Shown here piece by piece: positions 1-50,062 of a DNA stretch of 50,062 nt. Made by a program: the position numbers and the translations under genes. Position 1 is the first letter of the stretch. Every line of letters begins with the position of its first letter. This DNA is from Oscillospiraceae bacterium. Its GTDB lineage: Bacteria; Bacillota; Clostridia; Oscillospirales; Oscillospiraceae. The notes below the pieces were generated by a model. It did no database searches and was not told where the DNA came from. It saw only the letters and a program-made list of their open reading frames with translations. The stretch spans positions 1-50,062 of the forward strand of contig JAFTXW010000010.1 in the NCBI GenBank assembly GCA_017461445.1, read 5' to 3'.

Positions 1-192
1 GCCAAAACGCTTGTTGAAGCGATCAACACGTCCACCGGTGTCAACCAGCTTCTGCTTGCCGGTATAGAAAGGGTGGCACTTGGAGCAGATCTCAACACGA
101 ATGTCCTTCTTGGTAGAACCGGTAGTAAAGACATTGCCGCAGGCACAGCGGATAGTGGTCTGTTCGTACTTGGGATGGATACCTTCCTTCAT
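1..192 (-). CDS. rpmE: 50S ribosomal protein L31 (3' end cut by window edge)
   Basis: The 64 visible residues begin [19 protein letters not shown] and match bacterial L31 throughout, including the [15 protein letters not shown] block and the [11 protein letters not shown] end. L31 is a small protein of the large ribosomal subunit. Cys16, Cys18, Cys36 and Cys39 make this the zinc-binding type. The family is about 66-70 residues long, so only a few residues and the stop lie outside the window. The ATG follows a GAGGTG ribosome binding site at normal distance. The gene is transcribed alone from a promoter at 259-287. Confidence 0.97.
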
Positions 193-251
193 TTCGTTCA
201 CCTCTTTCTTATCATGTAAAGGGCATAGTAGCCCATAGCAATCTTCAATCG
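193..251 (-). ncRNA. rpmE 5' leader with small hairpin, possible L31 autoregulatory leader
   Basis: Between the rpmE promoter and start codon lie about 60 transcribed bases. They include a short hairpin, GGGC-6 nt-GCCC, at 221-234. Ribosomal protein L31 mRNAs in several phyla carry structured leaders thought to bind the protein. That this is one is an inference from position; I cannot match it to a covariance model. Confidence 0.3.
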
Positions 252-258
252 CCCGGAT

Positions 259-287
259 ATCATAACACAACCGGAGCAAGAATGCAA
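259..287 (-). promoter_or_regulatory. Promoter of rpmE
   Basis: Read on the minus strand, TTGCAT, a 17-bp spacer and TATGAT form a good housekeeping promoter about 60 bases upstream of the rpmE start codon. Confidence 0.7.
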
Positions 288-316
288 GTGTTTTTTTCAG
301 AATTTTTCAATTTTCC

Positions 317-1540
317 TCAGAAAGCCCAGTTACCGCTGCGGAAAATGGGCACCACCTTGCCGTCGGCGCAGTGGGCGTCGATGTTCATGGTGTCACAGCC
401 GATCATAAAATCCTCGTGGATCATGGAATCGTTGATGCCCAGGTCACGGCACTCCTCCAGGGTCTTGTTGTGGTGATCCCGGATGGTGTCGGCAAACCCC
501 ATACCCATCGCCAGGTGGCAGGCGGCGTTCTCATCAAAGAGCGTATTGTAGAACAGCAGGCCGCTTTCGCAGATGGGGCTCTTCTGGGGCACCAGGGCGC
601 ACTCACCCAGATAGGCCGCACCCTCGTCCATGCTCAGCATGGTTGCCAGCAGCTCCGCGCCCTTTTCCGCACCGGATTCCACAGCCTTGCCGCCCTCGAA
701 ACGGATGAAGAAATTTTCGATCAGCTGGCCCTGATAGCTCAGGGGCTTGGTGGAATAGACGATACCCTCGGCCTTACCCTTCATGGGAGAGATGAAGCAT
801 TCCTCGGTGGGGATGTTGGGGTTGAAGAAGATGCCCTGCTTGGATACCTCTCCACCGCCGCAGAAAATGGCTTCGGGGATCATGCCTACAGTCAGGTTGG
901 TGCCGTTGTCAGCGGTGTAGTGCAGGCTTTCGATGCCCAGGCTGTTCAGGTAATCACAGCGGGCCTTCAGATCGGCGTTGTGCTCCTCCCAGGCCTTCAC
1001 AGGGTCCTCGTTCACCCGGGAAGCGTCCAGAATGGCCTCCCACAGCTTCTCAATTGCCTTGCCCTTGGGCAGGCCGGGGAACACCTTCTTGGCCCAGGCC
1101 GCGCCGGGAACGGCGGCGATGCACCACTGCTGTTTACCCTCCCGCTCGTCGGCATAGGGCTTCAGAATGGGGTAGCTCAGCTGGCGGGCCTTTGCCATCT
1201 TGTCCATGTTCATACCCTTCAGGCCGTCGGGATCCTCGCTGGTCAGGTACAAGGTGCAGGGCAGCACATCGCAGTAATGCTGCTGTCTAGCCTTCTCCCA
1301 CTCCTTCACCTCGCCCAGGGTCTTAACGGACTGGTAACGGGCATGGATCTTGCTCAGAGGCTGGTAGCTCCACTGGACGATGACCTCCTTGGCCTTGGCC
1401 CTGTAGGCCTCCTCCACCACCAGCTTCACAAATTCCGGCTGATCCAGGTCAGCGCGGATCAGAACCTCCTGTCCCTTCTGGACATTCATGCCGCAGCGGA
1501 CGATCAGCTTTGCGTATTCTCTTAAAACAGATTTTTTCAT
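317..1540 (-). CDS. M29 family aminopeptidase (AmpS/aminopeptidase T type)
   Basis: This 407-residue protein is a cytosolic metallo-aminopeptidase that removes N-terminal residues from peptides. Family-typical blocks are visible: an N-terminal LREYAKLIVRCGMNVQKGQEVLI segment, LGECALVP, the LFDENAACHLAMGMGF stretch, and NDSMIHEDFMIG near the C-terminus. These supply the Glu, His and Asp ligands of the double metal site. The length matches the family (about 410) and there is no signal peptide. An AAAGGAGAAG ribosome binding site precedes the ATG. It is divergent from the homocysteine methyltransferase gene and lies upstream of rpmE, which has its own promoter. With pepT and the M28 peptidase it makes three peptidases in this window. 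Confidence 0.93.
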   Translation of the reverse strand: MKKSVLREYAKLIVRCGMNVQKGQEVLIRADLDQPEFVKLVVEEAYRAKAKEVIVQWSYQPLSKIHARYQSVKTLGEVKEWEKARQQHYCDVLPCTLYLTSEDPDGLKGMNMDKMAKARQLSYPILKPYADEREGKQQWCIAAVPGAAWAKKVFPGLPKGKAIEKLWEAILDASRVNEDPVKAWEEHNADLKARCDYLNSLGIESLHYTADNGTNLTVGMIPEAIFCGGGEVSKQGIFFNPNIPTEECFISPMKGKAEGIVYSTKPLSYQGQLIENFFIRFEGGKAVESGAEKGAELLATMLSMDEGAAYLGECALVPQKSPICESGLLFYNTLFDENAACHLAMGMGFADTIRDHHNKTLEECRDLGINDSMIHEDFMIGCDTMNIDAHCADGKVVPIFRSGNWAF

Positions 1541-1607
1541 GGTTTCTTCTCCTTTTCTGTTGCACTTCGCTTATGGTATCAGATTTTACCCAAAAGGTCA
1601 ATGATTC

Positions 1608-1636
1608 TTGCATTCATTTCAAAAATGGTTTATAAT
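1608..1636 (+). promoter_or_regulatory. Promoter of the homocysteine methyltransferase/biotin ligase pair
   Basis: TTGCAT, a 17-bp spacer and a perfect TATAAT lie 30 bases upstream of the ATG at 1667. Confidence 0.75.
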
Positions 1637-1666
1637 TGGGAAAACGTATCAAAGGAGGTAACCCTC

Positions 1667-2533
1667 ATGCTGACCAAAGAACAATTTCTCGAAAAGATCG
1701 CCTCCGGCATCCGTATTCTGGACGGTGCCACCGGCTCTAACCTGCGCAATGCCGGAATGCCCAAGGGCTGCTGCGCGGAAGCCTGGATCCTGGAAAACCC
1801 CAAACCGCTGGTAACGCTCCAACGGGCCTACGCGGAAGCCGGCTCCCAGATCATCTACGCCCCCACCTTCCAGGCCCAGCCCATCGCCCTGAAAGCTGTA
1901 GGGCTGGAAGCAAAAACCGAGGAGATCAACGCCCGGCTGGTAGCACTTTCCCGCTCCGCCGCCCCCGGCTGCATCATTGCGGGTGACATTACCACCCTCG
2001 CCACCTTCTGCGACAGCTGGGACGCGGGCTCCTTTGACCTGCTGGTAGAAAACTACCGCCGCCAGATCCGGGGCCTGATGGACGGCGGTGCGGACATTCT
2101 GGTGGGCGAAACGCTGCTGTACCAGCAGGAGGCGGAGGCCATTCTCACCGCCGCCGAGCTGGAAGGCGCGGGAGCCGCCATGTATTCCTTCACCATGCAG
2201 CCCGACGGCGCGCTGCTGTCCGGCGCGGACGCGGGACTGGTATTGCAGGAGCTGGAGCAGGCAGGAGCCGCCGCAGTTGGCTTCAACTGTGTAGCCGCGG
2301 ACATGATGACACCTTATCTCGTCACCAAGCTGCGCCGTTATGTAAAGGGCCCCCTGATCTGCAAGCCCAACGCTGGCATCCCCACCATCAACGCCGCAGG
2401 CATCGCCGAATATTCCCAGACCCCAGCAGAATTCGCCGAAATTATGAAACAGTGCGTACAAAATGGCGCAACGCTCCTGGGCGGCTGCTGCGGCACTGCG
2501 CCGGAATATATCGCTGCTGTAAATGCAGAATGA
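1667..2533 (+). CDS. Homocysteine S-methyltransferase family protein
   Basis: The 288-residue product corresponds to the zinc-dependent homocysteine-binding barrel of methionine synthases and MmuM. It would transfer a methyl group to homocysteine to form methionine. Visible signatures are ILDGATGSNL at the N-terminus, GFNC in the middle and GGCCGT at the C-terminus; these three Cys bind the catalytic zinc. There are no folate or cobalamin domains, so the donor is either S-methylmethionine/SAM or a separate corrinoid protein; the sequence cannot decide. I chose the ATG at 1667 because a strong AAAGGAGGT (1651-1659) sits just before it; an upstream in-frame ATG at 1601 lies within the promoter. 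It overlaps the following biotin ligase gene by 11 bases. Confidence 0.9.
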   Translation: MLTKEQFLEKIASGIRILDGATGSNLRNAGMPKGCCAEAWILENPKPLVTLQRAYAEAGSQIIYAPTFQAQPIALKAVGLEAKTEEINARLVALSRSAAPGCIIAGDITTLATFCDSWDAGSFDLLVENYRRQIRGLMDGGADILVGETLLYQQEAEAILTAAELEGAGAAMYSFTMQPDGALLSGADAGLVLQELEQAGAAAVGFNCVAADMMTPYLVTKLRRYVKGPLICKPNAGIPTINAAGIAEYSQTPAEFAEIMKQCVQNGATLLGGCCGTAPEYIAAVNAE

Positions 2534-3338
2534 CTTTGTTATGAAAAATGAGATTCTCTCACAATTATCACAGGAATATCCCTGGGCAGACAGGTTCCAC
2601 TACTTCCCCACCATCGGTTCTACCAACGATGTCCTGAAAACTCTTGCAAAGCAGGGCGCACCCCATGGGACGGTGATCGCCGCGGGACATCAGACCAACG
2701 GACACGGGCGGTTGGGCCGCTCCTTCCAGTCTCCCCAAGGACTTGGCATCTATTTAAGCATCCTCCTTCGCCCGGGCTGCACCCCCATGGAGCTGATGCA
2801 CCTGACCTGCGTCGCCGCGGTAGCCATGTGTGACGCCGTAGAAGCTGCCACAGGCTTCCGCCCGGGCATCAAATGGACCAACGACCTGGTACACGAAAAG
2901 CGAAAGCTGGGCGGCATCCTGACAGAGCTGGGCCTCACCCCCAAGGGCACCGTGGACTATGCCATCATCGGCATCGGCATCAACTGCCGCCAATGCCGTG
3001 AGGATTTCGCCCCGGAGCTGCGGGACATGGCGGCTTCTCTCTCCATGGTCACAGGCTCCCCCGTCTCCCCCGCCCGAATGGCCGCCGCCATGATGGAAGC
3101 CCTGGGCCGAATGGACGCCGGACTTCTGACGGAAAAAGAAGCCATCCTCCGCCGCTACCGAACAGACTGCATCACCATTGGGCAGGACATTTCCCTGGTG
3201 CGCGGGGATGAAATACGCTACGGCCACGCGGTGGATGTTGACGAAAACGGCGCACTGGTGGTGCGGTTCCCGGATGGGTCTGTGGAAGCGGTAAACTCCG
3301 GCGAAGTCAGCGTCCGGGGAATGTACGGATACGCGTGA
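2523..3338 (+). CDS. birA: Biotin-[acetyl-CoA-carboxylase] ligase, class I
   Basis: This protein of up to 271 residues attaches biotin, via biotinyl-AMP, to a lysine of carboxylase carrier domains. The catalytic core shows STND, the biotinyl-AMP loop GHGRLGR (usually GRGRxGR), KWTND and GIGIN, followed by a small C-terminal domain ending near VNSGEVSV. The N-terminal helix-turn-helix of the bifunctional BirA repressor is missing, so this is a monofunctional enzyme without DNA binding. The ATG at 2523 overlaps the preceding stop; an alternative ATG at 2541 lies just past it, and neither has a strong ribosome binding site, which suggests translational coupling. The His in the GHGRLGR loop is unusual but conservative. 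Confidence 0.93.
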   Translation: MQNDFVMKNEILSQLSQEYPWADRFHYFPTIGSTNDVLKTLAKQGAPHGTVIAAGHQTNGHGRLGRSFQSPQGLGIYLSILLRPGCTPMELMHLTCVAAVAMCDAVEAATGFRPGIKWTNDLVHEKRKLGGILTELGLTPKGTVDYAIIGIGINCRQCREDFAPELRDMAASLSMVTGSPVSPARMAAAMMEALGRMDAGLLTEKEAILRRYRTDCITIGQDISLVRGDEIRYGHAVDVDENGALVVRFPDGSVEAVNSGEVSVRGMYGYA

Positions 3339-3368
3339 TGGATTTTTCAAGTATTTCAAAAAAGTTTA

Positions 3369-3397
3369 TTGCTTTTTTCCCAATCATTGGTTATACT
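3369..3397 (+). promoter_or_regulatory. Promoter of the small acidic-tail protein gene
   Basis: TTGCTT, a 17-bp spacer and TATACT end 36 bases upstream of the ATG at 3434. Confidence 0.65.
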
Positions 3398-3433
3398 TAG
3401 ATATAGGAAAAATAAAAACCCGGAGGTCATTTT

Positions 3434-3739
3434 ATGAAAGTTTTTGCCAACATCGTGAAGCTGCTGACCGCTCTGGCCGCTGTCGCCGGTGCTGTCTACG
3501 TCATCGCCACCTATGGTGAGCAGATCGTCGCCTGGGCCAAGAAGATTCTGGCATCCCTGCCCTGCCCCAACTGCGAGGAAGCAGAGCCCGTGGCAGAAGA
3601 AGCTCCCGTCGAGGAAGCCGCTGTGGAAGAGACTGTCGCCGAGGAAGCTCCTGTAGAGGAAGTTCCCGCCGAGGAAGTGGCCGAAGTGGTGGTCGAGGAG
3701 ACCGAGCCCGTCGCTGAAGAGGCCGATTTCGCCGAATAA
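3434..3739 (+). CDS. Small membrane-anchored protein with CPNC motif and acidic repeat tail
   Basis: I do not recognise a named family for this 101-residue protein. Residues 5-26 form a hydrophobic helix (ALAAVAGAVYVIATYG), followed by an amphipathic stretch and a CPNC motif at 44-47. The remaining half is a low-complexity run of AEE/VEE units rich in Glu, Val, Pro and Ala (residues 48-101). It has a strong GGAGG ribosome binding site, its own promoter and a perfect terminator, so it is a real monocistronic gene. The layout suggests a membrane-anchored protein with a long charged tail; function is unknown. Confidence 0.8.
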   Translation: MKVFANIVKLLTALAAVAGAVYVIATYGEQIVAWAKKILASLPCPNCEEAEPVAEEAPVEEAAVEETVAEEAPVEEVPAEEVAEVVVEETEPVAEEADFAE

Positions 3740-3754
3740 TCGCAACATACAAGG

Positions 3755-3786
3755 AAAACCGGAAGACTTGTGTCTTCCGGTTTTTT
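3755..3786 (+). terminator. Rho-independent terminator after the acidic-tail gene
   Basis: CCGGAAGAC, a 4-nt loop, GTCTTCCGG and six T residues. The A run on the left arm could also let it act on the minus strand, downstream of pepT. Confidence 0.9.
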
Positions 3787-3787
3787 C

Positions 3788-3846
3788 ATACAAAGTGCAA
3801 AATGCAGAAACCATAATTCTGCACTCTGCATTCCTCATTCTGCATT
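3788..3846. repeat. Degenerate palindromic repeat at the 3' end of pepT
   Basis: On the minus strand this is a run of heptamer-like units (AATGCAG, AATGAGG, AATGCAG, AGTGCAG) followed by a partly complementary arm (TTCTGCATTTTGCACT). It can fold into an imperfect hairpin. The stop codon and last residues of pepT lie inside its first unit. Its design matches the repeats at 9049-9115, 9751-9855 and 15303-15403. Confidence 0.6.
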
Positions 3847-5043
3847 TCTCAAAATCTCCACCAGCATCTTCACGCACTTCTCCATATCCTCTACGGGGAT
3901 GAACTCGAAGCGGCCGTGGTAGTTTTCGCCGCCGGTGCAGAGGTTGGGACAGGGCAGACCCTCGTAGCTGAGCCGCGCACCGTCGGTGCCGCCCCGGATG
4001 GGAACCTCCACCGGGTTCATGCCCACGGCGGCCATGGCCTTCTTGGCCCGTTCCACCACATACATACAGGGCTCAATGCACTTCTTCATGTTAAAGTAGC
4101 TGTCCCGGAGGGTCAGCACGCAGGTGCCCTCGCCGTACTTTTTGTTGATAAATTCGGCGGCAGCGGTCATAACGGCCTTCTTCTCCCCGAATTTCGTCAT
4201 ATCGTGGTCACGGATGATATAGCGAAGGGTGGACTTTTCCACCTCGCCCTCCATGTCTGTCAGATGGATAAACCCCTCGTAGCCCTCGGTGTATTCGGGC
4301 TTCTGGGCGGCGGGGAGCAGACTCTGGAACTCCATGGCGATATACTGGGAGTTGACCATCTTACCCTTGGCGGAGCCGGGATGGATGTTCAGGCCCTTAA
4401 ATTCCGCCTTTGCCCCGGCAGCGTTGAAGTTCTCGTACTCAATTTCGCCAATGGGGCCGCCGTCGGCGGTGTAGGCGTAGTCCGCGCCAAAGCCCTTCAC
4501 ATCAAAACGGTCAGCACCCCTGCCGATCTCCTCGTCGGGGGTGAAGCCAATTTTCAAGGTGGCGTGCTTGCCGCCGTTCACCAGCAGATACTCGGCAGCA
4601 GCCATGATCTCGGCAACGCCCGCCTTATCGTCCGCACCCAGCAGAGTGGTGCCGTCGGTGACGATCAGGTGCTTGCCGTGATGATTTTTAAGGCTGGGAT
4701 AGTCGGACTCTCTCAGCCAGATATCTTTTTCAGCGTTCAGCAGCACATCGCCGCCGCTGTATTCCACGATCTTCGCCTTGATATCCGCGCCGGAAGCATC
4801 GGGAGAGGTGTCCATGTGGGCGATCAGGCCAATGGTGGGCAGGCTGGGGTCGCCGGGCACGGTGCCGTAAACATAGCCGTTCTCATCCATAAAGGCATCG
4901 GCAATGCCCATCTCCTTCATTTCCTCCACCAACGCCGCACCCAGCAGCTTCTGCTTGGCAGATGAGGGGCAGGTGTCGGAAAATTCGCAGGACTGTGTGT
5001 CAAAGGATACATATTTTAAGAAGCGTTCGGTTACTGATTTCAT
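3835..5043 (-). CDS. pepT: Peptidase T (tripeptide aminopeptidase, M20B)
   Basis: This 402-residue cytosolic zinc enzyme removes the N-terminal residue of tripeptides. The M20 metal site is complete: IGLIAHMDTSPDASG (His and Asp), GADDKAGVAEIM (bridging Asp), TPDEEIGRGADRFD (catalytic and metal Glu), the YTADGGP segment, and the C-terminal RGGTDGARLSYEGLPCPNLCTGGENYHGRFE with the last His. Length equals the family norm. An AAAAGGAG ribosome binding site precedes the ATG, which lies 16 bases after the stop of an unknown membrane protein gene. It is probably the last gene of a GNAT/membrane protein/pepT unit. Its final codons are formed by a palindromic repeat. Confidence 0.96.
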   Translation of the reverse strand: MKSVTERFLKYVSFDTQSCEFSDTCPSSAKQKLLGAALVEEMKEMGIADAFMDENGYVYGTVPGDPSLPTIGLIAHMDTSPDASGADIKAKIVEYSGGDVLLNAEKDIWLRESDYPSLKNHHGKHLIVTDGTTLLGADDKAGVAEIMAAAEYLLVNGGKHATLKIGFTPDEEIGRGADRFDVKGFGADYAYTADGGPIGEIEYENFNAAGAKAEFKGLNIHPGSAKGKMVNSQYIAMEFQSLLPAAQKPEYTEGYEGFIHLTDMEGEVEKSTLRYIIRDHDMTKFGEKKAVMTAAAEFINKKYGEGTCVLTLRDSYFNMKKCIEPCMYVVERAKKAMAAVGMNPVEVPIRGGTDGARLSYEGLPCPNLCTGGENYHGRFEFIPVEDMEKCVKMLVEILRNAE

Positions 5044-5059
5044 GGAAAAAACTCCTTTT

Positions 5060-5983
5060 TTAATTTAGAAAAAAGCGGAATAATAAAAGGCCACCTATAA
5101 GCGACGCTGTATTGGCAGCAGCTGTATACATCAGACACTTCCCGGCAGAAATGTCCTGCATCTTCCAGCGGTAGAACAGGAATTCACCAACATACACCAG
5201 AAGTTCCAGAAGAATTGTGGCATATGTATATTTCCAAAAAACAAAGCGATATAATGCGATATAGGAAATGTGCATTGCGAGCTGCGATATCACATTTGTC
5301 CACTTTATCAGAGTCCTGTACTGTTTATTTATCCTAAAAGCCTTTGCAATCAAACTCTCAAGGAAACAAGTGAGCAGTAACCCTAAGAAGCATAGAACAA
5401 AGTAAAAAATCCAGCCTATACCAGCACTGCCGGTAAACACAACAAACTCGTCAGTTACCGCATCATATAAAAAGGAACCTACTAGATAAGACAAAAATTC
5501 CCGCGGCTCCAGGCTGAGAAGCGGAGATATTTTCAGGATATTCCCCTCTGCGTCCAGCATCGCCAGGCGAATCTCTCCACGCCCAAAAATTTCATCGGCA
5601 TGATCAAAACGTATCGTTTGCGCTTGTTTTCCGGCGGTGTAATCTGTAAAGAAATATACTTCCGATTTGCTGTCAACACGTATTACTGACAGCGCATTCC
5701 TATAATGGAATGTGTAGGAAAGATAGTCTCCCTCACAATAAGTGACGATCTCCGATTCCTCTGAAATCTCCTCCGTCAGACTGCTCGATACCAGTTTTTC
5801 ATACATCGGATCCGATTCAGGCAGGTAGATCAGCAAATCTACATATACCGTTCCTTCCGGCAAATTGGATAACTGGAACTGATACCAAGGAGCCGGTGCC
5901 GGACCGTTTGCGGATACAGGCATCGGAAGCATAAGCAGCAGCAAAATCATCATCAAAACCACTGTCAATCTTCTTATCTTCAT
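5060..5983 (-). CDS. Unknown exported protein with four C-terminal membrane segments
   Basis: I do not recognise this 307-residue protein. It has a signal peptide (residues 1-25, cleavage near VSANG), an extracytoplasmic domain of about 155 residues beginning APAPWYQFQLSNLPEG, and four hydrophobic segments at about 188-211, 227-247, 252-272 and 283-305. A GGAGGGAG ribosome binding site precedes the ATG. It lies 39 bases after the GNAT gene and 16 bases before pepT. Base composition is clearly AT-richer than its neighbours, which may mean a separate origin. A sensor or envelope role is possible but not shown. Confidence 0.8.
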   Translation of the reverse strand: MKIRRLTVVLMMILLLLMLPMPVSANGPAPAPWYQFQLSNLPEGTVYVDLLIYLPESDPMYEKLVSSSLTEEISEESEIVTYCEGDYLSYTFHYRNALSVIRVDSKSEVYFFTDYTAGKQAQTIRFDHADEIFGRGEIRLAMLDAEGNILKISPLLSLEPREFLSYLVGSFLYDAVTDEFVVFTGSAGIGWIFYFVLCFLGLLLTCFLESLIAKAFRINKQYRTLIKWTNVISQLAMHISYIALYRFVFWKYTYATILLELLVYVGEFLFYRWKMQDISAGKCLMYTAAANTASLIGGLLLFRFFLN

Positions 5984-6022
5984 TCGCTCCCTCCTTTGTC
6001 CTGACGTACTGTACTGTTCTTT

Positions 6023-6514
6023 TCACAATTCCAGCACAAACCGGTTTCCCTTTTCTGTCTTTTCACAGGCCCGGAAGCCTGCCTTTTCAAAGCAGTGGCG
6101 GGAGCCCGGATTGTGGTCGTAGATTTCATTGACATAGAGTTTCTCATAGCCCAGCTGCCGTCCCCGTTGGATCAGGGCGGCTACTACCCTGCCGCCGATG
6201 CCCTTTCCCCGGTACTCAGGATCGCCGATGACGATGGGCATATCCTCCCGCCAGAAGGTCACGTCCCCGATGGGCTTCCACGTCCCATTTTCCAGCACCT
6301 GGATAAAGTACAGCTCTCCGTGGTCATGGAGCCAGGAATACATGGCGTTCAGCCGGGTTTCCGTATAGGGCACCCGGTTCCCATCCACCAGCCAGACCGT
6401 GTCCACATCCTGGTACCAGCCCAGGGCGCAGTCTGGGATGCCGTCAAAGGCGCGCAGGCGGAGCGTTTCATCAACCGGAATCAAATTTAGTTGTTCAATG
6501 TTTTTGATCGGCAT
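6023..6514 (-). CDS. GNAT family N-acetyltransferase
   Basis: The 163-residue product is a single GCN5-type acetyltransferase domain. The acetyl-CoA loop is clear in VIGDPEYRGKGIGGRVV (motif A, about residues 95-111), followed by YVNEIYDHNPGSRHCFEKAGF, the usual helix and strand before the C-terminus. Acetyl-CoA would be the donor; the acceptor cannot be told. It starts 17 bases downstream of the ackA terminator and leads an AT-richer membrane protein gene and pepT on the same strand. Confidence 0.85.
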   Translation of the reverse strand: MPIKNIEQLNLIPVDETLRLRAFDGIPDCALGWYQDVDTVWLVDGNRVPYTETRLNAMYSWLHDHGELYFIQVLENGTWKPIGDVTFWREDMPIVIGDPEYRGKGIGGRVVAALIQRGRQLGYEKLYVNEIYDHNPGSRHCFEKAGFRACEKTEKGNRFVLEL

Positions 6515-6530
6515 AACGTTTTCTCCATTA

Positions 6531-6560
6531 GAAAAGAGCCACCGCAGATGCGGCGGCTCT
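6531..6560 (-). terminator. Rho-independent terminator of ackA
   Basis: On the minus strand GAGCCGCCGC, loop ATCT, GCGGTGGCTC and TTTTC form a strong hairpin with T tail 19 bases after the ackA stop. Confidence 0.88.
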
Positions 6561-6578
6561 CAGTGCTTGGAACGGAAA

Positions 6579-7769
6579 TTACTTTGCGGCCTTGACCAGC
6601 TCGGCGGTATCCTGAGCGATCATCAGCTCTTCGTTGGTGGGAACGACCCAAACCTGGACCTTAGAATCCTCGGCGGAGATCTTGTGCTCGCCGCGCTGTG
6701 CGTTCAGCTCGGGATCCAGCTTGACACCCAGGAAGCCCAGGTAATCGCAGATGGCAGCGCGGGTAGCACCGTCATTCTCGCCGACACCGGCGGTGAAGGT
6801 CAGAACGTCGATGCCCTTCAGAGCGGCAGCGTATGCGCCAACATACTTGGCGACCTCGTAAGCGAACTTGTCCAGAGCCAGCTGGCACTCCTCGTTGCCC
6901 TCGGCAGCGCCGTTGCCCAGATCGCGGAAGTCAGAGGAAACATTGCCGGACAGAGCCAGAACGCCGGACTTCTTGTTCAGCATGTTCAGGCACTCGTCTA
7001 CGCTCATGCCGTACTTGTTGCAGATGAACTGCACCACAGCGGCGTCGATATCGCCGGAGCGGGTGCCCATGGGAACACCGGCCAGAGGGGTCAGGCCCAT
7101 GGTGGTATCCTGGCACTTGCCGTTCAGAACAGCGGACATGGAGGAGCCGTTGCCCAGGTGGCAGTTGACCATCTTGAACTCGGTCTTGCCAACCAGCTCA
7201 GCGGTACGCTTGGCAACATACTTGTGGGAGGTGCCGTGGAAGCCGTAGCGGCGGATGGAATCGTTCTTGAAGTACTCAGTGGGGATGGCGTAGCGGTAAG
7301 CCTTGGGGGGCATGGTCATATGGAACGCGGTATCGAAAACGGCGACCTGGGGAGTGGTGGGCATAACAGCCTGGCAGGCGCGGATGCCCATCAGGTTAGC
7401 GGGGTTATGCAGGGGGCCCAGGGGGATGCACTTCTCGATGGCGGCGATGACCTCATCGTCGATGATGCAGGAATCGAAGAACTCCATGCCGCCGTGCAGG
7501 ACGCGGTGACCGACAGCGTCGATCTCGTCGGTGGACTTGATAACACCGTCAACAGCATCCACCAGGATGTCCAGAGTGGCAGCAATGGCCTCGGAGTGGG
7601 TGGGCATAGGGATATCCTTGACGACCTTCTTGCCATTTGCGTTGTGGTTCAGGCGGCCGTCGATGCCGATACGCTCGCACAGGCCCTTAGCGGATACGAC
7701 ACCGGTATCGGGGTCCATCAGCTGGTACTTGAGAGAAGAGGAACCGGCATTGATGATCAGAATGTTCAT
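6579..7769 (-). CDS. ackA: Acetate kinase
   Basis: This 396-residue enzyme interconverts acetyl phosphate + ADP and acetate + ATP, the ATP-yielding step of acetate fermentation. Signature segments are NAGSSSLKYQL at the N-terminus, GHRVLHGG, the FDTAFHMTMPPKAY loop, YGFHGTSHKYV, HLGNGSSMSAV, GTRSGDIDA and TAGVGEN. The length is typical. TAGGAGG precedes the ATG. It is monocistronic with its own promoter (7840-7868) and terminator; phosphotransacetylase is not next to it. It is head-to-head with tmcAL, whose product also uses acetate. Confidence 0.98.
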   Translation of the reverse strand: MNILIINAGSSSLKYQLMDPDTGVVSAKGLCERIGIDGRLNHNANGKKVVKDIPMPTHSEAIAATLDILVDAVDGVIKSTDEIDAVGHRVLHGGMEFFDSCIIDDEVIAAIEKCIPLGPLHNPANLMGIRACQAVMPTTPQVAVFDTAFHMTMPPKAYRYAIPTEYFKNDSIRRYGFHGTSHKYVAKRTAELVGKTEFKMVNCHLGNGSSMSAVLNGKCQDTTMGLTPLAGVPMGTRSGDIDAAVVQFICNKYGMSVDECLNMLNKKSGVLALSGNVSSDFRDLGNGAAEGNEECQLALDKFAYEVAKYVGAYAAALKGIDVLTFTAGVGENDGATRAAICDYLGFLGVKLDPELNAQRGEHKISAEDSKVQVWVVPTNEELMIAQDTAELVKAAK

Positions 7770-7839
7770 TGGAATCTGCCTCCTAAAAATATTGTTTTCT
7801 TTTATGGGACTTTATGATATGATAACCATAGCTACATGT

Positions 7840-7868
7840 ATTATATTTCATTTTTCCCAATTTCTCAA
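7840..7868 (-). promoter_or_regulatory. Promoter of ackA
   Basis: On the minus strand TTGAGA, a 17-bp spacer and TATAAT. It leaves a leader of about 65 bases before ackA. Confidence 0.75.
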
Positions 7869-7907
7869 CCCCCTATTGGAAAAATTTTGTGAAAAGGAGT
7901 GAGAAAT

Positions 7908-9074
7908 TTGAAAACCGTTGGTATTATCTGCGAATATAACCCCTTCCACCTGGGCCATCAGAAGCAAATCGACCGGATAAAGGCCGAATTTGGCGACGGT
8001 TGCGCCATTGTCTGCGCCATGAGCGGCAATTTCGTCCAGCGGGGAATGCCCGCCATTATCGACAAATCCCTGCGGGCAAAGGCGGCGGTTTTGAGCGGCG
8101 CGGATCTGGTTTTGGAGCTTCCTGTCACCTGCGCCCTGTCCTCCGCCGAGGGCTTCGCCGCCGGGGGCGTGCGGATTTTGTCCCAAATGTGCGATACCCT
8201 GTGCTTTGGCGCAGAAACTGCCGATAAGGACGGATTGCTGCGCACTGCGGAGGCTCTGCTGAGCGAAGGGTTCCCTCCCCTGCTGCGGGAGGAGCTGGGC
8301 ACAGGCAAATCCTTCCCCGCCGCCCGTCAGGCCGCGCTGTCCCGGATGGGGATGGAATCCGATTTTCTGTTGCAGCCCAACGATATTTTGGCTGTGGAAT
8401 ACTGCAAGGCGATCCTTTCCCAAAATTCCCCCATGGAGCCCTTCCCCATCCACCGGGCGGGGAGCTACCACGCAGAGGCGGCTGACAGTGAAAATCCTTC
8501 CGCTACGGCCGTACGGAACCTGATGCTGAGCAGCCACAACTGGAAGTTCTGCGTGCCAAAAACTGCCCGGGAAGTGTTCCAAAACGCGCCGATTCACAGC
8601 ATTTCCGCCGGAGAACGGGCCATTCTGTTCCGACTTCGGACGATGACCGATGACGAATTTGAGGCACTTCCCTATGGCTCCGAGGGCCTTTGGCGAAAGC
8701 TGATGCACGAGAGCCGCCGGGGAACAAGCCTGGAGGAGATCCTGGGGGCGGTGAAGTCCAAGCGGTACACCCGCACCCGGCTGGACAGGATGGTCATGTG
8801 CGCTTTTTTGGGGATCACGAAGGAAATGCTCGAAGAAAGGGTTTCTTACACGAGGGTGCTTTCTTTTACCGAAAAAGGGCGTGCGGTTTTGAAGCAGGCC
8901 AAAAAACAGGGTGTTTTCCTCAACGCGGGGGAATTTACGGACCTTCCCAACCAGCGGTTGGAAAGACATTGCGGCGACCTTTACGGCCTTTTCTGTACCG
9001 CTGGGCCGGAGCCTCCGGGCATCGAAGAGACCCGGCGAATCTTTTATAAGAGTGAAGTGTGGAGAGTGGAGTGA
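7908..9074 (+). CDS. tmcAL: tRNA(Met) cytidine acetate ligase
   Basis: The 388-residue protein (formerly YlbM) uses ATP and free acetate to make N4-acetylcytidine at the wobble base of elongator tRNA-Met. It carries the nucleotidyltransferase HIGH-like motif in CEYNPFHLGHQ, the SGNFVQRGMPAIIDK block and GADLVLELP, all typical of the family. I chose the TTG at 7908 because AAAAGGAG (7892-7898) is optimally spaced from it and the protein then begins MKTVGIICEYNPFH like its relatives; a GTG at 7899 overlaps the ribosome binding site. The last residues (KSEVWRVE) and the stop are encoded by the left arm of a palindromic repeat. Confidence 0.93.
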   Translation: MKTVGIICEYNPFHLGHQKQIDRIKAEFGDGCAIVCAMSGNFVQRGMPAIIDKSLRAKAAVLSGADLVLELPVTCALSSAEGFAAGGVRILSQMCDTLCFGAETADKDGLLRTAEALLSEGFPPLLREELGTGKSFPAARQAALSRMGMESDFLLQPNDILAVEYCKAILSQNSPMEPFPIHRAGSYHAEAADSENPSATAVRNLMLSSHNWKFCVPKTAREVFQNAPIHSISAGERAILFRLRTMTDDEFEALPYGSEGLWRKLMHESRRGTSLEEILGAVKSKRYTRTRLDRMVMCAFLGITKEMLEERVSYTRVLSFTEKGRAVLKQAKKQGVFLNAGEFTDLPNQRLERHCGDLYGLFCTAGPEPPGIEETRRIFYKSEVWRVE

Positions 9075-9115
9075 TTTTTCTTTTAACTCCACCCTTCACG
9101 CTCCACAGCCCACAC
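9049..9115. repeat. Degenerate palindromic repeat at the 3' end of tmcAL
   Basis: The left arm GAGTGAAGTGTGGAG plus AGTGGAGT and the right arm ACTCCACCCTTCACG plus CTCCACAG pair over about 23 bp, several pairs being G-T. The tmcAL stop codon TGA is the end of the left arm. The arms consist of GTGGAGA/GTGGAGT-like heptamers. Confidence 0.6.
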
Positions 9116-9135
9116 GCAAAAATGGAGATGTTAAT

Positions 9136-9756
9136 TTGAAACTAAAACCTATCAACATTCTTACCGCCTTTCTCAGTTCCGCCTTTCAGGCGTTTGGGAT
9201 GTACAATATTCACGCGCTGTCGGACATTACGGAGGGGGGCGTGCTGGGGGTGACGCTGCTTTTGGAGCACTGGTTTTCAGTGTCCCCTGCCCTGTCAAGC
9301 TTCCTGTTGAACGGGGCCTGCTTCGCGCTGGGCTGGCGGACGCTGGGGAAGGAATTTATTGCCTATTCCCTGATTGCCGCCTGCGGGTATTCTGTGGGGT
9401 ACGGCATCTGCGAGCAGTTCCCGCCCCTGTGGCCGGGGATCGCGGATACGCCGTTGGTGGCCGCAATTGTGGGCGCATTGTTCATTGGCATCGGCGCAGG
9501 GCTTTGTGTCCGGGCAGGCGGCGCCACCACGGGTGATGACGCTCTCGCCATGAGCATCTCCCATCTGACGAAGGTGCCCATTCAGTGGGTGTACCTGGTC
9601 AGCGACCTGAGCGTGCTGGGACTTTCTTTAAGCTACATCCCGCTGCGACGCATCCTGTATTCTCTGCTGACGGTGGTTCTGTCGGGGCAGATCATCGGGG
9701 TCATTCAAAGAATACCAACCAGGAACGCAGGTACGGAATCAGATAAAAAAGAATAG
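9136..9756 (+). CDS. YitT family membrane protein lacking the C-terminal domain
   Basis: The 206-residue product has the five hydrophobic segments and the AFGMYNIHALSDITEGGVLG start of the YitT/DUF161 family, plus GGATTGDDALAM. Its role is not established; these are integral membrane proteins. Usual Bacillus members are about 280 residues with a cytosolic DUF2179 domain, which is absent here, the protein ending soon after the last helix. The TTG at 9136 is preferred because GGAGATG sits just upstream and the sequence before it is intergenic repeat. The stop codon lies inside the next palindromic repeat. Confidence 0.85.
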   Translation: MKLKPINILTAFLSSAFQAFGMYNIHALSDITEGGVLGVTLLLEHWFSVSPALSSFLLNGACFALGWRTLGKEFIAYSLIAACGYSVGYGICEQFPPLWPGIADTPLVAAIVGALFIGIGAGLCVRAGGATTGDDALAMSISHLTKVPIQWVYLVSDLSVLGLSLSYIPLRRILYSLLTVVLSGQIIGVIQRIPTRNAGTESDKKE

Positions 9757-9855
9757 ATAATATAGAATAATGAATAGATATGGTATCGCTTCGCGATGAT
9801 TTCATTTATGCCCGAAGGGCATTCCACAATTATTCTCTATTCCCTATTCTCTTTT
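9751..9855. repeat. Three-stem palindromic repeat at the 3' end of the yitT-like gene
   Basis: The outer arms are GAATAGATAATATAGAATAAT and ATTATTCTCTATTCCCTATTC. Between them are two short perfect hairpins, ATCGC-TTC-GCGAT near 9784 and ATGCCC-GAA-GGGCAT near 9809. The whole would fold as a three-way junction in RNA or a cruciform in DNA. The TAG stop of the yitT-like gene is in the left arm. Confidence 0.65.
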
Positions 9856-9876
9856 CTCTCTTATCTAAAATAACTT

Positions 9877-9904
9877 GAGCGGCCCGGGGTGGGCCGCTCT
9901 TTTG
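9877..9904 (+). terminator. Rho-independent terminator between convergent yitT-like and DUF4179 genes
   Basis: GAGCGGCCC, a 5-nt loop, GGGCCGCTC and TTTT. It is best oriented for the plus-strand gene but lies immediately after the DUF4179 gene stop on the other strand as well. Confidence 0.75.
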
Positions 9905-9911
9905 ATTTGGG

Positions 9912-11054
9912 TTAGCCGATTGCCGTCTCCATGGGGATGCCGTCGTCGTGTTCGCCGACATAGTCACTTTCGGTGAAGGTGAAGGTCACCTTCCAGGGGC
10001 CTTTGATAGTCTCCTTATACTCCACATCTGCCATAAGGGTGTAGTTTTCCAGCTCCTCTTCGGGAATATCGAAAATACCTTCCATATAATCCCCGCGGTC
10101 ATCGCCTTCATCAATGGTAAAGGTATTAAAAACTGCCGCACAGAGTTTCTCTCCGTTAGATTCCACCAAGTAAATTTGGTAGCCGGAGAAGGTATCCGCA
10201 TCCGCATCCCGCTGGCGGGTCTGCACATGGAGCCGTCCATCAATATAGGCCATGCCCATGACAGCAACCTCCTCCGTGATCTGATGCTTCACCTCGCCGG
10301 GAGTCAGAAGTTCATAGACTTCCTTGGTAAGCCAGGGGTCATTCCGTGTCGCAGAGCCATAGCCAAAGCCGTCAAAGGGCACCTCCACCGGGCGGTCTGT
10401 GGGCTGGCTTCTGTCAGGCTTTGCCGTCATCACTGCATTGTCCGTCAGCACAATGGGTACTTCGTAGGAAACACTGTCCAGATAATTACATATCTCGTCC
10501 ACCACAATGGTCATCTTGCTGCCAAACAAATCAGAAACCGTAACACCGTGGTAGTTGGTTTCAACCAGCATGGTCTTTTTCCCGGTTTCCGGGTCATAGC
10601 CGGTTTTGTCATCGCTAAGGCCCTTTACACTCTGACCACTGCCGTTGTCCTTAAAAATATTGTAATTTCGGAACTCATAATCCTCCCGGGTACCGCTCCC
10701 GATGCGGTTGCCCTCCAAATCCTCAAAGCTGACCACAACCTCCGATGTGGCACCATGGATGGATGCGGAGACCACCTCCATTTTGATGCCGTTCTTTGTG
10801 CAGCTCTCCTGGATGGGGGTGAAACGCTCTGCCATTTCCGGGGAAACCTGGTAGAGCCAGTCGGAGACGGCGGGGATGGAGGCCGCCATGGCGGGGGTTG
10901 CCAGCATAACGACCACCAGCATGGCTGCCACCGCCGCCAGGGGGCGGAATCTTGCGGCATGCTTTACGGCGATCTTCTCAAACACCTGATCTTCCAGCCC
11001 CGGAGTGGGGCGGATGGATTCATTCATTTTCCGAAATGCAGCTTTCATAATCAT
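9912..11054 (-). CDS. DUF4179 protein, probable anti-sigma factor
   Basis: The product is 378-380 residues. A cytosolic N-terminal segment of about 40 residues (NESIRPTPGLEDQVFEKI) precedes one hydrophobic helix (PLAAVAAMLVVVMLATPAMAA). A large extracytoplasmic domain with the DUF4179 pattern follows (PAVSDWLYQVSPEMAERFTPIQESC). Such proteins are encoded next to ECF sigma factors and are thought to hold them at the membrane. The gene overlaps the sigma gene by 35 bases, implying coupled translation. Two ATGs compete, at 11054 and 11048; the second is better spaced from AAAGGAG. Confidence 0.82.
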   Translation of the reverse strand: MIMKAAFRKMNESIRPTPGLEDQVFEKIAVKHAARFRPLAAVAAMLVVVMLATPAMAASIPAVSDWLYQVSPEMAERFTPIQESCTKNGIKMEVVSASIHGATSEVVVSFEDLEGNRIGSGTREDYEFRNYNIFKDNGSGQSVKGLSDDKTGYDPETGKKTMLVETNYHGVTVSDLFGSKMTIVVDEICNYLDSVSYEVPIVLTDNAVMTAKPDRSQPTDRPVEVPFDGFGYGSATRNDPWLTKEVYELLTPGEVKHQITEEVAVMGMAYIDGRLHVQTRQRDADADTFSGYQIYLVESNGEKLCAAVFNTFTIDEGDDRGDYMEGIFDIPEEELENYTLMADVEYKETIKGPWKVTFTFTESDYVGEHDDGIPMETAIG

Positions 11055-11532
11055 CTTCTCCTTTCAGAATGGTTCCGAGCTTCCGCCGGGCGCGGGTCAG
11101 CTGGGTGCGGAGGGTACTCTCCTTCTTCCCTGTCAGCTGCGCGATGTCCCGCACGGAAAGCTCTTCATAGTAGTATAGATGCAGCAGCATACGGTCCTTC
11201 GCCGGGAGGGCGGCCATAGCCTCGTCCAGGCTTTGGCTCTCCGGCTCCGGGAATGCGTGGCAATCCTCCAGGGATACCGTATGCCGGAACCAGGCGGAGG
11301 TCACATAGGACTTGGCCCGGTTGATGGTCACCCGCAGCAGCCAGGCCCGGCGGTGCTCCTCCGATTCAAATTGTGGCCGCTTCTGATAGTAGCGCAGAAA
11401 TACCTCCTGATAGATATCGTCCGCATCGCTGTGGCTGCGCAGCTGGGAAAAGGCCAAGCGGTAGACCATCGTTCCATATTTGTCCATAACATGCCCCAGT
11501 TCTGCCGGCGTACACTGGCGCGTTTGTTCCAT
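11020..11532 (-). CDS. ECF-type RNA polymerase sigma factor
   Basis: This 170-residue protein has only regions 2 and 4 of sigma-70. Region 2 is seen in YGTMVYRLAFSQLRSHSDADDIYQEVFLRYY and region 4 in LHLYYYEELSVRDIAQLTGKKESTLRTQLTRARRKLG, a helix-turn-helix that reads the -35 element. A strong AAAGGAGGTGAT precedes the ATG. It is the first gene of a two-gene operon with the overlapping DUF4179 gene, the standard sigma/anti-sigma layout. The signal and regulon cannot be inferred. No target-like promoter was identified upstream. Confidence 0.93.
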   Translation of the reverse strand: MEQTRQCTPAELGHVMDKYGTMVYRLAFSQLRSHSDADDIYQEVFLRYYQKRPQFESEEHRRAWLLRVTINRAKSYVTSAWFRHTVSLEDCHAFPEPESQSLDEAMAALPAKDRMLLHLYYYEELSVRDIAQLTGKKESTLRTQLTRARRKLGTILKGEDDYESCISENE

Positions 11533-11621
11533 GGAACATCACCTCCTTTCACCCTGAATACTCCGCAGGGAGAGAAAAAGCTACATTTTCTAAAAATTTA
11601 ATTGCATAACAACAGATCGTC

Positions 11622-11733
11622 CTGTCATCCCGAGCGAATGAAATGAGCCGAGGGATCTTCGCACTGAAAGACTGCTCAGCAGTATCCATCGTGCGAAGAT
11701 CCCTCGGCTCGCTTTGCTCGCTCGGGATGACAG
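11622..11733. repeat. 112-bp palindromic element
   Basis: Arms begin and end with CTGTCATCCCGAG and CTCGGGATGACAG. Further inside, GAGGGATCTTCGCAC pairs with GTGCGAAGATCCCTC almost perfectly. The loop is about 20 bases. It fills the gap between the nrdD stop and the sigma gene and could end nrdD transcription. Its terminal motif CTGTCATYCC recurs in the hairpin at 37818-37860. Confidence 0.85.
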
Positions 11734-11746
11734 CGTTATTTCATTT

Positions 11747-13924
11747 TTACAGATGCAGCACTCGATCCTTGATTTCCTGGGTTCTTCCCTGGTTCCAGTA
11801 CTGGGTGCCGATATAGCCGCAGGTGCGGCGGGCGACGTTCATTTTGTTCTGGTCGGTGTTGCCGCACTGGGGGCAGACCCACACCAGCTTGCCGTCGTCT
11901 TCCTTGATCTCGATCTCGCCGTCGTAGCCGCAGCACTGGCAGTAGTCGGACTTGGTGTTCAGCTCCGCGTACATGATGTTGTCATAGATGAACTGCATCA
12001 CTTCCAGCACCGCGTCGATGTTCTGCTGCATGTTGGGCACCTCCACATAGGAGATGGCACCGCCAGGAGAAAGCTGCTGGAACTCAGATTCGAAGGCCAG
12101 CTTGGTGAAAGCATCGATGGGCTCAGACACATGGACATGGTAGGAGTTGGTGATATAGCTCTTGTCCGTGATGCCGGGGATCATGCCGAAGCGGTTCTGC
12201 AGGCACTTGGCAAACTTGTAGGTGGTGGATTCCAGAGGGGTGCCGTAGAGGGAGAAGTCGATGTTGTGCTCCGCCTTCCAGCCCTTACAGGCATCGTTCA
12301 TGTGCTGCATCACCTGCAGAGCAAAGGGCTTAGCCTCGCTGTCCGTGTGGGACTTGCCGGTCATATACTTGACGCACTCATAAAGACCCGCATAGCCCAG
12401 AGAAATGGTGGAATAGCCGCCGTAGAGCAGCTTATCGATGGGTTCGCCCTTCTGAAGTCTTGCCAGCGCGCCGTACTGCCACAGGATAGGGGCAGCATCG
12501 GACAGCGTGCCCTTCAGACGCTCATGGCGGCACAGGAGGGCCTGGTGGCACAGCTCCAGACGCTCGTTGAAGATTTCCCAGAATTTTGTGATATCCCGGC
12601 CGGAGGACAAGGCCACGTCCACCAGATTGATGGTGACGACGCCCTGATTGAAGCGGCCGTAATACTTGGGCTGGTTGGTTTCGGGGTCCACATAGGGGGT
12701 CAGGAAGGAGCGGCAGCCCATGCAGGTGTAGCAGTGTCCCTCGCCGTTCTTGTCCACCTTCAGCTCCAGCATCTTCTTTTCGCTGATGTAATCAGGCACC
12801 ATCCGCTTGGCGGTGCACTGGGCAGCCAGGCGGGTCAGGTACCAGTAGGGGGTGCCCTCCCGGACATTGTCCTCTTCCAGAACGTAGATCAGCTTGGGGA
12901 AGGCGGGGGTGATCCACACGCCCTTCTCATTCTTGACACCCTCGTACCGCTGGCGGAGGGTCTCCTCGATGATCATGGCAAGGTCCTTCTTCTCCTGCTC
13001 GTTCCGGGCCTCGTTCAGGTACATGAACACGGTGATGAAGGGGGCCTGGCCGTTGGTGGTCATGAGGGTGACCACCTGGTACTGGATGGTCTGGACACCC
13101 CGGCGGACCTCCTCCCGGAGCCGCTCCTCCACCACATGGGAGATGGCTTCCTCACTGGGCTGGATGCCGTAGATCTCCATCTCCTTTTCCACGGCCTTGC
13201 GGATCTTCTCCCGGCTGGTCTGGACAAAGGGGGCCAGGTGGGTAAGGCTGATGGACTGGCCGCCGTACTGGTTGGAGGCTACCTGGGCAATGATCTGGGT
13301 GGCGATGTTGCAGGCGGTGGAGAAGGAATGGGGCTTCTCGATAAGGGTGCCGGAAATGACGGTGCCGTTCTGCAGCATATCCTCCAGGTTCACCAGGTCG
13401 CAGTTGTGCATATGCTGGGCATAATAATCGGAGTCATGGAAATGGATGATTCCGGCTTCATGGGCCTGGACGATCTCCCGGGGCAGCAGGATACGGGCGG
13501 TAATGTCTTTACTGACCTCGCCTGCCATATAGTCACGCTGGACGGCGTTGATGGTGGGGTTCTTATTGGCGTTCTCCTGCTTGACCTCCTCGTTGTTGCA
13601 CTCGATGAGGCTCAGGATGCGGTCATCGGTGGTGTTGGACTGCCGGGCAAGGGAACGGATATAGCGGTATGTAATATACTCCTTGGCCACTTCAAAAGCA
13701 CCGTGGGCCATGATAGCCTTTTCCACCAGGTCCTGAATTTCTTCAACGGAAGGGCTGCGGCCCATCTCCTCGCAGGCGATCTGAACGCTCTGGGAGATGC
13801 GCTCGATCTGCAGAGGGGTCATGCGGACCTTCTCCTCCACGGCTTCGTTGGCTTTGGTGACGGCGTTCATGATCTTGTCGATGTCGAATACGACCTCCGC
13901 GCCGTTGCGCTTGATGATCTTCAT
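11747..13924 (-). CDS. nrdD: Anaerobic (class III) ribonucleoside-triphosphate reductase
   Basis: The 725-residue enzyme reduces ribonucleoside triphosphates to deoxy forms by glycyl-radical chemistry, and works only without oxygen. Residues 1-95 are the ATP-cone (IIKRNGAEVVFDIDKIMNAV). The zinc ribbon near the C-terminus is CQCCGYDGEI...VWVCPQCGN. The radical glycine lies in RRTCGYIGTQ, 20 residues from the end. Length is typical. The activating radical-SAM protein NrdG is not adjacent; in many Clostridia it is, so it must lie elsewhere or be supplied by a relative. The promoter carries probable NrdR boxes. Confidence 0.97.
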   Translation of the reverse strand: MKIIKRNGAEVVFDIDKIMNAVTKANEAVEEKVRMTPLQIERISQSVQIACEEMGRSPSVEEIQDLVEKAIMAHGAFEVAKEYITYRYIRSLARQSNTTDDRILSLIECNNEEVKQENANKNPTINAVQRDYMAGEVSKDITARILLPREIVQAHEAGIIHFHDSDYYAQHMHNCDLVNLEDMLQNGTVISGTLIEKPHSFSTACNIATQIIAQVASNQYGGQSISLTHLAPFVQTSREKIRKAVEKEMEIYGIQPSEEAISHVVEERLREEVRRGVQTIQYQVVTLMTTNGQAPFITVFMYLNEARNEQEKKDLAMIIEETLRQRYEGVKNEKGVWITPAFPKLIYVLEEDNVREGTPYWYLTRLAAQCTAKRMVPDYISEKKMLELKVDKNGEGHCYTCMGCRSFLTPYVDPETNQPKYYGRFNQGVVTINLVDVALSSGRDITKFWEIFNERLELCHQALLCRHERLKGTLSDAAPILWQYGALARLQKGEPIDKLLYGGYSTISLGYAGLYECVKYMTGKSHTDSEAKPFALQVMQHMNDACKGWKAEHNIDFSLYGTPLESTTYKFAKCLQNRFGMIPGITDKSYITNSYHVHVSEPIDAFTKLAFESEFQQLSPGGAISYVEVPNMQQNIDAVLEVMQFIYDNIMYAELNTKSDYCQCCGYDGEIEIKEDDGKLVWVCPQCGNTDQNKMNVARRTCGYIGTQYWNQGRTQEIKDRVLHL

Positions 13925-13975
13925 AGGGTTCCTCCTTGGAATCGCTTACCTGTGATTTTCTTTTGTGCAGGGCTT

Positions 13976-14003
13976 ATTATACTAGATATTGTGTTTTTGT
14001 CAA
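13976..14003 (-). promoter_or_regulatory. Promoter of nrdD
   Basis: On the minus strand a perfect TTGACA, a 16-bp spacer and a perfect TATAAT lie about 50 bases upstream of the nrdD ATG. An NrdR-like box fills the spacer. Confidence 0.8.
13979..13994. promoter_or_regulatory. Probable NrdR box 1 in the nrdD promoter
   Basis: The plus-strand 16-mer ATACTAGATATTGTGT matches the palindromic NrdR consensus ACACTATATATAGTGT at 13 of 16 positions. It overlaps the -10 element and spacer, so binding would block transcription. Confidence 0.65.
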
Positions 14004-14010
14004 GACCCGG

Positions 14011-14026
14011 CCACAAAATATGCCCG
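14011..14026. promoter_or_regulatory. Possible NrdR box 2 upstream of the nrdD -35 element
   Basis: CCACAAAATATGCCCG keeps only the left half of the NrdR consensus, but it starts exactly 32 bp from box 1. Three helical turns is the usual spacing of paired NrdR boxes. Confidence 0.4.
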
Positions 14027-14128
14027 TTGCGTTTTGCACAGCAAAAAATCCCCTTTTTCGCGGTGTCCCCTAACGCAGAGCTCCGGGCAGGAAAGTTCTG
14101 TTTTTCTTGCAAAGGCCGAAAGAAAGGT

Positions 14129-14157
14129 TTGAAATTTGGTCATGATTATAGTATAAT
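14129..14157 (+). promoter_or_regulatory. Promoter of galM
   Basis: TTGAAA, a 17-bp spacer and TATAAT lie about 65 bases upstream of the GTG at 14222. Confidence 0.75.
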
Positions 14158-14221
14158 CGAAGAAACGGTTCTTTACATAATTCCGCTGATTTCCCGGCGA
14201 AAAATGAAAGGAGACAATTTT

Positions 14222-15244
14222 GTGAAAAAATTTTTTGGCAATCTGCCTTCCGGTGAGGAAACATTTCTGTACACCATATCCTTTGGTGGGATCACCGCCG
14301 AGGTCACCGACTGCGGCGCGACGCTGGTGAAGCTGCTGGTTCCCGATGCTGCGGGCAACGTGGCCGATGTGGTTCTGGGCCACGACAGTCCCGCCGAATA
14401 TCTCGCCAGCACCACCTTCCTGGGAGCCACCGTAGGCCGCAGTGCCAACCGCATCCAGGGAGCCTCTTTTGAGCTGTCAGGCAGAACCTGGAACCTGACC
14501 CCCAACGAGAACGGCAACAACCTCCACTCCGGCCCTGACTGTTACCACGCACGGCTGTGGAAGGTAGTGACCCACACCGCCGATACCATCACATTTGAAC
14601 TGCGCAGCCCCCATGGGGATCAGGGTTTCCCCGGCAATGCCGACATCCGGGTGACCTATACCCTGGACAGTGACGGCGGGCTGCACATCGCCTATGACGC
14701 GGTCTGTGACCGGGACACCATTTTCAACCTGACCAATCACAGCTATTTCAATCTGGCGGGCCATGAGAAGCAGGAGGCTGCCATGGGGCAGCTGCTGACC
14801 ATGCCCGGACGCTGGTTCAATCCCGATGACGCCGAAAGCATTCCCACCGGGGAGCAGCGGAGCGTGGAAGGCACTCCCATGGATTTCCGCAGCCCCAAGC
14901 CCATCGGGCGGGACATTGACGGGGATTACGACGCGCTGAACCTCCAGGGGGGCTACGACCACAACTGGGAGGTCTTCTGCAATCCCTGCGCCCAGCTGAC
15001 CGACCCTGGCTCCGGGCGGACAATGGCCGTCTACACCGACTGCCCCGGCGTGCAGTTCTACGCGGGCAACTTCATTGACAAGGAGCCCGGCAAGGGCGGC
15101 ATTGTTTACGGCAAGCGCAGCGGCATCTGCCTGGAGACCCAGTATGCCCCAGATTCCATCCACCACCCTGAATGGCCCCAGCCCATTACAAAGGCGGGAG
15201 AAAAGTACCATAGTGAAACGGTATACCGCTTCGGAACCGTTTAA
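14222..15244 (+). CDS. galM: Aldose 1-epimerase (mutarotase)
   Basis: The 340-residue enzyme interconverts alpha and beta anomers of sugars such as galactose and glucose. Catalytic residues are visible as the His in NLTNHSYFNLAGH and the Glu in GICLETQYAPDSIHHPEWP; GRSANRI and HGDQGFPGN are further family blocks. I chose the GTG at 14222 since AAAGGAG (14207-14213) is 8 bases upstream and the family N-terminus fits; the frame stays open far upstream only because it runs antisense to nrdD. It is monocistronic, with its own promoter and a hairpin after the stop. No other sugar gene is adjacent. Confidence 0.94.
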   Translation: MKKFFGNLPSGEETFLYTISFGGITAEVTDCGATLVKLLVPDAAGNVADVVLGHDSPAEYLASTTFLGATVGRSANRIQGASFELSGRTWNLTPNENGNNLHSGPDCYHARLWKVVTHTADTITFELRSPHGDQGFPGNADIRVTYTLDSDGGLHIAYDAVCDRDTIFNLTNHSYFNLAGHEKQEAAMGQLLTMPGRWFNPDDAESIPTGEQRSVEGTPMDFRSPKPIGRDIDGDYDALNLQGGYDHNWEVFCNPCAQLTDPGSGRTMAVYTDCPGVQFYAGNFIDKEPGKGGIVYGKRSGICLETQYAPDSIHHPEWPQPITKAGEKYHSETVYRFGTV

Positions 15245-15261
15245 GAATCAACTTATTATTG

Positions 15262-15300
15262 AAAAGACAGCCGCCCCGAAAATGGAGCGGCTGTCTTGCA
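15262..15300 (+). terminator. Hairpin terminator after galM
   Basis: GACAGCCGC and GCGGCTGTC enclose a 12-nt loop; the following TTGCAGTT is a weak T tail. Confidence 0.55.
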
Positions 15301-15302
15301 GT

Positions 15303-15403
15303 TAAGAGTTAGGAATTAGGAGTGAGGAATGCGCAGCAAAAGGAAACGATATTCCCAGCCGCATTCCAAATTCCTCACTCCTCATTTCTAACTCCTAATT
15401 TCC
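15303..15403. repeat. Degenerate palindromic repeat between galM and the cysteine-rich gene
   Basis: The left arm (AGTTAGGAATTAGGAG, TGAGGAATGCG) pairs with the right arm (CGCATTCCAAATTCCTCA, CTCCTCATTTCTAACTCC) to give a long hairpin with a 25-nt loop. Arms are made of TTAGGAA/TTAGGAG/TGAGGAA heptamers. A half copy with the same right arm lies at 33918-33954. Confidence 0.7.
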
Positions 15404-15449
15404 CGTGTACGGCACTATGCACAGACCGGGAACCCCTGCATAAACTGTC

Positions 15450-15472
15450 CTATAAGCGGAATATGCTTATAG
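15450..15472. promoter_or_regulatory. Perfect dyad upstream of the cysteine-rich protein gene
   Basis: CTATAAGC, a 7-bp centre and GCTTATAG form a perfect 8-bp inverted repeat 25 bases before the ATG, overlapping where a promoter would lie. It may be an operator or an RNA hairpin in the leader. Confidence 0.4.
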
Positions 15473-15497
15473 AAAGTTTAAACCAGGAGGTATTTCC

Positions 15498-16322
15498 ATG
15501 TCTGAGCAATGCCAGGACACCCTGCGCTGCAATCCCAATGATCTGCGGCAGGCCATGTCCGTCCACACACGAAAGATCACAGACTCCTGCCGGGATAAGG
15601 ACTGTATTGAGGATCTTCGGGTCTACTTAACCTGCGGCTCCCAGCAGCTGCTGGATTCCGCCTCCAGCACACGGGTGCGCAGCGCGGAGCTGCTGCACGC
15701 CTGTGTCGATGTGGAGAGCGTGGCCTTCGACCGGAACCACTACTGCATCGACGTTACCTTCTACTACCGCATTCTGGCCGACGCGGTGGTGGGCTCCTGC
15801 CGCCCCGCCACGCTGTACGGGCTGGCCGTATTCTCCAAGCGGGTCGTTCTCTGCGGCGAAGACAGCCGGGCCCACATCTTCCGCAGCGATACCTGCATGA
15901 ACGGAGCCGAAACCTCCTCCTGCTGCGCCGCCAATCTCCCCACCGCTGTGGTGGAGGTTCTGGATCCCATGGTGCTCAGTTCCAAGGTGAAGGAGGTTTC
16001 CGAGTGCGGCTGTGGGGAGGTCATGGCGCAGATCCCCGGGGGCATTCGGGCACGGTTTGATGAGGAGCTGGTATTCTCCAGCGAGCACCGCCGCCTGTTC
16101 GTGACGCTGGGGCAGTTCTCCATCATCCGGCTGGAGCGGGATGTGCAGCTGGTGGTGCCCGTGCTGGATTACAGCATCCCCACTAAGGAATGCAGCGACA
16201 GCAGCGGGAGCTGCACCGAGGACCCCTGCGAGATGTTCAGCCGCATCCCCTTCCCTGCATCCGAGTTTAACCCCAGAGGCTGCGACAAACAGAACGATAA
16301 CGACAACTGCCATAGCTGCTGA
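15498..16322 (+). CDS. Cysteine-rich protein of unknown function
   Basis: I cannot assign a family to this 274-residue protein. It contains 20 Cys spread over the whole length, including a CC pair, ECGCGE, and a C-terminal cluster ending NCHSC. No signal peptide or membrane segment is visible. The middle (VDVESVAFDRNHYCIDVTFYYRIL) looks like a beta-rich folded domain. A clear CCAGGAGG ribosome binding site and a terminator show it is a real single gene. High Cys with no export signal is seen in spore coat or exosporium proteins of Clostridia, and in metal-binding proteins; either is inference only. Confidence 0.82.
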   Translation: MSEQCQDTLRCNPNDLRQAMSVHTRKITDSCRDKDCIEDLRVYLTCGSQQLLDSASSTRVRSAELLHACVDVESVAFDRNHYCIDVTFYYRILADAVVGSCRPATLYGLAVFSKRVVLCGEDSRAHIFRSDTCMNGAETSSCCAANLPTAVVEVLDPMVLSSKVKEVSECGCGEVMAQIPGGIRARFDEELVFSSEHRRLFVTLGQFSIIRLERDVQLVVPVLDYSIPTKECSDSSGSCTEDPCEMFSRIPFPASEFNPRGCDKQNDNDNCHSC

Positions 16323-16323
16323 C

Positions 16324-16355
16324 AAAAGCCGGAGGGACTTCCCTCCGGCTTTTTC
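16324..16355. terminator. Bidirectional terminator between the cysteine-rich gene and the mreB-like gene
   Basis: AGCCGGAGGG and CCCTCCGGCT flank a 4-nt loop with TTTTT on the plus strand and a shorter T run on the minus strand. It lies between two convergent genes. Confidence 0.88.
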
Positions 16356-16378
16356 TGTATGTGAAAATAAGGGTACCT

Positions 16379-17428
16379 TTACCGGGCTTTCATCATGCGC
16401 TTGCGGGCAATGTTGATGGGGCCTTCCTGCATGTTGTTGATCCAGGCAAGGCTCTTGCCGCAGCCGTAGGCGGTGCAGCAGTCGGGATCGTCGGCCAGGA
16501 CGGTGGCGATGCCGGTGCGCTCCATGATCATCTCGGCCATGCCCCAAATCTGGCTGCAGCCGCCGGTGAGGGTAATGCCGTGCTCAGAAATGTCGGCCAC
16601 CAGCTCGGGGCTGGTCTGCTCCAGAACGGACACCACCTCGTCGGCAATAAGCCGGGCGGGACGGCGCAGGACCTCATAAATTTCCGTGGAGGACAGGGTG
16701 ACCTCCTTGGGCATACCGGTCTTGGCATCGCGGCCCTTGACGTTCATGGTCAGCTCCTCGTCCCGGGGGAACACTTGGCCGATCTGGATCTTGATGGATT
16801 CGGCGGTGACCTGACCGATGACCACGCCATGCTGGCGGCGGACATACCGGGCGATCAACTCGTCGATATAATCACCGGCGATCTTCAAAGAGGAGGACAC
16901 GGCGACGCCGTTCATGCTGAGGACGGCGATATCGGTGGTGCCGCCGCCGATATCCACCACCATGTGGCCGGTGGCACCCTTGATATCCAGATTCGCGCCC
17001 AGGGCGGCTGCCAGAGGCTCCTCGATCAGGAACACACGGCGGGCACCGGCCTCGATGGCGGCGTTGATGACGCTGCGCTCCTCCACCTCGGTAACACCAC
17101 TGGGCACGCTGATGACCACACGGGGCTTGGGGGTAAAGACGGAAGCCTGGGTGGCCGTCTTGAACATCTCCTGCAGCATACGGACGGTCATTTCATGGTC
17201 CGAAATGATGCCCTCCCGCAGGGGTTTCATGGCAACCACGTTGCCGGGGGTACGTCCCAGCATATTCCGGGCAGCGGCACCCACCTGCAAGATCTTGCCG
17301 GTATTTCTGTCCAGTGCCACAACAGCAGGCTCCCGGACCACCAGGCCCTTGCCGTCGGCATAGATCAGGACATTGGATGTACCCAGGTCAACGCCCAGGT
17401 CATTGTTAAACATGGAAAATATAGACAT
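16379..17428 (-). CDS. MreB/Mbl-type rod-shape-determining actin homologue
   Basis: The 349-residue protein is an ATP-binding bacterial actin that organises cell wall synthesis along the inside of the membrane. Nucleotide motifs are GVDLGTSNVLIY (phosphate 1), DIGGGTTDIAVL (phosphate 2) and LTGGCSQIWGM (adenosine). I chose the ATG at 17428, which follows an AGGTG ribosome binding site and gives the usual MSIFSMFNNDLGVDLGT start; upstream in-frame codons overlap comF. mreC and mreD are not beside it, as is common for Mbl or MreBH paralogues. It is last in an apparent operon with recD2 and comF. Confidence 0.9.
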   Translation of the reverse strand: MSIFSMFNNDLGVDLGTSNVLIYADGKGLVVREPAVVALDRNTGKILQVGAAARNMLGRTPGNVVAMKPLREGIISDHEMTVRMLQEMFKTATQASVFTPKPRVVISVPSGVTEVEERSVINAAIEAGARRVFLIEEPLAAALGANLDIKGATGHMVVDIGGGTTDIAVLSMNGVAVSSSLKIAGDYIDELIARYVRRQHGVVIGQVTAESIKIQIGQVFPRDEELTMNVKGRDAKTGMPKEVTLSSTEIYEVLRRPARLIADEVVSVLEQTSPELVADISEHGITLTGGCSQIWGMAEMIMERTGIATVLADDPDCCTAYGCGKSLAWINNMQEGPINIARKRMMKAR

Positions 17429-17444
17429 ATTGACACCTACTTTG

Positions 17445-18095
17445 TTACTTATATGAAGCCGCGATAACGGCACAATGTACTTCCTCCGCGCCTGCGGTCA
17501 GCAGCACCCGGGCGCACTCCCCTGCCGTGGCTCCTGTGGTCAGGATGTCGTCCAGCAGAAGGATCCGCTTTCCCCGGACCGCCTCCGCGTCCGTCACCCG
17601 GTAAACACCCAGCACATTGGCACGCCGCTCTGCCGTGCCCGTGATGCGGGACTGTTGGCGGTTGTTGCGAACCTTTTTCAGAAGGGAAACAGGCGTGATG
17701 CCCAGCTCCTGTCCCACGGCCTTTGCCAGGAGCTCCACCTGGTCGTAGCCACGGCGGAATTTCCGCAGCGGGCTGACAGGCACCCAGGTGATGGCATCAA
17801 AGCCCTCCGGGTGCTCCCGCAGCAGCTTCATGGCAAGCAAACGGCCATAGGAAGGGGCATAGCCCCGGGCATTGTGGAATTTATAACGCAAAAGGCTTCG
17901 CCTTACGTTCCCTTCATAGTACCAGACGGCGGCGAAACTGTCAAGAAATTGGAGCTTCCTTTTTCCGCTGGAGTATTCGGGAGCATCCACGCGGCAGTCC
18001 CGGCACAGGTCCAGCTCCTGTTTTTCGAGGATTTTCCCGCACAGGACGCACTTGGGTGGAAACAGGGCATTCAGGATCCAGTGAAGCAGCTTCAT
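17445..18095 (-). CDS. ComF family phosphoribosyltransferase-like protein
   Basis: This 216-residue protein belongs to the ComF/GntX family, needed for DNA uptake in some bacteria. The N-terminal zinc finger is CVLCGKILEKQELDLCRDC, and the C-terminal phosphoribosyltransferase site is ILLLDDILTTGATAGECARVL. Its exact reaction is unknown; a role with the helicase partner ComFA in competence is established in Bacillus. Here ComFA is absent and the gene instead overlaps recD2 by 4 bases, a frequent Clostridial arrangement. The ATG is the second of the overlapping ATGA-like junction. Confidence 0.92.
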   Translation of the reverse strand: MKLLHWILNALFPPKCVLCGKILEKQELDLCRDCRVDAPEYSSGKRKLQFLDSFAAVWYYEGNVRRSLLRYKFHNARGYAPSYGRLLAMKLLREHPEGFDAITWVPVSPLRKFRRGYDQVELLAKAVGQELGITPVSLLKKVRNNRQQSRITGTAERRANVLGVYRVTDAEAVRGKRILLLDDILTTGATAGECARVLLTAGAEEVHCAVIAASYK

Positions 18096-20302
18096 CCGAC
18101 CTTCCCCTGAAGCCGCAGTTTCAGGCCCGTGTAGCGGCGGTTTTTCCGGGCGTTCTCCGTCATGGCGGCTACCGTTTCCTCCCGGCCTACGATGATCAGC
18201 AGCTCCCTGGCCCGGGTAATGGCGGTATAGAGGACGCTGCGGCTGAGCAGGTAGGGTGAGCCGTTCCAGGCCGTCAGGATCACCGCCCGGTATTCGCTGC
18301 CCTGGCTCTTGTGGACGGTCATGGCATAGGCAGGCTCCAGCTCATTCAGCTGGGTGAAATCATACTCCGCCTCCCGGTCGTCAAAGACCACCGTCAGGCT
18401 CTCCGCCGCGGGATCGATGGATGTGATGGTACCCACATCGCCGTTGAAAATGCCCGTTCCGATGGTGCTGCCGTCGGTCTTCTTCCACATTATATCATAA
18501 TTGTTTCGAATCTGCATCACCCTGTCCCCTTCCCGGAAAAGAATTTCGCCGAACTGACGTTCTTTTTTCTCGGGATGGGCAGGATTCAGGGCCGCCTGGA
18601 GCATTTTGTTCAGGCTCACGGTGCCGACACCGCCCTTGCGGGTGGGGGACAGCACCTGGATCTGCTCGGGAGGGATACCCATGTTTTTGGGCAGTCTTGT
18701 TGTACACAGATCCCGGATCAGCTGGGTCACCGCGTCCTCACTCTGGCGGCGCATAAAGAAAAAGTCGCTGGTCACATTTCGCAGCTCCGGCATTTCCCCG
18801 TGGTTGACACGGTGGGCGTTCATGACGATCAGGCTCTGCTGGGCCTGGCGGAAAATCTCCGTCAGCCGCACCGTGGGCAGTTCACCGCTGCGGAGCATAT
18901 CGCTGAAGGGAAAACCGGGGCCCACGGGAGGCAGCTGGTCGGGGTCGCCCACCAAAATCAGCCGCTTTCCCTCGGGAACGGCCTGCAGCAGGCTGTGTAA
19001 CAGCTGCACATCCACCATGGACATTTCATCCACGATGACCGCATCGGCCTTTAAAGGGTTGTCCTCGTCCCGGACGAAGAACATCTTGCCTGTGTTGGGG
19101 TCCAGGCTGGCTTCCAGCAGGCGGTGAATGGTGGAGGCTTCTTCCCCTGTCACCTCTGTCAGCCGCTTGGCGGCGCGGCCCGTAGGAGCCGCCAGGACAC
19201 AGCGAAGCTGCATCTGGCCCAGCAGGGACAGGATGCCATTCAATATGGTCGTTTTACCGGTGCCGGGGCCGCCGGTGATCAGCAGCAGACCGGAGGTGGC
19301 CGCTTCCCGGATTGCTTTTTTCTGCTCCTCCGAATATTCGATACCACTTTCCTTCGCTACATTGCGGATCAGCTTGTCCAGTCCTCTGGGCTCCGGGAAG
19401 GTATGGTGGGCGAAGTTCAGCAGGCTTCTGGTGCAGTAGCTTTCCGCCTCGTGGAGCTGGGGCAGGTAAATGACCACGATGCCCGCCAGGGTATCCCGCA
19501 CCAGCCGGTCCACCTCCAAAAGCCGCCCGATGGCCTGCTGCACCGCCTCCTGGGAAACGGAAAGCAGCTGGGCAGTGGCCGCCGTAAGCTTGTCCTCCGG
19601 CAGGAAGCTGTGGCCCGCCGTCAGGTTGTAATTCAATTCAAAGAGGATGCCCGCTTCCACCCGCCGGGGATCATCTCCTGCCACGCCCAGCTCAATGGCA
19701 AAGCGGTCAACGGCCCCGAAGGGGGCTTCCAGGCCCTCATCCATCAATAGATACGGGTCGTCATACAAAAGCTCCACGGTGCTGTCGCCGTACAATTTAT
19801 AGGTACGCACCGCCAATTCTGCGGGAAGGTGGTGCAGGGCGAAGAACTCCATCAGCTGGCGCATGCCCACCTGCAGGCGAAATTCCTCGCCGATGGCCTT
19901 TGCTTTTTCCCGGGAAATGCCGATGACCTCCGCCAGCCGCAGCGGTTCCCGCTCCATGACGAGGAGGGTCTCCTCCCCGAAATGCTCCACGATCCGGGCC
20001 GCCATCTTGGGGCCGATGCCTTTAATGACCCGGCTGCTGAGATAGCTTAAAATTTCCATGGTGGTCTGGGGCATCAGCCGCTCCAGAAACTCCGCCTCAA
20101 ACTGGCGGCCGTAGCTGCTGTGGGTGCTCCACTTGCCCGTAACCATCAGCCGCTCGCCCACGGCGGGCAGCGGGATGGTGCCCACCACCGTCACGGTCTG
20201 GCCGCCGCCCACGCTTAAACGCAGGACGGCGTAGCCGTTGTCATAATTCTGGTATACCACCGCACTGATGGCACCCTGCAGGATCTCCATTTCCTGTTCC
20301 AT
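18092..20302 (-). CDS. recD2: RecD2-type DNA helicase
   Basis: The 736-residue protein is a 5'-3' superfamily 1 helicase that works outside RecBCD in DNA repair. All motifs are present: Walker A ITGGPGTGKTT, Walker B VIVDEMSMVD, motif III LVGDPDQLPPVG, motif IV LTEIFRQAQQS, motif V AMTVHKSQGSEY and motif VI TAITRARELL. The N-terminal OB-fold and helix-hairpin-helix regions (about 1-200) mark RecD2. I prefer the ATG at 20302 (MEQEMEILQGAIS), matching relatives; an ATG at 20392 would add 30 residues that read like a shifted frame of the upstream gene, and one at 20290 is also possible. Confidence 0.93.
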   Translation of the reverse strand: MEQEMEILQGAISAVVYQNYDNGYAVLRLSVGGGQTVTVVGTIPLPAVGERLMVTGKWSTHSSYGRQFEAEFLERLMPQTTMEILSYLSSRVIKGIGPKMAARIVEHFGEETLLVMEREPLRLAEVIGISREKAKAIGEEFRLQVGMRQLMEFFALHHLPAELAVRTYKLYGDSTVELLYDDPYLLMDEGLEAPFGAVDRFAIELGVAGDDPRRVEAGILFELNYNLTAGHSFLPEDKLTAATAQLLSVSQEAVQQAIGRLLEVDRLVRDTLAGIVVIYLPQLHEAESYCTRSLLNFAHHTFPEPRGLDKLIRNVAKESGIEYSEEQKKAIREAATSGLLLITGGPGTGKTTILNGILSLLGQMQLRCVLAAPTGRAAKRLTEVTGEEASTIHRLLEASLDPNTGKMFFVRDEDNPLKADAVIVDEMSMVDVQLLHSLLQAVPEGKRLILVGDPDQLPPVGPGFPFSDMLRSGELPTVRLTEIFRQAQQSLIVMNAHRVNHGEMPELRNVTSDFFFMRRQSEDAVTQLIRDLCTTRLPKNMGIPPEQIQVLSPTRKGGVGTVSLNKMLQAALNPAHPEKKERQFGEILFREGDRVMQIRNNYDIMWKKTDGSTIGTGIFNGDVGTITSIDPAAESLTVVFDDREAEYDFTQLNELEPAYAMTVHKSQGSEYRAVILTAWNGSPYLLSRSVLYTAITRARELLIIVGREETVAAMTENARKNRRYTGLKLRLQGKVG

Positions 20303-20591
20303 GGTCTCGATTCCGCTCCCATTCCAGCCGGGCAAGAAGCTCCCCCGGGCTGCATATTTCTGTCTCACAGCCATTGGGCTGTATCTTTTCATCTGTGACC
20401 GCGATCAGGGGCACGCTCAGCAGCCCCAGGCTCCGCAGCCAGCGGCAGCGGCTGACGATCCCCTCGTCGGGATATCCGAAGCACACCACCGCGCAGCCCC
20501 TGCCTGAGGGCAAAAGCCAGCCAAGCACCGCCCACAGGATGCTCAGCAGGCCAAAAGCCGCCAGCATTCCCAAAATCACATATCCGAGCAT
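20241..20591 (-). CDS. Small protein with N-terminal membrane helix, overlapping recD2
   Basis: The 116-residue product begins MLGYVILGMLAAFGLLSILWAVLGWLLP, one or two membrane passes, followed by a cytosolic segment with VCFGYPDEGIVSRCRWLRSLGLLSVPLIAVTDE. I do not recognise a named family. The chosen ATG at 20591 follows a purine run GGGGGGATGGT; an upstream ATG at 20660 is less likely. The 3' end overlaps recD2 by 62 bases in another frame, which suggests coupling. It heads the recD2/comF/mreB-like unit. Confidence 0.6.
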   Translation of the reverse strand: MLGYVILGMLAAFGLLSILWAVLGWLLPSGRGCAVVCFGYPDEGIVSRCRWLRSLGLLSVPLIAVTDEKIQPNGCETEICSPGELLARLEWERNRDHGTGNGDPAGCHQCGGIPEL

Positions 20592-20687
20592 ACCATCCCC
20601 CCGGGATGATATATGCCGGACGTCCTTGTTTGGTGTCCATTTTACAACATTTCCGCCCAAATGAAAAGGGTTATTTCAAATTTCCCG

Positions 20688-20722
20688 CAAAAAACAGCTG
20701 CCGTCCCGAAGGACGGCAGCTG
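20688..20722 (-). terminator. Rho-independent terminator of the P-type ATPase gene
   Basis: On the minus strand CAGCTGCCGTCC, loop TTCG, GGACGGCAGCTG and TTTTTT. The 12-bp stem closed by a TTCG tetraloop is very stable. Confidence 0.95.
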
Positions 20723-20740
20723 CTTTGATCAAAAAACGGT

Positions 20741-23386
20741 TTACTTCTTTGCGGTCTTGCGCTGAATGAACTTGACCAGCTCCACGATGGGGATGACCAG
20801 GAAGGCCAGAGCCAGAGCAACGAAGTATTCGGTCCAGCCGATGGGGGTGAAGCCAAAGGCGTTGGCCAGGAAAGGAACCTCCAGCACCGCGGTAGTCAGC
20901 ACCAGGGAGCCCAGCATGGCGGCCCACAGAACCTTGTTGTGGCTGGTCAGCTGCCAGATGGACTTGCGCTGGGAGCGCAGGTTGAAGGAGTGGAAGATCT
21001 CACACATGGACATGGTCAGGAAGGCCATGGTCATGCCGTGGTCGGAAACGCCGTGGGGCATCTCAAAATAGCCCACCTCGAAGCAGTGGCCGAGAATGTA
21101 GGAAAGGATGGTGATGGCGGTGACCAGAATGCCCTGGTAAGCGATGTCAAAGAACAGACCGCCGGCGAAGATACCCTCCTTGGAATCACGGGGAGGACGG
21201 TTCATGGTGTCAGGCTCTGCCTTTTCCATGCCCAGTGCCAGCGCGGGGAAGCAGTCGGTGACCAGGTTGATGAACAGCAGGTGGACGGGGTTCAGCAGGG
21301 TGAAGCCCATCAGGGTAGCGGAGAAGACGCCCAGAACCTCGGACATATTGGAAGCCAGCAGGAACTGGATGGCCTTACGGATGTTGTCATAGATCCGGCG
21401 GCCCTCGCCCACAGCGGCGACGATGGTAGCGAAGTTGTCGTCAGCCAGAACCATATCGGCAACGTTCTTGGTAACGTCGGTACCGGTAATGCCCATGCCG
21501 ACACCGATATCGGCGGACTTGATGGAGGGAGCGTCGTTGACGCCGTCGCCGGTCATGGCGGTGATGGCACCGTTGGCCTTCCAGGCGTTGACGATGCGGG
21601 TCTTATGCTCGGGCTGGACACGGGCATAGACACCGTACTTCTTCACAGCCTCGCAGATCTCGTCATCGGGAATGTCATTCAGCTCCGCGCCGGTGATGGC
21701 CTGAGAAGCGTCGGTGATGATGCCCAGCTCCTTGGCGATGGCGACAGCGGTATCCTTGTGGTCACCGGTGATCATAACGGCCCGGATACCGGCGGAGGCA
21801 CATTCCTCGATAGCAGCCTTGACCTCAGGACGGACAGGGTCGATCATACCGGTCAGGCCCAGGAACACCAGCTCCTGCTCCAGGAACTCGGGCGTATTGT
21901 CGGCGGGCTTTTCTGCCCAGTCGCGCTTGGCGGCAGCCAGAACACGCAGGGCCCGGTCAGCCATGGCCTTGTTGGCAGCCATGATCTCAGCGCGCTTGGC
22001 ATCGGTCATGGGCTTGCACTCGCCGTTCTCATAGTAGTAGGCGCAGCGGGACAGCACCACATCGGGACCGCCCTTGGTGTACTGGACGTACTTGCCGCCC
22101 AGATCGTGAATAGTGGACATCATCTTACGGCCGGAATCGAAGGGAGCCTCGTCCACACGGGGAGTTGCCTTTTCCAGATCCTGCTTCTTCAGACCCAGGG
22201 AGCAGGCGAAGTTGACCAGAGCGCACTCGGTGGGCTCGCCCTCTGCCTGATCCTCTTCGTTCAGATTGGCATCGGAGCACAGAGCCATTGCGGTAGCGAC
22301 CAGATTGGTCTCGCCAACATGGTCAACAACGGTCATCTTGTTCTGGGTCAGGGTGCCGGTCTTATCGGAGCAGATGACCTGGGTGCAGCCCAGAGTCTCC
22401 ACAGCGGTCAGGCGGCGGATAACGGCGTTGCGCTGAGACATCTTGGTAACGCCGATGGACAGAACCACGGTAACGACGGTGGCCAGGCCCTCGGGAATGG
22501 CGGCAACAGCCAGGGAAACGGCGACCATGAAGGTCTCCAGAACCACCTGCAGATGGAAGTCACCCTCCATGATCAGGTTGAAGGCGAAGATGAACACACA
22601 GATGCCCAGCACCATCTTGGAAAGCAGGGTGCCCAGCTCGTCAAGCTTGCGCTGCAGGGGGGTCTGCTCTTCCTCGGTAGCGGCCAGCGCACCGGCGATC
22701 TTGCCCATCTCGGTGTTCATGCCGGTGCCGACAATGACAGCCTTGCCGCGGCCGTAGACCACGGTGGAGCCCATGTAGCACATATTCTTCCGGTCACCCA
22801 GAGGAACATCCTCCTGGCCCTCTGCCAGGCCCAGAGCCTCCAGAACCTTGTTGACGGGGACAGACTCGCCAGTCAGGGCGGCTTCCTCGATCTTCAGGGA
22901 AGCGTTCTCAATGATACGGCCGTCAGCGGGGACCGCGTCACCGGCTTCCAGGATGACCACATCGCCGGGAACCAGCTCATCGGAGTGCAGAACCACCATC
23001 TTGCCGTCACGCATGACCTTACAGGTCGCCGCCGTCATGGTCTGCAGGGCTTCGATGGCAGCCTCCGCCTTGCTCTCCTGGAACACGCCCAGGATGGCAT
23101 TCAGCAGAACCACAGCCAGGATAATGATGACTTCGGCCCATTCATTTTCACCCGCCAGCATACCGGTCAGGGCACTGACACCGGCAGCGACCAGCAGGAT
23201 GATCAGCATGGGATCCTTCAGCTGTTCAATAAACCGCTGAAGCAGGGTCGGTTTCTCGGCTTCTTTGAGCTTGTTGGGGCCGTACTTGGCAAGACGCTCC
23301 TGCGCCTGTGCGGTGGTCAGGCCCTCCGCGCCCACGCCAAGATCGCGCAGAACGTCCTGCGCGGACTGGGTGTAGGTTTTCTTCAT
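20741..23386 (-). CDS. Calcium-type P-type cation-transporting ATPase
   Basis: This 881-residue integral membrane pump exports a cation, probably Ca2+, at the cost of ATP. Visible are the N-terminal cation ATPase domain (LGVGAEGLTTAQAQERL), TGES in the actuator domain, the phosphorylated Asp in CSDKTGTLTQNKM, MTGDGVNDAPSIK in the hinge, and ten hydrophobic segments. Ion-site residues AAIPEGLAT (helix 4) and NLVTDCFPALALGME (helix 6) match SERCA/PMCA-type pumps rather than heavy-metal ones; no N-terminal metal domain is present. It is monocistronic with its own promoter and terminator. Confidence 0.95.
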   Translation of the reverse strand: MKKTYTQSAQDVLRDLGVGAEGLTTAQAQERLAKYGPNKLKEAEKPTLLQRFIEQLKDPMLIILLVAAGVSALTGMLAGENEWAEVIIILAVVLLNAILGVFQESKAEAAIEALQTMTAATCKVMRDGKMVVLHSDELVPGDVVILEAGDAVPADGRIIENASLKIEEAALTGESVPVNKVLEALGLAEGQEDVPLGDRKNMCYMGSTVVYGRGKAVIVGTGMNTEMGKIAGALAATEEEQTPLQRKLDELGTLLSKMVLGICVFIFAFNLIMEGDFHLQVVLETFMVAVSLAVAAIPEGLATVVTVVLSIGVTKMSQRNAVIRRLTAVETLGCTQVICSDKTGTLTQNKMTVVDHVGETNLVATAMALCSDANLNEEDQAEGEPTECALVNFACSLGLKKQDLEKATPRVDEAPFDSGRKMMSTIHDLGGKYVQYTKGGPDVVLSRCAYYYENGECKPMTDAKRAEIMAANKAMADRALRVLAAAKRDWAEKPADNTPEFLEQELVFLGLTGMIDPVRPEVKAAIEECASAGIRAVMITGDHKDTAVAIAKELGIITDASQAITGAELNDIPDDEICEAVKKYGVYARVQPEHKTRIVNAWKANGAITAMTGDGVNDAPSIKSADIGVGMGITGTDVTKNVADMVLADDNFATIVAAVGEGRRIYDNIRKAIQFLLASNMSEVLGVFSATLMGFTLLNPVHLLFINLVTDCFPALALGMEKAEPDTMNRPPRDSKEGIFAGGLFFDIAYQGILVTAITILSYILGHCFEVGYFEMPHGVSDHGMTMAFLTMSMCEIFHSFNLRSQRKSIWQLTSHNKVLWAAMLGSLVLTTAVLEVPFLANAFGFTPIGWTEYFVALALAFLVIPIVELVKFIQRKTAKK

Positions 23387-23444
23387 TTGTCATTCTCCTT
23401 CATCTTTGCATGGTAAACCATTTTACCTTTTGGGATACTACGTT

Positions 23445-23473
23445 ATTATACATCATGTTATGCAAAACTTCAA
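23445..23473 (-). promoter_or_regulatory. Promoter of the P-type ATPase gene
   Basis: On the minus strand TTGAAG, a 17-bp spacer and TATAAT, leaving a leader of about 50 bases. Confidence 0.75.
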
Positions 23474-23692
23474 GACAGTAGAAATTTTTTACCAAATTTT
23501 TGTCAGGATTTTTTCATATTTCGCCCAAAAGATACAATCTCCTGTTTTTGGAAGGCTGCCTGCCGGAACATTTCCCTGCATTTCCCGCCTTTTTTCCGGG
23601 TATACTTTCCGCAGACAGTGCTAAGGGCAGGTAAAAAATGTCAACTGGCAATTTCTATAATTTTTCTGCAAAAGATTTGGTAAACATATCAT

Positions 23693-23721
23693 TTGTATAT
23701 TTGCAAAATCTTCGCTATAAT
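23693..23721 (+). promoter_or_regulatory. Promoter of the ATP synthase operon
   Basis: A perfect TATAAT (23716-23721) is preceded at 17 bp by a weak -35, TTGTAT. It lies 29 bases before the first gene. Confidence 0.6.
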
Positions 23722-23749
23722 GACATTGATTATAAGGGGGCATTTGGCG

Positions 23750-24007
23750 ATGAAGGATATCAATATGCTGGTTTGGCTGACCCAGCTGGGTCTGTCCATT
23801 GCCGCGCCGCTGGCAGGCTTTGTGCTGCTGGCCCTGTGGCTGCGGAGCACCTTCGGCCTGGGCAGCTGGGTCATCTGGGTGGGACTTGCCCTGGGGCTTT
23901 ATTCTGCCCTTGCCGGTTTCCGCCAGTCCCTGCAAGCCATGGAACGGATGTCCAGGGACAAAAAATCTCAGAAACCGCCCCCCATCTCCTTTAACGAACA
24001 CAACTAA
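23750..24007 (+). CDS. AtpZ/AtpI-related small membrane protein
   Basis: The 85-residue protein has two hydrophobic helices (LVWLTQLGLSIAAPLAGFVLLALWL and WVIWVGLALGLYSALAGF), the hallmark of the AtpZ family found before atpI in ATP synthase operons. In alkaliphilic Bacillus AtpZ and AtpI form a Mg2+/Ca2+ entry route and may help c-ring assembly. An AAGGGGG ribosome binding site precedes the ATG at 23750. It is the first gene of the operon and lies 15 bases before atpI. Confidence 0.8.
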   Translation: MKDINMLVWLTQLGLSIAAPLAGFVLLALWLRSTFGLGSWVIWVGLALGLYSALAGFRQSLQAMERMSRDKKSQKPPPISFNEHN

Positions 24008-24022
24008 CCCCGGAGGAAACAT

Positions 24023-24427
24023 ATGGAATCCCGTAAATTTGTCCTCAAAGAAACCGCAGTCGTGCTTCTTGGTGAAGTAATTTGCTCTGCCGCCATGGTC
24101 GGCATATTTGCACTGCTGGGATATTACAGCACTTCCGTGCTGTTGGGTGCCGTCATCGGCTCCATCCTTGCAACGCTGAACTTCTTTTTCATGGCCGTGG
24201 GTGCAACCCTGGCCGCTGATAAAGCGGAGAAGCAGGATGTTAAGGGCGGTAAGGCAATGATCCAGTCCTCCTATACCCTTCGGCTCATTGTTCTGGCAAT
24301 CGTACTGTTTGCCTTCGCCAAAAGCGGCCTTTGCAATCCTGTTGCCCTTGTTGTTCCGCTTATTTTCGTCCGTCCTACCATTACTGTTACCGAATTTTTC
24401 AGAAAGTCAGGTGAAGCCAATTCATGA
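24023..24427 (+). CDS. atpI: ATP synthase subunit I
   Basis: The 134-residue membrane protein has four hydrophobic segments and the LGAVIGSILATLNFFFMAVG pattern of AtpI. This accessory protein assists c-ring assembly and possibly Mg2+ uptake. GGAGGAAAC precedes the ATG. Its stop overlaps the atpB start (ATGA), the usual coupling. Confidence 0.85.
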   Translation: MESRKFVLKETAVVLLGEVICSAAMVGIFALLGYYSTSVLLGAVIGSILATLNFFFMAVGATLAADKAEKQDVKGGKAMIQSSYTLRLIVLAIVLFAFAKSGLCNPVALVVPLIFVRPTITVTEFFRKSGEANS

Positions 24428-25326
24428 ATGTAAGTGTTGACGGTGCATTTGTCTATTTCATCATTCCTATCTTTGGCGGTATCCCCATCACCCAGACCAC
24501 AGTATCCTCGTTTCTGGTAACGCTGCTGTTGATCACCGCTTCCATCCGGCTGGGTAAAAATCTTCAGAAGCGTCCTACCGGCATTCAGGTGCTGGTGGAA
24601 AAGGGTGTCGGCATGATCTACGATCTGACCACCAGTGCCATGGGCGAGCACAACGCTCACTGGGCACCGTTCATGGGCACCATCTTTCTGAGCAGCATCT
24701 GCGGCTCTCTTATTGGTCTGACCGGATTTCTCAGATCTTCCACCGCCGATCTCAGCTGCACGCTGACCTGGTCGATTATGGTCAGCGTCATTATCTGGTA
24801 CAATAATATTAAGGCGAACGGCTTTGTAGGCTGGCTGAAGGGCTTTACCGAGCCGGTGGCCGTCATGACCCCCATGAACCTTATCAGTGAGGTCGCCCAG
24901 CCCATGTCCATGGCGTTCCGTCACTTCGGCAATGTGGCCGGCGGCGGCGTTATCACGACCATTATCTACACCGCTTTCTCCATGCTTTCCGCGCTGGTGC
25001 TGAACCTAATTTCCGCCTCCGGCTGGGCTGTTGGTGCTGTTTTGCTGGTTGTCGGCGCACTGCTGCTTATTTTTGCCGTATTAAAAAAGAAAAAGCTTTC
25101 TCTTAAGATTCTGGGAGCCGTCAGCCTGCTTCTGGGTTTATTTGGTCTGCTGCAGGCTTTGGGAATCCTCTCCGATGTTCCCATTCTTTCCTTTGGTATC
25201 CCCGCTGTTCTGTCCTGCTACTTCGACATCTTCTCCGGCTTTGTTCAGGCTTTGGTGTTTACCCTTCTGACAATGGTCTACATCGCAGGCTCGCTGCCGG
25301 AACCGCAGGAAAACGCTCAGGCATAA
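24424..25326 (+). CDS. atpB: ATP synthase F0 subunit a, with an internal insertion
   Basis: The 300-residue stator subunit provides the ion half-channels next to the c-ring. The essential Arg is Arg166 in SMAFRHFGN, and the last helix YFDIFSGFVQALVFTLLTMVYI carries the conserved Gln275. Between them lie 108 residues, whereas E. coli has 41. The extra part (about 191-258) comprises two hydrophobic stretches (AVGAVLLVVGALLLIFAVL and ILGAVSLLLGLFGLLQAL) separated by KKKK. The reading frame is intact and the codon use is normal, so it appears functional. The first residues before helix 1 are short. Confidence 0.93.
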   Translation: MNVSVDGAFVYFIIPIFGGIPITQTTVSSFLVTLLLITASIRLGKNLQKRPTGIQVLVEKGVGMIYDLTTSAMGEHNAHWAPFMGTIFLSSICGSLIGLTGFLRSSTADLSCTLTWSIMVSVIIWYNNIKANGFVGWLKGFTEPVAVMTPMNLISEVAQPMSMAFRHFGNVAGGGVITTIIYTAFSMLSALVLNLISASGWAVGAVLLVVGALLLIFAVLKKKKLSLKILGAVSLLLGLFGLLQALGILSDVPILSFGIPAVLSCYFDIFSGFVQALVFTLLTMVYIAGSLPEPQENAQA

Positions 25327-25379
25327 TTCATTTCGTTAACCCAAAAAATATTATAAACAACATTTAGGAGGACAATTTT

Positions 25380-25625
25380 ATGGAATTAGCTGCTGCAATC
25401 GCTATCGCTGGTAAGGCTCTGGGTGCGGGCTTGTGTATGGGCATTGGTGCTATCGGCCCCGCAGTGGGTGAAGGTAATGCCGTTGGTCACGCTCTGGACG
25501 GTATGGCCCGTCAGCCCGAAGCTGCCGGCAACCTGCGTACCAACATGATCCTGGGCTGTGCCATTACCGAGACCACCGGTATTTACTCCCTGCTGATCGC
25601 TTTCCTGATCCTGTTCACGCTGTAA
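25380..25625 (+). CDS. atpE: ATP synthase F0 subunit c, probable two-carboxylate Na+ type
   Basis: This 81-residue hairpin protein forms the rotor ring. Helix 1 has GLCMGIGAIGPAVGEG, the loop is ARQPEA, and helix 2 has AITETTGIYS. The ion-carrying carboxylate is Glu64. Glu31 occupies the position of Gln32 in the Na+-binding Ilyobacter ring, and Thr65, Thr66 and Tyr69 match its Ser66-Thr67-Tyr70 ligand set. Two Glu per site is the two-carboxylate motif described for Fusobacterium. Na+ coupling is therefore likely but inferred. AGGAGGACAA precedes the ATG. Confidence 0.95.
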   Translation: MELAAAIAIAGKALGAGLCMGIGAIGPAVGEGNAVGHALDGMARQPEAAGNLRTNMILGCAITETTGIYSLLIAFLILFTL

Positions 25626-25666
25626 TTTTGCTCTTTTCCGTATCCATCTAGAAAGGAGCGACGTAA

Positions 25667-26167
25667 GTGTTTGAAAGTTTTATTGGCGTAAACTTCTGGA
25701 CAGCTCTGTTCGTTCTGCTCAATACCTTGGCTATCTTTTTTGTCGCAAAGAAATACCTGTTCGTGCCTGTAAAAAACATGATCGACAGCCGTCAAAAGGA
25801 AATTGACGACATGTATGCCGAAGCTGGTTCCGCCCGGCAGGAGGCCAAGGAGCTTCAGGCAGAATACCAGCAGAAGCTCAGCGTGGCTCAGGCAACCTCC
25901 GAGCGTATCGTCAAGGAAGCCGTTGCCCGCGGTCTGAGCCGCGAGGATGAGATCATCCGCAAGGCAAACGAGGAAGCCGCCGCCATTATCGACAAGGCCT
26001 CCGCCGACATCGCCATGGAAAAGAAAAAAGCCATCAACGATGCCAAGAACGAGATTTCCGACCTGGCTATGGCCATTGCCGGTAAGGTCGTGGAGCGGGA
26101 GCTGGACGGCAAGGATCAGCAAGCGTTGATCGACAGCTTCATCAACGGATTGGGTGACGGCGTATGA
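25667..26167 (+). CDS. atpF: ATP synthase F0 subunit b
   Basis: The 166-residue stator stalk has one N-terminal membrane helix (FWTALFVLLNTLAIFFVAKKYLF) and a long charged coiled coil, ending with the delta-binding segment. The start is GTG at 25667, placed 8 bases after GAAAGGAGCGAC. The stop overlaps atpH by four bases. Confidence 0.95.
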   Translation: MFESFIGVNFWTALFVLLNTLAIFFVAKKYLFVPVKNMIDSRQKEIDDMYAEAGSARQEAKELQAEYQQKLSVAQATSERIVKEAVARGLSREDEIIRKANEEAAAIIDKASADIAMEKKKAINDAKNEISDLAMAIAGKVVERELDGKDQQALIDSFINGLGDGV

Positions 26168-26703
26168 CGGAGGTCGGAACTGTTTACGGCGAGGCCCTGT
26201 ACGAGCTGGCAAAGGACGAGGGGCTGGCAAAGTCCGTCGGCGATCAGCTGCGCGTATTGGCGGAAAGCTTTCGCCGGGAGCCGGAGTTTATCCGCCTTCT
26301 CTCCTCCCCCAACCTGACCAAGGCGGAACGCTGCCGCATTCTTGACGACAGCTTTCAGGGCCGGATCCATGGATATATCCTGAATTTCCTGAAGATCCTG
26401 ACCGAGAAGGGCTACATGCGCCATTTTGGTCATTGCTGCGAGGCTTACACCAAGCGATACAATGAAGATAACGGCATTCTGCCCGTGACCGCCATCACCG
26501 CTGTGGCCCTGACCGCAGATCAGGCGGAGCGTCTGACGGGCAAGCTGTCCCGGATCACCGGCAAGCAGATCGAGCTGCGCAACCGGGTGGATTCCGGCGT
26601 TCTGGGCGGTGTCCGCCTGGATTACGACGGCCAGCGACTGGATGATACGGTGTCCCACCGTCTGGATGCCATCCGGGATTTGCTGAAAACAGACGTACTC
26701 TGA
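26164..26703 (+). CDS. atpH: ATP synthase F1 subunit delta
   Basis: The 179-residue protein joins the peripheral stalk to the F1 head. The N-terminal helical domain (VGTVYGEALYELAKDEGLA) and the C-terminal GGVRLDYDGQRLDDTVSHRLD motif are typical. It is translationally coupled to atpF through an ATGA overlap and lies 18 bases before atpA. Confidence 0.94.
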   Translation: MTEVGTVYGEALYELAKDEGLAKSVGDQLRVLAESFRREPEFIRLLSSPNLTKAERCRILDDSFQGRIHGYILNFLKILTEKGYMRHFGHCCEAYTKRYNEDNGILPVTAITAVALTADQAERLTGKLSRITGKQIELRNRVDSGVLGGVRLDYDGQRLDDTVSHRLDAIRDLLKTDVL

Positions 26704-26721
26704 TGAGAAAGCAGGGACTGT

Positions 26722-28230
26722 ATGGAACTGAAACCCGAAGAAATAACAAAAATCATTCGTAGTCAGATCAAAAACTACGAAAACAAAATGGAAGTCAGCG
26801 AAACAGGCGTTGTCATCCTGGTGGGCGACGGCATTGCCAAGGCCTCCGGCCTGAGCAAGTGCATGTCCGGCGAGCTGGTGGAATTCCCCGACGGCTCCTA
26901 CGGCATGGCCCAGAACCTGGAAGAGGACACCGTCTCCATCACCGTTCTTGGCTCCGACCAGGGCATCAAGGAGGGTGACACCGTCAAGCGTACCGGCCGC
27001 GTTGTGTCCGTCCCCGTAGGCTCCGGCCTTATCGGCCGTGTCGTCAACGCACTGGGCGAGCCCATCGACGGCAAGGGCCCCATCACCGCAGAGGGCTACC
27101 GGGCCATCGAAATGCCGGCCCCCGGCATCATTGAGCGTCAGCACGTCAGCCGCCCCCTGCAGACCGGTATCAAGGCCATCGACTCCATGATCCCCATCGG
27201 CCGGGGTCAGCGCGAGCTGATCATCGGTGACCGCCAGACCGGTAAAACCACCATTGCTACCGATGCCATTCTGAACCAGAAGGGCAAGGATTGTATCTGT
27301 ATTTACGTTGCCATCGGTCAGAAGCGTTCCACCGTGGCCCAGGTGGTGGAAAACCTGACCCTGGGCGGTGCCATGGACTACACCATTGTGGTAGCCGCCT
27401 CCGCTTCCGAGCTGGCCCCCATGCAGTATATCGCCCCCTACGCAGGCTGCACCATGGGCGAGCACTTTATGTATCAGGGCAAGGACGTTCTGGTCATTTA
27501 CGACGACCTGAGTAAGCACGCAGTGGCATACCGTGCCATTTCTCTGCTGATCCGCCGTCCCCCCGGACGGGAAGCTTTCCCCGGCGATGTTTTCTACCTC
27601 CACTCCCGTTTGCTGGAGCGTGCGGCACAGCTGTCCCCCGAGTTGGGCGGCGGCTCCCTCACCGCACTGCCCATCATTGAGACCCAGGCCGGCGACGTTT
27701 CCGCCTACATTCCCACCAACGTCATTTCCATTACCGACGGTCAGATCTTCCTGGAGACCGAGCTGTTCAACTCCGGCGTTATGCCCGCTGTGAACCCCGG
27801 TATCTCTGTCTCCCGTGTGGGCGGCGACGCCCAGATCAAGGCCATGAAGAAGGTGGCAGGCTCTCTGAAGCTGCTGTACTCCCAGTACCGGGAGCTGCAG
27901 AGCTTTGCCCAGTTCGGCTCCGATCTGGACGCCGACACCAAATCCCGTCTGGCACTGGGCGAGCGGATCGTGGCTGTTCTGAAGCAGAAGAACAACGCCC
28001 CCAAGGAAGTGGCCCAGCAGGTGTGCATCATTTATGCCGTCACCCACGGGTATCTGAACGGCATCGATGTAGATATGGTTCCCGAATTTGAGAAGCGGCT
28101 GGAGGAGCACATGGAGAACCGGCACTACGCCGTGCTGGAAGCCATCCGTACCACCGGCAAGCTGGAAGCCGACACCGAGGCCGGCCTGAAGACCGCACTG
28201 GACGAACTGCTGGCTCAGTTCCCCGGATAA
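26722..28230 (+). CDS. atpA: ATP synthase F1 subunit alpha
   Basis: This 502-residue protein is the non-catalytic nucleotide-binding subunit of the hexameric head. Walker A is GDRQTGKT; the catalytic-site Arg finger lies in the conserved [21 protein letters not shown] signature. The N-terminal crown ([22 protein letters not shown]) is normal. It lies 15 bases before atpG within the operon. Confidence 0.98.
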
Positions 28231-28245
28231 GGGAGGAGGTACCCC

Positions 28246-30922
<2,677 letters not shown>

Positions 30923-30929
30923 AACGTAA

Positions 30930-30965
30930 GCAGCCTGCGGAATTATCCGCAGGCTGCATTTTCTT
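30930..30965 (+). terminator. Rho-independent terminator of the ATP synthase operon
   Basis: GCAGCCTGCGG, a 6-nt loop, CCGCAGGCTGC and ATTTTCTT. The convergent sulfatase gene ends inside its tail. Confidence 0.9.
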
Positions 30966-32895
30966 ATTCCGGCAAATGACTGGGCTGGTATTGTTCGTAG
31001 TAGTCCGTTTCCAGGATCAGGTTATTGATGCGGGTAAATTCCTGGACGGTTTTTGTCATTTCCGCCTTGAATTCGGCGGTGACGGGTTCAGCATCCTCGG
31101 TGCGGTACAAAAGCTGCTTTGTAGAAGCATTCCAGGCTGCGTCGCCGCTGATCCAGCTGCCGTCGGAGAAGGGTACGAAGCCCGCATAGTCCGGGTCAAA
31201 GGCATCGCTGCCCATGTAGGGACATTCCGTTTCCACGCCCAGCATATTCAGCAGGGTGGGCACCAGATCGGAGGTATTAAGGGTCTTGTCCACCTCCATG
31301 GGTTCCAGATCCGCGCTCCAGATGAAGCAGGGCGTCCGCTCCAGCCAGATGGCATTGTCCACATCGGAGACCTCCAGAAGGGTCTGGGTGTCCTTGAAGC
31401 CGTAGGTATAGTGGTCGGTAACGCCGATGATCACGGTGTTTTCCAGCTGTCCCTGCTCCTCCAGCTCCTCCAGGAGCCGGGCGAACATATCATCCACCAG
31501 CTTTGCCTTCAGATAGGCGCAGTTCAGCTCCTCGTGGTCGGTCAGCTCCCGGTATTCCGGGTACTGCTTCAGGCCCCAGTAGCTGAGAACCTCGTTGTAT
31601 TTGTAGCTCAAATGGGCGGAGCGGGTGATGATAAAATTGAAGTATTTTTCACTCTGGAAGAATTCCGCGTTCAGGCCATTGTTATCGAACAGAAGCTTGT
31701 CGTCGTACAGCTGGTTCTTTACTTCCTTTTCGGTACCCGTCACAAAGTCCCCGTAATAGACATATTCCGAATAGCCCATGGCCAAAGAAAATACGCCACG
31801 GCTGTAGAAGCTGGGATCGTTATAGTGGAAGGTCTTGGCATCGTAGCCGTATTCCTCCTGGGAAAGCAGGAACGGCAGGCTCTGATAGAAATTGTTGGTC
31901 ACATAATCGAAGGCGTAGCCACCCGCGCTGGAGAGGAAGGAGCCGGTGTTGATGCAGAACTCCGTGTTAAAGGTGCGGATGCCGCCGTAGGGGGGCGTGT
32001 AGAAGCTGGTAAAGTTGATGCCCTCGGCCATCAGACGGTTGATGGTGGGGGTGTGTTCGCCGATAAGCCAGTCGTCCATGCTCTCCATCAGCACCAACAC
32101 CACGTTCTTTCCTTCGAGGATGCCGGTCATTTCATTGGAAGTCTGGTCAAATTTCCCGTTTTCTTCCATGTAAATATAAATTTCCTCCTGTCCCTCCGCC
32201 TGGGCCTGGGCATAGCCAGGGGTCAGGGGGTAGATCAGGTTGGCATAGATATCCTTCACCGCCGTCTGGTGCAGGCCGCAGACCTGATAGAGCCGGTGGG
32301 TATTGAACATGTTGTCATAGGCGGCTTCCGCAGACTGGGCGCGGCCATAGTCGCTGCCGGCGTACTGGATCTCGTCGTCATCCTCGAAAACCAGCTCCGG
32401 CATCGCCCAGGCGCAGGCAGCAGCCATCACTGCCACCGCCGCAGCCATCAGCTTTTGCCCCCACAGGCTCTCCCACCTGGGAAATTTCCAGATGTTCCAC
32501 GCACCCAGCAGGAGCAGTCCCGCCAGGCACAGATACCAGCTGACCGGGTAGCTCAGCAGCACATCGAAATAATCGGAGCCCTCGGAGCCGTAGCGGAACT
32601 CTGTCAGCCACAGCATCTCCCCGAACATGTAATAGTAGCCCGTCTGGACGGCGGCGTAGATAAGAATGAGGGCGTAGAGGAGACCGTAAACCACCCGGGC
32701 ACCCTTCCGGGGCAGCAGACGCAGCAGTCCCGTCAGCAGTGCCGCCCACAGGCCGCCAAAGGCCAGGGGCCACAGCTCCATCTCCTGCCCGGAGCGCAGG
32801 AACAGGAAGGCGAACAGCTCCACAAGAAAAAAAGACACAGGGATCAGAAGGAACGTAGGCCCTCTCCCCTGCTTTTTGGCTTCATATTTGCCCAT
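30964..32895 (-). CDS. LTA synthase family sulfatase-fold membrane enzyme
   Basis: The 643-residue protein has four to five N-terminal membrane helices (to about residue 165) and an outer-surface alkaline phosphatase-like domain. Metal and catalytic residues are visible in VVLVLMESMDD (Glu271) and GGIRTFNTEF (Thr308, the position of the phosphoglycerol-accepting Thr in LtaS), plus GVTDHYTYG further on. Relatives polymerise glycerol phosphate from phosphatidylglycerol or attach it to cell-surface sugars; the exact product cannot be told. It stands alone, convergent with the ATP synthase operon. Confidence 0.88.
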   Translation of the reverse strand: MGKYEAKKQGRGPTFLLIPVSFFLVELFAFLFLRSGQEMELWPLAFGGLWAALLTGLLRLLPRKGARVVYGLLYALILIYAAVQTGYYYMFGEMLWLTEFRYGSEGSDYFDVLLSYPVSWYLCLAGLLLLGAWNIWKFPRWESLWGQKLMAAAVAVMAAACAWAMPELVFEDDDEIQYAGSDYGRAQSAEAAYDNMFNTHRLYQVCGLHQTAVKDIYANLIYPLTPGYAQAQAEGQEEIYIYMEENGKFDQTSNEMTGILEGKNVVLVLMESMDDWLIGEHTPTINRLMAEGINFTSFYTPPYGGIRTFNTEFCINTGSFLSSAGGYAFDYVTNNFYQSLPFLLSQEEYGYDAKTFHYNDPSFYSRGVFSLAMGYSEYVYYGDFVTGTEKEVKNQLYDDKLLFDNNGLNAEFFQSEKYFNFIITRSAHLSYKYNEVLSYWGLKQYPEYRELTDHEELNCAYLKAKLVDDMFARLLEELEEQGQLENTVIIGVTDHYTYGFKDTQTLLEVSDVDNAIWLERTPCFIWSADLEPMEVDKTLNTSDLVPTLLNMLGVETECPYMGSDAFDPDYAGFVPFSDGSWISGDAAWNASTKQLLYRTEDAEPVTAEFKAEMTKTVQEFTRINNLILETDYYEQYQPSHLPE

Positions 32896-33032
32896 TGCGG
32901 CAAAACACTTCCTTCTGTTGAAATCTACAATATTCTATCATACCCCCGCAAAAATGTATACTTAAGATTTTCTTATTTTTCCGCAAACAGCCGGGTGCAA
33001 CCGCCGGTTGCTAAGGTTTCAAGCCGGGTTGG

Positions 33033-33061
33033 TGGACTTTTGGGCGGGGATATGTTATACT
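33033..33061 (+). promoter_or_regulatory. Promoter of the XRE regulator gene
   Basis: TGGACT, a 17-bp spacer and TATACT lie 28 bases upstream of the ATG at 33090; the -35 is weak. Confidence 0.5.
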
Positions 33062-33089
33062 TTTCCCATCAAAGCAAAGGAGGTTCCCC

Positions 33090-33851
33090 ATGAGCCTTGG
33101 AGCGAATATCTACAAATACCGCACAGAAAAGCGGATGTCCCAGGGGGATTTGGCGGAGGCGTTGGAGGTATCCCGGCAGTCTGTCAGCAAATGGGAGAAT
33201 GATGCCTCCGTGCCGGAGCTGGACAAGCTGATGAAAATGAGCCGTCTGTTTGGGGTCAGCCTGGATACGCTGGTCTCCGGGGTGGAACAGCCGGAGCCTG
33301 CGCCCGCGCCGCCTCAGAGACAGTTTTCCCGGCGGCAGGGGGTTGGAATCGGCTTCTGGTGCTTCTATGTGCTGATCGTGCTGGCCTGCGCCCTGTCCGG
33401 GGAGGGGCTGACAGGAATGCTTCTGGGGCTTCCCTTCCTGATCTGCGGGGCTCTGTGCTATAGCTCCAAGTTAAAGCATCTGGGTCTGTGGTGTACCTGG
33501 GTGTTCGCGCTGCCACTGGTCTTTGTGCCCTTTTATGAGTTTATCCGCATCTATGAAGCCCGGCTGATCACCGCTGTACTTTGGGTGGGGATGCTGGCTT
33601 TGACCCTGTGGTGCCTGCGCAAGGAGCCTGTGGTGCTGACCAAGCGCGGGATGAAGCTCCTGCTTTTGGGCCACGGCCTGTGCTTCGGATATATCCTGAT
33701 GCGGATTCTGGAAATGCTGGATCTATGGAATCTGGTGCTGATCCCCGACCGAACCATCCGCTATTGGGTGGATGCCCTGGCCTATCTGCTGCTCACCAGC
33801 CTCCTCAGCGTGAGTACGCGGATATTGAAGCGGAACAAGACTACCGCATAA
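33090..33851 (+). CDS. XRE-family transcriptional regulator with membrane segments
   Basis: The 253-residue protein has an N-terminal Cro/C1-type helix-turn-helix (residues 1-65; RMSQGDLAEALEVSRQSVSKWENDASVPELDKLMKMSRLFGVSLDTLV), a Pro-rich linker, then about five hydrophobic segments from residue 90 to the end. Such fusions are common in Clostridia and are thought to be membrane-tethered regulators; the ligand is unknown. AAAGGAGG precedes the ATG. It is followed by two repeat fragments and then by asnS with its own promoter. Confidence 0.88.
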   Translation: MSLGANIYKYRTEKRMSQGDLAEALEVSRQSVSKWENDASVPELDKLMKMSRLFGVSLDTLVSGVEQPEPAPAPPQRQFSRRQGVGIGFWCFYVLIVLACALSGEGLTGMLLGLPFLICGALCYSSKLKHLGLWCTWVFALPLVFVPFYEFIRIYEARLITAVLWVGMLALTLWCLRKEPVVLTKRGMKLLLLGHGLCFGYILMRILEMLDLWNLVLIPDRTIRYWVDALAYLLLTSLLSVSTRILKRNKTTA

Positions 33852-33864
33852 CCCGGAGGACACC

Positions 33865-33911
33865 CCCTCAGTCGCCTTCGGCGACAGCTCCCCCACAGGT
33901 GGAGCCAAGGG
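33865..33911. repeat. Fragment of the CTCAGTCGGC hairpin repeat family
   Basis: CCCTCAGTCGCC-TTC-GGCGACAG followed by AGCTCCCCCACAGGTGGAGCCAAGGG. It resembles the two inverted copies inside the 35677-35934 palindrome. Confidence 0.65.
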
Positions 33912-33917
33912 CCTGCG

Positions 33918-33954
33918 GGTAATTCCTCACTCCTAACCCTAATTCCTAACTCAA
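33918..33954. repeat. Half copy of the TTAGGAA heptamer repeat
   Basis: AATTCCTCACTCCTAACC followed by CTAATTCCTAACTC resembles the right arm of the palindrome at 15303-15403; the left arm is missing. Confidence 0.6.
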
Positions 33955-33998
33955 CACAAAATTTTTTGAATATTTCTCACAAAATCACGCTTTCCCTC

Positions 33999-34027
33999 TT
34001 GTAAAATCATCCAAATTGGCGTATACT
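33999..34027 (+). promoter_or_regulatory. Promoter of asnS
   Basis: TTGTAA, a 17-bp spacer and TATACT lie 36 bases before the ATG. The short leader leaves no room for a T-box. Confidence 0.7.
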
Positions 34028-34062
34028 TATCTATATTTTTAGCAAGAAGAGAGGTATCCCCT

Positions 34063-35454
34063 ATGGAACTTATCACTGTCCGTGAGCTGTTCAAAAACAC
34101 CGACAAGTATGCCGGTCAGGAAATCGAGATCGGCGGCTGGGTGCGCAATCGCCGCCCCTCCAAGCAGTTTGGCTTCATCGTCCTGAATGACGGTACTTAC
34201 TTCACCCCCGTTCAGGTGGTTTATAATGATACTCTGGAAAATTTCCAGGAAATCTCCAAGATCAACATCGGCGCAGCCCTGATCGTCAAGGGTACCCTGG
34301 TTCTGACCCCCGGCTCCAAGCAGCCCTTTGAGATCCAGGCTTCTACCGTCACCGTGGAGGGCCCCTCCACCGGCGATTATCCCCTGCAGCCCAAGCGGCA
34401 CTCCATGGAGTTCCTGCGGACCATCACTCATCTGCGGCCCCGTACCAACACCTTCCAGGCCGTGTTCCGCGTCCGCTCCCTGGCGGCTATGGCCATCCAC
34501 CAGTTCTTCCAGGACCGGGACTTTGTCTATGTCCACACGCCCCTGATCACCGGTTCTGACTGCGAGGGCGCGGGCGAGATGTTCCAGGTCACCACTCTGG
34601 ATCTGAACAACGTGCCCAAGACCGAGGACGGCAAGGTGGATTTCTCCCAGGACTTCTACGGTAAGCCCACCAACCTGACCGTTTCCGGCCAGCTGAACGG
34701 CGAGACCTTCGCCATGGCCTTCCGCAACATTTACACCTTCGGCCCCACCTTCCGGGCTGAGAACTCCAACACCACCCGGCACGCCGCCGAGTTCTGGATG
34801 ATCGAGCCGGAGATGGCCTTTGCCGATCTGCAGGATCTGATGCGCGTGGAGGAGGATATGCTCAAGTACATCATTTCCTATGTTCTGGAGCATGCTCCCG
34901 AGGAAATGGCTTTCTTCAATCAGTTCATGGACAAGGGCCTGCTGGATCGGCTGAACAATGTGCTGAACAACGACTTCGGCCGCATCACCTACACCGAGGC
35001 CGTGGAGCTGCTGGAAAAGCACAACGATAAGTTCGAGTACCCCGTTTCCTGGGGCAGCGACCTGCAGACCGAGCACGAGCGGTACCTGACCGAAGTGGTC
35101 TTCAAGAAGCCCGTCTTCGTCACCGACTATCCCAAGGACATCAAGGCCTTCTACATGAAGCTGAACCCCGACGGCAAGACCGTTGCCGCTGTGGACTGCC
35201 TGGTGCCCGGTGTTGGCGAGATCACCGGCGGCTCCCAGCGTGAGGACAACTACGAGGTGCTGAAGGCCCGCATTGAGGAGCTGGGCATGAAGCCCGAGGA
35301 CTACGGCTTCTACATGGATCTGCGCAAGTACGGCTCCACCCGTCACGCAGGCTTCGGCCTGGGCTTCGAGCGGTGCGTCATGTACCTGACCGGCATCGGC
35401 AACATCCGCGACGCCATCCCCTTCCCCAGAACTGTGGGCAACTGCGAACTGTAA
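34063..35454 (+). CDS. asnS: Asparaginyl-tRNA synthetase
   Basis: The 463-residue enzyme charges tRNA-Asn. The N-terminal OB-fold anticodon domain ([26 protein letters not shown]) is followed by the class II core: motif 2 in [24 protein letters not shown], and motif 3 in [27 protein letters not shown]. The TRHAAEFW and RDAIPFPR pattern identifies AsnRS rather than AspRS. AGAGAGGT precedes the ATG. It is monocistronic, with its own promoter and terminator. Confidence 0.97.
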
Positions 35455-35462
35455 GAGAAACA

Positions 35463-35495
35463 AAACCGCTCTCCAATCGGAGGGCGGTTCTTTTA
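35463..35495 (+). terminator. Rho-independent terminator of asnS
   Basis: ACCGCTCTCC, loop AATC, GGAGGGCGGT and TCTTTT, starting 10 bases after the stop. Confidence 0.9.
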
Positions 35496-35507
35496 TGGAG
35501 CAGGAGC

Positions 35508-36180
35508 CACTCGACGGAACATACACATCTACGGAACTTTTTTATTCCCTAAACATTTTCGTTCGTCGATTCGACAAAAAACAGGGTGTTGAAGCAGCCC
35601 ACCCCAATACGCATACAGGGGTCGATGTAGGCATCCTCACCTACCAGGTTGCAACAACGAAAAGTTTATGCACTGGTGCGGCAGCACCCAAGGCTCCCTT
35701 GTGTAAAGGGAGCTGTCGGCGAAGCCGACTGAGGGATTGTTACCGCAGTATCGATATCTTTATGGCTACCAGGAAAAAGCACATAACGAAAGCTTACAAC
35801 GGATTCGCCGAAAGGTTTCAGCAAAATGGTGCTGCCTACCGCACAATCCCTCCGACCCGCCTTCGGCGGCCCACCTCAGCGCAAGGCACTCCCTTCGGTC
35901 GCCTTTACACAAGGGAGGCTTTGGTGCGCTGCATCTCTTCAAGATTTTTCAAGTTTCAGCTGTTACATTCTACTACGAGTCATACCACTATGATGGTTTT
36001 GCTGGGTTAAGCCAATCAGCATTCTTAAAATAAACAGACACCACCTTGCAGTATTATCGATTTTGATCTCCATCCTGAATATGACACGGGTGCACAAGGA
36101 TGCGCCATCATCGTAATTTTTGTCGAATCCACAAACGAAAATGTTTGAGGAATGAAAAAGTTCCGTAGAAGCGTCGAGTG
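35508..36180. mobile_element. 673-bp element with imperfect terminal inverted repeats, no transposase
   Basis: The two ends are inverted copies over about 65-73 bp: both read CACTCGACG, then CTACGGAACTTTTT, AAACATTTTCGTT and GATTCGACAAAAA inwards. The left end has an 11-bp insertion. No transposase remains; short open frames over both ends (reading STELF.S.NIFV..FDK) are accidental products of the repeat. No target duplication is obvious. A second palindrome (35677-35934) is nested inside. It fills the space between asnS and the purine permease gene and looks like a MITE or other non-autonomous element. Confidence 0.65.
35677..35934. repeat. 258-bp palindromic repeat nested in the larger element
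   Basis: Inverted arms carry CTCCCTTGTGTAAAGG on the left and CCTTTACACAAGGGAG on the right. Inside are GAGGGATTGT (35731-35740) and ACAATCCCTC (35843-35852), and hairpins GTCGGC-GAA-GCCGAC and CCGCC-TTC-GGCGG. About 100 bp separate the arms. Confidence 0.7.
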
Positions 36181-36196
36181 CGTCGGGCGACAACGG

Positions 36197-36231
36197 CAAA
36201 AACACCCGGGGGAAATTTCCCTCGGGTGTTT
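36197..36231 (-). terminator. Rho-independent terminator of the purine permease gene
   Basis: On the minus strand ACACCCGAGGG, loop, CCCCCGGGTGT and TTTTTG, 12 bases after the stop. Confidence 0.88.
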
Positions 36232-36243
36232 GTGTTGGGTGGA

Positions 36244-37668
36244 TTACACAGCCAGGAAGAACTTGACCAGGAACAGTGCGGAGATGGCGTAGGTCAGGAC
36301 GGAAACCTCCTTGGCCTTGCCGGAGAAGATCTTCATGAAGGTGTAGATAATCATGCCCAGGCCGATGCCGTGGCCGATGGAGCCGGAGATGGGCATGGTC
36401 AGCAGCATGACGGCAACAGGCACCAGCTGGGTGTTGTCGCCAAAGTCGATGTTGCGCAGGCCGCCCAGCATCAGAACGCCAACGTAGATCAGCGCGGCGG
36501 AGGTAGCGGCGGCGGGGATCAGGGCCACCACGGGAGCCAGGAAGATGCAGGCCAGGAACAGCACAGCGGCAACCAGAGCGGTCAGGCCGGTGCGGCCGCC
36601 AGCTTCAACGCCGGAGGCGGACTCCACGAATGTGGTAACGGTGGAGGTGCCGGTCACTGCGCCGGCGATGGTGCCCACAGCGTCAGCGATCAGGGCTTCC
36701 TTCATGTTGGGCATATTGCCCTCGGCATCGGTCATGCCTGCACGGGAAGCGGTGCCCACCAGGGTGCCGATGGTATCGAACATGTCAATGATGCAGAAGG
36801 TGATGATCAGGGAAATGGCGGTGAACCACCCGATCTGCAGGAAGGCGGGGAAGTTCAGCTTGAACAGGGTCACCTCAGCCATGTCAGCCACAGGAGGAAT
36901 GAAGGACGCGCCAGCCAGGGAGGCGAAGGGGTTGGTGCCCAGGAACAGCAGCTGACCGGCCCAGTTGATGACGGAAGCCAGCAGCATGCCCCACAGGACG
37001 GAGCCCTTGACCTTCTTGTGATCCAGTGCCAGGATGGCGAAGAAGCCCACGAAGGTGGTGACAACGTTCAGGACCATCACGGAATAGCCGGAGCCCATGT
37101 TGGCCTGTGCCACGCTGGGGGTCAGTGCACCGAAGAAGTCACGCATCATGTAGAAGGGGCCGCCGGTCTCGGAGTAGACACCTGCGTTGGAGCCGAAGCC
37201 GATGTTCAGCAGCATCAGGCCGATGGCGGGAGAAATGCCCAGACGGATGCCCAGGGGGATGGCGTGAACGATCTTCTCACGGACATTCAGGACGGACAGT
37301 GCCAGGAACACGACGCCCTCTACCAGGATGATGACCAGTGCACCCTGGAAGCTCTCCAGATAGCTCATGCCGGTAGCGGCGGCCAGGTTGGCGACCACAA
37401 CAGCGAAGAAGCTGTTCAGGCCCATGCCGGGAGCCATAACGAAGGGCTTGTTGGCATGGAAAGCCATCCATGCGGTACCAATGGCGGAAGCGATGCAGGT
37501 GGCCATGAACACGCCGTTCCACAGGGGGCTGCCGCTATCGAAATTGGTCAGCAGGTTGGGGTTCAGGGCGATGATGTAGGCCATGGTCATGAAGGTGGTC
37601 AGACCTGCCACGATCTCAGTCTTCGCGCTGGTGCCGTTGTCGGAGAGTTTGAAAACTTTCTCTAACAT
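36244..37668 (-). CDS. AzgA-type purine (adenine/guanine/hypoxanthine) permease
   Basis: The 474-residue NCS2 transporter has about 12-14 membrane segments. Family signatures are GLTTFMTMAYIIALNP at the N-terminus, APGMGLNSFFA, FCIIDMFDTIGTLVGTA and the TSTVTTFVESASGVEAGGRTGLT block. AzgA members import purine bases with protons. The length is normal. No purine riboswitch could be recognised in the 130-base leader. A weak promoter (TTTATA-17-TAGAAT, minus strand, 37725-37753) is possible. It stands alone between two repeat-bearing gaps. Confidence 0.92.
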   Translation of the reverse strand: MLEKVFKLSDNGTSAKTEIVAGLTTFMTMAYIIALNPNLLTNFDSGSPLWNGVFMATCIASAIGTAWMAFHANKPFVMAPGMGLNSFFAVVVANLAAATGMSYLESFQGALVIILVEGVVFLALSVLNVREKIVHAIPLGIRLGISPAIGLMLLNIGFGSNAGVYSETGGPFYMMRDFFGALTPSVAQANMGSGYSVMVLNVVTTFVGFFAILALDHKKVKGSVLWGMLLASVINWAGQLLFLGTNPFASLAGASFIPPVADMAEVTLFKLNFPAFLQIGWFTAISLIITFCIIDMFDTIGTLVGTASRAGMTDAEGNMPNMKEALIADAVGTIAGAVTGTSTVTTFVESASGVEAGGRTGLTALVAAVLFLACIFLAPVVALIPAAATSAALIYVGVLMLGGLRNIDFGDNTQLVPVAVMLLTMPISGSIGHGIGLGMIIYTFMKIFSGKAKEVSVLTYAISALFLVKFFLAV

Positions 37669-37812
37669 ATTATCTTACCTTTCTTTCATAAATTCCGGAA
37701 AATCCGGTAAAAAAGGACAGGTTCATTCTATCATGTTACGCAAAGTTTATAAATTCGCAGACAAGCCAAATTTATGAATTTTTTGTGACGGTTTTTTGTG
37801 TTTTTGACAACA

Positions 37813-37860
37813 AAATACCTGTCATTCCCAGCAGGCCGCAGGCGTGCCGGGAATGACAGG
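37813..37860 (-). terminator. Hairpin after the M28 peptidase gene, terminator or repeat
   Basis: CCTGTCATTCCC and GGGAATGACAGG form a perfect 12-bp stem, extended by partly paired inner bases. On the minus strand it is followed by TATTTTG. The ends share CTGTCATYCC with the 112-bp palindrome at 11622-11733, so it may be a short member of the same family. Confidence 0.7.
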
Positions 37861-37869
37861 GGATGTATA

Positions 37870-39090
37870 TTACTTGGGGGCACGCTTGCGGCAGAGGTAC
37901 TGGTCCAGCTTGTCCTTCATATTGTCGGGCATTTCCCGGGCCACAGGGCAGCGGACGGCATTGGCCATGCGGTTGGTAAAGGCCACCAGGAAATCGATAT
38001 CCTGGGCCATCTGCTCGCCCTTCATCAGGGCCAGCGTATCGTAGCTGTTGTGGATGGTGGCTGTGTTGTTGGGAGCAATGCGGGCAAAGGAAACGGCGGG
38101 CACACCCTTGTCGGCAAAGGGGGTGGAGTCGCTGGAATACACATCCTGCCGCCCGTCGATGCCGAAGCCCAGCTCAGAGGCCATGTAGCTAATGTAGTGG
38201 CACAGCTTTTCCTCGGCGGTGGCGCAGTAGATGAACTTGCCCATGATGCAGCCGATCATGTCCAGGTTGATGTTCAGCACGCAGTCCTTCAGGGCTTCCT
38301 GATCCTCGCAGTAAGCCTTGGAGCCCAGCAGGCCCCGCTCCTCGCTGCCGCACCAGATAAAGCGCAGGCCATAACGGTGGGGGTTCTTTGCGAAATGCTC
38401 AGCGATGCCCAGCAGGCCCACGGAGCCGGACATATTATCATACGCGCCCTGGGACAAAGAGGTGGAGTCATAGTGGGCTGTCAGGGCGATGTACTGCGGA
38501 ATCTCGCCGGGCAGGTCCAGGATCACGTTGTGGGAATTGCCGGTATACTCCTCCTGCTTCAGAACGATTTTGGCAGTGGTCACGCCCTTGCGGATCAGCT
38601 CGATGGCAGACTTGGCGTTGATATTCACGCCGGGAATGCGGCTGCCCTTGTGGACATAGCTGCGCAGCTCCCGCTGGTCGATGTCCTCGTCCACATAATT
38701 GGCGTTGCCGTCGTAAGTAACAAAGCCCACCGCGCCGTTTTCCAGAAGGTCCTGATAAATCCAGTAGCCCAGGTAGCCGTCCACCATGACGATCTTGCCC
38801 CTGCACTGGCTGAGAGACCAGGGGTCCTTACTCCGCAGATAATAGAAGGGTGCCTCCACTTCTCCGCTTCCGGCGCACAGATACCCCTTGCAGGCAATGC
38901 TGACCCCGTCCGCCTGGAAAACGGCTTCTTCCAGATTGGACATGGGCACCTCAAAGGGAACGATCTTTGCCTCTCCAAAGGCCGCAGCCCTGTCCCGGAT
39001 GTACTCCGCAGCCCTCAGCTCCTCGGCACTGCCGCCCATGCGGACATAAGCGGTGTCCTCGAAAATCTTCATAATGTCTTGTGCGTTCAT
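37870..39090 (-). CDS. M28 family zinc aminopeptidase
   Basis: The 406-residue enzyme carries a full two-zinc site: LTAHYDST (His, Asp), AYDNMSGSVG (bridging Asp), GSEERGLLGS (Glu-Glu), INLDMIG (Asp) and TIHNSYDT (His). A PA-type insert (about residues 75-165, GKIVMVDGYLGYW...NGAVGFVTYDG) precedes the catalytic domain. There is no signal peptide, unlike most M28 enzymes with a PA domain, so it should act on peptides in the cytosol. It lies just downstream of the opp operon on the same strand, separated by the oppA terminator. Confidence 0.92.
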   Translation of the reverse strand: MNAQDIMKIFEDTAYVRMGGSAEELRAAEYIRDRAAAFGEAKIVPFEVPMSNLEEAVFQADGVSIACKGYLCAGSGEVEAPFYYLRSKDPWSLSQCRGKIVMVDGYLGYWIYQDLLENGAVGFVTYDGNANYVDEDIDQRELRSYVHKGSRIPGVNINAKSAIELIRKGVTTAKIVLKQEEYTGNSHNVILDLPGEIPQYIALTAHYDSTSLSQGAYDNMSGSVGLLGIAEHFAKNPHRYGLRFIWCGSEERGLLGSKAYCEDQEALKDCVLNINLDMIGCIMGKFIYCATAEEKLCHYISYMASELGFGIDGRQDVYSSDSTPFADKGVPAVSFARIAPNNTATIHNSYDTLALMKGEQMAQDIDFLVAFTNRMANAVRCPVAREMPDNMKDKLDQYLCRKRAPK

Positions 39091-39148
39091 AGGTTACCTC
39101 CTGTTGGTTTTTCCCCATTTTACCGCATTTCACGGCAGGATGCAAGAT

Positions 39149-39184
39149 AAAAATGCCCCCCAGCCTCTATTGAAGCCAGGGGGC
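39149..39184 (-). terminator. Rho-independent terminator of the opp operon
   Basis: On the minus strand GCCCCCTGGC and GCTGGGGGGC, with two G-T pairs, followed by ATTTTTATC. It lies 28 bases after the oppA stop. Confidence 0.8.
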
Positions 39185-39212
39185 GGATAAGTTAGGGAAT
39201 ATCAGTCAGGAA

Positions 39213-41036
39213 TCAAGCTTCGGGCAGCAGGGGCTCGTTGATGTTCCAGCAGACATAGTAGGTACCGATCTGGCCGGCGATGACGAACTCGTCAGCGTAC
39301 TCAGCCTTCAGGGTAGCGATTTCGTTGACGGGCACGTCGTCGATCAGCAGCCACTCGCCGTTCTTGAAGTTGGTCAGCATGTTATTGGCGTCGTCGGACA
39401 GGTAGCACTTCAGCTCGTTCATGGTGACGGAATCAGCGTCGTGGTAGTTCTCGTTCTTGGTCAGAGTAATGACGGAGTTGTGCTCCCAGCCGGTCATGGT
39501 GTAGGCACCGTTGGAAACGTAGGTAGCGGGGTCGGTTGCCCAAGCCTCGTTGGCAACCACATCCTCACGGACGGGGAAGTAGGTGGGGAATGCCAGCAGC
39601 TCGTTCCAGTAGGAGATGGCGTTGTTCAGAGTGACCTGCAGGGTCTTCTCGTCCAGAGCCTCAACAGCCAGCTTGGCATCCTCAGCGGGATTCTCAGCCC
39701 AGATGTCGTTGTAGCCCTTGACGACCTCGAACATGTAGCCGTAGTCAGCAGCCAGCTCCACGGAAGCGGCACGCTGCCATGCGAAAGCGAAGTCATAAGC
39801 GGTCAGATCAACACCGTCGGACCACTTCAGGCCGTCCTTCAGGGTGTAGGTGTAGGTGACGGTGCCGTCCTCGTTGACAACACCCTCAGGCAGCTCAACA
39901 GCGCAGTCGGGAACGATGACCAGGTTGCCGTTCTCATCGGTGCCCCACTTTGCCAGACCGGCGAACAGGTGGGAAATCATGGTTGCGCCGTCCACAGCGG
40001 AGTTCAGAGCGGGATCCAGGGTGTCGGGCTCGGAAGCCAGGCAGACAGAGATGGACTCGCCGCTGCCGTTAACAGTGGTGTTCTGGAAATACTTGTAGCC
40101 CAGGGGGTTGGAGTAGAAGCCCTCGACGGAATCGTCGACCATGTACAGGTCAGTGTAGAAGTACAGGGGCACGATGCAGCCGGAATCCATCAGCATATCC
40201 TCAGCGATGTGCATCATGGCGTAGCGGGCGTCGCTGTCGGTGCAGGACTTGATGGAGGCGATCAGAACATCGTAGGTCTCAGCCCAGGTGCCGTCCTCGA
40301 CCTTGACATCATAGCCGTAAGCAGTCAGATCCAGATCGTAAGCAGCCATGGAAGCGTGATCGCCCTTGCCGAACTGAACGTCGTTGTTGCCGGAGGTGGT
40401 GGTCCACATATCCAGGAAGCAGATGGGATCGTTGTAGTCAGCCAGCCAGCCGTTACGGGCGATGGAGTAATCGCCGTTCTTACGGGTGTTCAGGAAGGTG
40501 TTCCACTCCTGGTTCTCCAGGTTCATGGTGATGCCCACAGCAGCCAGAGCGGACTGCAGGTACTCACCGATAGCCTTGTGGGAATCGGAGGTGTTGTACA
40601 GGTAGGTCAGAGTGGGGAAGTTGGTGAACATACCGTTCTCGTCGACCTCGTAGTACTTGGACAGGATAGCGTAGGCCTCAGCGTAGTTATCCTCGTAAGC
40701 CTCGGCAGCCACGTTGTAGTAGCCGTCGTACTCGTCGGAATCGCCGGCGTTCTTGTAGAACTCGGAGCCATCGGCGTCGGTCATACCCATGGCAACAAAG
40801 GAGGAAGCGGCGACCTGGCCGCCCTGTGCGATCTGCTCGACGATGTAGTTACGGTCGAACAGCAGGCCCAGTGCGTAGCGGATCTCGGCCTCAGCAGCGA
40901 CGGTGTCGATGGGAGCCTCAGTAGCTTCGGTAGCTTCAGAAGCAGCGGTAGAAGGGGTGGTCTCGGAGGTGCTGCCGCAGGCAGCCAGAGACAGAACCAT
41001 AACAGCAGCCAGAAGCAGAGCAATCAGTTTCTTCAT
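39213..41036 (-). CDS. oppA: Oligopeptide-binding lipoprotein, apparently circularly permuted
   Basis: The 607-residue protein is the family 5 extracellular binding protein of the importer. Residues 1-20 are a lipoprotein signal (LSLAAC, lipid on Cys20), then an STE-rich linker. The order of the fold is reversed: residues 47-320 (EIRYALGLLFDRNYIVEQ...GWLADYNDPICFLDMW...GFYSNPLGYKYF) match the usual C-terminal half, and 327-607 (ESISVCLASEPDTLDPA...DGLKWSDGVDLTAYDFAFAWQR...YYVCWNINEPLLPEA) the N-terminal half. Joining the end to residue 50 restores the normal order. The frame is open throughout and a ribosome binding site (AAAGGAAAATG) precedes the ATG. It could be a true permutation or an assembly artefact. 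Confidence 0.9.
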   Translation of the reverse strand: MKKLIALLLAAVMVLSLAACGSTSETTPSTAASEATEATEAPIDTVAAEAEIRYALGLLFDRNYIVEQIAQGGQVAASSFVAMGMTDADGSEFYKNAGDSDEYDGYYNVAAEAYEDNYAEAYAILSKYYEVDENGMFTNFPTLTYLYNTSDSHKAIGEYLQSALAAVGITMNLENQEWNTFLNTRKNGDYSIARNGWLADYNDPICFLDMWTTTSGNNDVQFGKGDHASMAAYDLDLTAYGYDVKVEDGTWAETYDVLIASIKSCTDSDARYAMMHIAEDMLMDSGCIVPLYFYTDLYMVDDSVEGFYSNPLGYKYFQNTTVNGSGESISVCLASEPDTLDPALNSAVDGATMISHLFAGLAKWGTDENGNLVIVPDCAVELPEGVVNEDGTVTYTYTLKDGLKWSDGVDLTAYDFAFAWQRAASVELAADYGYMFEVVKGYNDIWAENPAEDAKLAVEALDEKTLQVTLNNAISYWNELLAFPTYFPVREDVVANEAWATDPATYVSNGAYTMTGWEHNSVITLTKNENYHDADSVTMNELKCYLSDDANNMLTNFKNGEWLLIDDVPVNEIATLKAEYADEFVIAGQIGTYYVCWNINEPLLPEA

Positions 41037-41122
41037 TTTCTCATTTTCCTTTCACAGAATTACTTTTTATCCATAATTCGCAGTTCAAAACGGCATTTGA
41101 GCATACGAATGATGAAACGGCT

Positions 41123-42103
41123 TTAATTGAACTTCTCCATATTGTGGCAGGCCACGAAATGTCCGGAGGAGACCTCCTTGAATTCGGGCATGCTCTCGGC
41201 GCAGGCAGCCGTCGCGTAGGGGCAGCGGGTGCGGAAGGGGCAGCCGGAGGGAGCGTTCAGGGGGCTGGGGATATCGCCATGGAGCACGATGCGCTTGTTC
41301 TCTCTTGCCTTCTTGGGGTCGGGCAGAGGAACGGCAGACATCAGGCACTTGGTATACGGATGCAGGGGGTGGTCGTAGATCTCCCTGGCATCGGCCATTT
41401 CCACCATCTTGCCCAGATACATAACGGCGATCCGGTCGGAAATGTGCCGGACGACCAGCAGATCGTGGGCAATGAACAGGTAGGTCAGGCCCATCTGATT
41501 CTGCAGCTCATCGAACATATTGATAACCTGCGCCTGGATGGAAACGTCCAGCGCGGAGACTGGCTCGTCACAGACCACGAACTCGGGGCCCATAGCCAGA
41601 GAGCGGGCAATGCCGATACGCTGCCGCTGACCGCCGGAGAATTCGTGGGCATAGCGGTTGGCGTGCTCGGAGTTCAGGCCGACCTTCGCCATCAGATCCA
41701 GGATTTTCTCCTGTCGCTCGGCCTTGCTGGCGTACAGCTTGTGGACATCCAGGGGCTCGCCGATGATGTCGGAAACGGTCATTCTGGGGTTCAGAGAGGA
41801 ATAGGGATCCTGGAATACCATAGCGGTTTTTTTCCGGTACTCCAGAATGTCCTGCTTGGTAACGATCTGCTTTCCGTTGAACCAGATCTCGCCCTCTGTG
41901 GGCTTATACAGGTGCAGCAGGGTTCTGCCGACGGTGGTCTTGCCGCAGCCGGATTCGCCTACCAGGCCCAGGGTTTCACCCTTGCGGATGGCAAAGGAAA
42001 CGTCATCCACCGCCTTCAGGGGCTTGGAGGAAAAGAGGCCGGTATTGATCTGGAAGTATTCCTTCAGATGTTTGACTTCCACCAGGTTCTGCTGTTCGGT
42101 CAT
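41123..42103 (-). CDS. oppF: Oligopeptide ABC transporter ATP-binding protein OppF
   Basis: The 326-residue ATPase has Walker A GESGCGKT, signature [12 protein letters not shown], Walker [13 protein letters not shown] and the C-terminal peptide-transporter extension with [10 protein letters not shown], whose Cys cluster can bind iron-sulfur in relatives. With OppD it powers import. Its start overlaps the oppD stop by four bases; oppA follows after 86 bases. Confidence 0.95.
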
Positions 42104-43095
42104 TCCGCGTCACCGCCTTCCTTTTCAAAGGCTTCCTTCACATTCATCCAGCAGGCCGCCTGGTGCCAGTCGTTGATCTGCATCCGTTCGCACCGCTGGC
42201 GCATACAGATCTTCATGGCCGCGTCGCACCGGGGCGCGAAGGGGCAGCCCTGGGGCATATTCAGCAGGTCAATGGGTGTGCCGGAGATGGGTTCCAGGGG
42301 GCTGTCGTCATTGTCCACCGTGGGGATGGAGCGCATCAGGCCCTTGGTATACTCGTGCTTGGGGTTGTAGAAGATCTCGTCGGCACTGCCCTGCTCACAA
42401 ATGGAGCCGGCATACATGACGATGACCTCGTCACACATCTGGGCCACAACACCCAAGTCATGGGTGATCATAATGATGGCCATGCCCAGTTCCTTCTGGA
42501 GGGACTGCATCAGCTCCAGGATCTGGGCCTGAATGGTCACATCCAGAGCGGTGGTGGGCTCGTCGGCGATCAGGATATCCGGCTCACAGGCCAGTGCCAT
42601 GGCAATCATAACACGCTGGCGCATACCGCCGGAGAACTCGAAGGGATACTGCTTCATGCGCTTTTCCGGCTCGTTCACATTGACGAGGCGGAGCATTTCC
42701 ACAGCCCGGTCGTAGGCCTGCTTCTTGTTCCGGGGAGTATGGAGCATGATGGCCTCCATCAGCTGGTGGCCGATGGTGTAGGTGGGATTCAGGGAGGTCA
42801 TGGGGTCCTGGAAGATGATGGAGATCTTGTTGCCGCGGATGGTCTTCATGACCTTCTCACCGGCACCCACCAGCTCCTGACCGTCAAACTTGATGGAACC
42901 GCCCACGATCCTGCCGGTCTTTTCCAGAATCTGCATGATGGAGTAAGCGGTAACGGACTTGCCGGAACCGGATTCGCCAACGATGCCCAGAACCTTTCCG
43001 TGATCCAGGAAAAAGGAAACGCCGTTGACGGCCTTCACTTCACCCGCGGGAGTAAAGAAGGAGGTACGCAGGTCTCTAACTTCTAACAATGCCAT
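42100..43095 (-). CDS. oppD: Oligopeptide ABC transporter ATP-binding protein OppD
   Basis: The 331-residue ATPase has Walker A GESGSGKS, signature [12 protein letters not shown], Walker [14 protein letters not shown] and the C-terminal CPFAPRC motif. The N-terminus ([26 protein letters not shown]) is typical of OppD. It lies 13 bases after oppC. Confidence 0.95.
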
Positions 43096-43108
43096 ATCTG
43101 CCGCCTCC

Positions 43109-44167
43109 TTAATTCTTCAGCTTGGGGTCAAAGGCATCCCGCAGGCCGTCACCAAACAGGTTCAGGGACAGCACGATCAGGCTGATGACCACAGCGGGGA
43201 TGATAAGACGATAGGCGTAAGTGGTGTAGCCATTCAGCGCGTCGGAAGCCAGCGAACCCAGGGAGGGCATGGGAGCATTGACGCCCAGGCCCAGGAAGGA
43301 CAGGTAGCTTTCGGTGAAAATGGCACTGGGAATCTGCAGAGCGGTGGAGATAATGACCACGCTGATGCAGTTGGGAAGCAGATGCTTGCGGATGATCCAG
43401 CCTGCCTTGGCACCGGTGGCCCGGGCTGCCAGAACATACTCCTGCTCCCGCAGGGACAGGATCTGGCCTCGGATCAGCCGGGCCATGGAGACCCAGTACA
43501 GCAGGCCGAACACGATGAACAGGGAAATCATGTTGCTTCCCAGCTTTTCCAGGACTGTACCCTCCAAGGCGGGGCCCAGTGTGACCTTCATGACGGAAGC
43601 CAACAGGATGACCATCAGGGTATCGGGCAGGGAGTAAATGATATCCACGATGCGCATGATAATGATATCCACCTTGCCGCCGATGTAGCCCGCAAGGGAG
43701 CCGACGGTCATGCCGATGATCAGCACGATGATGCTGGCAAAGAAACCGACGGACAGGGAGATGCGGGTACCATAGACCACACGGATGAAGTAGTCACGGC
43801 CCTGGGAATCGGTACCGAAAATATGAGGGAACACCTTTTCACCCGCCGCGATCTTCTCCTGCTCCGTCTCGCCGTATTCAAAGGGAGCCAGATTGTTGTA
43901 GGATGGATCCATGGGCTTACCGGGCGTATTGCCCAGCATTTTGTCGTACTTGTAGGGCCAGAAATAGGGCAGGAAAATGGATGCCAAGGAGATGACGATA
44001 ATCAGGAACATACTGAGGGCGGCGATCTTGTTCTTCAGCAGCCGCTTCATGCCATCCTTAAAGAAGGTGGTAGAGGGCCGCATCTGTACCATATAAGCCT
44101 TTTCTTCCTCAGATGCCGGGAGGAAATCCTCCACATCCACATGCATGGAGAAGATTTTCTTTTTCAT
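43109..44167 (-). CDS. oppC: Oligopeptide ABC transporter permease OppC
   Basis: The 352-residue permease has an N-terminal cytosolic stretch of about 45 residues, six membrane helices and the EAA loop ATGAKAGWIIRKHLLPN that docks onto the ATPases. A periplasm-facing loop of about 60 residues follows helix 1 (YFWPYKYDKML...DSQGRDYF), as in other OppC proteins. It lies 11 bases after oppB. Confidence 0.95.
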   Translation of the reverse strand: MKKKIFSMHVDVEDFLPASEEEKAYMVQMRPSTTFFKDGMKRLLKNKIAALSMFLIIVISLASIFLPYFWPYKYDKMLGNTPGKPMDPSYNNLAPFEYGETEQEKIAAGEKVFPHIFGTDSQGRDYFIRVVYGTRISLSVGFFASIIVLIIGMTVGSLAGYIGGKVDIIIMRIVDIIYSLPDTLMVILLASVMKVTLGPALEGTVLEKLGSNMISLFIVFGLLYWVSMARLIRGQILSLREQEYVLAARATGAKAGWIIRKHLLPNCISVVIISTALQIPSAIFTESYLSFLGLGVNAPMPSLGSLASDALNGYTTYAYRLIIPAVVISLIVLSLNLFGDGLRDAFDPKLKN

Positions 44168-44178
44168 GGGTAATCTCC

Positions 44179-45108
44179 TTATTCCAGGGTGATTCTGGGA
44201 TCCACGACCTTATAGAGGATATCGCTTACCAGATTCATCAGAACGATCAGGCAGGCCAGCACAATGGTGGTGCCCATGATCAGGGGGTAGTCACGGTTGG
44301 TGATGCTGCTGACGAAGGCTCTGCCAATGCCGGGCACGGCGAAGATCTGCTCCACCACCAGGGAACCGGTGACGATGTAGGCCAGCATGGGGCCGAAGTA
44401 GGTGATGACAGGGATCAGGGAGTTCTTCAGCGCGTGGCCGAAGATCACCTTCGCAGGAGACACGCCCTTGGCTCTTGCGGTCCGGATGTAATCCTGCCCC
44501 AGCACATCCAGCATGGAGGAGCGGGTCAGACGGGTGATATAAGCCATGGGATACAGGGACAGGGTAATGATGGGCAGCACCAAGCCCTCGGCGGTGGAGC
44601 CGTTGGCGGGAAAAATCTGCCAGTGGATGGTAAACAGGATCAGAAGCAGCGTGCCCATAATAAAGGAGGGCATGGAAACAAAGGCAGTGGTGATGACCAT
44701 GATGATCTTGTCGATCAGCTTATTGCGCCGCAGTGCCGCCACAGCACCCAAAACGATGCCGCTGCCCAGCGCGATAAAGGCAGCGATCAGACCCAGCTTT
44801 ACAGAGGTCTTCATGCCGTCGGCAATCACATCGATGACCATGCGGCCTCTCAGCTTGATGGAAGGACCAAAATCCAGCTTGGTAACGATATCCTTCAGGT
44901 AAGTAAAATACTGCTCCATGACCGGCTTATCCAGGCCGTATTTGGCTTCCAGTGCAGCCTGGGCGGCTTCACTGACCGCCTTTTCCGCCATGAAGGGACC
45001 GCCGGGAACAGCGCGCATGACAAAGAATGTCACGGTTATGACGACCCAAACCGTCAGCGCGGCCAAGGCAACACGCTTGAGAATGTACATCAGATTTTTG
45101 GTGTTCAT
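44179..45108 (-). CDS. oppB: Oligopeptide ABC transporter permease OppB
   Basis: The 309-residue permease has six membrane helices and the EAA loop ARAKGVSPAKVIFGHALKN. The N-terminus YILKRVALAALTVWVVITVTFFVMRAVPGGPF is classical OppB. I chose the ATG at 45108, after GGAAGAGG; an in-frame GTG 18 bases upstream lacks such a site. It is the first gene of oppBCDFA; a strong promoter lies 180 bases upstream and the leader carries two hairpins. Confidence 0.94.
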   Translation of the reverse strand: MNTKNLMYILKRVALAALTVWVVITVTFFVMRAVPGGPFMAEKAVSEAAQAALEAKYGLDKPVMEQYFTYLKDIVTKLDFGPSIKLRGRMVIDVIADGMKTSVKLGLIAAFIALGSGIVLGAVAALRRNKLIDKIIMVITTAFVSMPSFIMGTLLLILFTIHWQIFPANGSTAEGLVLPIITLSLYPMAYITRLTRSSMLDVLGQDYIRTARAKGVSPAKVIFGHALKNSLIPVITYFGPMLAYIVTGSLVVEQIFAVPGIGRAFVSSITNRDYPLIMGTTIVLACLIVLMNLVSDILYKVVDPRITLE

Positions 45109-45137
45109 TGACCTCTTCCTTTCCACAGAGAACTGTC

Positions 45138-45156
45138 ATGCTTCTTTCAGAAGCAT
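45138..45156. promoter_or_regulatory. Hairpin in the opp leader
   Basis: ATGCTTCT-TTC-AGAAGCAT, an 8-bp perfect stem, lies about 30 bases before the oppB start, next to the palindrome at 45158-45175. Confidence 0.6.
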
Positions 45157-45157
45157 G

Positions 45158-45175
45158 AAGCGGGATATCCCGCTT
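45158..45175. promoter_or_regulatory. Perfect 18-bp palindrome in the opp leader
   Basis: AAGCGGGATATCCCGCTT is fully self-complementary without a loop, which suits a dimeric DNA-binding protein better than an RNA hairpin. It lies about 100 bases downstream of the opp -10 element. Confidence 0.6.
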
Positions 45176-45284
45176 GGCTTATTTGTTTTTCCGGAAAAGC
45201 AATGTATGCGTCATTCATCCATTTACCGAATTTTCGGCCCTGTTTTTATGCATAATTCCAGCTTGGTTCGGAAATTTGATTCAG

Positions 45285-45313
45285 ATTATAATACAATCGA
45301 AAGTCATTTTCAA
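45285..45313 (-). promoter_or_regulatory. Promoter of the oppBCDFA operon
   Basis: On the minus strand TTGAAA, a 17-bp spacer and a perfect TATAAT. It gives a leader of about 170 bases. Confidence 0.8.
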
Positions 45314-45429
45314 CATTTTAAATATATGAATAATTTGTGAAATCCATTTCCTTTTTTGTGACTTTTGTACACAGACACTTGTCCGTATCGCAAAACACAT
45401 GCTATTCAAGACTTTTGGCTCGCCAAAAA

Positions 45430-45800
45430 CAGGCCAAATCCGCACCTTACCCGTCACATTGAACAAAACGCCTCCCGTTTCCCTCCCCCGGCCTGTTGCC
45501 CTTCCACGAGGAAAAGCCCTTCGGCAGTTCCGAGGATACTTATGATTTTTACAGAGACACTTGTGCAGTTTTGCATTGAGCTCCATCAGCTGTTCCTCGG
45601 TCACTGGGATGTGCAGCATGCCCGTCAGCAGATCATCCGCAGTACACTCTGGGAAACCAGAACACCAACCGCTCTGGGATCGGCAGTCTGCCCCAGCAGA
45701 GGTCTGAGCAGTTCACAGGTCTTTTCCATTCCCGCGCTGGCAATCACCGATCTCAGTTTGGTATTCAGACTGCAGCAGAGGTCAATGATCTTTCAACTGT
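45430..45800 (-). pseudogene. Possible decayed gene fragment, unknown
   Basis: On the minus strand three short stretches in different frames look protein-like in succession: ASAGMEKTCELLRPLLGQ to VSQSVLRMIC (ending 45625), DDLLTGMLHIPVTEEQLMEL and KIISILGTAEGLFLVEGQQA. Two frameshifts would join them into one piece of about 100 residues. I recognise no family, and chance cannot be excluded. Confidence 0.25.
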
Positions 45801-45851
45801 ATTTTGGCAAGATGCTGCCATTTGAGGAGAACCACTTTCGGAAAAACATAT

Positions 45852-45881
45852 CCCCGACTGAACAAGCAGTCGGGGACTTTT
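45852..45881 (+). terminator. Terminator-like hairpin in the opp/MATE gap
   Basis: TCCCCGACTG, a 6-nt loop, CAGTCGGGGA and CTTTT. No intact plus-strand gene lies before it, so it may be left from a lost gene. Confidence 0.55.
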
Positions 45882-46153
45882 GCGGTCTGTGGAAGCAAAA
45901 CAATTTCGTGGGTTGGCGATATTGCCATATGTTGTGTGGCCTTTTCTATACAGGAGCCACAGTATACGCTTGCCGCACCGGAAATGTATTATTCATCGAT
46001 GGAAGCATAACAGGCTTGCGCTTTTTTCATACTACCGCATTTGGAAAGTATCAGCAATCCCATTTTTCAATTGACGAACCTTTTCGGAGTAGAATTTCAA
46101 TGACAAGGGCAAATCGATATACGAAGCAAGGGGCTGTTTTTTATAGCCCCTTC

Positions 46154-47485
46154 TTAAACATGTTCCGCCCATTTTCCCTTGCGGTAGAACACCAAAGACA
46201 AGCCTGTTCCGACCGCCCAGCCGATTGGCCATGCGCACCAGATTCCGGTTGCGCCCAAAGCCGTTGCGGACAGCATGTATGCCAACGCCACCCGGAGGAT
46301 AAGATCCGAGAAGGTGGAGATCATAAACTGCCGCATCTGTCCGGCCCCCCGAAGGACACCATCTGCCACCAGCTTGACGGATACCACGAAATAGAACGGG
46401 GACAGGATACGCAGAAACACAATACCGGTGTTCAGTGCCAGCTCCGTTGGTTCCTCCAGGAAGAAGCCCATCAGGCCCCTGCCCCAGATGAAATACAGCA
46501 GCAGGATCGGCACGCACAGCAGCCATACCAGCTTTAATCCGGCCCCAAAGCCCGCCTTCACCCGGTCCCACTTCCCAGCTCCGATGTTCTGGGCGGCAAA
46601 GTTGGAAATGCCGTTTCCAAGGGTTGTGAAGGACGTGATCACCAGATTGTTCAGCTTCACCGCTGCGGAGTAGCCTGCCATCACGTCGGTACCGAAGCCG
46701 TTGATGACGCTCTGGAGGATAATATTGCCGACGGAAACGAAGCTCTGCTGCAAGGTGCTGGGCACCGCGATCACAATAAACCGCTTCAGCAGTTCCCCGG
46801 AGAACACCTGAACTTTCCCCTCTGCGTGAATTTTCCGAAGCCGCAGCATTACGACTGCTACCGCAAGAACGCAGCTAACACCCTGGCACAGGAAAGTCGC
46901 CCAGGCGACACCGGCCACGCCCATATCAAAGGCTTCCACAAACAGGATATCCATACCGATATTGCTCAGCGAAGACACCGCAAGAAAAGCAAAGGGTGTC
47001 CTGCTATCACCTAAGGCAGAGAAGATACCTGTGGCAATGTTATAGAAGAATACGAAGGGCAGGCCCCAGACATAAATATCCAGATACAGCTTGGAGTCAG
47101 AAAACACTTCCTCCGGGGTGTTGATCAGCTCCAGCAGACCATCGCAGCCCAGCAAGCCCACGAGCATCAGGCACAGGCAAACAAAGCCGCTGGTGAGAAT
47201 CGATGTGTAGACTGCTGTTTTCATTTTCCCATATTCCTTCGCGCCAAACAGCTGTGAAACTACCACAGAACACCCCATGTTGCAGCCAAAGGCAAAGGCA
47301 ATGAAAATCAGCGTGATCTCGTAGCTGTTGCCCACCGCCGCCAACGCGTTCTGGCTGATGAACTTACCTGCCACCCAGCTGTCCGCAATATTATAGAGCT
47401 GCTGGAAAATAATGCTTCCAAACAGCGGCAGGCAGAACTGCCAAAGTACCGTGCTGGGCTTTCCCACTGTCAAATCCTTATTCAC
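46154..47485 (-). CDS. MATE family multidrug/metabolite exporter
   Basis: The product, about 443 residues, has twelve hydrophobic segments in two halves. Family blocks are the N-terminal LPLFGSIIFQQLYNIADSWVAGKFI and the second-half TLQQSFVSVGNIILQSVINGFG and ISNFAAQNIGAGKWDRVKAGF. MATE proteins expel drugs or metabolites in exchange for Na+ or H+. The start is uncertain: GTG at 47485 follows AAGGTGG at suitable distance and gives VNKDLTVGKP, as in relatives; a GTG at 47494 is the alternative. It is divergent from a LysR gene whose product probably regulates both. Confidence 0.9.
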   Translation of the reverse strand: MNKDLTVGKPSTVLWQFCLPLFGSIIFQQLYNIADSWVAGKFISQNALAAVGNSYEITLIFIAFAFGCNMGCSVVVSQLFGAKEYGKMKTAVYTSILTSGFVCLCLMLVGLLGCDGLLELINTPEEVFSDSKLYLDIYVWGLPFVFFYNIATGIFSALGDSRTPFAFLAVSSLSNIGMDILFVEAFDMGVAGVAWATFLCQGVSCVLAVAVVMLRLRKIHAEGKVQVFSGELLKRFIVIAVPSTLQQSFVSVGNIILQSVINGFGTDVMAGYSAAVKLNNLVITSFTTLGNGISNFAAQNIGAGKWDRVKAGFGAGLKLVWLLCVPILLLYFIWGRGLMGFFLEEPTELALNTGIVFLRILSPFYFVVSVKLVADGVLRGAGQMRQFMISTFSDLILRVALAYMLSATALGATGIWCAWPIGWAVGTGLSLVFYRKGKWAEHV

Positions 47486-47520
47486 GAAAACCACCTTACC
47501 TATTTTTATTCATCCGGTGC

Positions 47521-47549
47521 ATTATACCCCTTGACAGCAGGAAAAGTAA
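47521..47549 (-). promoter_or_regulatory. Probable promoter of the MATE gene
   Basis: On the minus strand a perfect TATAAT (47521-47526) is preceded at 17 bp by a poor -35 (TTACTT). The weak -35 fits activator dependence. It overlaps the lysR promoter. Confidence 0.5.
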
Positions 47550-47559
47550 AATGTATAGT
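47531..47559 (+). promoter_or_regulatory. Promoter of the lysR-type gene
   Basis: A perfect TTGACA, a 17-bp spacer and TATAGT, 45 bases upstream of the ATG. Confidence 0.75.
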
Positions 47560-47560
47560 T

Positions 47561-47579
47561 GAGATAGCATCCATATCTC
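47561..47579. promoter_or_regulatory. Probable LysR-family operator
   Basis: GAGATA, a 7-bp centre and TATCTC form an inverted repeat of the LysR type just downstream of the lysR -10 element, where binding would repress its own gene. Confidence 0.55.
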
Positions 47580-47603
47580 TGCGACATAGTTGAAGGTGAT
47601 CTC

Positions 47604-48527
47604 ATGCATATCAACCTGGATTCCTACCGGGTGTTCTATTATGTGGCCCAGTACCGCAGCTTCACCAAGGCTGCTCAAATGCTGTACAGCAATCAGCCCA
47701 ATGTGACCCGGACTATCAAAAATCTGGAGCAGACGTTGGGCTGTACCCTCTTTATCCGCACCAGCCGCAGCGTTCAGCTTACCCCGGAGGGGGAGGAGCT
47801 TTTTTCCCACATTGCCCCCGCCATGCAGCAGATCAAAGCCGGAGAGGAATCGGTGCTGCTTCACAGCAAGCTCCAGGGCGGCACCATCAGCATCGGTGTC
47901 AGCGAGATCGCGCTGCATCAGGTGCTTCTGCCTGTCCTGGAAAGATTCCGCCAGGAATATCCGGGTATCCGTCTGCGGATTTTCAACTCCAATTCCCAGC
48001 AGGCAGTTTCCGCATTAAAAAACAGGCTGGTGGATTTCGCCCTGATCACCCCGCCCATTGCGGAATCCGATGTGTTCCTTCGGACGGATGTTGCCGCATT
48101 CCAGGAGGTTCCAGTCTGCGGGAGAGCTTATGAATATTTGGCAGAACAGCCCCTGACCTGGGAACATCTGGCGTTTCTTCCCATCATCAGCCTATGCAAA
48201 GGCACCTCGACCCATCAGCTTTACACGGACTGGTTCCGGGCGCATGATTTGACTTTCGTCCCGGACATTGAAGCGGCTACTGCTGACCAAATTCTTCCCA
48301 TGGTTCGCGCGAATCTGGGAATTGGCTTTATCCCAGAGCAGGCTGCGAGGGAAGCCGCCGCAGACGGCAGCATTACGGTTTTACAGCCACAGGAAAAGCC
48401 CCCGGAGCGAACCATTTCCCTGCTGAAACGGAAGGATATGCCCCTGAGTGTCGCGGCAGCGGAGCTGGAACGGATGCTGTTTCAGCACAGCGCAGCAAAT
48501 ACAAAGGATGGTGGCATAAATGGATAG
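47604..48527 (+). CDS. LysR-family transcriptional regulator
   Basis: The 307-residue protein has an N-terminal winged helix-turn-helix (residues 1-60: YRSFTKAAQMLYSNQPNVTRTIKNLEQTLGCTLFIRTSRSVQLTPEGEELF) and a C-terminal substrate-binding domain of two lobes (from about 90). It should sense a small molecule and act as a tetramer. It is divergent from the MATE exporter gene with 118 bases between; that pairing suggests control of export by the exported compound. Confidence 0.93.
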   Translation: MHINLDSYRVFYYVAQYRSFTKAAQMLYSNQPNVTRTIKNLEQTLGCTLFIRTSRSVQLTPEGEELFSHIAPAMQQIKAGEESVLLHSKLQGGTISIGVSEIALHQVLLPVLERFRQEYPGIRLRIFNSNSQQAVSALKNRLVDFALITPPIAESDVFLRTDVAAFQEVPVCGRAYEYLAEQPLTWEHLAFLPIISLCKGTSTHQLYTDWFRAHDLTFVPDIEAATADQILPMVRANLGIGFIPEQAAREAAADGSITVLQPQEKPPERTISLLKRKDMPLSVAAAELERMLFQHSAANTKDGGING

Positions 48528-48577
48528 TCTCAGCCATTTTCGTGACCCCTTTCAATTTAGTATGTATGACAGCTTGC

Positions 48578-48613
48578 TATTACAAAGTTTATTACAATGT
48601 TTATTACAAACTG
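48578..48613. repeat. Three tandem 12-bp repeats
   Basis: TATTACAAAGTT, TATTACAATGTT and TATTACAAACTG follow directly on each other, sharing TATTACAA at a 12-bp period. Confidence 0.7.
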
Positions 48614-48703
48614 AGGGGGACTGGTTAACACTAATAGTACCACACATCGGGGTGTTGGTCGAACAGTTGTTTAGTTATTGTGCAAATTTTGTGAAAATAA
48701 TAA

Positions 48704-48734
48704 CAAAAATGCCGCCCTTTCGGACGACATTTTG
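48704..48734 (-). terminator. Terminator on the minus strand, probably for the metallophosphoesterase gene
   Basis: On the minus strand AAAATGTCGTCC and GGGCGGCATTTT pair through two G-T pairs, followed by TTGTTATT. In the plus-strand RNA the same positions would be mismatched, so the direction is minus. It lies 246 bases after the nearest stop on that strand. Confidence 0.6.
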
Positions 48735-48979
48735 TGCAAAAGTGTGTTATTTACCCAATTTAGATATTTTCAAATAGTCCGTTGACGGGAGTTTCCGAGA
48801 AAACATATAATTTTACTAATTATTTTCCGATTTTTATTCGACACATTTTTCGGTGTTTTTCAAACTTTTTGAGCATTATTTATTTTCTAAGATTTTCCAA
48901 CCAAGGAAGCACTCGTATGCCTTTTCTGCATTTAATTATAGCATACTATTCCCTCTTTGTACAGAGGGTATTTAATCTT

Positions 48980-49663
48980 TTATACATAAATTTCATTCAT
49001 GTCATCTAATCTAATGCAAGCTAATGCCTTGATTGGTATATCGTATCCGCAGCCGCAGTCCAGGTTTACGAACCCCGGAGTATGTAGTATCTCCAAATGT
49101 TCACCCTTATCTTCGACCTCCATTGCATAGGCTATACGCTTTTCTTCCGGCTGGATCATACTCAGGACTTTCGTGTGACCGATGATCAGTCTACAATCCG
49201 GAATAGGATTCTCCGACTCCATGGTCGGCCGGGTCCATACTTCGTCGTGAACATTATCGCCAGGGAATCCATGCACCATGTAGTACCGACTGCCGTTAAC
49301 CTCCAACTCCAAGTGTGTGGGTCTTGTCCCCAGATATGTTCTTATCCGCCGCTGTACTTTTGCCTTCTGCTTCAGATAGGCAGCCAGTGTCGGTGCATTG
49401 CCATTTCGGCTCCATCTGCGGATCTCCGTACTGGTCGCATCCGGACTGAGATACTGCAGCATCATATGTTCGTGATTACCCAACAGCATAATTACATTGG
49501 GCATCTCCATGATTTCCAGAAGCAGGGCGATTCCATCCGGCCCCCGGTCAATCACATCACCCAGCAGGATTAGAGTATCTTCTTCTGAGAAGCGAATCTT
49601 CTCTAACATCGCATGGAAGCGGTCTGCTTCACCATGGATGTCTCCCATGACATAGTGTGCCAT
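48980..49663 (-). CDS. Metallophosphoesterase (bacterial PPP-type Ser/Thr phosphatase-like)
   Basis: The 227-residue protein carries the metal-binding motifs of the PPP family: GDIHG (7-11), GDVIDRG, GNHEHMM and later VHGFPGD. Relatives include PrpE, Ap4A hydrolase and lambda-type protein phosphatases; the substrate cannot be told. I chose the ATG at 49663, following AAAGGAGGTG, since it puts MAHYVMGDIHGE at the N-terminus as in the family; an upstream ATG at 49798 would run through the preceding gene. The preceding DUF1016-N gene overlaps its start by 61 bases, so the two are probably one operon. Confidence 0.9.
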   Translation of the reverse strand: MAHYVMGDIHGEADRFHAMLEKIRFSEEDTLILLGDVIDRGPDGIALLLEIMEMPNVIMLLGNHEHMMLQYLSPDATSTEIRRWSRNGNAPTLAAYLKQKAKVQRRIRTYLGTRPTHLELEVNGSRYYMVHGFPGDNVHDEVWTRPTMESENPIPDCRLIIGHTKVLSMIQPEEKRIAYAMEVEDKGEHLEILHTPGFVNLDCGCGYDIPIKALACIRLDDMNEIYV

Positions 49664-50062
49664 CGTCGCCCACCTCCTTTCCAAATCAGCCACCACTTTC
49701 GGATTATCCGAATTGCCTGGAGGACTGCATTCTTGATTACAACAGGCATTTTCTTCAGGGGCTCTGCCTGCTTTTCTTCTTGCTCCACAATATAGCACAC
49801 TTCTTCCTCAATAGCGAGAACAATGTTTTCGTGTGCGTTGGCTGCGATATTAGCAATCAGCTCAGTCTTGGACCAGCCAAACTGCTCCGCCGCATTCATA
49901 TACCATTCCCGCAGATCCATAGTCAGCTCTGCTTCCATGATCACTACATTCTGAATCCACCCTAGCTTCATTGCACGAGACAGCAGAACAGGATGGTTTT
50001 CGTAAGTACGGTAAAAGTCCCGCATTCTGCGCAGGCTCCGGGGAGAGAAACCTTTCACATCC
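49603..50062 (-). CDS. DUF1016 N-terminal domain protein, 5' end beyond the window
   Basis: The visible 150 or so residues contain the DUF1016/YhcG N-terminal pattern: FSPRSLRRMRDFYRTY, then WIQNVVIMEAELTMDLREWYMNAAEQFGWSKTELIANI. In YhcG this helical domain precedes a PD-(D/E)XK nuclease domain. Here a short cationic segment (PVVIKNAVLQAIRIIRKWWLIWK) follows instead, and the frame ends inside the metallophosphoesterase gene, so the nuclease domain is missing. The frame is still open at the window edge (GDVKGF), so the start at the GTG near 50058 is probably not the true one. Confidence 0.75.
   Translation of the reverse strand, partial: DVKGFSPRSLRRMRDFYRTYENHPVLLSRAMKLGWIQNVVIMEAELTMDLREWYMNAAEQFGWSKTELIANIAANAHENIVLAIEEEVCYIVEQEEKQAEPLKKMPVVIKNAVLQAIRIIRKWWLIWKGGGRRWHTMSWETSMVKQTASMRC

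Follow-up and report, generated by a model that had tools for sequence, protein, structure and literature searches.

An oppA-like gene in a bacterium of the Oscillospiraceae raises the question of whether an oligopeptide-binding protein can be encoded with its halves in reversed order and still serve as the receptor of its transporter. The gene occupies positions 39213..41036 (minus strand, stop included; 607 aa) of a stretch of 50,062 nucleotides, the whole of which we refer to as the window. A preliminary description of this DNA had claimed that the two halves stand in reversed order, that the signal peptide was kept at the front and that nothing is missing or duplicated. Most of the natural circular permutations known so far link distant pairs, and the steps between them have been lost. 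Here we describe the gene and its operon, and follow the order of its halves through its relatives.

Results

A family 5 binding protein in swapped order

The order encoded by the window gene, signal–C half–N half, is referred to as P1; the parts that follow all lie on the minus strand. The frame opens with a signal peptide, judged by eye, and a lipobox with the predicted lipid-anchor residue Cys20 (residues 1–20; 40977..41036), so that the signal does stand at the front as had been claimed. A low-complexity linker (residues 21–46; 40899..40976) leads into the C half, which by homology comprises lobe 2 or domain III and the last strands of domain I (residues 47–320; 40077..40898) and contains W197 and D200. 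The old C terminus is connected to the old N terminus by a new joint of 6 aa (residues 321–326; 40059..40076), followed by the N half, assigned by homology to domains I and II (residues 327–607; 39216..40058). The new C terminus is located in the hinge loop between the lobes. On the plus strand, an antisense open frame of 561 aa (39441–41126) covers most of the gene and is probably a by-product of codon usage.

When the window protein was searched against the PDB using phmmer, entry 8are, which we take to be Bacillus subtilis OppA, was matched with a whole-sequence E value of 6.8e-60. Residues 328–580 aligned to positions 21–270 of this entry, residues 43–221 to positions 292–451 and residues 258–320 to positions 460–522. 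SBP_bac_5, the only Pfam family above its own cut-off, scored 201.6 bits (cut-off, 32.4) and also matched as two stretches in swapped order, the best of which was residues 387–603 (profile positions 12–212). After rotation, the window protein and L096, a natural protein of canonical order, could be aligned over the full length and were identical at 449 of 584 aligned positions; without rotation, 231 of 321 aligned residues were identical. The front half thus matches the C-terminal half of the family in both the PDB alignment and the rotated alignment, and the proposed reversal is borne out. That nothing is missing or duplicated holds for the two halves, which are complete, but not to the letter, as the hinge loop falls about 9 residues short of that of L096 and the 6-residue joint is new.

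The protein shares both halves, a lipoprotein signal, an opp operon and the pocket Trp and Asp with canonical family 5 (cluster C) proteins such as 8are, 1b05 and 8ay0, the latter two being presumably OppA and DppE, and its Pfam score places it in the same family. It differs from them in the order of the halves, with the hinge loop opened and the old termini joined. Rotated blocks, one joint, one cut and relatives in unrotated order identify it as a natural circular permutant. The protein is not filed as OppA sensu stricto: it scored 197.9 against the OppA equivalog NCBIfam NF011684 (cut-off, 947), and canonical L096 likewise stayed below the cut-off, at 219.2. Nor does it belong with TpMglB-2 (Type Ic / Cluster Bc, among the Type I sugar binders), as no Pfam family other than SBP_bac_5 exceeded its cut-off.

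The permuted gene is the final gene of an oppB-oppC-oppD-oppF-oppA operon, in which it is preceded on the same strand by an oppB-like permease (44179..45126), an oppC-like permease (43109..44167), an oppD-like ATPase (42100..43095) and an oppF-like ATPase (41123..42103). By pattern matching, a terminator-like hairpin of 13 pairs with a T tail was found just 3′ of the stop (39155..39184, minus strand), and a sigma-70-like promoter match (11/12) upstream of oppB (45285..45313, minus strand), a weak match in a region with fewer matches than its shuffles. An Rfam scan of 36000–50062 returned nothing at gathering scores. Directly downstream of the operon terminator lies a gene for a peptidase of family M28 (37870–39090, minus strand), which would fit peptide use.

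Three circular permutations in one operon slot

Among genomes of relatives, 9 of 40 matched at E ≤ 1e-40; P1 was present at full length in G000 and five other genomes of the genus (68–83% identity), with a canonical gene in G009 and a fragment in G015. Wider searches matched 148 of 400 genomes of the family (E ≤ 1e-30) and 91 of 391 at the level of the class (E ≤ 1e-50). Of 389 candidate stretches in a named genome collection, 377 code for a relative, and the best 80 of the 377 were retained. All 30 class-level loci that were typed proved canonical, 11 of them on contigs of 1.7–5.1 Mb, and the canonical order is taken as ancestral.

We typed 154 loci, duplicates included, with a single script on the basis of the order of the two halves, which gave 64 canonical, 36 P1, 22 P2, 21 P3 and 11 unresolved loci. 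P2 and P3 are two more circular permutations of the same protein, beyond the one noted in the preliminary description. Ten loci were re-assigned by hand (L038, L041, L057, L058 and L085 to P2; L135, L139 and L143 to P3; L047 and L069 to P1). Separately, L191, which the script had wrongly typed as P2, is the P1 gene of L067 together with the remnant of a neighbouring binding protein. After 16 duplicates, 9 short rows and 2 untyped rows were dropped, 127 rows remained: 51 canonical, 29 P1, 25 P2 and 22 P3. The gene for oppF lies directly upstream in 115 of these (26/29 P1, 25/25 P2, 19/22 P3 and 45/51 canonical).

Further searches extended the range of the permuted forms. A P2 query matched 49 of 394 genomes of the order (E ≤ 1e-40), and a P3 query matched 7 of 110 nearly complete genomes of the family (E ≤ 1e-120), three with P3 and four with canonical genes. 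Another 20 loci from the order search comprised 4 P3, 2 P1 and 14 canonical genes, one of the last without a match to the last block. P1 was confirmed in families f1, f4 and f19, P2 in f10, f16 and f19, and P3 in f1, f10, f20 and f26. One genome of the order carries three consecutive family 5 genes, each with the N half before the C half (L258:326–5969). Elsewhere, a 1,424-aa open frame on a 5.2-kb metagenome-assembled genome (MAG) contig (L092:474–4748) has a canonical family 5 protein in mid-frame (SBP_bac_5 at 487–901), flanked by long parts with no Pfam match at E ≤ 1e-5.

The three forms are cut at different points. The P1 cut opens the hinge loop that connects the lobes; P2 has the order signal–C2–N–C1, with a cut near window residues 130–140; and P3 is cut between window residues ~225 and ~250. 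Every cut among the typed loci is in the C half or at its start, and none is in the N half. The joint of the old termini measures 5–6 aa in the 29 P1 and 25 P2 rows and 4 or 6 aa in the 22 P3 rows, in keeping with the close termini that the excerpted text of PMC10924461 describes for oligopeptide-binding proteins. The hinge loop of L096 has 11 extra residues compared with B. subtilis OppA, and similar loops occur in the canonical relatives of P1 that were inspected; a long hinge loop, to go by these sequences, is likely to be a soft spot for cutting. In AliC, a domain-swapped dimer exchanges its lobes at an inter-lobe loop, given as 290–294 in the excerpted text of PMC11192437; the counterpart of window residue 601 is chain position 289 of AliC, in a numbering not reconciled with that of the paper.

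In the 26 P1 sequences compared, M1, K2 and the motif W197-x-x-D200 are invariant and C20 is present in at least 90%, and W552 and D555 are invariant across 22 P3 rows. These residues would correspond to W498 and D501 of AliD, which hold the peptide N terminus (PMC11192437, excerpted text); the match was made by spacing and by alignment of canonical L096 to 1b05 in place of AliD itself, and was counted in P1 and P3 rows.

A lipobox was matched in 26/29 P1, 25/25 P2, 17/22 P3 and 34/51 canonical rows, and the misses that were inspected are explained by open contig ends and starts set by the script. Among 34 canonical rows, the span between lipobox and fold varies from 9 to 104 aa, and one canonical protein (L078:4626–6701) has a very long low-complexity linker of PAEEAAPAEE repeats in this place. 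The median span, a rough measure set by alignment ends and with values down to −10, is 29.5 aa for P1, 27.5 for canonical (34 rows), 33 for P3 and 10 for P2 (25 rows).

Could the permuted forms have taken on a changed task, such as an altered docking to OppBC or an altered ligand, for which the new position of the anchor was selected? The anchor enters at another lobe, and the P2 span seems short beside the canonical one. The P1 and canonical spans are alike, however, the pocket Trp and Asp are kept, and the forms interchange among close relatives in the same operon. We consider a changed task unlikely and favour a receptor that works with the adjacent transporter as its canonical counterparts do.

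The order of the halves has changed repeatedly

Changes of order were counted on two trees, by counts that do not separate gain from loss. The SBP tree held 87 of the 127 rows, as near-copies, fragments, long branches and 18 of the 22 P3 rows had been removed by hand. The operon tree was built from OppB, OppC, OppD and OppF only, and thus without the rearranged gene, at loci where the four genes are all present (82 of 97 distinct rows, after removal of 15 near-copies), and was rooted on one canonical row. P2 formed one clade in both (98/96 and 98/97, respectively), as did P3 (100/100 in each); a first SBP tree in which P2 was split in two was replaced by the more careful tree with its single clade. 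In the SBP tree, P1 accounted for five changes, of which at least four are forced by starred branches, with a bootstrap that had not settled. The operon tree gave five changes of order, which is also the minimum forced by starred branches for canonical versus the rest: P3; P2; P1 in a clade of 21 rows, 19 of them P1; P1 in L067; and the canonical order of L096 and L176 inside the P1 clade. Most simply, these would represent P3, P2, P1 twice and one return to the normal order. Canonical genes of one genus (L205–L208) fall among the P3 rows, so a second origin or a reversion of P3 is possible.

L067 carries a P1 gene and is sister to a canonical gene in the SBP tree (100/98) and to canonical L162 in the operon tree (100/100). 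In 7 of 9 windows along the alignment, canonical sequences were the closest to its binding protein; of the two remaining windows, one covers the joint. At its front stands VEAENARAEIRNAI, which resembles the hinge loop of the canonical neighbours L073 and L119, whereas most P1 rows of the large clade read like MTAEEKALAEAEIR. Because its windows are nearest to canonical sequences and its front keeps the letters of a canonical hinge loop, L067 appears to be an independent P1 event. Behind the permuted gene (L067:6808–7377) lies the C-terminal part of a different family 5 protein, with no N half matched. This piece was considered as the relic of a second copy and rejected, since it shares 33% identity with L067 but 38–40% with L150 and L161, which makes it a different gene.

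Canonical L096 and L176 are sister to L023 within the P1 clade of the operon tree (100/100). Of the 12 windows compared for the binding protein of L096, 7 were closest to P1 and 5 to canonical sequences; the loop of this protein, LPAGSGLTGAEAEAAKAEIR, looks canonical. Windows over the hinge loop cannot serve as a fair comparison, because the P1 chains are interrupted there and do not align across it. By these comparisons, L096 and L176 may have returned to the normal order, may carry a partial replacement with canonical DNA or may point to further origins of P1; of these readings, a return would take the fewest steps.

The P1 distribution might alternatively be traced to one permutation, passed on with the gene or the operon by horizontal transfer, in place of repeated permutation. 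The same loop is always cut and the joint is of similar length throughout; the SBP tree leaves many branches unresolved, and the trees differ in places, L093 and L160 standing beside a P1 group in the SBP tree only. Yet L067 combines the P1 order with the operon, most of the binding protein and the front linker of a canonical clade, and P2 and P3 are different cuts anyway. In AU tests, for which the groups were defined after the trees had been inspected, a single P1 clade was rejected on the SBP (p = 0.003), as was a single clade of P1 and P2 (p = 0.007). On the operon (47 rows), the tests rejected a clade of all P1 rows (p = 1e-7) as well as a clade of P1 minus L067 that excludes L096 and L176 (p = 5e-5). 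With a single origin of P1 rejected on both data sets, we judge it improbable and hold to repeated permutation.

The permuted genes are conserved and under purifying selection

The preliminary description had left room for an artefact, in which relatives would show the normal order or the assembler would have collapsed neighbouring copies. Adjacent oppA copies that were collapsed or mis-joined into an apparent swap might be suspected, as the source genome is a draft (61 contigs, 4.28% contamination) and the named relatives are MAGs. Their record titles name MAGs or uncultured bacteria, in series such as RGIG, SUG, SIG, RUG, Tb.RUG and SRR bins; the same is true of every title among the named P1 and P2 records, and none of the permuted genes typed lies on a single-contig genome. 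Relatives, however, share the P1 order, besides the normal order and two further permutations: MAGs from several projects carry P1 with its frame intact at 67–83% identity, under contig names of two assembler styles (k141_ and NODE_). In the source genome no second close oppA copy was found, the other 12 listed matches lying within query residues 1–131 or showing 30% identity to the N half, and no long repeat was found at the breakpoints, where the best match is 81% over 31 nt. The ratio dN/dS was 0.09–0.31 among 7 P1 pairs and 0.05–0.32 in 20 close pairs of all forms, which indicates purifying selection. Conservation in relatives and breakpoints without a long repeat led us to reject an assembly artefact, to which we give almost no credence.

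Decay could be marked by an unusual order, but a degenerate or non-functional copy is scarcely conceivable for an open frame with a lipobox, a Trp and Asp invariant in 26 P1 rows, and low dN/dS among P1 pairs, which is the sole close oppA found in its genome and closes an intact opp operon.

Discussion

The best explanation, in which we have considerable confidence, is that the window gene codes for a working oligopeptide receptor with a lipid anchor that serves the adjacent OppBCDF importer, that this protein is a natural circular permutant and that its gene slot has been permuted repeatedly. The old N and C termini, side by side in domain I, would be linked by the 6-residue joint, with the new termini opened in the hinge loop between the lobes. 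The fold and the peptide pocket would be as in canonical OppA and peptides would be handed to OppBC, and the membrane anchor would enter at lobe 2 and not at domain I. Within one bacterial order, P1 (the hinge cut) would have arisen at least twice, and P2 and P3 (cuts in the C half) at least once each. The normal-order lineage inside the P1 clade would most simply be a return, perhaps helped by a canonical gene.

At the level of DNA, the most likely route would be an in-frame tandem duplication of the coding part, after which both ends were trimmed. P1, P2, P3 and the canonical form could all be trimmed from a single S-C-N-C intermediate. The preliminary description had proposed duplication followed by loss of the outer halves; this route would fit and is the one that we favour. 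A model of permutation by duplication is set out in the excerpted text of PMC3320104, which also treats DNA methyltransferases and saposin/swaposin as families with permutants. For methyltransferases, intermediates are documented there; here, no fused tandem or partly trimmed intermediate was seen among the 154 typed loci, duplicates included, and adjacent separate duplicates occur in L161. In this locus (L161:2110–5562), two complete canonical genes stand in tandem after oppF with stops between them, a natural tandem duplicate in the slot.

A stronger reading, which we regard as possible while leaning against it, is that the slot is a permutation hot spot. The gene would rotate and rotate back repeatedly, orthologues more than 75% identical would differ in order, and more rotations would lie outside the present sample. 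The cause would then be a property of the locus, such as the long hinge loop, the last place in the operon or neighbouring binding-protein copies available for recombination.

Permuted binding proteins are already known in other clusters. TpMglB-2 of Treponema pallidum, classed as 'Type Ic / Cluster Bc', is likewise a tethered binding protein with a natural circular permutation; it is a Type I, cluster B sugar binder with one permutation, and its moved part is 13% identical to EcMglB (PMC4990184, excerpted text), whereas here three permutations are found in cluster C among close orthologues. Circular permutation among bilobed binding proteins is also described for glycine-betaine- and molybdate-binding proteins and CysB in the CPSARST study; in its excerpted text (PMC2395249), these cases have less than 24% identity and were found by structure, whereas here identity exceeds 70% in the same operon slot. 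Permutation of a family 5 protein was not found among the matches listed for open-licence literature on permutation and binding proteins. The surprising part is the recurrence among close orthologues.

Canonical and permuted orthologues that are more than 70% identical and share one slot, together with three cut points, the L067 event and the apparent return in L096 and L176, offer material for direct tests. On such orthologues it can be tested how genes permute, whether intermediates are needed and whether the order of the chain has any bearing on folding, anchoring and transport. They also carry a warning, in that annotation or alignment that depends on order will miss or misplace permuted proteins.
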